Source: Liolophura sinensis (Eukaryota > Mollusca > Polyplacophora > Chitonida > Chitonidae). From it: a stretch of 64,000 nucleotides of DNA. Shown here in pieces: positions 1 to 64,000 of the stretch (position 1 is the stretch's first letter; each line of letters opens with the position of its first letter). Under the pieces are notes generated by a model. It was not told where the DNA came from and searched no databases. It worked only from the letters and a program-made list of their open reading frames with translations. A program made the position numbers and the translations under genes. Location: assembly GCF_032854445.1 (NCBI RefSeq), contig NC_088300.1, positions 73,072,984 through 73,136,983 of the forward strand, in the 5' to 3' direction.

Positions 1-170
1 AGAATAAAACAGTTTGAAGAATGTTCAGCACTTCCTTGTGGGATATATCCGGCATTCTTAAAGAGCCAGCCGTGGAAACGTAACAGGTCTCTATTGTGAC
101 GCTGCATAGCGACACTCAGTAGTATCGCTTGGTTCGGCGCTGGGCTTTGGAGAATGACGCCACAAACGGT

Positions 171-178
171 TGACGTCA
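171..178. promoter_or_regulatory. CRE-type palindrome upstream of SAXO-like gene
   Basis: A perfect TGACGTCA lies about 100 bp upstream of the ATG at 275, in a locally GC-richer stretch that probably holds the promoter or 5' UTR. CREB/ATF binding is an inference from the motif alone. Confidence 0.3.
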
Positions 179-274
179 TCCGACACCAGACGGCATGGTG
201 GGGACGTTGCCGTAGGTCTGCAAACGAAGTGAACCAGCCGAAAGTGAATCCGCAAAGGCCATTCTTCTGTCACT

Positions 275-3200
275 ATGGCGGCGTCAAGTTCCCAGTCGAG
301 CAGTGAACAGGGAGTCAAAGCGGATGATGGTATTAAGAAGTATGTGTATATTTTGATCATTAGTTAGCGGTGAAATCTTTACGTCCTCATGGCTGATAAG
401 GTTGAACGTTGAATATACAAGAAAATCACTAAGTTTTTACAGACAATATAACTGATAATATAATAGAGTAAACACAACATTCGACCAAATGTGTATATGT
501 ATAGATAAATTATCAGACATGAAGTTTAAAACTCGTATTTATATATTTTTCTGACGTCTACTCAAAACCTGTTGTATAAGGATATAAGGGGCATTAATAG
601 TTCCTGCGCGCTTTCCATGGTAACTTTAGATCCTTTTTTATATCTCGGCTTTTTTTCTTTCACCTTTATTTGAAATGAGAAAAAAAAAAAAAAGAACAGC
701 CATTTTTCTCGCTAGATGCTGTCGGTGAACAAAGTCAACAACGTATATAAATATAGTGTGTGTTCGTAAATCAGTTTGCGCGAATCGTCTTAAATCTACC
801 ATGACAAACACCACAGTAGGCATTACTAAAATTCAGTTTTAATTTTGCAATCTGTTGATTTTTTTGAGAAGTCAAAAAAGTTTTCACTTAAAACAATGAC
901 AGTTAGTCTTATTTTCTCAATAATATGATTCCGTTGCTTGTGTTTCTGTATATAGTTTTCACAGTGATATATCTAGTTATGTGATATTAACGTTGTTGTA
1001 TATTCATCTTACAGGGTTCGATTCAGGAGTCAGGTTCAGCGCCAGTTCAAGAGGAAGGGCACGGAAGGAGTCACTGAATATAAGGATGTGAGTTCACTGA
1101 TAACTATGTAATCTGCTTATTTTCCATGCCTAAATAATTCTTTTCATTATTATTAGTTTTTAAAAAAATTGTTTTTGTTGCTCCCCGCTCAGCTTACGTC
1201 TTTAATCAGTTTTGCACTCACATGCCTACTGTTTAAATCTTACAGAGGTACCGCTGGTTCACATTTCAAGAGTACTCTACTAAATTCAAACCCAAATCCA
1301 AGCTCGTCTGTAAAGACAAAGAGAAGATGGAGTTACAAACGTCTTATGACAGGAATTACGTGGAACATCAGGTAAAACAATAACAGTCCTGGATGAAAAA
1401 GTGTACGCTTGGGTAACACAAATTTAGGAGATGCCTTGTAACTGATGACCGGTTTAGTCATACCACTGAAACTCCTGTGTCGACTCACTTCAGTGGCTCC
1501 GCATTGTTTGATGTCCACATCACACTCAAAACTGAACCCTATCGGAGAATAACACTCGTTATTTTACCGGATTCTGATGGATAGTACACCCCTTAATGGG
1601 TCAGGGGCCAGTGGTTCAAAAAGTATTAACTTTAGTGTAGACTGAAGTGCCATTTTTTAAATTTTATTTATTTAATTAGTGTTTTACGCCACACTTAAGA
1701 ATATTTCTCTTATCCGACGGCGACCAGCATTATGGTGGGAGGGAACCGGGCAGAGCCGGGTGGAAACCCACGACCATCCGCAGGTTGCTGCGGGAAAGTG
1801 TCATTTAAGAATTTGTATTAGAGACCGATTTTGATTTAAAAGGGCCCGGTTTTTCAAAGCTATTTTAGAATTAATAGAAGATTTAACTTTAAACAAAGTC
1901 TTTAATTTTGTACTTAACCTGAAAAAAAAACCTTAACCTGGGTGAGCGAGTGAGTGAGTGCTTGGGATTTAACGTCACACTTCACAATTTTTCAGTCATA
2001 TGGCGACGAAGGAATCATTTAGAGTTCATGTAATGTGCCTTCTTGTTGCAGGACCGCTCTTTTATCCAGTACTGCTTCACTGAGACGCCTTATCGAGGGC
2101 ACGTAAGCCGCCCCGCCTAAGCCATTACACTGATACGGGTCAAGAATTGTGTCACAGTATACTAAATATGAACTAAAACTGTGGCTGTTATGTTTTGACA
2201 TGGGACAACCCTACCTTATATGAACACGGAAATAATTCCCCGGCTCTAATTGCTCGTGTGACTTGGTGGCAATAAGTGGTCAAGGGCTCTTGTAGGGCGG
2301 TTTGAGCAGTCTCTCATCCGCTGAAGATCACTTGTTCACCAACATGGCGTGCTAGTACGTCAGACGTGAGAAAGTCCGTCAGTTAATTGACAGATGTGGG
2401 TAGTTTACTCCGGCGCTCCGGGCTCTTCGGTTTCTTTCTCTCATAAATAAAACTTTTTCAACATGGTTGAAGCATTTCTAACTATCAATAAATTTAATTT
2501 ACTTTGGGTCAAAAAATAGGTCAACAATTTTCATCTGGCTCTGAAAAAATAAACACAAAAAAACAATGTGTCCCGTAGTCGTGGCAGATGTGTATACATT
2601 AGAGTAATGATATTAAATTTAATTTACTTTGGGTCAAAAAATAGGTCAACAATTTTCATCTGGCTCTGAAAAAAAAACACAAAAAAACAATGTGTCCCGT
2701 AGTCGTGGCAGATGTGTAGGCCTATACATTAGAGTAATGATATGTGGTCAGTTGATGTTGATGTTCAGCATGTTGATAAATGCGTATTTGACACACTTTA
2801 GTATTCGGCTGATTTTTCTAGATCAAGATGAGGGTTCAGCAGAAGCCGACACCATATTGTCCTCCAGTAGGCAAGATGAAAGCCAAAACAGTCTACCAGG
2901 ACACTTTCACCAAAAAGGTTGTACGGCTCGCTTTATTAAGACGTGTACATAAATTAATTCTCAGACTGTTTTGTCTTAAATAAATACACATCATACCACT
3001 GATGATAGCATAAATGAATGGTTTGTTGTTGGCGATTTTGTATCCATGCTATGTCCGCTTTGTTATCCTTGAACTGGCGCTGTCATAGTCATGGCATGCT
3101 CCATTTCACCTTCAAATTTCGGAAAACAGTCGATTACCGACCTCCACAGTCTGTCCTATGACTCCTACTGCAAACTGTTAAAATCTTGAGCTGTCGATCA

Positions 3201-6200
3201 ATCACAGATGTAAATATCCATCCGTGCATCATATACAGCTTCCGTGTTCCTAGGCGATACATTCCCACTGTTCGCAGTAGCGAGGCCCAGGAGTCGGGAT
3301 AACCACGTATCCAGCATTCTAACAGAAAACAGGGGCCATTTCAGCAGAGAGGTTGAACTAGATGGACTATGAATAGACATTTACCTTTGATTGAGTGATC
3401 GACGTTTCGGAATTTTAAGAGTCTTGTTATCTAGAACCCTACAAATTGTATTGAAAGGAGTAACTGGAAAGGCCGAGGAAATTGGCATTAAACTGTTTTC
3501 TGAAGCTTTACAAAGAATCCTACAAGTGTTACTGGGAGCTAGCCATGAACACAGTCATCCAGGGCTATGTCCATGCTAGGCTATGCCTCATCAGTTACAA
3601 TAATAGGGCGGCTTTTTGTATTGGGTGTAAGCACTGGTATACGAGCTAGAGCTTACGTACAAAATCTCTCACAGCAAATAGAATTTTCTTCCATCCATTT
3701 TCAAGCATTTCTTCCACATTTAGTATCACAGAATTTTGTTTCATTCATGCTCAGCCTTTTTCTTTATATCATGTTAATCGAAGATGAAATCCCAAACTTT
3801 GCCCTGTATCAATACAGAAAGCTTTCTATCCTTTACGATAACCTTATTCAGTAAAGTTCAGTATACATACCTTAGTCTTGATTGGTAACACCCTAAAGGG
3901 TTGAATCGAACACCGTCGGCAAATGTTGGATTTCTGACAGATTATTGAAATGAACCATTATTAAACAAATTTACGTTGAATTTTACGTATTTGTGATATA
4001 GTTTACTGACTGTGTCGCCCGTCTATATTGCAGGAGCCGGCTGACATAGTTCCGTACGTTCCCAGCCTGCCTTTTCGTGTTCCCGCCAAACGAACGGACG
4101 TTGTGTCTGAGTATCAGACTGCCTTTATCCCTATGGAATCTCAGCGAACAAAGGCATGTAAAATGAAACAGGCCATGGAGCTACCGGCGGGGAAGATGAA
4201 CGAGGTGTCCACAATTCAGGTAGGCATTTATAGCAATGGACCAAGAGTTCACCATTAAATCCTTACGTGTAATTTAATTTTAAATCGTGGTTTTATATTA
4301 TTAATTTATATATTCAGTTGGCGTTGCGCCGGTGCTCAAGAATATTTCAGATATACGATGGCAGTCAGCACTATGGAGAGGAAACCGGACCGAGCCCGGG
4401 GGAAACTCACAACTATCTGCAGATTGTTTTAGATCGTGGTGTACCTAGATAACAAACATGTTATGGAAGAATAAGCTAGTTCAAATAGCACTGGGCATGC
4501 ACTGTACATGTAAGAAAGCGGTAAAAGCTTTACATTAAAGTAAAAAGAAAGCTAAAATATGGAGTAGTGTGCACCATACAGATAACTGAAAACTATGCGT
4601 AAAAATACGTTCATGTCTTTTTTAAGATTTTTTAAGAGTGTTGAAAGGCGTTCAAATATTTAAGAGCTATGGAGGGCTTTATGAGCCATACCAACGGTAT
4701 ATGTAGAAGCTCTGACGTCACATCACCTCTTTTTCCTGATGTTCACGAGAAGAAACGAATTTTTGAGAACATCATTTCATTAATATTTTGCTTATGGGTA
4801 AAAGGAGTTATTCTTATTATGTTTACGTTAATTTCCAACGTGATTAGAGCTGGAAAACTTCCTACGTCACAGTTCCTAATCTCTGATAGTGATTATGCAT
4901 AGTTTTAGGTGGTCTACTTAGTGATACCTGCTTCGATTTTAGAGGTCTTTTCCTTCAAAGATTGAACAACCCATCTTCGCGAGATACACACTGTTTATTC
5001 TACGTCAAATCCTGAATAACAACTAGGGAACAAAGTTTTCAGTGCAACATTATACACGTAGCAAATGTCAAAACACTTTCAAATTTCATTGTTTTAGCAC
5101 GATTACAAAGAACATAAAAATTTCAAAAGAGTCCTGCCTATCTACCAAGGCAGTCGACAAGTAGCCGGAAACTGTCCTTTTCCGAACATCACCACCTATC
5201 GGGAGACATACGTTCAGAAAGGCAAGGATAATAAAAAGCCAAAATACTGTAAGTATTGTATCCAACTGTTCTCTTTAATAGTGAGAACCCTTCACTTACG
5301 ACGTTTGTCTGGGGAGCTTGTTTTCTCCGTATTAATTTAAAACCATTTGTTTCAACGTCTGTGTACACTTCCTTGCCAGTCAGTTGTAGAAAGAGTTGAA
5401 AAAGCGGTCTACCCTGCTATTAGCTAGACTCCTGGTACAGCAGGTTATCGAAGCATAAGATGGGTGAAAATAAATTTTCACAGGGGAGAGTGAAAGGGGA
5501 ATAACTCAACTGACGTTTGCATGCATCCTGAACAAACACCTTCAACTGACGTTTGCTTGCATCCTGAACAAACACCTTCAACTGACGTTTGCTTGCATCC
5601 TGAAAAAACACCTAACAGAAGTCTTGCACGTTTAAGTATTATACACGTACATCACGTTATCATAATTTTGAATGGTCGTCAAAGTCAGTTATTTTCAGAT
5701 GTTATTGCACCTTTTTTGAAAATCATTTCGGTAAACCGATTCCCTACTCGCCTTCACAGCTAAGACAAATAAACCGCGAGTTCAAGACGGTCCTCATTTT
5801 ACGGACGGCGTGGAAGCAAAGGAATGTCCCCCTAGACCGGACTCGTTCCCGGATTTCAAACCTGCAAAGCTTGGCCCAATGATAGCTTTTGAAGGAAAGA
5901 GTACTCAACGGTCTGATTACAAAAGTTGGCCTGTCAAGCTACCAAGCAAGCCGTTCTGGGTTAAGGAAATGGAGTTCAAGCTCCCGCAGGAAGGCATTCA
6001 GATGACTACCACATACGAGGTAAGGCTTGTGATTGAATCGAAGACTGAAAAGATCGGAACCAATCAATATTTTGATGTGAATCTGTCTATGAAAATAGGT
6101 TACATCAAACATGTATATGTGCAGCGATGAAGTACCCAACACCTATTATCTTAGTGATGATATCGCAGTTCAAAATAAGCTCAAACGCACACCTAGAGAA

Positions 6201-9200
6201 AATCCAAACCACCGCCTATTTATAAATTTCAAACTCGACTTATTTCTATAACCCGAAAACGAATCTGTTTGTGCTGGCTCTAAGCGAATCCTGTTTTGCC
6301 TTGTAAACGGGTAGGGTAGGGTACGCGTCCATGGTGCAATATCGTGTTTCCGGTTTCTCAAAGCGAAACATAGCGTTATTCATGGCCTCGTAAGAATTCC
6401 AGGCTGAAAGCTGATTGATACTTAGCAAGTATGTCAGAAAAAAAAAGTGAGAAGTCAAACAGTTTATGTCAGTTTGCATCCCTCTTCCAAAAGAACTAAT
6501 TATTTATTGTATTTTTAAGAACCATGATGATCTTTCCACAGAATACCGTCAGATTTTCACTTCGGACTAAACACATCAAACTTTAGAATACAAGGCTTTT
6601 TCCACTAAGACAACTTCAAAACATATACTGCTTTTAGAGCTTATTTTTAAGCCCTATAAATTAAAATTGTGACCACCTCATGAATGTTATCTTCATCTAA
6701 AAGCAAGTTAGTGAGGTTTTAAATTTTGACTTGTATGAAATGACCTTGTGGAATAGGCCCCACATAATTCGGAGTCAGTAACCCCCAGAACTGATTTGCA
6801 CGCGTCCGATGATATTTTATTGGTTTACGCTGTATAATTGATAAGCAGAGTTAAATGTGATCTTAAATGCTTGAAGTTTTACGTCGTATTTCAGAATTTT
6901 TCAGTTAGAAGATGGGAAGGAATCATTAGGAGTGTGCGTATTTATGCTGTTTCTTCTCGTGGCAGAGCGGTTTTATGTTGCTCAAAGTGTTGCCGCCACT
7001 GAAATATCATGCCGTAGACACCAGACTTTACACCCCACCCATTCACATTATACTGACACTGGGCTAACCAGTCCTGTTTCCTTGCTCTAACCTCTCAGTG
7101 CTCAGCACCAAGCAAAGCAGCAACAAGTACCATTTCTAAAGTCTTTGGTATGACCCGACCCGGATTTGATCCCAGGTCTTCTGATTTCACTGTACACGAG
7201 GTGTGGGCCACCTTCATAAACGTGTAGAAATTATCACTGGCATGCAGTCTATAATTTTTAAACGCCCACCGCCATTAGACGCAGCTTATTATGTTGTAGT
7301 AATTTTATCCTCTCTCCCTCTGTATTCGTGTCCGCCCTATATCTCCAATTGTTTTCCATGTGGCGTTTTAATTTTTGGTGTATACTTATATACAGAGATG
7401 ACGATATGTCGAGACTTACATTTGCCCATTTTCACCCTTACCCGGGTAACTAGCTTGCCATCATCCCTGTATATACTATATGATTTTGTCTCCGGACTAC
7501 AATACCAACTGTTTTCCACACAGAGTTTTAATTTTTGTTGCATACATAGATACACAGATGGCAATGTGTCTCGACTCATATTTGTCCATTTCTATGGTTA
7601 CCATGGTAATCAGATTGCTATTTCTCTGATATCTGCTCTGTAGATAGACGTGAACTTCGTGTTCATGGCTACAACTCCGTATATTGTGTTCACTTCAACC
7701 CTGACTTGTTAAAACTGGTATTTGTGACACGGTGGCTGGGGATTCAAACCTGGAGGAAATCTCGAGGAAAAAGTACATTTCCCCAGTCTCGTGTAAGCTT
7801 GATGGCGACAAGCTTTCGAGGACGCCAATGTGAGCCTACACTAACGTTCGTTGAAGACCACATGTCTTCGGCTAATGTCTGTACGTAATACGTGGGACAT
7901 TTCTAACAGTAATTTCCACAAGCTTGGTGGTTCACGCTGGGCACTGACTGCCATCGTAAAAGTTAAAAATGCTTGTGTATGGTGTTAAAGAACATTACTA
8001 TCGAATAAAGAAATAATACTGACATTTGACCTTACAGCTGGATTTTTCAACCCCAAGACAAAAGTCCCCATAAACACTTCCAGAAGTAAGAAGAATCCAG
8101 TATGCGTTGTGCCGATAGAAAATAGCGCTATATCTTTTCCGGAGTCCCATTCACAAGACTCACTTTACCGGTAAGAAACTGTACGGAAATAACATAAAGA
8201 GCATTTGTTTTACTGAAGCGTCGTGTAGAAATAACATAAAGAGCATGTGTTTTACTGAAGTGTCGTTTCAGGAAGTGCGCTTCACTGAATCATCGGCCGA
8301 AAATACCATAGTGATCATGTGCCTTACTGCAGCAGTTTGCGAAAATAGCATAAATACCACTACCACACATAGCTTCTGACCTTATGCTAAAGTTTTAAGT
8401 GCAAATGGACCATAATTCACCTCTGTGGAGGTCAACACATACTACCGAAGACTAGAAAGATGTTCTATTCCACTCCCTCCCGAAGAATTCACAGGGCGTG
8501 AAGGATGTACGGTTGGCGAAAGAAACATGTGCCTGAATGGAAGAAAACTAGGTTTTTAGTTGATTAAAGTTTTATTTCACCATTTTATTTAACAAAAATT
8601 CTGACAGTACAGTCTAAATAGCCGGACTAAATCGCGTGCAGCTCTTTTGCTGGTAGCTAGTCTTACAAAGCCTGATTGACTTATACATTAGCTCACATTA
8701 CTTGAGTTAGGGCTTTTCAAACGTCTGTTCTGACTCTAACGCGAGATTGATTCAAGGGAGGTGACTCTAAAGGACAAACGCACTGGACGTCAGTTGGCTT
8801 TTTTCATATATGTTTGATCAGGTCATGGGTTATCAACCACAATGAAGGTAACGCACTGCAGAGGCTGAAACTTATCGGTTACGATGAGAGCATAGGTTTC
8901 CTGTGCAACAGGTACGGGTTGAATCTCACTTGTGTCCTGGCCAAATTCTTTAAAGGAGAAGAAAACATAAAATGATGCCAGTCATATAAAAGAGCGTAAA
9001 AACTTCTCTGCAAATATGATCTTTAATATTTTTTTGGATTTTTTTGAGAGGAAAGGATGTTTGAAAATACTTTTGTATGATGGGTACTTGGGAGCAACTT
9101 TTGGTATTTATCGTTGTTGCATAATAATGTGCTAAATAAGGATGTGATGCTTGTCTAATAAATTTATTTGAATGTAAATTTGTTGTTTACATCGAAACAT

Positions 9201-10179
9201 ATGCATTTAACCTAAATTATGATAATATTTATGAACATATTAAAAATATAAATATGATCCAAATTGAGGTTTAATACATTTTTTAGCTGAAAAGAACAAA
9301 TTCTAGTGCAAAATTATTGATTAAACCTGTGTTACACCCCCTTTATTGAAATTATTAAACAAAGACTATAAATACCAAAAGGTGATCCCAAATACCCACC
9401 AGACAAAAATTATGTTCCTGTGTCTTTTTCTCCTAAAGGAAAAAATCGGTATAAATATTGAAAAACCACATTTAGGAATAATTTTTCGCACTCTTTCATC
9501 TGAACTTTATGTCATGTTTATTTTTTTTCTCTACCTTTAAAATGAGAGTGAGAACTGCGGGGGCCGCAATCAGTATCAGGTGCTTGAAAAGGTGTCACAT
9601 GTGGTATACTACCAGGCTGAGAAAACTCGTCTTTGCCATAATCATGTCTGAGAGATAACGACTAATGCATTTCATCCCAAAACTGTGGTGGACGAATCAA
9701 ACATGTTTGTATTGATTTTAAATATGCGTATACATGAACAACTAAAGGGAAATGAAATTCATAAACGACAAAATCACCCTTTAGAGCGAGATTCGCAACA
9801 TATCACTCGTGCTCATGTGTCACTTCAGTCATATTGAATAAAATTTACGTTCTGAAGCGGGATTTAACAGTGTATTCCAGTAAGGGACTAACAAGAAACA
9901 ATTAATGTAACGTGTTGTTGAGTGAATGCTTCTGCACTCACAGGTCAGTATGGTCCGGCGGCCAAAGCCCCACCAGCGGCCACACCACCCCCAGTCTCAG
10001 ATAAATGGCAGGCTAGCACATGCGGAAATGTACCCCTGAGTACCACATACAGGGAGAGTTTTGTCGGGGAGAGTGCCGAGCAGCGGAGAATCAGGCGTCT
10101 CAACATGAAGAAACCGCTGGAGACTGAAGGATTGGAACAAAAGTCATTTTCCTGGAACTGGGCACCTTACGGAAACTAA
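275..10179 (+). CDS. SAXO-like stabilizer of axonemal microtubules (Mn-motif protein), 9 coding exons
   Basis: Exons: 275-339, 1015-1087, 1246-1371, 2822-2917, 4034-4219, 5098-5248, 5760-6019, 8038-8085, 9944-10179, about 413 aa. Most junctions have GT/AG sites and matching phase. The start is the first ATG in good context (CACTATGGCG) opening MAASSSQSSSEQG. The protein has spaced Y-x-x-x-F/Y motifs: FQEYSTKF, QTSYDRNY, TVYQDTF, SEYQTAF, TTYRETY, FEGKSTQRSDY, TTTYE, STTYRESF. In SAXO/FAM154 and MAP6 proteins such Mn motifs bind microtubules and stabilise ciliary and centriolar tubules. The C-terminal order (FEG..T..DY..W, then TTT, then PINT, then GNVP..TTY) follows my memory of vertebrate SAXO1. 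I do not see the N-terminal Cys-rich block of SAXO1/2, so it may be another axonemal Mn-repeat paralogue. The join 6019/8038 is one base out of phase. The donor at 2917 (GTTGTA) is weak. Confidence 0.8.
612..624 (+). promoter_or_regulatory. RFX X-box-like site in SAXO-like intron 1
   Basis: TTTCCATGGTAAC matches the core of the RFX X-box (GTTNCCATGGNAAC) apart from the leading G. RFX factors drive ciliary genes, which suits an axonemal protein. The site is in intron 1. A similar motif at 7594-7610 lies in a repeat, so chance occurrence is possible. Confidence 0.25.
1676..1800 (-). mobile_element. SINE family 1, truncated copy
   Basis: Reverse-oriented body of the SINE seen whole at 24220-24471: GTGTTTTACGCC near 1680, GAATATTTC, CATTATGGTGGGA, a CGGGCAGAGCCGGG block, then CCCACGACCATCCGCAGG. 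The tRNA-like head is absent. Confidence 0.75.
1950..2200 (-). mobile_element. SINE family 2, diverged copy
   Basis: Reverse-oriented relative of the element at 30490-30730. It opens with GTGCTTGGGATTTAACG, followed by AATTTTTCAGTCATATGGCGACGAAGGAATCATT, quoted here only as a landmark series (TTTTTCAGTCATATGG, then GACGAAGGAATCATT), and a TTCTTGTTGCAGGACCG block. It lies in SAXO-like intron 3. Confidence 0.6.
2491..2743. repeat. Tandem duplication, 125-bp unit, in SAXO-like intron 3
   Basis: Two adjacent copies (2491-2615 and 2616-2743) both contain TTTGGGTCAAAAAATAGG and GTCCCGTAGTCGTGGCAGA. They differ by a small A-run indel and by AGGCCTA in the second copy. The near identity implies a recent duplication. 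Confidence 0.85.
4312..4425 (-). mobile_element. SINE family 1, degraded copy
   Basis: Contains GTGCTCAAGAATATTTCA, GAGGAAACCGGACCGAGCCC and GGGGAAACTCACAAC, all diverged from the 24220 copy. It lies in SAXO-like intron 5. Confidence 0.6.
5507..5610. repeat. Minisatellite, 36-bp unit, about 2.9 copies
   Basis: CAACTGACGTTTGC followed by TTGCATCCTGAACAAACACC recurs at 5507, 5543 and 5579. It lies in the intron between the exons at 5098-5248 and 5760-6019. The unit is a multiple of three, which explains open frames on both strands. Confidence 0.85.
6885..7195 (-). mobile_element. SINE family 2, longer copy
   Basis: Reverse orientation. In order: TTTTTCAGTTAGAAGATGG, GGAATCATTAGGAGTGTG, CTCGTGGCAGAGCGG, ACACCAGACTTTACACCCC, TCTCAGTGCTCAGCACCAAG and GACCCGACCCGGATTTGATC, the last near the tRNA-like head. 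The same order appears in reverse complement at 30490-30730. It lies in SAXO-like intron 7. Confidence 0.65.
7325..7645. repeat. Diverged tandem duplication, unit about 170 bp
   Basis: Two similar stretches each contain TGTTTTCCA, GTTTTAATTTTTG, a TATACACAGATG-like block, then TGTC(G/T)AGACT-like and TTTGCCCATTT-like blocks (near 7350-7430 and 7510-7590). It lies in SAXO-like intron 7. I recognise no coding sequence. Confidence 0.5.
8038..8085 (+). CDS. SAXO-like exon 8, phase-discordant with exon 7
   Basis: The acceptor is CTTACAG|CTGG and the donor CCAGAA|GTAAGA. Read as xCT-GGA-TTT-TTC, the 48-bp exon gives GFFNPKTKVPINTSR and joins the last exon (A|GT CAG TAT) in frame. Exon 7 ends in phase 0 (TAC GAG|GTAAGG), so the direct join reads a stop after 12 codons. 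One extra base would give TTTYE-x-GFF, which restores the Y-x-x-x-F spacing of every other motif in the protein. A later donor at 8167 (TTACCG|GTAAGA) keeps a longer frame but leads into a stop in the last exon. Confidence 0.6.
8186..8269. repeat. Tandem duplication, 42-bp unit
   Basis: GAAATAACATAAAGAGCAT starts at 8186 and again at 8228. A weaker third unit may follow to about 8310. It lies just inside SAXO-like intron 8. Confidence 0.75.
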
Positions 10180-10353
10180 AGCGCGTGTGGCTTTTTCCGC
10201 CAAATGAACTTTATCAGCAGGGTATTAAGGAACGCTTGGAGCTGTTTTATTTAATTAATCACATGATGTATGCTGTTATGTCCATTCTTTATGCCATTCC
10301 TTGTTTAGACGTCTGTCCATGTAACCATGCCAGATGTTAATATGTACAAGATA

Positions 10354-10359
10354 AATAAA
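10354..10359 (+). terminator. Poly(A) signal of SAXO-like gene
   Basis: AATAAA within ATAAATAAAT, about 175 bp after the stop codon at 10177-10179, on the same strand. This makes the 3' UTR roughly 200 bp. Confidence 0.6.
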
Positions 10360-10439
10360 TACTGTGTACAGTCTTAGACGAATATTCTTCTGTGCCAATG
10401 TATATGCATCACCAGTTTGTGTATGCGCCGTGTGATGTA

Positions 10440-10730
10440 TTTGTCTCAGTTAGGGAACACATCTTAGGTAAAGAATACATGTCAGGTAGACATTGCGTCT
10501 CAGGTAGACATTGCGTGTCAGGAAGGGAGAATACACCTATATAACACATAGGGAATACGTCTTAGACAGGTAATATATTTCAGGCGGGTGATAAATCTCA
10601 GGTATCGAATACATCTCAGATAGGAAATTTGCATCAGGTAGGGAATTCGCCTCAGGTAGGCAATACATTTCATGAAGGGAATACGTCATAGGTACGGAGT
10701 ACGCCTAAAGTTTGGAATGCGTCTCAGTGT
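10440..10730. repeat. Degenerate minisatellite, unit about 20 bp
   Basis: Variants of CTCAGGTAGGGAATACGTCT recur about a dozen times, with unit lengths drifting between roughly 18 and 24 bp. It lies just downstream of the SAXO-like poly(A) signal. Confidence 0.6.
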
Positions 10731-13700
10731 GCATGTATTTATTATTATTATTTTATAAATAATATCAAGTGCACAGTTGTTTTTGTCAAGTAGTGTCAAA
10801 AAGAAAAAAAAAATGCCGAAGCTTATTGTCAGTTATGGTTTTGCGAACTACGTACCGTTCCATTAGTGTGGTCTATGATGTCACTTTCCAAACTAATAAT
10901 AAAATAAACTGATAATAAAACTGATAATTGCACCTACAGAGATGTCCCTGCGTTGTCTTGTATGTGCTCCCTGTATATATGGCGGGTTGTTTGAGAAGGT
11001 CAAAATAACTTTACAGTTTCTTTTACAAGATATGGTTTCTTTACTTCTAGGCCATTTAGTGCTGTGTGAAATGTATGTGAGAGGACTCTCCCTGTCGTGA
11101 GTTCGAATCTACCTGCCGCTCTCTGGTCTGCTCATTCAATACGACAGAGTGTAAGAGGAAGCTGATAAGGCGTTTTGATTTGTCTGCATGATTTTTGCCC
11201 CATATTTTGAGATTTCTGGCCACAATTTCAGTGAATGTTATGTTGACTAACATGCGATCCTGGATGACAACAAATATATGAATAAAGATACAGCACTGTG
11301 AATGAATATGCCCTGGCCCACTTTAGTGATCAAAGGCTGAAGCTGTGTTGGTCTTCAGAACAGCCTACTACTCTAAAATTATGACCTACCCCATGGCTGA
11401 ATTTCGTGGCGAAATTGAAAACTAGTGTTTAAGTTGAAATGTAAATTCAGGAATAATACAACAAGCGTAAGTTAAAGACAAATTTGTGATCGTAAGACAT
11501 GTACTGGCTAGACTTACACTGTCAACTTCCATTTGGATATTGCTTGCATTCCTGTGCACTCCATTCCAACTGTGTGAAATTTAAACACTCAAGATTTTAT
11601 GAACATATTTTGTTCACTTACACATACAAACACATGCACAAAAAATGTGTCCCTTTGTGCTTCAGACAAGATAAGTCTGAGTAACCCGCAGAAAACGCTG
11701 TATTTACACACATAATCTGATGGGCTGGTCTTGCAAAGTACAGTATTTTATACTTAAATTTAGTTTACACGTGCATGTTAAACGATAAGTTATTTGAAAG
11801 TTATTACACAATACGTAGATGGGAATGAAGATGTACAGGTTTGTCACGATATTTTACGTCTTTACGTGTGTTAATCGCATCCAGGCAGGATACGAGTCAG
11901 TTATAAGCGCTGCGATCGTAGCTTTCCCTTTGTTACATTCCCTGTAATTGTGACAAATAGCAGCCTGAGAAGACTATAGGAACGTCCTGTCAACCCGACA
12001 TGGAGATGTGTGTAGCACAGCAATCCCATCAGTGGCCTGCTCTAGCACGGCACACGAATATTCGGGTATAAACAAAGTGTTTTAGCATCCGGAAGATGAA
12101 TTTCCTGTTTACAGTTTAAACGACCTTGTTAAATAAACCCTATATCGCCAGTGGTTCAAAATGAACGTAGATCCTCAAAATCACATAACAATTGGTCAGC
12201 AAAGGATACTCATTCATTTACCGTTGTTTTTTGTGTATGAACATGTTTTGTTTTCCTGCTCACACTTATTGAGACATATTTTACACTTTGTCTTTTTATA
12301 GTATGTTTAAAATACACTATGGGAAATGTTTAGCAAAAAATCTTTTTGTCTGTTTATCAGATCAAATTTTCTGTATTTACCTAGAATAACTCAAATTATT
12401 ACTGTGTAGTGAATATCAGACACGTATCTGCACAATTTATGATGCTAAAATGATTCTAAAGTTTAGAAACGTTATAATGCAATTTTGACTGGTAACACGT
12501 GCACTGACAAGGCTGACATTTTGTGAAAGGTAATTATTTGGGCTGTTCTAAAATAATAGCAAAATTCGATTCCTTTTACACTAATCCTTTTTTGTCTAAC
12601 ATCTCCGGTATGGTCTCCTTAATGAACATTCAATTTTCGGCCATATCAGATGCTCTAAAGACGTATAGCCAAGGTAATTGAAAGTGAAAACAAACAAGTG
12701 TTGATTGTTTTGGCCTGCATGTTTACCTGTAGTAAATCCAGACTAATCCACTGTAACTAAAAGCCTTGTAGGCTCATCATTCCTTCTTTATGTGTTCAGT
12801 GCCTTCTCAGTGGCACTTCGACAATATTTTAGGCCGTCACGTAGTACGCCATTAATCAATTAAATTAGTTTTTTTCTCAGCAACATTTGCTGCCGATGAA
12901 AAATAAAACTCCCTAGTTCGTATGATTGTTTTTTTTTTTGACGATTGCTTGATAATTATTTGATCATCGGCTTTTTTACCACCTCGTGATAAGAGTATAC
13001 GTGTTTTTTGTGTCCTTACTCGCATGATGCTACACTTCAGTAGTTTAACAGAGGATGTAAGAGCAGATTAGTCTGGAAGCGGTTAGCAAGAGGAAACGGA
13101 TTTCCCACGAAATGGCATAACAAAGCTTCTCATTGTCAAAAAGGAAATGGACGTTTAAAACAGCTCGAGGCATATGGTTGACATGCATGGTGCACAAGTT
13201 TTTACAACAATAGAACCCATTATGTATCGAAATCACGACCTCTCGCCAGCACGATCTTTTGTCATTTCATGCTGCACATACAAAAGTCCATGTTGAGCAC
13301 TAACCAAATTCAAATTGTCCAGCGTAACTTCCTCTGAATAAATCCTGAAGCGTGTGGAATAAAACGGTCGGAGGGCCAGAGGACATGCCTTAACCTGACG
13401 GGACATGATACGGCTGTATTGTCACCAATCTGAAGGCGTACGTCAAGGTTGTTCTCTGCGAGCCTGTCTAATCCGTACATTTCACCATGCCGTATAGCTT
13501 CAGGGCTGCGCAGGGAGCATGATCCTCATTTCTCGGAGACTACCCGGTCTGCGTACCTGGGCCCTCACTCTCGCACCCCTATCACTTTTATCCTTACGTC
13601 CCGCAGGGCAGCCTGTACGCTCCTGCTCACTCCAATGTTTGCTTGGCCTTGCCTAGTTTTTAAGTACGTTTAGGGTAGAACGGCCATGAGCCAGCGTCAC

Positions 13701-13810
13701 AAGTTTAAAATATCCTTTGTTTATAGTCTCTCCAACTCTGACAAGTCCTGGATTAACAGTGCTGATATTGACGTTAATCTGCGATTTATGGTTGTGGCAT
13801 ATACTCTACC
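10731..13810. other. Intergenic stretch with no recognised gene
   Basis: About 3 kb between the SAXO-like gene and the putative 5' exon of sulfotransferase A. I see A/T-rich sequence, short homopolymer runs and no convincing conserved peptide on either strand. Confidence 0.5.
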
Positions 13811-13813
13811 AGG

Positions 13814-13981
13814 CATAAATAGGCTTCCCGGTGGAGGGCATTAATAGTGTACGTGCGTGGAGTGATACAAACGTAACTAAGGGACTTCTGTGGGAGCGCT
13901 GTCACCATCAGCTAGACACAAGCTCGAACAACATCCTCACCAATCGCTCAGCATAGAACACTTCAGCCACTTGTTCATAAG
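13814..13981 (+). promoter_or_regulatory. Candidate promoter and 5' noncoding exon of sulfotransferase A
   Basis: A TATA-like CATAAATAGG at 13814-13823 is followed, about 150 bp on, by a consensus donor AAG|GTAAGT at 13981/13982. Coding exon 1 of copy A has a good acceptor (ATCTTGCAG|G at 20224/20225) 35 nt before its ATG, so an upstream noncoding exon must exist. This is the best candidate I see, and it would make a 6.2-kb first intron. Support is from signals only. Confidence 0.3.
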
Positions 13982-14189
13982 GTAAGTACATAATGTTTTT
14001 TTTTGCTTTCATTCTTTTATTTTATGCTTATTTCTCAAATTCTCTCTGCAGCTGTACATAACTTTTGCTCGATTCTTGGTTTCTAATTGGTTTTCAACAC
14101 GTGCCTGTTCAGTCTGAAGTACGATGTAGGCCTACAGCACGTCCGACCGTCCCGCCTACTTTGAATATATTTACAGCGGGAAATTTATT

Positions 14190-14262
14190 GCGATTATTGA
14201 TCTGGAACATCTTTATTGGTTGGCGGTTGGTATATGTATGTCTGTTTCGAGGCATAGGTCCG
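14190..14262 (+). repeat. Dispersed repeat R3, short fragment
   Basis: TATTGGTTGGCGGTTGGTAT followed by a GTCTGTTTCGAGGCA block matches the 3' part of the longer copies at 48700-49110 and 58485-58925. Confidence 0.5.
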
Positions 14263-15964
14263 ATGCCTTCGCCACATGAAGCTTATACTCTGACAGGGAG
14301 AATATTGAGTCAATAAATTAAGACTTGTAAGGTAAATTCAGACGAAACAATACCAAGGTAGCTAACGGGCTGGTACGGGCACAGCTATCTGACATAGCTG
14401 ACGGGTCAAAGAATACCATGACATATACAGGGTAAATGTGATGGTATGTGTTTTACAAGGTTGACCGTTTGACCAGTTGGTCAGGACCAGGGCTTTAGTG
14501 GTGACAAACCCTGTATGTGTTCACCAGATACAAACCCAGTGACACCAAGCTCTTAACATGTACAGGGTAGGTCACGTGGACGTAATTAAGTCCGAAATGG
14601 ATCAGTGCTAATATCAAATGTGGAAGAAAATATTTGTTCAACCAAACTCCGGTAGAAACGGACAAATGTTATCCAAACATAATTTTACTGCTACAGGAGT
14701 GTATGGGTCGAAGGTAGAGTTGATCTACTTGACGTTTGAGATGTTTATATGCTCACGTTGTATGACTAGTAAAGATAAACGCCGGATTTTTGCCAGACTT
14801 CTGGTGGACTAAGTATCCCCGAAGCCCTGTCCTTTTGCATTGTTTTAAATGTTATTGTACGTTAAATGTGATAACGCAGCATTTTGAATAATTCTAGATC
14901 AGTGACGTCTAATAAATTGAAATTAATATCACTGCAATTTTTTTTACTTAATTTTGCTTAAGCTGTGGTTCTAAGAGGGGGCATTTAATTATCTACTATT
15001 AAAGGATTTGCATAAACACTTAGAATAAAACCCTGACTGAGATAAAATGACAAGAGGCCGTATTTTTCACCGGTTACGTGTGACCATATGCTAGATATCG
15101 CACTGTCATCCCTGCTCTGGTTGTCTACGCTGTTCATCTCTCATTATACTATACTACCTAGCATTTGTTGGTAAATGAGCTATTTCGATCATTGCACCTT
15201 TCCCAGGATCAGCATTCGTATTGTTATCATGGCTGAATTCTTAAAAAAGAATTAGTTGTTAGGGCAGGCTCACTGTTGGAACTTTAGGGTTAGTTGATTT
15301 TTCAATAAAACCTTCACTCATGCGTGAAAACAAATTTCATTCGAATGAATAATTGCATAACCACCTTTGCATAAGGCGAAAAGGGTAAAATGAAGAATGT
15401 ATGGGGTCTTAGCATCACCTGACATTCTTATGCCGTTTGTGGACCGTGTCAAGTTGATAATCACAAGACCCATTTCTCAAACAGCTTAAAACACCTGTTC
15501 CTACAGGAATGTGTCAGAAATAATACGCTATTAAACTAACATATAAACAGTAAATAAAGCTGGTAATATGTAAGAGAGAAGCTGTCATCAGTTTTCAAGT
15601 AGACATGGCCGAAGCAGGAGATACATACAGCTCGTTTGGAATTCATAAGGAGCTTATACCCTGAGGTGAAAGACCTGAAAGGAGATGCTCAGGTCCACAA
15701 TTATGTGATTTTTTTTATTGAGAAAGCAAAATTAGCATACATGTTATGAAAACATTCCTGTCGGATCTGACATACTGGATAGTTAAAACTGCAATACTTT
15801 AAGTCAACACTGCAGCCAAGAGAGCTTGTCGCCATCTAAAGAATCTGGTATAATCCGGATTTTAGACACTGTACACTTTTTTCGTGCGACAGATTTATCT
15901 TCCTTTTTTTCTCTTGTTAACTACTAATTATTCAGCCAGGAAAATCAATTACTGTCGTATGTTT

Positions 15965-16152
15965 TCATTTATTTATTTATGTAATTGATTGGTGTTTTAC
16001 GCCGTACTCAAGAATATTTCACTTATACGACAGCGGCTTGCATTATGGTGGGAGGAAACTGGGCATAGCCCTGGGGAAACCCACGACCATCCGCTTACGG
16101 TTCCTGACACACCTTCCCATTTACGGAGGGAGAGGAAGCCATCATGAGCTGT
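15965..16152 (-). mobile_element. SINE family 1, 5'-truncated copy
   Basis: Reverse orientation. It starts with a TTTATTTATTTATG tail and GATTGGTGTTTTACGCCGTA, then TATACGACAGCGG, CATTATGGTGGGAGGAAAC and CCCACGACCATCCGC, and ends at GAGGAAGCCATCATGAGCT. The tRNA-like head beyond that point is missing. Confidence 0.8.
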
Positions 16153-16982
16153 GTTTTCATTTAAAACGTTCATATAACAATGCTATAAGTATATAGGAAA
16201 TCTGTCCTGAAAACAAAAGTGAAGGTCAATCGCTTTGTGTATGTATTTCATGTACCTGTTTTGAAAGTACCCTGGCTAAAAGAGATCAAGAGGCGATCAA
16301 GGAAACAAAATGCCCTACCGAACAAGGCAGGACTTGATTATTTACAGTAATCGGTATACTGTGAGTCTTAAAGAAAAGGAATGTACGGATAAGCCGTTTT
16401 CATGCCGTATAATTTACCAAATATTAACCGTTCACATAGTTCACAAAAGGATGTGTTATCGGAAACATTAGAGAAAACGCTTTCAACACGTATATGTTTA
16501 AATGTGCACACATACTCCGCTATGTATGAACACATATAATATACTGGTCGGTTTTACTACAGAGAGCAAGCAGAGTAGGTTAAGTCTTCACCCTTTCTGT
16601 AACATACGCAAACAAACGAGTCTCCGTTGGACAGATGTGTAGATAGGGTTACACGAGGACGATAAATTTGATGTCAACGATTTGAGCTTGTGGCCAGCTG
16701 GCCACCCCGGGATGCCCTTAGCCAGTGTATTTAGATCATCGGGTCACTGTATGGCGATATGAGTGCACACATATTTATCAGCGAATGGGTTCTTGTTTGA
16801 GAAGTCAGTGACATTTAATTTGATACATGTTAAGCGGTGAGTCCTGCAATACTATTTATCATTCAGTGTTTTGATTTCTAGTAATGTGTTTTCAATGACT
16901 GTAGCCTTATCTAGGATAACAAACCGTATTTTAAGTTTAAAATTCTCCAAAATTCCTTTAAGTACTATATTATTTGAATCTA

Positions 16983-16984
16983 AC

Positions 16985-17058
<74 letters not shown>

Positions 17059-17063
17059 ATGTA

Positions 17064-17156
<93 letters not shown>

Positions 17157-17164
17157 ATATATAA
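16983..17164. repeat. (AT)n microsatellite
   Basis: About 180 bp of nearly pure AT dinucleotides, broken in the middle by a few GTATATGT units. It produces long spurious open frames of alternating Tyr and Ile on both strands. Confidence 0.98.
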
Positions 17165-17177
17165 TGTATGGGATTTT

Positions 17178-17290
17178 GCGTAGTACTTAATAATTTTTAA
17201 GTCATGTGAGGAGTAGGAGTCATTAGGCGTGTATACATAATTTATATTGTGTATTCTTGTGGCAGATCTGATGTTCGTATTATTACCTGT
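17178..17290 (-). mobile_element. SINE family 2, 3' fragment
   Basis: TAATTTTTAAGTCATGTGAGG, read as the blocks TTTTTAAGTCATGTG and GGAGTCATTAGGCGTGTATA, then CTTGTGGCAGATC, matches the other reverse copies (6885, 1950). Confidence 0.5.
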
Positions 17291-20259
17291 AACAAACACG
17301 AATTCGTTTATCGTAATGAAATTAGTTTGTGTGTAGAAATAAACACGAGTATTTATCAGCTGCCTGTATTTCCATGTTTTGTAAAACTTCCCCGCACCTG
17401 TTACAAGATACATAATCAAATAGCAATATAACTTTTAACCGCACCAGGTTGTCTCATTATGTTGTTCAAATATACGATTAAAAATTTTGAACATTTACAA
17501 ATACCTGTATAATGGTTTCATCAGTAAATGTTTTTGTAGAACTTTTGCATCTTGCGTGTTTAGCGGAATGGGGTGCGTTCGAGGAATGGTGTTTTGTCAG
17601 TGAATACACAAGTGGACAGGTATTGAGTTGTCGGGTCGTGACATGGTTTAGCTAATTAGCCGCTCTGCTTAAGCATCACATCGCGAATTTTATCGGACGT
17701 CTACCTGGGAGCGTACCCAGGATAAAGCGGTTGGGGGAGTGGGGGAGGCTCAGAGTGTAGCTGGGGGTCACTGTGTCACCAAAGATCAACAAAAAAACTC
17801 AGTAACTAAGACAAGCATGTTTGGATTTGGTGACGATCATGGGTTTGAAGAATGAGGGCCAAAGCTGACACGACCCTGTAATACAATACCCGTCTGATGG
17901 ACATTTCTGGGTTAGAAACATTCAGAAAAAGGGTGCTAACTGCGGGTCTCAGAAACTACGTTGTAACGGACAGTCACGAATGTAATGCCAGAAATAAGCA
18001 TATGTAAGTTTATAGATTCAGATTCCTGTGGTCATTTTTAACTTTCCTCTGCGGTACAGTCTTTTCAAGGTAGCTTAAAAAGCAGGATTAAATACACTCA
18101 ATAACATATGTATGGCAATTGGTGGTCTAGAAAATCCGTGGCTTGATATGCAACAAAAATTGGTTGAAAGTGCATGCATGGTTGACCAGTGCCCGAACGT
18201 TCTTTTGTTCATTGCATAACTTGGGAACGGACAGATTGTTCGTTTGTAGACGAACTGTAAGTCTGCGTCGTATCGACTGTCCTAGATACAGAAAGGGATC
18301 GCATTTGTTCACAGCAAATTTCCCTGACTGCATGACAAAAGTCGAATAACTAACTGAAACAATAGTGTCAGTGTTTAAGATTACTTCCCAGATGGAGAAA
18401 ACAGGAGTGGTCGGAGTGAACCATCATCCTTTGACAGGAACCTGACCTAAAGCCGCAGCCAAAACAGCGAGAATCAACAATATTTGACAGTTTAACAGTC
18501 CCGAGGTTAGGCAATCAGAGGCGCGAGAGCGCGAGAGCCCTTAACATCTGAGACGTTTTTGATGGAGAGTCTGCTGAATGAAGTCAGTGGTATCATGGAA
18601 CAATCCGACCGTTTCTCGATTACGACTCACGACAACTGACGAGTGTGTAGCAATAAACTGAAAAGTGACACACTAAAATGACTTCTGGGGAACGGCATAC
18701 TTATATAAACCTATATTATTCTGTGCTTTGAAGGAAGAGCTCACATGTTCTTACGTGACCACAGTAAAAGTATAAAGTCGGTTAACACCTTATGCAAATA
18801 AACCCTCTATAAATAAGAGATAAAGCTTGTTCATTTGATACAGTGAAGTACGTGCCATATTGACCAGCAAGCCCTTTCCCTTCAGGTACATGATTATGGA
18901 GAGATGTGTTGTTGAGATAATTAAACCTAAAAGGCCTTATACACCTTTAATCTAAGATAGGCTACAACATCTGATGTCTACAACACTACTGCCGGATTCA
19001 AAACCAGTTTATTGATAACACAATGATAACTAATGAAAATTCACTCATGCATGTGAAACTAGGTTCCGGTATTTAATGTTTTACTGTTAAATATCTTTTT
19101 TGTCAGCTTTATGCATATCAAAAGTTATGACACATATATTCCACTAACTGCCGCTATATAATTGAGAGTGTTTTCAAATGTGCTCTGTGATTACACGATT
19201 ATGGCCTGTGGATTTTCGTCTTTATAATTATTCGTCAACTTTTTAGAGGGGTGGTGTGAGAGTGAGGGGTGTGCTTGTGAATTGCATGACGTTTTCCGTC
19301 CTTATTGGACAATGCACGCCATGGCAACTACATGTATATGGCTATTATCGCCGTAATTTTTACACCATTGCTCTCCGTACACCGCGCACAGAAGTGCAAT
19401 AAAACTACCAGCTTTATTAGGTAACTCACGTTATGATTATGCAACTGCATGTGGTTAACTACTGGCGTTAAGATACCCTCATTTGGCAATACATGTATAA
19501 CCTTTAATTCTCTGGCAAGGGCATAACCGGTACGTACAATAACGTGGACGTGTAATTTTGTCAACGAATACGCGATTTTAGACGACCAATGTTTGTGACC
19601 ATCTGAGACAAAAAGTGTCCGTGTGGCAGAGTTTGTGGATTCTCTAACAGTTAGAATGTATGGCTTTAGCACCCCTCAGTTTGCTCCCTGTCTCGTTTTC
19701 AATCCACGTCTGAACCCACAAATTAAGTTTTCGCGCGTTGAAGACAGAAACGTGCTGACTGTGAGTATGCAAATCATTCGCAGAACCCGTCTGCCACGTC
19801 CTAATTGATGTTTCAGTGACATACGTCAGAGAAACTCGATCACGTGACATTTATGACTAGCAGTCTGCTTGTCAGCAGAAATCCATGTAGCACTAACTCA
19901 TTATGCATACCACATAAGCCTATCGCAGCTTTTCGCCCAAATGTGAGAATGAACTTTTTGCCACCTTTATCAGTAGCCTTTATCTTGTGGAAACATCTCA
20001 CCGATTTATAAGTGCTGGTCAGCTTCTATACAGGGTTCCACCTAGGTACGATCTGGTTAATCCATAAACAACCAATGTGGCCTGGCCTTTCTGGCTGATG
20101 GCCTGTCCTTCCACTAAGTTTCCGTCTAAGCCTATAATACTATATTCATGTTCTACTTCAAAGATGTCAGAATTTCTCTGAGTTTTGTGAATTCGTAAGA
20201 AGTGTGTATTGTGTCATCTTGCAGGTGACCTCTGACCTCAGCTGTAGCTATGAGTGAAG

Positions 20260-23200
20260 ATGTCCGATCAGAAGAAGCTCTGGGCGCGCTTAACAACGGC
20301 TGATCAGGAAATGACGTGGAACCGGCTGATATTTTGTCCCAGCTGTGCACAGAAACGATCCACATACATTCCAGGCTTCGCTTTGCTTTTGCTACTGGTC
20401 GGAACAACATATCTGTCCACACTCCAGAGAGAAACTATTACGTTTAATTCTGTCGTAGGCGGTCGAACGAACTGCTCCAAAAAGCATGACGTCACCAAGG
20501 ACGACGTCTCAAAGACTACTCAAGGGTTTTTCTTAGGAAATCTCTTGCCATCGTTAAGCAACAAACATCCAGGATATGTAATATCGGCTGACCTCAGGCA
20601 CAATGACCTTTTCGCGAAAGGAAACCCAAAAAGAACGAAGACAGGCGATCGTTCTGGGAAAACAAGTGACAGGTTCGCCCTCAGTCTGAATCAAGACCTT
20701 ACTTATGATAGTGACAAGGTTAAAAAATCTAACAAAAAAAGGCCAGACAGAGACGATCAAAGTTACGGTTCCTCCACTTACTCACCTGAACAACAACGTG
20801 CTTTTTCTTCCCCAGATCCACTCATTGCAAAGTTGTTTGAGGACAATGTACCAACAAACAAGGTTCAAAAAATATATTTCAAAAGGTTTGACAAATGGAC
20901 AAAAGCCAAAAATATTTCTTTAAATTATTTTATGCCACAAATATCACGACTTTCATTCACGGAGAAAACTGCTTTTTGGAAGACTTCTTTGCCTTACCGA
21001 CCAAAAGACGTGGACCTCATGGCACTGGTGAGTCACACACCACTCGTTATTTCATCGAGAAAGTAATTTAATTCCTGGAATGAATCATAAAAATGAAGAG
21101 AACATCAGTAGAAATTAAATCATTAAATTTAAATAGTCAAATGTGTGGATTGTACAAGAGGCTGCAGGATGAAAATTGGTAATATATACCACTATTGACT
21201 TCACATAGCGTTTTCAGCTCTGTGCACAATTTTTGTGAGCTTCAGTCATGAACTATGAGTGCAAGAAAAGGTATTAAATGGCTGTTTTATCATGCTGAAG
21301 ACACCAGACATGGCACCCCACCCTCTTCTGATTCCTTGCCCTAACTTCTCAGTGTTGAGCGTCAAGCGAGGCTGCCACAAGTACCATTTTAAAGTTACTT
21401 AGCTGTTTCGTAGAGCCAGTCGTCGTCAATGGCGACATATATCTTCAATAGTCCATGAATAAAGAGATCTTAACTTTTCCAGATACAGTTTTTAAAGGTC
21501 TTTCTACTGATGCTTGCTTTATTTTATGGTTTCTTCCCCTTTAACATATGTAATAAAAAGTTTGATTTCCATGTAGAGCATGACTTAATGTGAAGGAGGA
21601 GACAGTATAGATGACATCTTGGGTTATTTATTCCTTTGCTGTGGTGTAAGGTGGTTCATCATTGTTTCCGATTCGGTTTTACATGTCATCTGTCTAGGTC
21701 AATTACCACAACCCCAGCGGCGAATAATACTGTATTACTAACTCATCTTATTTTTTGTTTTTCTCTGGTATTACATATGGTATGACTGAATGGTTTGTTG
21801 CGTATAGATTTGACATTGGAAAAATATAAACCTTTATTTGAGAATTATTGTGAACGGAATTCCTGTTTCTGTTACAGAAGCCTTTCCCCTTTCTGGAGTC
21901 GTACAAAAATCCGTGTTGGATTGAATATTCACGTGCAAACTATTCCGGAAGCTTCTACACATCCCGTAATGACGTTAGTCATGAGCTGGCGGTAATGGCT
22001 GAGTTGTTAAATAAGAGACGGAGAATCTGGGACTTTCACCGTGTTCGCTGCTTACCATACTTCCTTATCATTGGTCAGCCGAAGTGCGGGAGCACCGATC
22101 TTTACCGAAAGATTATTGCTCACCCCGATGTCTGCAACATCCCACCGGCATTGAAAGAACCTCATTGGTGGGCAAGAACGAGGCTTGGTAATTACAAATA
22201 TGATACGGTTTATGTTCACGGTATCATGCTTATCGCCATTTATGTGTTTGTGGTAGTACAGCAGGGGTCGGTTGCATGGAACTTACTCAGCGTTAAGTAG
22301 CCCTTAGCTAAGTGCACTTTATATATCTACAACATACGTTGTCATGGCAGTTAAGCGCTTACTTAGCTAAGTGAGTTTCATGAAACCGGCCCCTGTTTCA
22401 CAATTTACATCTTCCTGTTCCAGGACTTACTCTGCTCAGTAATGGAGGTACGAAAACAACATCATTCAAGTCACTCTACCCTCAGAACACCTTGTAACAT
22501 TAATAGCATCTGAATAATATATATCAGCCAAAGACTTCATGTTTAGTATTTTCTTCTGTTAAGCATGCATATATATGTATTATTTAAAATTCACTTGATT
22601 GGTGAAGTGGCTTATGCGCCTGTTTCTTGTTCTCGTCTTAAGATGGAGTCCGATTTTCTATTCCGGATCGGGATAGCGGTTACACACGTGGAACAGTACT
22701 GCATTTTTTATCCGTTTTATTATCAACTTTTATTCCAAAAAACAGTCTGTGACCTATGCTGTAATTAACAACCATCAGGTCGACAGAGTGCCCGGGGACA
22801 CGTGGTTTCGCTGAGAAATTACGTGGATCTGTTTGATCACGCTGCGTACAGAATAGAGACGGAGACAGAGACAGATGAGAAGAGTGGGGTAGTTCATAAC
22901 AAAATTACAGGTGCGTAAACGACTTACACAGTCATAAGTTATAGGTACGTGCAGCTTAACAAACGTTTTAGGTAGATGTTTATAGTTTAGAAAATTAAGG
23001 GAATATAGGAGTATTATTCACTTTCCCTTAACAATACTGTATATGTGTTAATATAAACAACATATCATATGTTGGCAGTTAAATATAAAAATTACAGGTG
23101 CGTGCGTGCTCAGAGAAACGTTTAAACGTGCGCTCAGATCAACGACAACAAAAAATGCCTACAAGATGTACAAACTTTACAGTAACATTATTTGTGGGTA

Positions 23201-26200
23201 CAAGAAGTAAGAAAACTGCAGGTTTGCAGGTTTGCAGCATTACAGCTACGCCGATGTTCTCAACATGGACTTTACGATTCATGCACACTAGTGTGTAAAA
23301 GCCATGTATGTGTTCATTTAAATCTTTCAATGTTTTGATATAATAGTCTATCTGACTTCAGGACTGTCTACAGCTATTTCGTTTAATCTACCCTACCACA
23401 TTTATTAATAATATAGCCGTCAATATTTGTCTAGTCTGAAGATCAAGTGTTTTGTGTGTCTTCAATGCTAGGTGTCACTGCAAGATTATTTCTCTCGTTG
23501 GTTCTATGTTTAGGTGAAGGAAGTATGTCGACATTTTGGGATAATGACCACTGGTGGGCGATGGTGGGCAACGAAAACACAACTGAGCCACGTGTACTCA
23601 ATCCTGACTATGTCCATCATGTTTTACCTAATGCTAAGCTAATTCTTATACTCAGGAACCCTACAACCAGGTAAATATAACTGCACATCAACCAAACTTA
23701 TCGTCATACTTAGGAACGTCATACCCTACAACCTGTTAAATATCACTACACATCCGCCACGTGTTACCTAATGTCAAACATATAATCATACTCAGTAACC
23801 CAACAGTCAGGTAAATATCACTACCCATCCACCACGTGCTACCTGACGCCAAACTTATCCTCATACCCAGGAACCCTAAAACCACGTAAATATCTCTACA
23901 CAACCACCACGTGCTGTATTACATGACACCAATCTTAGGCTCTTACTCAGGAACCCTAAAATCAGGTAAATATCTCTACACAACCACCACGTGCTGTATT
24001 TCTTGACACCAAACTTATCCTCATACTCAGGAACCCTAAAACCAGGTAAATATTACCACACAACCACAACGTGTTACCTCACGCCAAACTTATCCTCATA
24101 CTCAGGAACCCTAAAACCAGGTAAATATCACTACTCATCTGGCATGCGCTACCTGATGTTACCATATGACATCATATCTTACCACGTGTTATCTGACGCC
24201 AATCTTATCCTCATGCTCGGTGGCTCAGTTGGTTAGCGCGCTAGCGCAGCGTAATGAACCAGGAGTCTCTCACCAATGCGGTCGCTGTGAGTTCAAGTCC
24301 AGCTCATGATGGCTTCCTCTCCGGCTGTACGTGGGAAGGTCTACCAGCAACCTGCGGATGGTCGTAGGTTTCCCCCGGGCTCTGCCCTGTTTCCACCCAC
24401 CATAATGCTGGCCGCCGTCGTATGAGTGAAATATTATTGAGTACAGCGTAAAATACCAATAAATAAATAAATATCCTCATGCTCAGGAACCCTACCACCA
24501 GGTAAATATCACTACACAACCACCATGTCTTACCTGATGCCAAAGTTATCTTCATACTCAGGAACCCTGCAACGAGGTACATCCACAGCGTGTTACCTGC
24601 CGATAAACTAATCCCCACCACGTGTTACCCTATTCCAAACTTATCCTCACACTCAGGAATCCTGCATTCAGATAGATGTTACTACACATCCATCGCGTGT
24701 TACCTGAAGCTACACTAATCCTCATACTTAGGAACCCTACCACCACGTAAATGTCATTGCACATACATCACGTGTTACCCGACGCCAAACTTATCCTCAT
24801 ACTCAGGAACCCTACAACCACGTAAATGTCATTGCACATACATCACGTGTTACCCGACGCCAAACTTATCCTCATACTCAGAAACCCTACATCACGTGTT
24901 ACCCGACGCCAAACTTATCCTCATACTCAGGAACCCTACAACCACGTAAATGTCATTGCACATACATCACGTGTTACCCGACGCCAAACTTATCCTCATA
25001 CTCAGGAACCCTACAACCACGTAAATGTCATTGCACATACATCACGTGTTACCTGACGCCAAACTTATCCTCATACTCAGGAACCCTACAACCACGTAAA
25101 TGTCATTGCACATACATCACGTGTTACCCGACGCTAAACTTATCCTCATACTCAGGAACCCTACAACCACGTAAATGTCATTGCACATACATCACGTGTT
25201 ACCCGACGCCAAACTTATCCTCATACTCAGAAACCCTACAACCACGTAAATGTCATTGCACATACATCACGTGTTACCCGACGCCAAACTTATCCTCATA
25301 CTCAGGAACCCTACAACCACGTAAATGTCATTGCACATACATCACGTGTTACCCGACGCCAAACTTATCCTCATACTCAGGAACCCTACAACCACGTAAA
25401 TGTCATTGCACATTTATCACGTGTTACCTGACGCCAAACTTATCCTCATACTCAGGAACCCTACAACCACGTAAATGTCATTGCACATACATCACGTGTT
25501 ACCCGACGCCAAACTTATCCTCATACTCAGGAACCCTACAACCACGTAAATGTCATTGCACATACATCACGTGTTACCTGACGCCAAACTTATCCTCATA
25601 CTCAGGAACCCTACAACCACGTAAATGTCATTGCACATACATCACGTGTTACCCGACGCCAAACTTATCCTCATACTCAGAAACCCTACAACCACGTAAA
25701 TGTCATTGCACATTTATCACGTGTTACCCGACGCCACTATTTTACCATATACCAAACTAATGCTCAAGCTCAGAAATCGGTTAGCAAGATGACTCTACAA
25801 ACGGCTGACGCCAACCTTGTCAAAACAAATTATCACAACATTTTGAAACGTGTCACTGAAGCCAATGTAAATAATACAGATCTTCCACAGCGATGTTTTA
25901 CGTGATGCTAAATAATGCTTGCCGTGGGTATCGCATAAAGCTTACTGAAAAGATGCTGACACGTAGGCTTACACAAGTTGACGTACATCTCATCGTTTCT
26001 CACATTCTTTGCTATTACAAAGTATCCTGATAAAGTACGTCTCTGTCAGTTAATTATGTGAGTCATTAGGAGGTTTTAAGTAATTTTGTTACTGACCGTT
26101 AATAATATGCATGTATTTCTAAGCATGGTCCCTGACTAACATGTAATAATTTTTTTCTACGGCAAAATTGTCACACCGTACAAATGCAGATATCCGATAA

Positions 26201-29200
26201 TGGCTGTTTAATTTCTTCAAATGTTGCTTAACCCCGTACTCAAGTATTATTTTACTTACATGACGGTAGTGAAGTTTGTGGGTGAAGGAAACCACCACCC
26301 ATCACCTAGTAATCGTCCTGACTTAAAGTTGCAACCGAATCAGCGAGATCTATAGTTGTGCCTGGGACCTCGCCGGTTAGACAAAAACGCTTTAGCTGAT
26401 TGAACCAGAAATCTCTTATACTGTCATAACCTGATATATGGATATGTCTGTAACATTAACGTAATCCATTTTAATATTTCAGAATGTACTCCGATTTTTT
26501 GTACTTCCGGAAGGACCGGAAGTTGCCCGTAGATTTCCACCAGGCGGTTGTGAATGCAGTCCGCGTGTATAAGGCCTGCATAAGAGTGCACTCAGTACGA
26601 GGCTGTGTGTATAATGCTACTACTAACCAACGAGCGAAGGTATATCATGAGTGATCACCAGGTTAACATCTCTAGTACTCTAATGGCGTTGTGAATGGAA
26701 CTTACATTAGGAGTTCGCATAGATCAAACTTTTTAACCGTATTTGTTTAACTTTCATATCATTTTATTAAATTCAAGAGAAAAACACGTAATAGTTGAAA
26801 ACGTTGTTTTTTAATAGTGTTTATTTAGCATTTTCAATTCGTATTATGCTATGGTTGTTTGATTAGCACTGTGCGTGCAATACCATGTATGTTTACATAT
26901 CAATCATTAGATAGTTGATTTGAAGGCGAAAAATTTCTTGGAATGTTTTTATAAGAGCGTGGTCTTCGTTAATGGCCCCACAATGCTAAGTGGGGTAAAA
27001 TGCCACGGTTTGCTCACCTGCAACCTCCTTATGTCATAACACACGTGTAATCCTACCATCTTTCTCCCAAAGATTCGTCTACGTGTGGGAATGTACGCTG
27101 TGTTCTTAGCAGAATGGCTCAGAGTGTTTCCAAGGCAACAACTCTTCATCGTGAGAACGGAAGATTACGCAGAGGGTCCTCAGGGTATCCTCAGGGATAT
27201 CTACGATTTCCTTGGACTCAGTGAGTAGCTTTCGTCGTTCAATCGTTCATTGAATTTGTTCATTGATCTAATCAGAGTTGTGATTTTTGGAGATAATTTG
27301 CTTTTTTGGCTGTCCTAGAATTGCATGGGGATGAATCAATTCGTTCATCCACACGTAGATTCATTTTGTTCCACATTTCATTCGTTAATACGTCAGCATT
27401 ATTCTTCTTGAAGTTTAATGAAAAACATTTTGTGTCAAATTCTTGTTGCTGAAGCGAATAATTATATGCCATAAGGCTGTGACAGTTGAGTATACCGATT
27501 GATTGACTTGACACGTTGGTTAATGTACAACCACTTTAACCAGTGAAGCTTCCCATGTTGTCGAAGGGGCTGAGATATTAACCATGTCTTCAAATTAGCA
27601 CTGTCTTTAAAACTGACAGAAGCCTAGAAGCAGTTTCACATAAACACTGTTTTTCCAAAATCTATATAACTTTCTATTGTCTTCATAAAAAGACCTTTCT
27701 ATTTTAAACACAAAAAGGTCTTTTTATGAAGACCATGCCCTTAATCAGCGCGGTATTCAAAAGATGTTAGTGTTCAGTTAACACATGCAGACACTGTGGC
27801 CTAATTTCCCTTCGGTTTACAGTCTTACCAGAGCATTTACCTTACCAATAGTTTTCACCTGGCGCTGGCCGTGTATTGGGCTGTCAGATAATGTGTGTGT
27901 CTGCACGTCTGTCAGTCAGGAAGAGATCACCGTCAATTTGTATGCATTACCGTACAAATCAGTGGCCTTTAGCTGTGAGGCGTGATGGAATCCGGGACAA
28001 TAGTCAAGAGTCATTCACCTCACTTCACCTCAACAAGCGGTATTACATCGGCTGTAACGTGGGAAAACACATATAGATTCCCAGCCGCACATTCGCCATT
28101 AAGTACAACTGGGTTTATCGTGTAACTGTGTGGGAATCACGCATTAGTATTCTGTATAATATACATTGGTGTTCTCTGTATAGATATCGGTTTGAGTATT
28201 TGAACATAAATCTCTTCCGGAGTGGGTAAAGTATCGGTTCAACTTCTAAAAGCTTTTAATTCACTCGCTAAAAAACATTCCTTGCGTTTTTCCATCATAA
28301 TGGAAAACTGCTGACTGCATGAGTCCGTCCTAATTTCTTACTTTCGTTGTCCTTTGATGATTTGTGTTGAATGCTGTTTTGGAAATTGGTCTTGGGATTA
28401 CGTCCTTTGTTGTTCGACGACTGGGTCGGTAACGACGATTAGATTGGATATAATTGATGCACAAGTGAAACGGTAACATCTTCGATCACTATGTCGAAAC
28501 TTTAGATATTTCCATGGTAACGTTCCTTTCATATTGTGGGGGAAAAATCAGTGACTCTACTCGATTATGGGATATCAGCGTGTTTGTAATATTTTATTTT
28601 GTGACAGAGCAATCTGTCCTACGATTGGTTTATTTCAGTCGCGTGATAGCCTGAAGAGTGTATCGATCAGACTCATTTCATAAAGCAGGAAAGGCTTTTA
28701 ACTGGGCTGATTCGGAGTTTTACAGACCCTGCAGGTTTAATATGGCCTCTGTCTATTACATAGGTCAGCATTACTCCTTAAGGTCTGTAAAATTTGAGTT
28801 AATCTCATAAAAAGTTACATCTGAATGATTGCGTATTGAATCTGAATATATAGTTGTCAACATGGCATTCATAAAACTAAACTGTCAGTCCGAACAGCAT
28901 TGTCATCAATCAGGTCAGTCAGTCATTTAGTTTATAAATTGTCTTATCGCGATAAAAAGCACACGAGTAGCAAAGTTAGAAAAGCAGAATAGGTAAAATG
29001 TAAAAGGTAGAAAGGTAGAAGAGCTTGGTTTGTCCTTACTTTGTCAACCAGGTCGGTCTGACCGTTCATCCGTTAATTAAATTAGTCATAAACCGAGAAC
29101 TGTATGTTTTATTTCCAGGAAATCTGACGGCAGACGAAGAGGAGTCTATTCTCTCAATGCAAAAGGCCAATACTCGGCGGAAACAGGATGTTCAGATCGG

Positions 29201-29315
29201 AGACATGCTCCCTGAAACTAGGGTTCTATTGGATGCTTTTTACAAACCTTACAATGAACAATTAGCCAGAATGCTGGGAGACAATTCGTTCCTGTGGAAC
29301 GATGGCTGGTCATGA
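20260..29315 (+). CDS. Carbohydrate sulfotransferase 15-like protein, copy A (7 coding exons, 622 aa)
   Basis: Exons: 20260-21027, 21878-22187, 22779-22910, 23514-23670, 26483-26639, 27073-27220, 29119-29315, all with GT/AG and consistent phases 0,1,1,2,0,1. The start is ATG 20260 (MSDQKKLWAR), 35 nt after an acceptor. It is a type II Golgi-like membrane protein: a short basic cytosolic end, a hydrophobic segment near residues 36-55 (GFALLLLLVGTTYLSTL), a polar Ser/Lys/Asp-rich stem to about 256, then the catalytic domain. The PAPS 5'-phosphosulfate loop is IIGQPKCGSTDLY (about 320-332), followed by KEPHWWARTR. The 3'-phosphate motif is LILILRNPTTR (about 445-456). CHST15 (GalNAc4S-6ST) moves sulfate from PAPS to C-6 of GalNAc-4-sulfate in chondroitin sulfate. 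The family is clear; the substrate is inferred. Intron 4 holds a minisatellite made from exon 4. Confidence 0.88.
21290..21400 (-). mobile_element. SINE family 2 fragment
   Basis: Contains ACACCAGACATGGCACCCCA, CTTGCCCTAACTTCTCAGTG and AAGCGAGGCTGCCACAAGTA, matching the 6885-7195 copy. It lies in copy A intron 1. Confidence 0.6.
22268..22393. mobile_element. Short foldback (MITE-like) element
   Basis: The left end CGGTTGCATGGAACTTACT and right end AGTGAGTTTCATGAAACCGG are imperfect inverted repeats, with internal GTTAAG...TTAGCTAAGT blocks that are also inverted. About 125 bp, in copy A intron 2. The class is inferred from structure alone. Confidence 0.4.
23514..23670 (+). CDS. Sulfotransferase A exon 4, converted with copy B and source of the minisatellite
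   Basis: Encodes GEGSMSTFWDNDHWWAMVGN through LILILRNPTTR. It is 157 bp and differs from copy B exon 4 (42027-42183) at four positions, all synonymous (GGT/GGC, TCG/TCA, CGT/CGC, ATA/ATC). Flanking introns do not match beyond GTAAATAT. Its last ~57 bp and donor seed the array that starts immediately downstream. Confidence 0.9.
23671..25735. repeat. Exon-derived minisatellite, 75-bp unit, interrupted by a SINE
   Basis: The regular part (about 24766-25735) repeats every 75 bp; for example ACCCGACGCCAAACTTATCC starts at 24901 and 24976. Degenerate units extend back to the exon. Each unit resembles the end of exon 4 plus the intron start: a CATCACGTGTTACC block (exon: CATCATGTTTTACC), then CTCAGGAACCCTACAACCA and GTAAAT. 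Read in the exon frame a unit encodes HHVLPDAKLILILRNPTT. Most units in the regular part have ACCACGTAAATG, which weakens the donor; several early ones keep CAGGTAAATA. Roughly 20 or more units in total. Confidence 0.92.
24220..24471 (+). mobile_element. SINE family 1, full-length copy with target-site duplication
   Basis: The tRNA-like head has an A box TGGCTCAGTTGG (24222-24233) and a B box GTTCAAGTCC (24291-24300). A conserved body follows (GGCTTCCTCTCC, ACCTGCGGATGGTCGT, CGGGCTCTGCCC, CACCATAATGCTGGCCGC, GAGTGAAATATTATTGAGTA), then an AATAAATAAATA tail. It is flanked by 13-bp direct repeats TATCCTCATGCTC at 24207-24219 and 24472-24484. The duplicated target is minisatellite sequence, so the SINE inserted after the array formed. 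POL III transcription and LINE-mediated insertion are family knowledge. Confidence 0.93.
26222..26310 (-). mobile_element. SINE family 1, degraded fragment
   Basis: CCCCGTACTCAAGTATTATT followed by TTACTTACATGACGGTAG resembles the start of other reverse copies. The rest is too diverged. It lies in copy A intron 4. Confidence 0.4.
27679..27733. repeat. Perfect inverted repeat (20-bp arms, 15-bp loop)
   Basis: GTCTTCATAAAAAGACCTTT at 27679-27698 is the exact reverse complement of 27714-27733. It lies in copy A intron 6. It could be a foldback element remnant, or an RNA hairpin in the transcript. I see no matching copy elsewhere in the window. Confidence 0.9.
28270..28445 (+). repeat. Dispersed repeat R3, partial copy
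   Basis: Blocks AAAACTGCTGACTGCATGAG, TCCGTCCTAATTTC, GATTTGTGTTGAATGCTGTT and TTACGTCC follow the order in the longer copies at 37676, 48700 and 58485. It lies in copy A intron 6. Confidence 0.6.
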
Positions 29316-30489
29316 CATAAAGTTTTAATATAAAGAGATGACATCCAGTAATATCAGTGCTACCATAGCTGGTAGTTACCTCTGATTGTAACCTCACTGG
29401 GCTGCTCATTGTACAACGTTGCTAATAGAACAATATGGTGTGTTTTAGCACTGAGACATTGAACACTCCTCACTCTCTTGAAGAAAATGGTGAGGAATCT
29501 CTTGACCACTGGACTAAGATGGCCCGATCAATGATCGACCTGCATGGGGGATTAAATGCCAGTATTTTAACAGCATAATTCATAACTCTAACAGAATTAT
29601 TACTAACATAATCTCGTGGTGAACAATTTCCTCTTGCTTTTCATAATCATGGTTTAAACGCAGTGTTGAGACGTGGTATCAGAATGCTTTAAATGTTGTT
29701 CTGGAATATTATATGCTTTTAAAAACATTTAAAAGGCCAATTTACATGACCGGTAAGCTTTTTTAAAATTGATCTTATACCTAATTTTAGGTATTTCAGT
29801 TTTAATTGTTAAAGCTGAAATGTGCTAAAAAAAAGAGATTTTATTCTACCTTATGTCTTGAAAAGAGTACATCTTAAACGTTATACGCATCTTAAATTAT
29901 TTTAGGCATTATGCAGCTTTACCTTCATCAGAGTTTTAAGCATCTGTCAAACCAGAGCAACATTAGCGAATTATCCTTTGATTTCAAGGAAATTGTATAT
30001 ATGATTTACTGATTAATTTATACACATCTTCTCTGAGAAGTGCTGATAAAGTTGATTATTTATTTTTCCTCAAGGAGGGTTCTTTTGTTCAGCGTCTTGT
30101 CCAGTGAATTGCAGCTACCTGATGTCCTAGCTAAGAAGTCCTAGCAATTAGCAGTTGCTGTAATCGGATGTATGCATATCTAGGCGTCCTAATTTGTACT
30201 TCGTTCTATACCAAAATGAGACACGACCGCAAACGACTGACCGTAATGACTCTACTGTTAAAATACGCTAAAGCTTAAGGCGCCTTAATACATTTATTCA
30301 AGCGTAAAAAATCTTACTCTCACAGACGACCTGTTTAAACAGTTTTAAAGTAATCAGTTGCCAAACAGTCAGATAGAATTATCATAAATTCTTTAAGAGG
30401 CATTTAGAAGTTGGCAGAGTAACACCACATAGTTTGCGTATGGATAACAATATTGTCATGCATTGCTAACCAATTAGTCAGAGACCGTA

Positions 30490-30730
30490 TCGGTGGTCTA
30501 GTAGTTAGGGCGTTCGCCTCGAAGTCAAACCCGGGTCGGGTCATGCCACAGGCGCTAAGAATGGTGTTTGGTGCTGCCTCGCTTGGCGCTCAGCACTGAG
30601 AGTTTAGAGCAGGGAAACATGAGTGGTTGACCCGGTGTCAGTATAATGTGAGGGTGTGGTGTCATGTCACCTAATAACATCTGGACGCCATATAACTGAA
30701 AACTGGTAAAGTATGTTAAGCCCCAAGCAT
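30490..30730 (+). mobile_element. SINE family 2, forward copy with tRNA-like head
   Basis: The head TGGTCTAGTAGTTAGGGCGT resembles a tRNA A box region and is followed by AACCCGGGTCGGGTC in the B box place. The body includes GCGCTCAGCACTGAGAG, CCGGTGTCAGTATAATGTGA, CATATAACTGAAAACTGG and GTTAAGCCCCAAGCATACA. Reverse copies occur at 1950, 6885, 17178 and 21290. Confidence 0.7.
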
Positions 30731-33700
30731 ACATACATATGCATTCGTAACAATCAATCGGAATTATAGTACAGTAGAGAATACCTCGCTTGCATATAGT
30801 AACGCATATGGTTGAGATAAATACTTCGCAGAGTTTTTGATTTAGTGATTGTTTGGTCAATAATTGGACATATTTCAGCAATAATGACGATAGATTATGA
30901 TGTACTGCTGATAGGAGTGCAGGTTCTTGATCTGCCACTGAAAATCGGAAATTCTAATTGAATTAAGCTGGTATGCGTATATCTCTGAGTAACACTGTTA
31001 ACTTCAGGCTTGTCTGTGCTGAATGGTTTGTGGCAAGAGAAGTTTTCGAAATTGTCCAAGCAGACTAAACTTCACCTAACTAGGCCACAAACGCCCTCTG
31101 CACATTTCGTTCGCGTCGGTTATTCCTTGGGTATACGTATGTAAACAAGATTGTTGATAATCGTATAAACAATCCGCCACATGGTAATTTTATGATGATT
31201 GCGGCTGCTTGGAGTTACGATGACCGGCAGCTGAACCTTATACTTCTATACGTGCAATACACCGTCGACAGATCTAGATGAAATGTTCTTGGTAAAAGCT
31301 AAGTCTTATTTTACGAATTACACATACTTGTACATCTTTAATGATATGTTCTGACGGTTTTCATAGTTGAGGGCATTTGATTATTTCCCCTGCATCCGCA
31401 TTAAGTTGGTAACTGTAGGATTTATACTGGATACGATACTTGGAAATATACCTGCATGTCGATCGAATCCGGAATTAAAAGCGAATCCGAGCATTTATGC
31501 ACAAAATGTATGGCTAGAAAGGGTTAAAGAGATAATATAGGCAGTATATGTGATATTATGGACTCCCATATCCCATATAAATGTACCTTTACCCATCATA
31601 GAATGGCTGTTTTTAATGCGCTTGTGTGGATCGGTTATCTGTATGAAGTGTGGACATTAAAGTTCGTGCTGACATTTTCGTCATTAACTTATGTTATAAC
31701 CTGCAGAAATGTTCTAGCAAATTGATTCTTTCGTCCCTGATGAAACATAGTAAAGTTACTTTCACAAAACCTAAAAGCTTCCCCATTAAATGAACAGAAT
31801 TGGAGGGCTGAATGTACTAGACGGGTCAAACACGGATAGATACGAGGCCCGGGTGGAACGCATGTGGTCAAGGAGGGTACACTAAGGAGCCAATAACTGA
31901 CTGTTTACCCTGGGTGTTTGCTTACAGCGTCTGAGGCACCCGTCAGGAGTTGGGTTTCAACACATTTCACTTTTCTGATACATTCGAGATAAGACACAGG
32001 GACACAGGTCCAAAGTTGATTGATTAATTAGCCGACCTTTGGGTTATTTTTGGCGACTTCCAGAAAGCCACGGCACAGATATTTCCAAGCAAACAAATCA
32101 GATTCTAGCCGACCGGGGAACCGTAAAACTTGACATATAAAATGCGTAAATTACTACTAATTAATAGTTAGCCAAATGTAAGTATCACCAAAGAAATGTG
32201 TTTTGACGATCTCAAAATTTCGACCATAATGACGTCATCAACAGGGAAAATGTGCTGAAAAAAAACAAGGTTGAATTCAGTGGTTCTACAGCAAAATGTA
32301 ACTAGACACTTGAAGGATGGGGTCATGATAAGTTTTATGAATTAACATTTAGGATGTTGTTTAAGTGTCAGTTGTATAACAACTTACCGACACTATATAA
32401 ACACGTTTAGAAAGTGGATTACAAGTGTCCATGAGTAATCACAAAATAAGCGTGCTATCTGTCAGTACAGATTACAGAGAATATATGATAAAGCGGGATA
32501 ATAGGTTATTTTATGCAATATTGTGTCTCTGCAAAAATGAACCGTCCCACGTCTCCAACTAACTGACAGCACCGCAGATTAGAACGAACCTCATGTCTCA
32601 AGACTTCGGATTTTATGGGAACCGATTATGGGGTTATTACCCCACATACTCACAACAGGAGACTTTCTTAAGCTGTGACGACTTTTTCCAATATCCCAGC
32701 CTGAATTATTTACCCTTGTAGGGCTAGGTGATAATGAATAATTTCTCCGGAACCATAGATGATGTACTCCTCCTCATTAGTCATTATGTCGTTTCACCGA
32801 GGGCATGGTTGATGGCAAATGTACCTTTTAACGTACCTGAAGCGGAAGGTAAGCGTGTCATAAATTATCCAAAAAGATATAACCTTGTATACTGCAGCCT
32901 GGTTGATCCCTCATTGTACACAGTTATAAACTACTGAACCATATGATTTATGATCCGGTTATTGTAATACAGCTGTGCCTTGTAGAGAAAACTGTTTTAT
33001 CTCTGAGTTTGTTTCCTGCGAACCGCCTCCTGGCCTCCTGCAGTTACCGCCCTTGACCGAGGTCATGAAACTCAACACCATGTTATCTCACGTAATCTCA
33101 CAGTTATCTGTGATGGCCATTCACTGGTCCTCAGCTGACAGATAGAGCGATGAGGTCAAAAACAGGTTGTATTACCCAACTACACGAATGTAGGCGTACC
33201 CAATAATGTCATATCTCCTGGTGAGGATTAAAACTAACACTGAAATACCAATCGCTACAAGCAAAATTGACACTCCAGAGCAGTTGTAAGTTTCTACATT
33301 TCTTTTCAATATAACTGCTTCTATAACTAGTTTGACTTGTTGCTTTAATTTATTTACATATACATTAATGTAAAACAAAAGTCATATTTGGAAAGACAGG
33401 CTTAATGCTGTAGAGTATAAATCATAGAATGCCTGGTAGTTTAAACCCTTACAAGACAACAAGAACAGAGACTCAATAGGCTGTTAAATCTGACAACCGA
33501 TTTGACCGATACTGTACTGTGTTCCGACAAGAGTCGACGCTACTTTTCATGACGGTGTTCTTAAGCCTTACAGACACAGAAATACCAAAGGTTGATAGGC
33601 AAGTATACAGGCAGCCAATGCAAACGTAAACAAAATCTGGCCAAGAAACATGACATGAACACAAACATGTGTAATTCTGGGAGGGGAGGTAATCGAGAGC

Positions 33701-33827
33701 AGCTGCGAGTCGTTCGCGTTGTAGGTGCAGACGTTTGGTTTACATCTCCTCGCCGCTGGCTGAGTGAAGCCGACGCCCTTCAGTACGACGTTCAGTGTGG
33801 TAATCACCTGTCAGTGCTGGCATGTGG

Positions 33828-34015
33828 CCTTGAAAAGTGATCAGAAAGCTTTAGACAGATAGTCAGTCCTAGTATAATGTAATATGTTAAGCATTGTAGC
33901 CTTGAAAAGTGATCAGAAAACGTTTGATAGAGAAAGGGTTAGTTAAATCTCTTGCAATGGTACATGTATGTTAAGCATCGTTGCATTGAAAGATGATCAA
34001 AAAGCATTTGCATGC
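33828..34015. repeat. Short tandem array, three units of 72-84 bp
   Basis: CCTTGAAAAGTGATCAGAAA begins at 33828 and 33900, and a variant CATTGAAAGATGATCAAAAA at 33984. Each unit ends with a TATGTTAAGCAT-like block. Confidence 0.7.
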
Positions 34016-35600
34016 TAGTTTTATTTGTTCTACAATTGTTGTTCTCTTTTAACTTGTATTTAAAATTTGCTATTAATATTTTGTCATTTTACTTGTTTGC
34101 AAAATATGCCAGTTATAGACTTAGTGAATAATGTACGAGACAACTTATTTTCTTCAGTATCTGATAAACGCTATTTTGAATGCCAGAAAATGTTGATTGG
34201 CCGGGCAGATTTGCTACCCACTTTTTGCCAAGTACGTTTAAATTTCAAACATTTTCAGTATATTTTTAGACACTTAAAAACGTAAACACTTCGTCCAGTC
34301 ATGTAACCTATGCAATTGGAGAGGTAAACATTTTGCGAGGCGGGTTTTCACTCTTCGTTCTGAAGAGGTATTTTGTTTTTGTCCTTAGAACTTGGGTCAG
34401 TGTACTTGTAGCCTTTAACAGGTGATCCGTCAGTTTCTATACTGGCAGTTCAATGCTTTGACTGCTAGCCAGTTAGTCTTTGTGTGACCCCAGCAGCTTG
34501 GTGTAACGGTAACACAGCAACCATCCCCAGGGTGGGGAAGAACCTGACTGCATAAACTGTGAAGGAAAAAACGAACAGAAATTTGAACACAGACCGAAGA
34601 CAAAACACCAGATGTGAATTCTCCACAGGGCGTCTAAAACTGGGCAGCTACTCTCGAGCCAAATTCGTAATGAAATTTGATGAACAGTGCTGCTTGCCTT
34701 GCTACCTAACATTCGAGGCGCTGGTATCGTATCCGGCACACGGGTTACGCAAACACCATCAACGTTACATAACGTATTCCATCCGCCATCACGCCCAGTC
34801 AGTCAATGTCCGAAGTTAACCGCAATATTTATTCACATTGATGTGTCAAAATATCAAAGAGATTATTGAATATTATCCCACCATTTTCCAGCTGTGTACA
34901 TCTCTTAACTGAAAGTTTCGTAGCCAGGGAACAGCATGCTTTTCAAGGCATATGCAACTGGCCTATCTCCGCTGTCATAAAAGAGAAGGGCACAACCGTT
35001 ATAGACATTATGTATCATTTCCCAGTTTGTAATCTCTAATTACTTGCTTCCACTCTGGTTCCCAACCGTAGCCACTTCTGTTAACTATTATCTCAGCATT
35101 TTATTCTCAATTCCCATTCTCGTTCCAGCGTTTAGTAGCCGTATTGACCGAAAGACTAATTCATGAAATAGAACCTTACATAAAAAACCCCTCAATTATT
35201 CCATGGTTTTCGTACAATACATATATATGGTTCAGTGAAGACCGTGGGCCTGATCACTTAAATCTGTAAAGCTGTTCACATAAATGTAAAGATGTGGGCA
35301 GAGGTTATAAATTATAAAGTATAATGTAGTAACATAACGTTATACTTATGTAACTTATTTACCAGTATAGTCTAATGATATCTGTAATTCAGATAGCTAC
35401 GGTGATAAACAATGTAACACATAGGTATTTACCAGCAGTGGTAACGGTAGAGGCTATACATTACTGGGAACGTTTGATTTCATTTAGTGATATCCGAGAT
35501 CTCTGCAGATTATTTACTGTTAGTGTAAGATCTATTTCACCTGATCTTCATGTTGATCTGTAGTAAGGCGTTGTCTTATATGACGTCAGTAGTAATGCTG

Positions 35601-35706
35601 CGGGTTTCCCCCGGGCTCTGTCCGGTTTCCACCCACCATAATGCTGGCCGCCGTCGTATAAGTGAAATATTCTTGAGTACGGCGTAAAACACCAATCAAA
35701 AAAAAA
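35601..35706 (+). mobile_element. SINE family 1, 5'-truncated copy with target-site duplication
   Basis: CGGGTTTCCCCCGGGCTCTG through TATTCTTGAGTACGGCGTAA, ending in CACCAATC and an A run. Flanking direct repeats TCAGTAGTAATGCTG (35586-35600) and TCAGTAGTAACGCTG (35707-35721) differ at one base. Confidence 0.9.
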
Positions 35707-37675
35707 TCAGTAGTAACGCTGGTGTATTTGTTGTTTCAGGGATACAGCTACCCTGTTCTGTGTCCCTTTTCCTTCCTTTGTCAGTTTTGGTATACAAATG
35801 TGAAACTGTGAATATCTGCGAAGAACATTCAGCCTACATTCAAATTATTCACATTAAAGAACTGAAAGTAGCATCCCTATGGGCCACAAAGATATGTAAG
35901 ACAATGACTGAAAATCGAACAACACAAGTTGAAACTCATATCAGTGTTTGTGTCCCAAATACAGACTTGAAGAGGCTGTGATCTTGTTCAACAACTCAAC
36001 AGACAACAACTCGTCCACGTTGACTAACATTTTGCCCGCCAGATGCATTTAGTTAAGCGGTAATAAAGTCTCAAAATCTGAAATAGAGTATCTAAAAACA
36101 AATTAAAATCAAGGAAATATTGGATTAAATACTCCCATGAGACATCTACAATTACTGGGTCAAAGTCATTAATCACACCAAAATAATTTCAACTGAACAT
36201 ACAAAATACAGAAAGCAATTTATCCTCGCCCAGGTTTCCCTGATAAACAGATTATGTTTTCAAAGCCATTCAACCTCAAAGATCCATCTCCGGATCCAAG
36301 AGCGGAGACACCCATATCGCTTCCACTGAATGGCTGCAAATCGAGAACATGTTCCCGACAGTATGACAAATGTCATAAATGTTTGCCACTGAACCTTTAC
36401 CAATTCTAGTACAAGCTACTTTATTAATGCGGAGAGCACGTGTTTTTACAGTTACGCCATCGGTTAAAAGAGACACGATTTTATGATACTGCTTCAATCC
36501 CTCTATTAGTATGTCCTAATGAGCGACAAGTGTTCACAGTTACTCCCAAATCCATCGTACGGATATAAAACTTCCTTTGGTCAACCCCTAAACTAAAATG
36601 CCACCCAACGTTTATATAAAAGGAATAATTTTATCTTTTGAGCTTACCATTTCGCCAAAAGTTGTATGTACTGTAAATTACTGCTTACGGTTGGACTTCA
36701 CTTTACTGCGGTTTGGGTGCAATAAATATTGTCACCACATCAACGTTATATGAACGCCCACCATGTTATCGATACTCATCGCTATCCTTCAGCAGAGGTA
36801 AGAACATATAATGTTCGTTTCGTTGGTTGAGGAGAGTATACTGTAAATCAAAAAGTACTAGTTAATTGTGTGGATCACAAACAGCTGGCGAAACATTTCC
36901 AGGCAGAGAACAAGGTTATAGCCATGGCACTATGGACAATTATCCCTTCACATGTAAGCAGATAGCTTAATTCTTGGGTTGGATTTAACAGCAAATTATA
37001 AGCTAAATGACGAAAATAAGGATATGGACAATGTGTGAGTGAAATGGAGATGTTTTTCAGCCTGAAGTAAACTTGCCCTAAAGTTACGCGTGCTGCTAAA
37101 ATTCAAAGGAACTGGGTCCATATGTTTGCAGAGTGCGGGCATGGCTCACTGGTAGCACCAGGGAACGTAAACAATCGTGGCAGTTAGAACGCTGTTTATC
37201 TGGAGAACATAGGCTTCTAAGGCGCCTTTGTTCGTTTCGTAGTCCATTTATTATTTCTTGAAGCCGACATACTGCTTGTAACTTTTCACTGTCGGCCGGG
37301 AGAGGTTGTGTAAAGCCACCATCTTTGTGGGATGTAGACAGGGCGTCGACGTCTACTATCGGCTATTTGAGTTTTTCTCATTTTTACAAAGGCAAATTCA
37401 GTGAGCATCAATGTGGCAAAATATCTGTTACACTGAGACAATAAATCTTCTTTCTAAACGACAACTTTTAGAATGTTGAAGGCGGAAGACCAACAGCAAA
37501 GCAGGAACATTCGGTTCATGTTAAGAATGTTTATAAAAACATGAGAGTGTCATATGATCGGTCGAAGTTTAGTTTTCTCGGTGTTTTATGGTAAACAATG
37601 TTATAGGTTATCCCACTGAAAAGTATGCCTTTCACAAGTAAATGGTTGTTCATCAGTACTTATATATATATATGA

Positions 37676-37935
37676 GTATATGGTACACGATGTGGATACA
37701 GATTTTATTCACTGTTTCTCCTATGACATTCCTTGTGTTTATCCAACAACACTGAAAACTGTTAACTGCTTCTGTTTGCATGAATCCGTCACGGCTTCGC
37801 ACTTCATATACTTTCTTAGATCTTGATTTGTGTTGAAGATTGTTTTGGGTATTGGCCTTACGATTTTTGACCTCTACGTCCATTTTCGGTGACGGTTTGT
37901 ACACGAATGTCTGTTTTGACGTCTAGATCTACTAC
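37676..37935 (+). repeat. Dispersed repeat R3 copy
   Basis: ATGGTACACGATGTGGATAC, GAAAACTGTTAACTGCTTCT, GAATCCGTC, GATTTGTGTTGAAGATTGTT and GTACACGAATGTCTG occur in the same order as at 48700 and 58485. Confidence 0.7.
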
Positions 37936-38938
37936 CGCCTGGCTAGCTATCCCACTAACTCCGTTCATCCAGCATATAACCAAAACTGTACACGTATATG
38001 TACATGGACCACATCATAACAATTTGATTACATATGTATTCAGGTATAATGCTACGTACCAATAATTCTTATTTGATACGCTCCCATTTTATACATCACA
38101 GTTTATAGCACCATCTAATGTTCTTTCAGTCGTGCCTCCATTTGATAACCCTCGCCTATACTGTACCACATATTCTCCACCTCATCATACGTTTAAATAA
38201 GCCACATTGATCCCTGTCATTACCACTCTGCAATGAATCGCTCTCATAATTACTTCACAGAACCAATCAAAGAAACGAACGCCTTGGTTTGTAACGGTTA
38301 TTACATACATCATCTTCACTGGGTTAACACATTAGTTAGGAGCATATCTTGGTTCATCTCATGATTTTTCATTCCCAATGTTCCAACATCTGTCTTTTTT
38401 CACACAAAATGAAAATAACGTCACAAGATAAAGTAAATATATACCTCGACACGAGCCTTCAACGAAACAGCTTTTTTTTACTACATGTATATACAAATAT
38501 TTAAAATTTATGCGTTAAGACAAACCAACTGTTTAGATATTGACCTGCAGTTTAGCGTCGATGACGTTACGAGGAAAGCTTATCCTCTTTGTAATCCATT
38601 CAGGTATAAATGAAAATGAATGACTTTTTTTGTAATACATGGAGTTGTCAGCTCAAAGAATCACACATTTGCGTGAAGACGAAATCACAGATTTTCCAAT
38701 TCCCTAATGAACTTCTTGGTACAGAACAAGAACATCATCCTCTGTGAACACCATTCATGGTTCACAGTCACGCTGTCATGATTCAGTGATATCCAGGTCT
38801 TTCAACGCCTTCATTCATTTAGAACTCTTGGTATTCCTTTGTGGGGTTTCTTTATCTGCTTGGGCCTGATTATACAACGATACTGAAGAATTCAACATTT
38901 TAATTCTCGTCAAATAACATGAGGTTTTTTCAGGCGAG

Positions 38939-41900
38939 TCACGTACTGCCGGGTTCACTCCACAGGAACTGATCATCTCTAAGAAGAGTTACCAGCTCTT
39001 CGTTGAATGATCTGTAGAAGTTATTCAACAGAACCCTGGTTTCTGGAAGCATGTCCCCCAGAAGTTTGTCCTTCACTCTCCGTGTATTCGCCTTCTTCTT
39101 TGACAGTATCTTTGTGATATGGGAATCAGACAGCATCCCTAAAAACAACCAGATAACGCCCAGGTTATATATGTATATATGGTTCGTTCGATTTATATCA
39201 TTTGTGACTTTGCAATTGATCAAAGCTTACGCCATTGAGGTGGGGTGGGGTCGGGGGTGGGTTGGTGGAGGGGAATCACTGGCTCAGGCGGCTCGATAAT
39301 GACTTTGGGTGGTTCTTTCTAGGGCACGATAATAGTAATTCGTTGTTAGTATAGCATCATAATTTCTGTCACTTTGGGGTGTTTCTAACTCACCAAGACA
39401 GCATAACCACTAAAACTGGCAATCCTGTATAAAGCAACGATTGCTTCACTTTGGGTATAAAAATACAAGGATACGTGTTGCAGATAATACTTATAAACCT
39501 ACACAAAGGAACAATTATATTTCGCCGTGAATTGCAACGATTTGGTAATATCGAGATATATGACAACCAGATGGTAATATTATGTGATGGTGTGATTAGC
39601 CTGTAGAGAAAACTCGCCCAAGAGAATGTACATATTGGGGCCTCGTTGGTTCAGACCAATGAGGTTGCGTTGTAAAATATGGGTTTGCCAGTACGTCGTA
39701 ATACCCATATTTTCGACGCAAGTTAAATTCCTCAAATGCTTATATGAATGTGTCTTCATACAGTGTGTTACAGAATGGTGTGTGAAGTACTATAAACTGT
39801 AATTAGGCCCCGTTTCAGCCAAAATGTTATGGGTTGGTCTTTCTAATCCACATCTCGCGGCTGGAGGTTTGGTTGGTACATAGCGAATGGCAGTAGCTTA
39901 GTCCGGGCTCTCCGATTTCCTCCACTAATAAACCTGAGCACCATCGTATAAGTGGAAATTCGTGAGCACGCCATTAAGTATCAATCAAATATCCAGGTGC
40001 ATTACAATCCACAAAGCTGCCTTATACTCTCAATCATTCACCGATGGACAAGTATGCCCCATGACAGCACAGTGTTGCTCACGTACCCAGGCCTAGGAAC
40101 TTGTAGAGCTCTTGGAGCACGTCTCTAGGGTTATCAGCGTACTCCTCTGTCCGTATGATGAAGAACTGCTCTCGAGGGAACACACGCAGCCAGTCCTTCA
40201 TGAAGACAGAGTACATGCCCACGCGCAGCCGTACCTATAGAATAAATACAAGATCACAAACGATTTATTGTCCTATCAACAGAACAAGCGTATGATTACA
40301 GCATGACCACTGGTTGATGGTACATACCCAGCCCTATCTGCAGAACAAGCGCATAATTACAACATGATCACTGGTTGATGGTACATACCCAGCTCTATCT
40401 GCAGAAGAAGTGTATGATTACAACAAGACCACTGGTTGATGGTACATACCCAGCTCTATCTGCAGAACAAGCGTATGATTACAACATGATCACTGGTTGA
40501 TGATACATACCCAGCCCTATCTGCAGAACAAACGTGTGATTACAACATGACCACTGGTTGATGGTATATACCCAGCCCTATCTGCAGAACAAACGTGTGA
40601 TTACAACATGACCACTGGTTGATGGTACATACCCAGCCCTATCTGCAGAACAAGCGCATGATTACAACATGACCACTGGTTGATGGTACATACCCAGCCC
40701 TATCTGCAGAACAAGTGCATGATTACAACATGATCACTGGTTGATGATACACATCCACAGATACGTATAATTACTGAAGAGTGATGGATGGTAAGGGCCG
40801 AAATACATGAACACATACACAGTATATGTGAACACCAAAGGGATTTTCCTTACAAAAACAACAGAACGGTCATGATTTTACCACGGTTTTAAAGAAATAA
40901 TCCATTGGTTTTATTTTTTTAAAATTGCCGTGTATACATGATACACAGTCAAAATTGAGGATTTTTAGTAAAGTGAACGACTAGAGCATCACTCGAGGGC
41001 CCTCAATACCAAGAGTTCAAAAGAAACAATCCAACAGTCAACTTCACCTCTTCATATACGATATCAATTCTAGGTGTTCATTCTATTATTCGTGTACAAG
41101 TTCACAAGTGCTAAGGTGGTGTCTGCCGTCAGTATGCGACGTCATGGTGATTAAGTCTGAATTCCTTTGAGTAACAGGCCTCGACATCGAATCGAGGATC
41201 GCCCGCGATGTGGGTGAGCTTCTTACCTTTGCTATACTCTTCACGGTAGCATTATACGCACAGCTGCGTATGGAAGCCTGTCGAAAGCAGTTCTCATACA
41301 CACCGATAGCTTTCACAACGTCCCCGTGGAAGTCCACCGGCATCTTGTCATCCTTCCGGAAATACAGATAATCCGAATACATCCTGAGAGAAGAGAGACC
41401 GCCACAAAGGGTATATTAGAGTGAAATTCGTCATACAAACTAGTGTGAAACGCTTGACATGTACTTGAGTACTAGTACGAAACTCAAATAAACTAGTGTG
41501 ATACTCGTCACATATACAAGTGCAAAACTTTTCACATATACTAGTGCTAAACTTGTCACACATACTAGCGTGAATATCATTACATATACTAGGGCAAAAC
41601 TCGTTACGTATAAAAAAGCGAAAATTGCCACATATACTAGTGCGAAACTCGTCACTTATACAATTGCGAAACTCCTTACATATACAAGTGCAAAACTCGT
41701 CACTTTTACTAGTGCGACACTCCCTATGTATACAAGTGTAAAAGGTTTCACACATACTAGTGCGAAACTGGTCACACATACGAGTGTGAAATTCAACTAC
41801 TTGAACATGTTTTGACCACTTGACACTGATACATGCGTTCTCACATCCACCCGTTTACACGGATCTTGACAATAAAACTGAACTTGACTACAGGTGACTT

Positions 41901-44424
41901 TATGACCTTAAATGAAGATAAATTTGGATGTGGTGATGGAAGCGGGAGGGGAATTTTTATTAGGTCGCTGTCAAAAGTATGAAGCAACGTTTGATACCTG
42001 GTAACATATAGTGTTGTGATATTTACCTGGTTGTAGGGTTCCTGAGGATAAGAATTAGCTTAGCATTAGGTAAAACATGATGGACATAGTCAGGATTGAG
42101 TACGCGTGGCTCAGTTGTGTTTTCGTTGCCCACCATCGCCCACCAGTGGTCATTATCCCAAAATGTTGACATACTTCCTTCGCCTGGAAATTAGAAAAAA
42201 TCAAATTTCCCAGTCTGGTTTTTATGTGACATTTCCGGTGTTCAGTAAACAGAAGGTAATACAATTCGCATGTTACTTGATTACTTGAAGTTGGATTACA
42301 CATATGACGACGCAGCATGTAAATATATTCACAGAAAAGAAGTCTGCATATTCAGAATATAATCCATAAATAACTATTCATTATTATAACTATATTTTAT
42401 AGTTATAGTTAGTGTAATAATTATGCATGATTGTGTCGTCCCATCGGCCAGTCAGGTATATAGGTATGCACCTGTTATCATTTTGTGGTAGACTGTACCG
42501 GTGTCGGGTGAGACGGTCGGATGCTGCTCAATGTTATATCCGGCGAAGTCGAACAGGTCCACATAGTCTGCAAGCGATAACACATTACCAAAAGCCCTGT
42601 GTCTGCCTGCAAGGATAAGAAGGTTGATGGTGATGCTAACATATGTAGACTTGTTTTCAAGTACCTTATCACAGTATTGTCAAAATTAACAATTAGACAA
42701 AACTACTGACGAAGTATATACAAAAACCAATCTATATAGCAAAAGTATCTTTGTAGCTGAAGACGTTAAACATTACAGATCGTACCTAAGCGAGTTCTAG
42801 TCCACCAGTGAGGTTCTTTTGTCGGCGGTCGCACGCAGTCAGGATGAGCTGTTAATTTCTCATACAAATCCGTACTTCCACATTTTGGTTGACCAATGAT
42901 AAGAAAGTAAGGTAAGCAGCGAACGCGATGGTGGTCTCCCGTTTCTTGCCTCAACCGCAAGGTGGCGCTCATACGTGTCAATATGGCTCGGACGTTTGGA
43001 ACTTCTAAATACAAATTGTCTATATACCAGGTTGTCACATTTTCAATCCAACAAGGATTTTTGTAGTCTTTTAAAAACTTAAATGGCTCCTGAAAACGAA
43101 AGGAAAAATACAATAGGCGTATAGTTTAAACTGTATGTAAAGCATTGAAATATACCTATTGCATTCGGGTATATGACCATTTTAAAAATGGCATAGTATC
43201 ATGAACCTTCATGCGTCGATATGTATATATTTAGGTGAAAATTAATATATTCATGAACAAACCAGCAGAGAGAGCCTTTTATGAGGTCGATTTCTGTTAA
43301 GCTTTTCAGTAATGCAGTTATACTTTGCCAAATTTTGTGAATTGATCAACAAAATCTTAAAGTTTTTAGGAAACTATGATTTAACTTTTTTGGGAACCTA
43401 CGATTGATAGGAGATCCACTTCATGGGGGTCATAAAATATTTCCTCCTGCATCGTCATGAGTTTTGCACCACTAGTCCTGATTGTCTCTGGTGGCCACGA
43501 GGAGTTAACCCCATGTTCATCATAGTCGTACTCATCTAAATTGTAGCTGGCGGGAGAAGACGGTTTAGGACTGACTGACGGAGTAGCTTTAACCGTGTTG
43601 CTGGAACGTACACTTATTGTCAAAGGCTGCGCAGACCTTACAAGGACAGGTCTATCTGGAAATGTTTTGCCACTGTTTGAGTTTACTGCGGGAATGGGAG
43701 GTATTCGGTCTCTTAAAACCGATTTGATATCATCGGATTGAACCTCAGATACAGGATCTTTTTTATCCTGTGAAACAGTTTCTGTCGTCACTGGGTAATC
43801 TGATGAAGCATCGGAAACAGAACTAGGGCCATCATTTTCATCATAATAGCCCCCATTGCCTTGGTACTGGTCCTTTGACAAACGCCTGATATCGTCTCCA
43901 TCCTTTTGACTCGTTAGTATCAGACTACCTTCTATACTGTTAGAGTCTGTGTTATTCACAGCAGAAATCTGTCCTTTATCGTCATCCGGTAAAATGCCCA
44001 GATTTGAGATTTCACTTGCCGTCAGAGCAGTGGTCGGTTGAGAATCCCTGCCCATATTATTCCCATTTGGCAGCTTCAGTGCGTCTGCAATAGCCGCAAT
44101 ATACTTGTCCTTGTCTGACTCGTTTTCGCGTATTATCACTGACTCACTCTCGCGCGAAGACTTACTTTCTGTTGGATTTCTGATTGATTTGCTACCAAGT
44201 TTATGGATCGTGGCTCTAGATCTTTCGTGCAGGTTCGCTGACTTTCCAGGCAATGGTTTGCCGGGAATTAATTTAACTCCCCAACCTTTGTTCAAACTAA
44301 AATATGTGAAACAGACGGTCAGCACCAGGAGACACGTGACCGTCGTGAAGGTTTGTCTCCGGCTACACACGACGATGTTTCTGTACCAAGTTCGTGGTGA
44401 CGTCACAACCCTCCCAGGCATCAT
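38939..44424 (-). CDS. Carbohydrate sulfotransferase 15-like protein, copy B (7 coding exons, 707 aa)
   Basis: Exons (transcript order): 43402-44424, 42786-43089, 42472-42606, 42027-42183, 41227-41383, 40087-40234, 38939-39138. Phases 0,1,1,2,0,1 match copy A, and exons 4-6 have identical lengths. The start is the ATG pair MMPGRVV; a GTG two codons upstream extends the open frame but is not a start. An acceptor (TTTTGCAG|A, 44482) precedes the ATG, so a 5' noncoding exon is expected. The protein is type II, with a hydrophobic segment near residues 26-43 (TFTTVTCLLVLTVCFTYF), a long Ser/Asp-rich stem to about 341, the PAPS loop IIGQPKCGSTDLYEK (about 405-419), KEPHWWTRTR and LILILRNPTTRMYSDYLYF. 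The predicted role is as for copy A: Golgi transfer of sulfate from PAPS to a glycosaminoglycan GalNAc. The stem is unrelated in sequence to that of A. Confidence 0.88.
39239..39262 (+). other. G-rich tract with four G runs (possible G-quadruplex)
   Basis: GGTGGGGTGGGGTCGGGGG is followed by TGGG on the + strand, in copy B intron 6 about 100 bp from the exon 7 acceptor. The transcript of B would carry the C-rich complement. Confidence 0.4.
39893..39990 (+). mobile_element. SINE family 1, degraded 3' fragment
   Basis: CCGGGCTCTCCGATTTCCTC, ACCATCGTATAAGTGGAAAT and GAGCACGCCATTAAGTATCA follow the 3' body of the family. It lies in copy B intron 6. Confidence 0.5.
40280..40753. repeat. Minisatellite, 61-bp unit, about 7.8 copies, in copy B intron 5
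   Basis: CAGAACAAGC or a near variant starts at 40280, 40341, 40402, 40463, 40524, 40585, 40646 and 40707. Each unit continues with TGATTACAACATGA and CACTGGTTGATGGTACATAC. Units are highly similar, and the array begins about 45 bp from the exon 6 acceptor. Confidence 0.95.
41405..41805. repeat. Minisatellite, about 24-bp unit, in copy B intron 4
   Basis: Variants of CATATACTAGTGCGAAACTC recur about 15 times. Since 24 is a multiple of three, both strands stay open and yield repetitive peptides that I do not regard as genes. Confidence 0.9.
42027..42183 (-). CDS. Sulfotransferase B exon 4, near-identical to copy A exon 4
   Basis: 157 bp, protein identical over the exon to copy A, with four synonymous base differences. 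The acceptor (TTTCCAG|GCGAAGG) and the intron after GTAAATAT differ from copy A, so the similarity stops close to the exon edges. Confidence 0.9.
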
Positions 44425-44619
44425 CGACACGCCCTCTGGCGATGAGGATACCAGTCATTCCCCCGAACCAACTTCTTCCGCTCTGCAAAACCATTTAAAA
44501 AATCATACAGTGCTCAACTAAAAGACATCAAATAATATAACCTTTGTTATTCCAGAAGATAGGTAGAAACAAACGTAAACAGCATGCATTTTTTTGATGG
44601 GAAGTCATTTAGAGAAACC

Positions 44620-44900
44620 GGAAAAAGGACTTTGCGTCACTCAGACCCCGCGCTCACATGGCTAGATAGCAAACAATGGTCGCGTGACGTCAGCGGAAAC
44701 AGCTGCGTTCCCCGGTTACAAAAATAACTGGCCTGCGATTGATTAAAATTGTTTTTATCCCGGTGCGTGTGACTGGTCAAAAACAGACAACCTGCTCTTA
44801 AAAGCCACAACGAGTGGTCAAAAGCGGCTGTCGTCACTGATCGGAAGTGCGTGGCTACTGAGCGCTGTGAGTGGAGTGAAGGAACGTAGCCCATGCATCC
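44620..44900 (-). promoter_or_regulatory. Candidate promoter region of sulfotransferase B
   Basis: A locally CpG-richer stretch upstream of the copy B start contains a perfect CRE palindrome TGACGTCA (44695-44702). The start site and 5' noncoding exon are not determined. Confidence 0.25.
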
Positions 44901-47900
44901 ATTGTACTGCAGGGAACTTCATTACTGGCATAAACATGTAATCTGTGCCGTGTGCTGTTTGTTTATTTATCCTCACATTACCCAACAGGTCTTACTTATG
45001 TAACCTCTACATCACAAAGTGTTATCGTAACATTTGCATATCCTCTATATTTTCGGAAAGCACACATATCTTGATCGGTGAAGCACGTTTTTTTTCTCTA
45101 CCCAATGTACAACCTGGCAAGCTTCTCCAGTAGAGAAGTGTTTGTTTTGGTATACACGCTTTCTAAGAAGTCAAAGGCTGTCCATAGTTGTCCTTCCCGA
45201 TGAAATACGTTTACCTCGTTTACCTCGAGGTGCAATATATATTACCCTGTTTAGGGGAACATTTTTACTAACCACCTTATTTTGTCACGCCAATAACACC
45301 AACAAAGCTTTTCATGCATGCTCTTAAGCGTTCTCGTGTTTTATTTTTAACCCAGTCTATGTAAATCTGGAAAACTGACAAAATCTGATTGCCACCTGCT
45401 TCGGGCATTGAACGTTATTGTGGTTCCATTTCCTGCTGCACTCGTTGTATAGAGGGAATTGCCCACCAGCTTCTCCTCCACACACCTAAATACACACTTC
45501 ATCAAGTAGCCCTATACACCTGCTCCTACCGACTGACGGCGTCTGCAATTCGCGTCTGGCGAAGGATCAGCTGCCAAGAGCAGCGCTATATGGATAGATT
45601 TAACTTGACTTGATGCGTCACTGTAATGACTCAACACAAATTCTGTTGAAATCAGAGAACATGACTTTGGAATTTGCCCCAGCCCCTGAAGCTAGAATGG
45701 TTGGTGCAGAGGGATTTATACGGTATAATTTCATAATCTTTGTGTCACGTCTTGTCAAAATGATAACAGAAATTACCGTACAACCACATCTGTCACTTGT
45801 AAATTCCCAACGGAGTTGAATGATCACAGTATATTATTTTCATGAGTAAAATATATACGGTATATGCCGTCACTACAACAGCGGTCATTTCTCCACCGTA
45901 TCTATGCTTTAACAGGTTTTATCCAGATTCAGTGCATACTTCAAGCTTGTATCGTTGTATTGGAATTTCTACTCGTCTAAGGAATGTTTAATGATGCTTG
46001 CTCAACCCGGGAGTATAGTGGGAGATTACGTATCCTGCCGAGAAACCCACTTTTGCACGAGTGCATGGATGAAGAACTTAAGCACAGGGAGTTTTGAAGA
46101 TAAACAGAATGGGCAAAAGGTGATCAATTGCTGTGGAATATGGGTATGATAAATTCTGAAGTGAAGATAGAGGTAATCGAAGTAAGATCTAAAAGGGCAG
46201 GGATAGCTTGCGCAAATCTAACAGCTGTTGTTAATTAGCGCAGGAGACCTACCTACATCCAAACGGCAGGCACTAGGCTGATGAGCCAGCCCGACACTCT
46301 ACCAATTACCCGTAATACAAACATAACCGACCCACTCTAAAACCATACCCCCTACAGAAGCAAAAAAAGTTGTTAGAAGAATGCTGTTTTTGTCAGAGCA
46401 AATAATGTCGCTTTATTGTGCGTTGCCAGACTAAAGTTCACCTTCTAAGACTCCGCCTATGACGTCATCGGGACGGATTGGCTTCTTGAGATTGTGCTAT
46501 ATCAGCAAATCTAGATACATCTTTGTGTTAATTATTTTATACGTAAGCTGAACAATTCATACGACCACAGCTAATAAGATCAATTTGCAAACCAATGGCT
46601 CTTTCACACGCAGAAATGACTTAAAACGTGATCAGTCATGCAATTTTAGTCGAGGACACCAAATCGAAAGGAAAACAGCATGTATGTCCTGTTTTCATGC
46701 GACAAGTCTTTTCTTCAAATTGTACCCTGTGAACATTCACACGAGGATTCGTTATACACCCAGAAAAAATGTCCAAACACTTCATAAACGCAGTGTTATG
46801 CTTTTTTGAAATATTGCAAATTCGATTTAATAACAGCGTTTACGTCTTACAAAATAAATCTCCTCTTAATATTACTGATGATATATCACAGATTACTCCA
46901 AATGGGCGAGGAATGCCTGACGGAAAGCTTTTCGGAAGGTTGGAGAGGGTTACAGAAGTGCAGGGCAATAAACTAATTCAACTAGGTGCCCGGGTGTCAA
47001 CCAGCACCGGAACACGTGCTAAAGATTCCAGAGTTACCTCTAGAGAATCCCAACGCTCGCTTAACCTTTAACCTTACAGTAATTACTGTACAACACTTTT
47101 TACTTTGAACTGTCTTCAGAAGGCATGTGGCACTGACGGAAGCACTTAGTTCTGTCTAACAGGACATGGATGGTGCCGATATGTCCTTGTCTTCGTTATA
47201 TAACAAGAAACACAGTCTTTTATCTCGGCTGGAAGAAGACAACAGATGTCTGGCTTTCTATGCCGTAAAGACAGTAGCCATCAACATAATTTGGGGTCGT
47301 TAAAAGGTTAGAAATTACCGCTGTCTTCGGCAGCCATAATCTGTAACAGTGGGTATACATTATAGCTGTAGCGGTTTCTAATGTAAAGATATCTGTAATT
47401 AGAGGGAGTCCTTAACTTTTTCCAACACTTCTCAGTCGTCCTAAAACTCTTGAAGTCTGGCAAGACAGGAAGGCTGGAGTGTAGAAGTTAACCATTTGCT
47501 AAAAAGGCTGCTTTCAAAACTTGTCGAGATCTCCAGAACCGCCTTTTTTGCAAACCTTTTGTCTTTCCTCAACATTTCAACGACTTTTCTGTACTTTACA
47601 CTATTGTCACAGTAATGAAATTAAATAAAATTGTCTCTCTGTTATACACATGTAAAAGCAAACTTCCATTTACAAGCAAAATGTCACAATGTGCCTTCAT
47701 ATCTGCAATGATAGACGTTTAGTCTACACGATGCCTATACTAGTCTACCCTAGCAAAGGGAAGTTCAGATCGTACTTACACGTCAAAGCGTTGGTATTGC
47801 AGGAAACAAAAGTGAAAACGGACAGATGGGAAATTAAAACCAGTACTACGTATACCACATATATAAAACTGCAATATGTATAGAACTGTTTTTCACGGAT

Positions 47901-48699
47901 GACGATGAAAGTCAACATTATTTTGGCAAAACCTAAAAGTGCTGGCGATTTGGAGCAACACACGTGAATGTTAGAACAAAACCATTTCATGGTATTCTCT
48001 TTTCAGCAAATTTTTACGTAGGTTTGCGAATTACATGTTGACAAACATTTATTAGCATAAGCGTGATTGGGGGTATCACAAATGTGTCATCTTTAATAAC
48101 TCAGGCTTATTTCAATTACGGAGTATATAATTCTTACCTCTGACGGATTTCGCCAAATAACTGACAGATGAATCATCCCACTTATCTGTTATCTCCTCTA
48201 TATCACGCTACCCCTCCACATCTGACGAGGCCGAGTTTACGTCCACAGTATCGGCTCATTACGTCCGCGCGTTCAACTGACACAATCTAAGTCATATCTG
48301 AGAGGATTAAACACATCCAAACGCCCCAGTGATAAATCGTCCTCTGTTGAGAAGAATATGTGGAGTAAGTCGAGCTTTATACATGTATAGAGAAACTCAA
48401 GCGATGTATATATATATATATACACAGCTATGCCTTCGCTCAGAAAACAACGTATCGTCCACGTTTTTCTGTGTACCGTAAAATCACGCCCACTCCATTC
48501 ACAAGCGACAAACGGTCCTGTATGGGGAGGTGGTTGGTAAATAAATACACGGACCATACAACACTGTTTGAATAATTAGACAAGTTTCCTTGCACCTGTA
48601 TACCAATATATCAGTTAAAGGATAAAATTGCCACGAGGTTTCCTATACATGAAAGTCAGAGTATCACAAAATATGTAAATTAGCAAGTAATATGGACAG

Positions 48700-49110
48700 A
48701 GGGTCGAGAATCTCTGGCACTGTGGTTCATAATTGTGTCTAATTCCACTCATCGTGTTGAGTCATAACGCAACGTCGGATGTATGAACAGTTGCAATCAA
48801 AGCGCAACAGAGATACATGTTTGGATTATGCACAGCTTATATAGTAACATGGTACACGATTTAAATTCTGACTTCATTCATTCGCTTAGAATATTCCTAG
48901 AACATCACTGAAAACTGTTGACTGCTTCTCATGGTATGATTCCGTCCTAATTTCGTATTTTATATACTTTTTTGATTTGTGTTAAACGTCGGTTTGAGAA
49001 ATGACATTGCCATTGTTAACATGAAACGTCGATATTGGTTGGCGGCTGGTATACGAATGTCAGATCGAGGCACGGATTGATGGTATCATGTGATTACAAT
49101 AGGAGAAGTA
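48700..49110 (+). repeat. Dispersed repeat R3, long copy
   Basis: Shares with 58485-58925, in order: GAATCTCTGG, TATGAACAGTT, GAGATACAT, TATAGTA(G)CATGGTACACGAT, TGTTGACTGCTTCTC, TCCTAATTTC, GTTAAAC(G/A)TCG and TATTGGTTG(G/A)C. No tRNA-like head, coding sequence or terminal repeat is apparent. Confidence 0.75.
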
Positions 49111-52100
49111 CAAACTCTGGTTACAGATTAACACGAAATGTGGGTTAAAGTGTATACTACACAAAGCCGTATTATGGGCAATTAGTCGGGAAAGTGGGAA
49201 TAAAGGATAATTTGTCATCTGTCCGGACGAGTAAATATGTGACAGAGTGGGCTATGATAAACGACCCAGCTGTGGCTTATAACCGTCCACTTTTCTACGT
49301 GACCGTACCAGGTCCGTTATAAATCCGTGTAAACAGAACCCAGCACACGTAACCTTTAAACTTTGCTACAATATCATAACCTTATAACAGTCCAAGTGCA
49401 CCTCAAGTAGATTTGCCTCAACAGCTGTACACGTTTTTATTAACAGCGGTATATTTGTTTGGATTTTCTTTCTTAAAAACGGGATTTGCAAATGCAGTTT
49501 TTTAATTTATAACCGTTATTTAAACTATGTAATTATGAAAATAATTATATTTTTAAAAAAGAAATGGAGTGGATCGCAAAAGTAAAAGGGCTCTACAAGG
49601 ACATTTTTGGGTCGAAATTGACATATGGTTTCGAAGTCAACTCGGCTCAGAGTTTTTGGAGTAACGTCAGAGTTAAGGTCTCGAGATGTGTGACTTCCAC
49701 ATTATTATTACTTTTTCAGAACTGTTAAATATTCTGTTGCATGCCTTAAATATCGAGGCTAGATAAAAAAAAATCATGTTTCATGAAAAGCATGTAGCCT
49801 TACGTGCTATCTGCAATAAACGGCTGCTGAGAAGTTAAAAGGCCTCGAGCTGGGCCCCTAGGCGAGCAGACAGCGTGCACAGCCAAATTTCGCTGTGTTC
49901 GCCAGATCGGGTTTCGCGTTTAGAACTGGAATCAGTGGGGCGGCCTGGAGAAAATCTTCACATACCAGGCAGCTAACAGTTGAGAGACGGATGCCGTAAC
50001 AACCAACACACATATATACGTAATGCAACCATTAATTTTGGAGACAGGGCGCAATTAACACGTAACAGCAGAGAACTTTGCCAAAGGGCCAAGATCACAC
50101 ACAATGATTTAGTTTTGTTCAAATATGACAAAAATAGGTTTACATTAAAATGTCACTTATACAGCGAGAACAGCACAGAAAAAAGGTTTTCCAAAACACA
50201 TCGCATTTTTCCACGTCATTTGCCTAAAGCATATGAACAGCGAGTAAACACACTTGGGCACCATGGTCTGATTGTCGAAACAGTTCCAGTGCCTAAGACG
50301 TAAAACTTGGTAGTAATATTTGTTGCTGGTAGTGATATTTTTATTATACGATGGATAATTTGTATGGGATTCAATCTGTTTTTGCAACATTCTGTTTTAT
50401 TATCCATGTACTTTTTAGATATATATAGCACAAACATTGCCATTTTCCGACGGAATACTCAATGCATGTTCGTTTGTTTATTTGGAGAACGAATACTGGT
50501 CAAATCAGAAAATGTTATATTTCAGTGTAAATAGTATTTGTATGAGTGGTGAAAATCCGAACAAAAATTTAGCCCTTGTATAAATGATTTTAAATACCGG
50601 CACTCTGTCAGTGTAATATTCTAATCTCAAGTGTTTTGTTCTTCAACCAAACACATTACTGAGGAGGTTAAATTATATTTCAGTGGATACTCCATTAAGC
50701 GTCTTAAATACACATGTTTTAAAATGCAAATAGCTACAATTCAGGCACTTGTGGATAACACTCATAGTTATAAATGGATAGCTTAGTGGTTTGTCATTTG
50801 GACACATTTTAAAATTCTCATCTGTTTCTCAAATCTGGATCCTTGAAATATACTAAGTATGTTTATATCGCTTATCTGAACACAAATAACAAAAGCTGTC
50901 ACTGTGAGCCCCTTGCTCTCATGTAAATAGTAACACAACTGGAGGAATTAATGAAAATATTAGTGTAATCAACATTTAGCGAGCTTGTGTTGAATAGTGC
51001 AGGTGCTAGCCCCAAAACTCTTTTTTCTTTGGTTTACCTCGTCAAAACCAATGCAGTAATACGTTCCCGATGGCATGTCAAGCCATTAGTCTACAGGCTT
51101 AATGCAAAATCGCCTTAAAACTGCAGGGGCGTAACCATGGGGGTGGAGATGCAAACAAAGAATAGTATCAGAAACTTTCCACCAGCTGGACTTTGCCGGT
51201 CGGGGACACTAGAGGCAACTGTCAACAGTTGTTAGCGGTGACAGGTTGGGTGTATTAAAGAGCCTTCTGCAAAAATCCGCCATCCGTCAGAACAGTGGTG
51301 GGAATATTGTATATATGTTATGCCGCACCGCTATGGCAATGACCTCCATTCCGCTGTGTTTTGGTTATTTTAGTAAAGTAAAAACCTGTTCATATTGGTT
51401 GACGAATATAGTCTTCGCCTGACCAAATGTTAATCACTATTTGCCACAGAAAGTGAATCAATAGCTTGTGGATGTACACAGGTCTGCTCAGTGCATGCCC
51501 CGGGCTCAGAGGTGCTACCAGGATAAGTGGCCAAACATCACACCAAGTGCAAAGTGCATTCCTTCTTCCCACAACCCATTCTCAGTATGTCATACACTTC
51601 ATCGGGCTTACCAACCACAAAACATGGGCTGTTTCCACTATAACAGAAGGTTGCATTGTACGTGCAGCCGTCATCACTGATCATATGCAATACTCCTCAC
51701 GTGTTTTCCCGGTTGAAGACCCACAGCTTTACGTCTGTAAGAAAGGAACCACCCCTATAAACTGCGTGTTGACGAGGAAATGGAGAAGCCATTTTTTGCC
51801 GACGCAAAAATCTAAAACTAGAAAACGACATGAATCATCTAACATCATTAAAACAAAAATCTTCTTTACGAAAAAATAACAAAAAAATGTTTTTATTCCA
51901 GTTTACGTCACTGAGAATAGCCTGCCTTTCGTAATGTAATACAATTATTAAAACATGTGATTGTAATTATGAAGTCGTTTTAGACACTAGTTATAGCGCG
52001 CCAAAACAGAGCACACCAAACTGGATTAATCAATTGCTACAGCATTAACATTCCGTATATGACATTGATAACATCCACAGTCAAACAATGCAGAATTTAG

Positions 52101-55100
52101 AGTAAGGAGCCAATGGCAAATATCACATTGGAAGTTCTATATTTTCGGAGCCTTGCATAGTCTTTTAATATTACACAGTTTTAAATACAACCAAGAATAT
52201 AATAATGTGACAAAAAGGCGCCTAAGACATTTTTGTCGTGGGTAAACCCTCCATCTAAAATCTCCTTTTGTTTCCGCGGTTAAAAGACAGCGACAGTATA
52301 TGTGTCATCAGAATTTCTCTGAACCCCTGGGGTCTTGCTATATTATTACCCGTTTACATTTCACATCGTTGTGCTTTAATGTTAGGCGGAGGGAAGGGGA
52401 AGGGGGTGCTACGTAAATTTTGACTAAAATGACCCTACGAGGTTAGGTGATGGACAGCACAGGGTTAGAAGTTTGGGGTTAGGTTTAACACTATATGGAG
52501 ACATGGAGACCTCTGACCTCATTAACCGTTTGACCTCCACAGATGACCAGCCGGTTGGTCAGTGTACGCCCTCAAAACATCCTTATGTCCAAACATATAT
52601 CAGACATCCACGCAAGGCACGGCTTGTTCTCCGTCCATGCCAACTCTACAGGGACGCCATGTGGTAAAATTGACGCCACCATAAAGGACTTAACAGCGAA
52701 GCGCATGAAGCAGAGAGCTTGCCTAGGGATATATACACCAAGTTGAGGATTTGCACTGACAGGCCGAATTTCGGAAGCCTAAAAATTAATTATATGCTGC
52801 ATCCATTGGATTTCTGATGAATAAGGGACTATTAACAGAGTGACATCAAGGAAGATACCTTCCTAAGGACCCTGATTCTCGTTACATTTTATGTATGGTT
52901 ACGTTTCTAGGCGTTTGACAGGAAAACAGTGCATTTTATTGTTGCAATGCAAATCTTTACGGTGACTTTGGTGATACGCCCTGTGGTTTTCTCAGATTAC
53001 ACATTAGAATATCATTAATCACCGTCAAAAGAGTTGATTGTTTATGTCTATATTTCATTACAAATACAGGCTGAGTATGCAAGTTGTGTCGTAGGGCTGT
53101 AGTCGTACAGTGACTGAATGCCTTAACCGAGGCTGTGTAACAAATTCTCGACGTGAACAGCGGGTTGTAAATTGACAGCGATACGTCACTGCGTTTTTTA
53201 CATATTCAAAATTAAACCTACATCATTTAGATTCTACTGTTTTGTTCAGTGTGAGTTTTACATATATTGGTTCTCATCCTGCAAGTTCACAACTGTAACG
53301 AAGGATCCATGTTATCTTCTTCGCATTAAAGGCACTCAGTCTAATTAAAAGGTAAATCAAAGTTAAAATTATAATCTTATTCAGGTGTGTCAGAGTACGA
53401 AACCTTTTGTGCTGGAGTATTGGTTTGCATATGTAAAAAGGGTTTACTAGTGATATCATTACACTGGCAGAGTAATACAGTTCAGTTGTTAGGTATCAGT
53501 CATATTGGACAATAGATTTTAACTTACCAGCTATACTCCACAACAGCGGATACTTCAAACCTGAACGAAGACAGAAATGTTCTCATGTGTTCTGCCCAGA
53601 GACAGGTAAAGAACATTATTATGAGATTTTTCCAACGTGTTAAAAAAGAGGGTGACACATATAATAGCTAATAATGGCTCCACCTTAAGTGTCACGATTC
53701 AGTTTACTTTGTATCCATGATTACATTGTGGTTCTTAATGAAAGTCTGATTCGGTGTGTAAAAGCCTCTAGGGATTATATTGTGGCTATCACCAAAGAAG
53801 ATTTACTCTGGCCAAAACGTGACCAACAAAATGACAAGTAGCATGCTCTAAAGCATACATAGTGTACATTTGCTCGTCGGCAATGACAAGCATTTTAATT
53901 CATCTTCAGTCACAACATGGCTCATAGTCATCACACATATTTTACCACCTCGGTCTTAGACATGCGTCTAATCCGTAATAGCGGCTAAAGAGGAATATCT
54001 GTGCAAACTTTTGTAACAAAGCTGCAAGAATGAATATTGAGCAAATGACGCAATGGACTCCAAAAAAAAAAGACTCAGTATAAATGTTGATGTAATATGC
54101 CGCTATTTGCATGGATCATGGTGAATATGGAAGGTCAAATGATTTAACCTAAGTACAATGAGAGTGAGTCAGATAAGCAGCCCATTGACCCGCAGACATA
54201 GTGACCTTTAGCTGGTTCGAGGTAAGGGTACATTATGCAACATCTGTATTACACAATACCACCAAGGGTTAAAGAGCTTGTTAAACGCCTTTTTGGAACA
54301 TAGCTGTATCCGGGAAGCCACCACTGGCTGCTCTTTCCTCCAAAAGGCAATTTACCGCGTTAAATTTGAATTCAGAAAAAAGCTAGCACAATGCAAAAAA
54401 ATCTAAACTTTGCCCAGTTTCATTATTCAAATTTAAGACTACTCCATTTACTGCTGCATATGTCTACATGTACGTAAATAAAGCATTCTTACCTGCTAGG
54501 CATGATCACGCAAACTGGGTGATATGAGTTGAAGAATAAAGCTGTAACAGGGTATCACAATTCGCCGGCCTGATGGTAAACAACGGACACGTTCAAAACC
54601 TTCATGTAGGGGGGGAATAAAGACTTATGGACCAGTTTCCTGGTCAAGCTTTTAACCAGCCACACGTGTTTAGCACAACACCCACCACAGGGAAAATATA
54701 TCCGAGGCGGACCCGACGTTATCACAAGGTTTACACGCTGCACATATATCCAAAATGTGCATTTGGCTTAAAAAGTTAACAACGTAACTGTTGGAGGTTA
54801 AGAGTTGCAGTCTGTTAACTAGACGAGCGTTCCCTGGGCTGGGACTGGTGATGTGACCCGTCTCACAAGCCACAAGCTGTGGCAGCGCAAAGCCGCAGTC
54901 CCGCGGCTTACAAGTATAGTATCGGTGCTAGTGTAGTCGTAGCCTACCCCTGTTACGTATGAGGTGCGGGTGGTTAAAGTTAACTCAGTCTGGCTCCCTC
55001 CCTACCCTTCTTGTGCCTCTTTGCAACCCCTAGTCCCAGGTCATCCTTGCCAGATGACGATTACAAGTACAGAAGTGCGACCTCTCCGTACAAGTCAGAT

Positions 55101-56429
55101 TAAGTTTCTATCTACGACTACATCATACCAAACTCTTCCCGGCTCCTCGCCTTCAGACTGCTTATCTCAGGACAGTCTAATACACTGTCATCTCCAGTAC
55201 TTGTACTGTTGTTTGATCAACAATGTAGAAATTCCATCCCTGCAGCGAAGACGTTCAAACGGTTGACTGTAAGCTCACAAAATAATCGCGCTAGTGCATA
55301 TGTATAATACCAGATGATTTTGGTTAACATTCATCCATGTCAACAAAAACCGAGAAATGAAGCTTTGATTATAAAACATTTTTTGCTTGTTGCATGATCC
55401 AGACCACGCAACAGTTATATCCACCCAAATACGTCAAGCAAATGTTACTACAAACAATATCATACTGCATGCTCCATCTGTCTAAATGCATTCTTTTAAC
55501 CAACCTTTGCACAGTGTACCTGGAATCATGTACATCTAAATAACAAAAATGCATATAGTCGTTCATATATAATAACAAAGAATGTGAATTCCCTTTACCT
55601 TGCAAAACAGTATTCAGTGTGTGCAACAAATAAGAAAATAGTATCCGAAAAATACGTGTTCAATAAGAATTAATATAGTTTAGTTCCACTTTTGTGTCGC
55701 ACATATGACACGGTTTTCGCGATATATTAGAAGCAACCCTCAACACATATTTTACAATTACGTAAGATTACTACCAAGTACAGGCAAAACTATTTTAAGT
55801 GGGGGATTTCATGGTCAATATTTTAGGTTTAAATTCATTTTTTCTTTCATTCATCAGCTCATTTCGAGTGTGAATTTAGAAATCAATAAAGTTAATGGCA
55901 AAGTGTCATTCAAGCTGATGGTACATATGAACAAAATTTTATCAACGGACGAGCTCTTGATATTTTTAACATGACAATAAACCATGTGCCGATAAATAAG
56001 GTGTAGTAATGCCGAAGCTCAAATATACCCTGATCGACACAAACTTGGCAGTTTTATATATAATAGGCGATATAGGTGCTGGTATATCCCTACAGACTGG
56101 ACACGTGGTCCACACATGGACTCACGTCACATGAACTCTCACGTATAGATGGTCCGCTCTCTGCTGGCGAATTCCCAGTAATAATATTTGGTCTGAGTTA
56201 AAATTCGCTAGATTCCTGACGCTGCCAGAAAAACCACTGTTCTAAAGCCGTGAGAAAGTGGAGCCAGTTTGCTCAGGAATTTGTAGAAGACATCAGTTGA
56301 GGGTAAACGAAAAAGACCAGTCGTCGACGGCTTCCTACATCATGTCCATCGCTGTCCGCCTTTAGGCTCAAGCAGATTGTTGAATGAATGAATGAATGAT
56401 TATAGTTATATTTCTTCATTTGTTTAGTT

Positions 56430-56550
56430 CAGTGGTGTTTGACGCCAGTATTATATACGCGTATGTATTTCTTACGCCGTTCTCAAGAATATTTCACTTC
56501 CACAACGGTGACCAGCCGTGGAAGAGGAAATCGGACAGAGTCCGGAGGGA
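56430..56550 (-). mobile_element. SINE family 1, degraded copy
   Basis: GTGGTGTTTGACGCC, then after an insertion CTTACGCCGTTCTCAAGAAT, TTTCACTTCCACAACGG and GGAAATCGGACAGAGTCCGG. Confidence 0.6.
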
Positions 56551-58484
56551 TTATAATTATAAATGTTAAACATCTCGGGCAGTATTTCAGTTCTATCAGA
56601 CAGCTTGCATAGCCTGCATGCTTATAGGTATGTTAACCATCACCAGACTCCATCAAGAAAAGGCCCGCATAGACGCCAAATAAATAAATTCATTTCAATT
56701 TACATACGTAATATGGCAGCAAAAACTCCAAATAATTGGCAATCTCGGTGATTTAGAATATACAAGTCAACATAATTCTGAAATACCTTTTCACTTACGC
56801 TGTATAACATCAATCAGTCATTCAATCAATCATTCAGTCAATCAGTCGATTTCATTTGGGCACTTGCATAATCGTCTAATGGATCACCATTTTTATTTCT
56901 TTCTCATTTTAAATGTCATCCTTAATGCAGATTATTGTTTGCCTTTTTCCTTTTCACCGTAAGACAAAACCAAACCACCTAAACCTGATGAAGATATCTT
57001 CCGATTACATAATAAATGACATGCGCCGAGTACGCAATAAAAGAGATTTAATAACAGGTGCAACTGAGATATTTGTCCTAACTCGAGTATGAACATGCAT
57101 TTGTTTAAAATGTCATTACACACACACCATGTCATTTTTGATTTCGGGTTTCCTGTTGTCTGAAGTTCTTGCATACCTACAAACCACAATCTCGTATTTA
57201 CATCACTCTGCGTTGTACAGATCACACAGACATCCTGATAAAAGAACGCCCACACCCTCCTGGTGAAATCCCATGTGTATAACAAAGTCGACGAGATTTT
57301 GCGTTGTTTTGTCTGCAAAGGAAAATAAATGCTCTAGAGAATCAGGAGAGAAAACACAGTGTGAAGTTCCCATGTGGAGACAATTTGCATTCAGAAGCAA
57401 TCGTGGCGGGGACAAATACCACAGCATTTTGGATTTTGCACCCTTTTTCTGAGACACTTTAAGCATTAAAACGTGCTATTTACTTAGTTTCCGACTATGC
57501 ATGTGTTATATTTGATTCAACGTTGTAACATATAGGCCGCCCTTTCACCAGTCTTCTCTCCCGGTCCACAGAAAATATCAACCCAAACAAAAATGTCTGG
57601 TGTGCGAAAGATAAGTCCGTCTGGGGAGAACGGAGTGTTTATTGAATAGCTACATGCAGCGGAACAACAGATTGGACAGGGAAACAATTGCAATGTCACG
57701 TCAAGCAATTTTTTTTCATATATTTTTTTTTAAAATCTCAGATCGGCCAAAACAAACCATTACTTGATTTAAAGGCTTTAAACAAATGTGAAATATGCCA
57801 ACTTCATAGGAAGGTTTTGAACCGCCAATCTACTGCAAGTCTGACTTATACATCAGGGTACAGTAAGGAAAATGACATTAAATAAAGAAATGAACAAAAA
57901 GACCGGCTAAAGAAAAATATTTTATGAAAGTTATGTATCAAAATATGCCACGCTTTGAAAATGTTCGTTTGATACAGTGTGGCTATGGCATCGGAATCTT
58001 TGACAAGGAAAGGGACGCAACTGTGGAGTAACAGGTTTCGTAGAAATGCTATACCATGCATGCTATTTCGCCCCTATTCGAAGAAAGTTTTAGTCGTTTC
58101 TTTTTTTTAATTTTTGTCGTCTAATGTGTGCACTAAGGGATACAAGATTACATCACCTATACCCGAAATTACATCAACCTATAAGTCCCCAAATTGTTTC
58201 AAACTCAAATTTTAGTATTTAGCCCTGAAATAGGCAATTACCTTAGTTGATGTGTACTAATGGAACTTAAAAATCAAAATATATTTAATTACTGCTTAAG
58301 GCTAAGGCAAACAAGAAGCTAAAAGTTAGACAGATATATCAATTTCAAGACCCTTTGTTGTCGCGGTGGGGATTCTTGTCTTCTGTCTCGTAGTGTCTCA
58401 CTTCAAGGGTCCTGCATATGGTTTGTACACATCCCGCCTTTTAGCATTTGTTAGATGCTGTGTTATGTTACGATTTCAATCAGA

Positions 58485-58925
58485 GCATCCAGAATCTCTG
58501 GTACCCTGCTTCACAGCTGTGTCTTATTCCGCTTAACACGGAGCTAGGGGATGTATATTCAGCGTGTTGAATTAGATCGCCATATTGGATATATGAACAG
58601 TTAATTCAAGATGCAATTGAGATATACATTTTATGATCGACAACTTTTATAGTAGCATGGTACACGATCTGAATCAAGATTTCGCTCATACGCCTAGAAC
58701 ATACCTGTCACTCTTCCCTCAGCGTTGTTGACTGCTTCTCCATGCGTCATTCAGTCCTAATTTCACTCTTTGTGTACTTTCTCAGTCCTTTGGTAGTGTA
58801 TGTTAAACATCGTTTTGGGAATTGTCATGGCAATTATGTCCTTATTGGTTGACGGATCGTATACGAATGTTTCGACGCATAGATTTAATCCCAGCCTCTG
58901 ACAGGCGAGATTCTCCCGTCTGTGC
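58485..58925 (+). repeat. Dispersed repeat R3, longest copy
   Basis: Aligns along most of its length with 48700-49110 (GAATCTCTGG...ATGGTACACGAT...GTTGACTGCTTCTCCATG...TTATTGGTTGACGG...GTATACGAATGT). All five copies in the window have the same orientation. Confidence 0.75.
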
Positions 58926-58972
58926 TCTCCTCGCAGCCTTAGTGGCTATACGCTCTTTAGGTAATTTTTATA

Positions 58973-59199
58973 TTAATTTTTTTATTTGATTGGTGTTTTA
59001 CGCCGTACTCAAGAATATTTCACTTATACGACGGCGGCCAGCATTATGGTGGGATAAAACCGGGCAGAGCCCGGGGAAAACCCACGACCATCCGCAGGAG
59101 GAAGCCAGCATAAACTGGACTTAAACTCACAGCGACCGCATTGGTGAGAGGCTCCTGGGTCATTACGCTGCGCTAGCGCGCTAACCAACTGAGGCCCGC
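58973..59199 (-). mobile_element. SINE family 1, near-full-length copy with target-site duplication
   Basis: Reverse orientation, from TTGGTGTTTTACGCCGTACT through CATTATGGTGGGA, CCCACGACCATCCGCAGG and CTGCGCTAGCGCGCTAACCA to the complement of the A box (CCAACTGAG). It is flanked by GTAATTTTTATA at 58961-58972 and 59200-59211. Confidence 0.92.
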
Positions 59200-59537
59200 G
59201 TAATTTTTATAGATCATGTACTTGTTTTCCACCAATATGACACACGAGCTAGCCATAAAGATTCAAATCTGTGCCTCACGTATGAAAATTCGTCAGATAC
59301 ATGACAAGGGGCAAGAATTGCACCCCCATTTTCCGACTATCGCCGTTGTGTACGTGAAACGCAATTGATTACGGTGTTAAATAAAAATCAATCAATCCTT
59401 ACTTCGAGCCTCACTTTCATGTTTTTGTGAAAATCTGCAAAAAAACATAAAGTGGGGCTTTTGCGGATATTATTTTCTTTCCAGCTGGAAATCAGGATCT
59501 TTACTCAATACCGAAATCAAATACAAAATACATGGCG

Positions 59538-62500
59538 TCATTCATTATAGTCTTTATTTTGCTCAGGAGACCTCTGGACAGGCAAGAATGGCAAATATCT
59601 AGAAACTTTAAACCTGTTAACTACATTTGTTATCCACATGGGGAGATCATAGACAGTGATGAATCTAGCGGAATCTTCTGACACAGTCTGCCAGGCGTGA
59701 AGACCTCGCTCCTCTATCGTACCTGAAAGCAGGAGACAAAGACAAAGCCAAATTATAACGCTATTTCAGTCACATATTTTTATTCATTTAATTAAGATTT
59801 CTTATTTAGTCAAGATTGTTATATGTTACTTATTCAGTAACCTATTTAATATACGCCGAACATCAATCAGAGAGAGCATCCTGAGTTCGCCGAAAATGAA
59901 AATTTGAAACAAAAATTTATGATAGTAAAACTTATTGTGAGTGAATGACGCTACGGTAACGGCATATTGCCATGCCGACGTGCAATATGAACGCTGCTTA
60001 TGGCGACGTGGAACGTGAAACACATGCTACACAATCTCTTCAAAGTTAAAAGATAGTCAGACATGAGGGGGAGGGGGCGTGGAGTAGGCCGGTAATAATT
60101 TTGTCATTATGACGGTGGTCAGGTTTATGTGTAGCGGAAACCTAAGTATAAAACACCGCCCTTCGCCAGTTATACTTAACAAACCTTCTGACAAACAAAT
60201 GACCTCAACTGACAAGGACCAGCCAGATGCCACTGGCCGATGTTTGAATAGTCAAAGAATAGTTGAAGAGTCAGTGAGGTTCGCGGATTTACTCTATCAT
60301 GTATGCACAGCAAACCACTTTCAACGCATCTTTCTTTCCTGTGATGCTCTAAGGACCCAAGGGGTGACATAATGACAGACTTATTTACAGATTAACCAAA
60401 GATTAGATCAGAATCTATTCTGCTATATTTGTCAGGGCTCGCTTGCACGAAAGGATCGTGAGTCTAAGTTGATTGTAAATCACTAAGACAACGATCGTGG
60501 TCTTAACTTACAACAGACACTCTTGCGAGAAGGGATTGTGTAAGTTTTGATAGTTGTAACGTACAATCCAAAATTACAGTTGGGTCCACACTGTTGTAAA
60601 TATTTACAATCGCCCCAAAATTACCGTTAAATACAAACACTTTTTGCAGGTAGACTGAATGCAAGTAATTTTCTGCTCGGTTTGACGTGCACTCTAATTA
60701 TCCCAAACAGATGTTACAAGCTGATGTTAGCTGAGGAATGATTAGAGCTCCTCTCGAAATGAAGGCCATAAAAAAGTTATTGTCTGGTACCTGTTCTGTT
60801 TATACAGACCAACATTATATGCGAGTCAAATCTGGCGTATGTTCGAGAACGAAACTCACATTACTTTATACAGTTCCTTTGTGCAAGCGCCGTCAACTGT
60901 TTTTGTAGGTAATAGTAAACTCAATTGAAGGGTTTACAAACTATTGCAGCTATGATCTCTTTTGTTCATGCTCTCACCGGAATATTTCACGCAGAGGACT
61001 TCATACAAACCTGGAGCAACGTTATCCAGAATTAAGGCAATTACACCGCCTATGAACATCGGTGTTCCTAGGAACACAGTCAGAACTTGATCAAACTGAG
61101 CGTTACCTGGGCACAGAAAATTCATAATAACTTCAAAATCGCATCATTATTCACCAGTGATTTGTCATATCAGGTTTGAATTAACTTATCGGCGGTAGTA
61201 TATACTCTACAATTTGGTGCAGGAAATAAACTGAACTCGATGCATTTTACAGATGTAAGACCTGCACCAGCTTACATACCAAATTACATACAAAACCGTT
61301 CACAGTCTGTAAGTCTTCGTACAAGAAAACAAATCCGCATTTTTTATTGTTTTTTTTCTAAGGGCCGGTATATTCTTGAAACTTCCAGTGAAAATCATTA
61401 CCGAGTTTGGAATCAGTGCAGAATGTCATATCAGTAGAAGTCGTATTGCCAACATCATACATTACAATTAGCAGAAAAATGAAGTAAAAAGGAAAAGAAG
61501 ACACTTGTTCTATTAAAAATGGCTACACAAGCCTAATTTGCAAACGGAGGTCCAACTGTACGATTTAAGTAGGCCTTCTCTCTGTGTAACAACATATCAA
61601 TTTGCTCCTCGATCGGACCGCTGGAGAAGAGGACTTTAACATGTTCTCGACAAAATTCGACATGGTGGTCAAGTCATGTGACTAGATAAAACAATTGCAA
61701 ACTGGCAAGATTTTTCCTATATTCAGTATTTTTACTGCTCAGTTTGACTTCTCTACTTTTCGTAGTTCTGGAGACATAGGAGCTTTAAAGGTGCAAATAA
61801 TAATAATAACCCTAACATTTCCAATAGGTGTCCCGCCAGGACGGCGAGGTTCCCTAAATTTCGGTGTTTGCAATAGCAATTTATCAGGGGTAGTCAAAAA
61901 TAATGTGTAAACTACCTGAGTTGATAGCTCTCGGTGATCTGGATATCCATTCTGGTAACAGTAAGCCCAGGAACATGGATATGCCAACAATGATAAGATT
62001 ACGAGACGAAGACAAATCGACAAACTGAAGGCCAGACAGACCGATGGCTGCCAAGATACCGAAGATGACTGACTGTACGCCGCCGAGTATAGGATGTGGT
62101 ATGCTGACCAGAACAGCGGCGACTTTCCCGATGATGGACAAGATGATGGTCAACACTCCGGCCACATAAAACACTCGGCGACTTGCCACCTAAAGCAAAC
62201 AGGAAAAGAAATACCGGTAACCCAAAAGTCTTCTTTTCAACCATACCATTTATGATGCTGAATTAATTTTCTCAAATGATCAAGTTGAACTAAATTTATC
62301 AATATAACAGAAATAAATTAAAATCCAGTTATTTTTCTCAACAACTATCTTTCGCTACAGCATGCCATATTGGGTTAGCAAAAACAAGAATAGCTGATAT
62401 TTGAAATAAAGATTGTTGTGGTATAGCTTCGAGAAATGACAAAAACAAAATCTAACTATTCCATTCATGCTTTCACTGTTACAAACAACAAAATATCACA

Positions 62501-62763
62501 AGAGCCTACTTTTGTTATACCAATGGCTCCTATGTTTCCACTGTACGAAGTTGTACCATGAGCTGTGCCAAGCAGACCGGAAATCATCGAGCCGAACCCC
62601 TCTAAGGCTATCCCGCGGTTTATCGCGTGTTTTGGGGGAGGAGGTACGTAACAAACTTTCGCACATGCGTAGTAATCTCCTATTGATTCCAGCGTGGACG
62701 CTATAGTTGCCGCTATCATTCCGATGAACGCTCCTGCGTTGAAGGACGGGGTACCATACTGTC
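59538..62763 (-). CDS. SLC23 nucleobase-ascorbate transporter, C-terminal half (4 exons; 5' part outside window)
   Basis: Exons (transcript order): 62510-62763, 61916-62189, 61011-61106, 59538-59722, all GT/AG with consistent phases, giving 269 aa to the stop. Full-length family members have roughly 600 aa, so the first half lies beyond 64000. Visible features: ESIGDYYACA with its conserved acidic residues, PPPPKHAINRGIALEG, the transporter signature NIGAIGITK, LSGLQFVDLSSSRNL and ALILDNVAPGTIEERGLHAW. Five hydrophobic segments are apparent. SLC23 proteins carry ascorbate with sodium, or nucleobases, across the plasma membrane; substrate cannot be assigned here. The residue before NIG is Gly (TTSYSGNIG), where family members usually have Pro, Gln or Glu. 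The tail is short and ends SPEQNKDYNE. Confidence 0.9.
60434..60894. mobile_element. Possible foldback element in SLC23 last intron
   Basis: CGCTTGCACGAAAGGA near 60440 is mirrored by TCCTTTGTGCAAGCG near 60879, about 440 bp apart. Between them are GATCGTGAGTCTAAG and GATCGTGGTCTTAAC blocks in partial inverted arrangement. No transposase is seen, and the boundaries are uncertain. Confidence 0.35.
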
Positions 62764-63324
62764 CTGTAACGAATCATCAGACACATGAAGCCCAACAATA
62801 GATAGATCGCATCGGACAAACTGCACAATGGGAGATGGACGAATTCATCGCACTAAATAAGAACATCGTTATCAGCAGTGACATTAATCTGTTCGTGTAT
62901 TACCTAAGTGTTCTATGAACGCACATGTACCTAAAAATCTGATGTATAGGCTACAAATGAAAAGAAATTAATTCGAAAGGGGGGAGCGGTAAACAGATTT
63001 GGATTGCCTTACTAAAGGGTGTGTGGAAGGGTTTTTAGAGTTACCCCTTACACACTCTTGCCAAACGTGGAAAGACATTGGCATCTGTTGCAAAATGACA
63101 ACAATGAACCAGATTACTAAACATATGGACAAAAAGGGAACGAATTGGATAAAGCAGCACAAACTATGAACTATTAAACTATCAAACTATTAAACGTCAA
63201 AATCTGAAAGTACTGATTGTGCTCTCTCTATCTGAACAATCACCGTATTTAGCCCAAAATGGATTGGTGCCTTGTTATAGGTGGCCGGTTCTAAAGCTGA
63301 TAAGTTTATATGTTCGTTTGCCTG

Positions 63325-63470
63325 ATAAGTGTTTTACTCGTACTCAAGAATATTATACTTCTACGACGTCGGGTGGGGCGATGGCAGGGGGGCGGGGGTT
63401 GCGGTTAGAACCCGGGGAAGGCCCACGACCAAGAGCTAGACTTGGCCTCACAGCGAGCGCATTGGCGAGT
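63325..63470 (-). mobile_element. SINE family 1, diverged copy
   Basis: AGTGTTTTACTCGTACTCAA, ACTTCTACGACGTCGGG, GGCCCACGACCA and CACAGCGAGCGCATTGGCGA follow the reverse body towards the head. A G-rich expansion (63384-63415) replaces the usual CATTATGGTGGG part. Confidence 0.65.
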
Positions 63471-63659
63471 GAGATTGTGAAAGCCGCTTTGACGATTACA
63501 TCTAGAATGCTGATAAAATGATATGACTTAACTTAGCAATTCCTTATCTTATACAAAACACAGGAGGCAAACAGGAAATTATGCCCAGATGAATGAAATT
63601 GTGCATTATAGAATGCTCGTGGGATAATATACGCCTACATTATATGAATCACCCTCGCC

Positions 63660-64000
63660 ACCATTTTGTAGCATAGCAAAAACACAAAAAAATATTTACA
63701 CTGTGACAAATTACACTGTAATTTTACAGAGAAAAGTCCAGGCAATCTTGTGACCAGTTCTTTTCACTGTAGATTTACAATATGTGCTGTTTAATATTTA
63801 CATCCAAAATAGTATATTTCCACGTATACCATTGTAAATAATCAAATAACTCCATTGCAAATTAACAAAATCTACATATCTACCAAGAAAACCAGTGTAC
63901 ATTTACAGTGCAGTGCAATGTAAATGGTCAAACCGCTAGAGTTTTACAAACAATGTTGTAAACACACATCGACTAGAAAAAAATTACACCACATCGGTGC
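63660..64000. repeat. Low-complexity stretch rich in TTTACA/TGTAAA motifs
   Basis: Many copies of TTTACA, TGTAAAT and CACTGTA on both strands; similar sequence is at 60570-60640. It sits in the upstream part of the SLC23 gene and is cut by the window edge. I see no SLC23 exon between 62764 and 64000. Confidence 0.4.

Follow-up and report, generated by a model that had tools for sequence, protein, structure and literature searches.

A mirage-type minisatellite at the exon 4 donor of a chiton sulfotransferase gene, likely derived from an earlier version of the exon

The locus and its two sulfotransferase genes

The window (the whole stretch of DNA that was analysed, 64 kb in length) is part of an 82-Mb contig in a Liolophura sinensis assembly, which comprises 609 Mb in 632 contigs, 13 of them large. 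The assembly was first published under the name Liolophura japonica (PMC11068029). The species name has since been corrected from L. japonica to L. sinensis (PMC12441733).

We found two sulfotransferase genes in opposite orientations, an inverted pair. Exons 2-7 of gene A occupy 21878-29315 on the + strand, and gene B extends from 43089 to 38939 on the - strand. Each has an open frame from exon 2 to the stop; exon 1 was not located for A or B, and the gene models start at exon 2. Both genes match the sulfotransferase profiles PF00685 and PF13469 above cut-off (A with exons 2-6 joined, B with exons 2-7 joined), while exon 4 alone as a query gave no match in Pfam or PDB searches. The proteins presumably resemble vertebrate CHST15. 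The exons used below are:

21878..22187, + strand: gene A exon 2
22779..22910, + strand: gene A exon 3
23514..23670, + strand: gene A exon 4, with AG/GT edges, an open frame and a 100% amino acid match to B exon 4; its tail codes for HHVLPNAKLILILRNPTT
26483..26639, + strand: gene A exon 5, the first real exon past the array
27073..27220, + strand: gene A exon 6
29119..29315, + strand: gene A last coding exon, through the stop codon
42027..42183, - strand: gene B exon 4 (inverted paralog), with 4 differences in 157 bp from A exon 4 and no clear array after it

A 75-bp array in intron 4 of gene A

Intron 4 of A begins at 23671, immediately after the end of exon 4 at 23670, and opens with an array of 75-bp period that continues to about 25735. 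The array is thus intronic and directly adjoins its parent boundary. TRF reported 75-bp arrays at 23723-24134, 24619-24897 and 24888-25736, in agreement with an earlier note on this DNA, which had placed such an array at the exon 4 donor. A full unit consists of the last 57-59 bp of exon 4, the donor and 16-18 bp of intron. This homology, also claimed by the earlier note, is clear: an alignment of the late consensus unit with the exon 4 tail plus 18 intron bases scores 46, and the best of 500 dinucleotide shuffles scored 13 (0/500 approached the real value). The proposal that a duplication of the exon/donor boundary was followed by amplification is well supported. The parts of the array and its surroundings are:

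23671..23688, + strand: authentic donor GTAAATAT followed by the opening bases of the intron; the intronic portion of the units is homologous to this stretch
23689..24205, + strand: diverged, older portion of the array, with 7 segments; the final one extends into the left target-site duplication
24206..24218, + strand: left target-site duplication TATCCTCATGCTC of a SINE-like insert
24219..24471, + strand: SINE-like insert, with a tRNA-like head judged by eye
24472..24484, + strand: right target-site duplication of the SINE-like insert
24485..24765, + strand: older, diverged part of the array, continuation
24766..25735, + strand: young, homogeneous part of the array, with the donor mutated to CACGTAAAT; 12 full units, mean difference 1.8%

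The exon-proximal segments are diverged, and the interior and far side are homogenised. We cut the array into 25 segments, counting partial ones. Exact HHVLPDAKLILILRNPTT is encoded in 11/25 and a recognisable variant in 12 of the other 14, so the earlier statement that each unit codes for it was too strong. The donor reads AG|GTAAAT in 5/25 segments, CACGTAAAT (CAC|GTAAAT) in 14/25 and neither in 6/25. Units from 24691 onward contain 13 of the 14 CAC donors (in unit 24841 the donor region is missing), and the remaining one is in the early unit 23830, so the mutated donor is mainly a single inherited substitution spread by expansion. What had been described as decay of the donor in late units is mostly this one change.

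Whole-genome DNA searches with early units and with late units as queries gave no matches other than this array and the fourth exons of A and B; the counts are lower bounds, as very common words were skipped. A widespread 75-bp satellite, which had been named as the case against an origin from this gene, was not seen with either query.

An open frame of 342 codons (24732-25760) was considered as a coding repeat. It spans the young units because the 75-bp period is divisible by 3, but it is not in the exon's frame, and we gave it no weight. As a separate observation, CACGTG E-box-like palindromes number 20 within 23671-25735 and 17 across the rest of the 64-kb window.

Arrays in paralogs and at other exon edges

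Two protein searches of the genome gave the same seven genes with an exon 4: A, B, three at C6:47.64-47.69 Mb, one on C9 and one on C7. None besides A and B exceeds 52% identity to A/B. The three paralogs on C6 (L011, L012 and L013, reverse strand), located 25 Mb away, contain arrays of 55-bp period in their intron 4. The L011 and L012 units each correspond to 27 bp of the gene's own exon tail and about 25 bp of intron. The L013 unit resembles mainly the exon part, less clearly than in the other two. When the exon 4 tail and intron start were compared with the rest of intron 4, A, L011, L012 and L013 each beat all 300 shuffles. The same test gave no array in L014 and L027 (124/300 and 277/300 shuffles, respectively). 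The exon 4 donor region of B was reached by 12/300, 2/200 and 30/2000 shuffles in three tests, and we did not count it as an array. Copies above a score threshold of 12 number 21 in L011, 10 in L012 and 9 in L013, counts that carry no shuffle control and that include, in L013, 7/9 of only 12-15 nt.

L011 and L012 share a unit (unit-versus-unit score 75), and the scores of L013 against these two are 14 and 10, so the L013 array is not clearly built from the same unit. The A unit is weakly similar to that of L011 (score 15), in another register and of another length. We read this as suggesting at least two array origins, one in A and one before the split of L011 and L012.

We scanned 44 exon edges of A, B and the three paralogs (22 + 22), the edges in the three paralogs being placed by approximate matches and their exon 3, as well as exon 7 of L045, being left out as not located. 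In these scans, six edges scored above every one of their shuffles: the exon 4 donors of A, L011, L012 and L013, A's exon 3 donor and B's exon 6 acceptor. The last two correspond to these features:

23074..23103, + strand: single extra copy of the exon 3/intron 3 boundary of A, AAAATTACAG|GTGCGT, 16 bp perfect, in intron 3; 0/2000 shuffles reach its score
40272..40751, - strand: 61-bp array in intron 5, shortly before exon 6 of B; its unit resembles the exon 6 acceptor, with acceptor-like TTCTGCAG

The resemblance of the 61-bp array to the exon 6 acceptor was reached by 14/500 shuffles with another query and by 0/200 and 3/2000 in further tests. Given that 44 edges were scanned, this array is a possible acceptor-side mirage and suggestive only. 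A 24/72-bp array in intron 4 of B (41470-41791), tried as an exon 5 mirage, was rejected, with a score of 11 compared with 15 for the best of 200 shuffles. As a control, we took 30 of 99 listed P450 matches; their 60 edges yielded 2 cases of self-similarity above shuffles, neither crossing a match edge. The control is rough, since the ends of profile matches only approximate exon edges and some of the matches are long single frames.

Exon 4 is nearly identical between A and B

In exon 4, A and B agree at 51/51 compared residues (codons at the exon ends were trimmed), with 3 synonymous differences; over the full 157 bp there are 4 differences. By contrast, the other five located exons are 58% identical in amino acids over 311 codons (50-63% per exon), and 95/181 of their same-residue codons differ (Fisher p = 2e-10 for the contrast with exon 4). 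At the DNA level, the block of near identity (97%) pairs 23512-23681 with 42185-42016, starting at the acceptor and taking in about 10 bases of the following intron, and the first 10 intron bases after exon 4 contain 1 difference.

Ectopic gene conversion between inverted paralogs leaves a block of near identity amid otherwise diverged copies, and the sharp-edged block in A and B has this form. Since the two proteins are identical only across exon 4 and at 58% in the other exons, gene conversion has probably overwritten this exon in A. We infer that the direction was from B to A. At position 23650, the array consensus agrees with A but not with B, so the conversion tract may end inside the exon. 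Before conversion, the two copies were probably only about 82% alike in this tail, and conversion at such similarity is unusual. Unlike ectopic conversion in general, the block here amounts to a single 157-bp exon and about 10 intron bases, and the adjoining array appears to hold the replaced version.

Codon positions in the array and in the present exon

The codon-position comparison omits the scrambled segments 23689 and 24173, and the late units were entered as one consensus. This consensus differs from the present A exon 4 at 9/18 third positions versus 1/36 first and second positions. Nine early units, compared with their own consensus, show changes at 16/153, 19/154 and 22/154 of positions 1, 2 and 3, respectively. 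Thus, changes within the array are even over codon positions, as expected of neutral decay. Compared with the present exon 4, the same units have changes at 20/153, 18/154 and 78/154. For the nine early units and the late consensus taken together, the mean distance to the present exon is 0.12 at positions 1 and 2 but 0.85 at position 3. The ratio is 7.0 (interval from a bootstrap over codons, 3.2-16.8), with P = 0.0008 for values not above 2.

The third-position excess relative to the exon, together with the even decay within units, indicates that the changes separating the array from the exon mostly arose while both lines were coding. The earlier note had read the array as a copy of the exon 4 beside it. 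That interpretation is partly supported: the homology to the boundary stands, but the codon positions argue that the present version of A exon 4 was not the template. The late consensus and A exon 4 differ in 8/17 same-residue codons, a proportion like that between A and B in their other exons (p = 0.80). The array thus probably derives from a version of exon 4 that was synonymously about as far from A exon 4 as A is from B elsewhere. The argument for a fossil exon rests on 18 codons only, and the third-position differences are clustered in them, with 9 in the first 11 and 0 in the last 7 (p = 0.002). AGGAACCCTA, near the end of exon 4, is also kept in the three paralogs, so local constraint varies.

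Proposed history and alternatives

Starting from what is observed directly, i.e., the array, its homology, its restriction to the locus in two genome searches, the arrays in paralogs, the codon pattern and the A/B identity in exon 4 only, we consider it likely that this is a mirage-type minisatellite whose template was an earlier exon 4 of A, later replaced by B's version, such that the array is a fossil of the lost exon. A short segment over the exon 4 end and its donor would have been tandemly duplicated into intron 4. The duplicated segment would then have been amplified, by slippage or unequal exchange. Exon 4 of A would have been overwritten by the version of its inverted paralog B, with conversion confined to that exon. 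Finally, the far end of the array would have expanded recently and become near uniform, and the exon side, old and diverged, would have been left as it was.

The simplest history would be that the array was copied in place from the present A exon 4 and that all later change was neutral drift. The array directly adjoins the exon and is homologous to it, as such a copy would be. However, a copy made in place should be about twice as distant at third positions as at positions 1 and 2, a value well below the bootstrap interval of the ratio seen, and we regard this history as unlikely. Somewhat less improbable, but still not expected, is that the array was seeded by a third paralog, now lost or undetected, or that conversion went from A to B, in which case the fossil would not be A's own old exon. 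The intron start of B resembles that of the array (GTAAATATCAC), and the direction of conversion was deduced from one species only. Against a third paralog, the two protein searches agree on seven genes, none of which except A and B comes close to this pair, and the array sits exactly at A's own boundary. A dispersed satellite that inserted beside the exon by accident and resembles it by chance would fit the frequency of minisatellites in these introns. It is hardly credible, in view of an exon homology far above shuffles and of genome searches that, within their sensitivity, gave no further copies.

Coding selection on the units, as present or former alternative exons, could also explain the synonymous differences. 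An acceptor-like CTCAG|GAAC occurs in 15/25 segments and lies 15 nt, i.e., in frame, upstream of the donor where GTAAAT follows, so an in-frame insert of 15 nt is conceivable. Yet unit-to-unit changes are even across codon positions, GTAAAT gives a TAA stop where the exon frame is kept, and both CTCAG|GAAC and AG|GTAAAT are retained in only 4/25 segments. We consider selected alternative exons very improbable. The exon-frame donor reads AG-G TAA, so that splicing to a later decoy donor would put a stop directly after the exon. The array is probably removed with intron 4 by splicing, and it is most likely neutral intronic DNA, with no sign of function.

Beyond the favoured history of a replaced exon and its fossil, a bolder idea, which we hold only tentatively and on balance doubt, is that arrays at exon edges are prone to recombination. 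The array would then have promoted the replacement of exon 4 as well as kept the replaced version, and the exon 4 donor of this family would breed mirages repeatedly (75-bp in A and 55-bp in three paralogs, with traces at the A exon 3 donor and the B exon 6 acceptor).

Relation to known systems

Canestro et al. 2002 is reportedly the reference cited for amphioxus mirages. Mirages are tandem repeats that span exon-intron boundaries in amphioxus; the cases are Adh3, the globins BflGb6 and BflGb9 and troponin C, and PGBD5 is likened to them (PMC3087553, PMC3902484). The former paper mentions a proposal that mirages are raw material for new introns (PMC3087553). The array in gene A has a unit that spans the boundary, lies beside its parent boundary in the intron, contains AG/GT signals in many but not all copies and has a homogenised interior and a diverged edge. 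According to the same papers, amphioxus mirages are likewise homogenised inside and diverged at the edge, and occur on the donor or acceptor side. BflGb6 has 3 and 6 units in two haplotypes, compared with 25 segments in the chiton gene, which was analysed in one genome assembly. RT-PCR suggested normal splicing in amphioxus. Unlike the amphioxus mirages described in these papers, the chiton example is in a mollusc, has counterparts of a different unit length at the same boundary of paralogs, and appears to come from a template that differs from the present exon.

Human genes in segmental duplications also exhibit expansion of internal tandem repeats at exon-intron boundaries (PMC2812944). The human repeats described there alter the exon/intron structure of recent paralogs, while in the chiton the exon is intact and the copies are intronic.

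The examples that we found in print under the name mirage come from amphioxus. Our literature search, which covered few subscription journals, turned up neither a mirage in a mollusc nor an array that keeps a converted exon. A recurrent mirage in a mollusc is of use because the paralogs allow its formation to be compared at one boundary. If the array does keep a replaced exon, it is a direct internal record of gene conversion, which is usually inferred only from other copies or species.

Other repeats

The SINE-like insert, with its 13-bp target-site duplication, interrupts the 75-bp array. Similar stretches occur within the window at 1651, 4290, 15966, 35602 and 58971, and ARAGORN called no tRNA in the insert. 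A SINE-like stretch that by eye resembles the one in gene A also interrupts the L013 array.

Three further repeats were noticed in the window. Intron 6 of A contains a short inverted repeat (27676-27736, 61 bp, 85% self-complementary). An imperfect palindrome of 593 bp (8949-9541) is 67% self-complementary, and a direct tandem duplication of about 130 bp at 2489-2743 is 95% identical.
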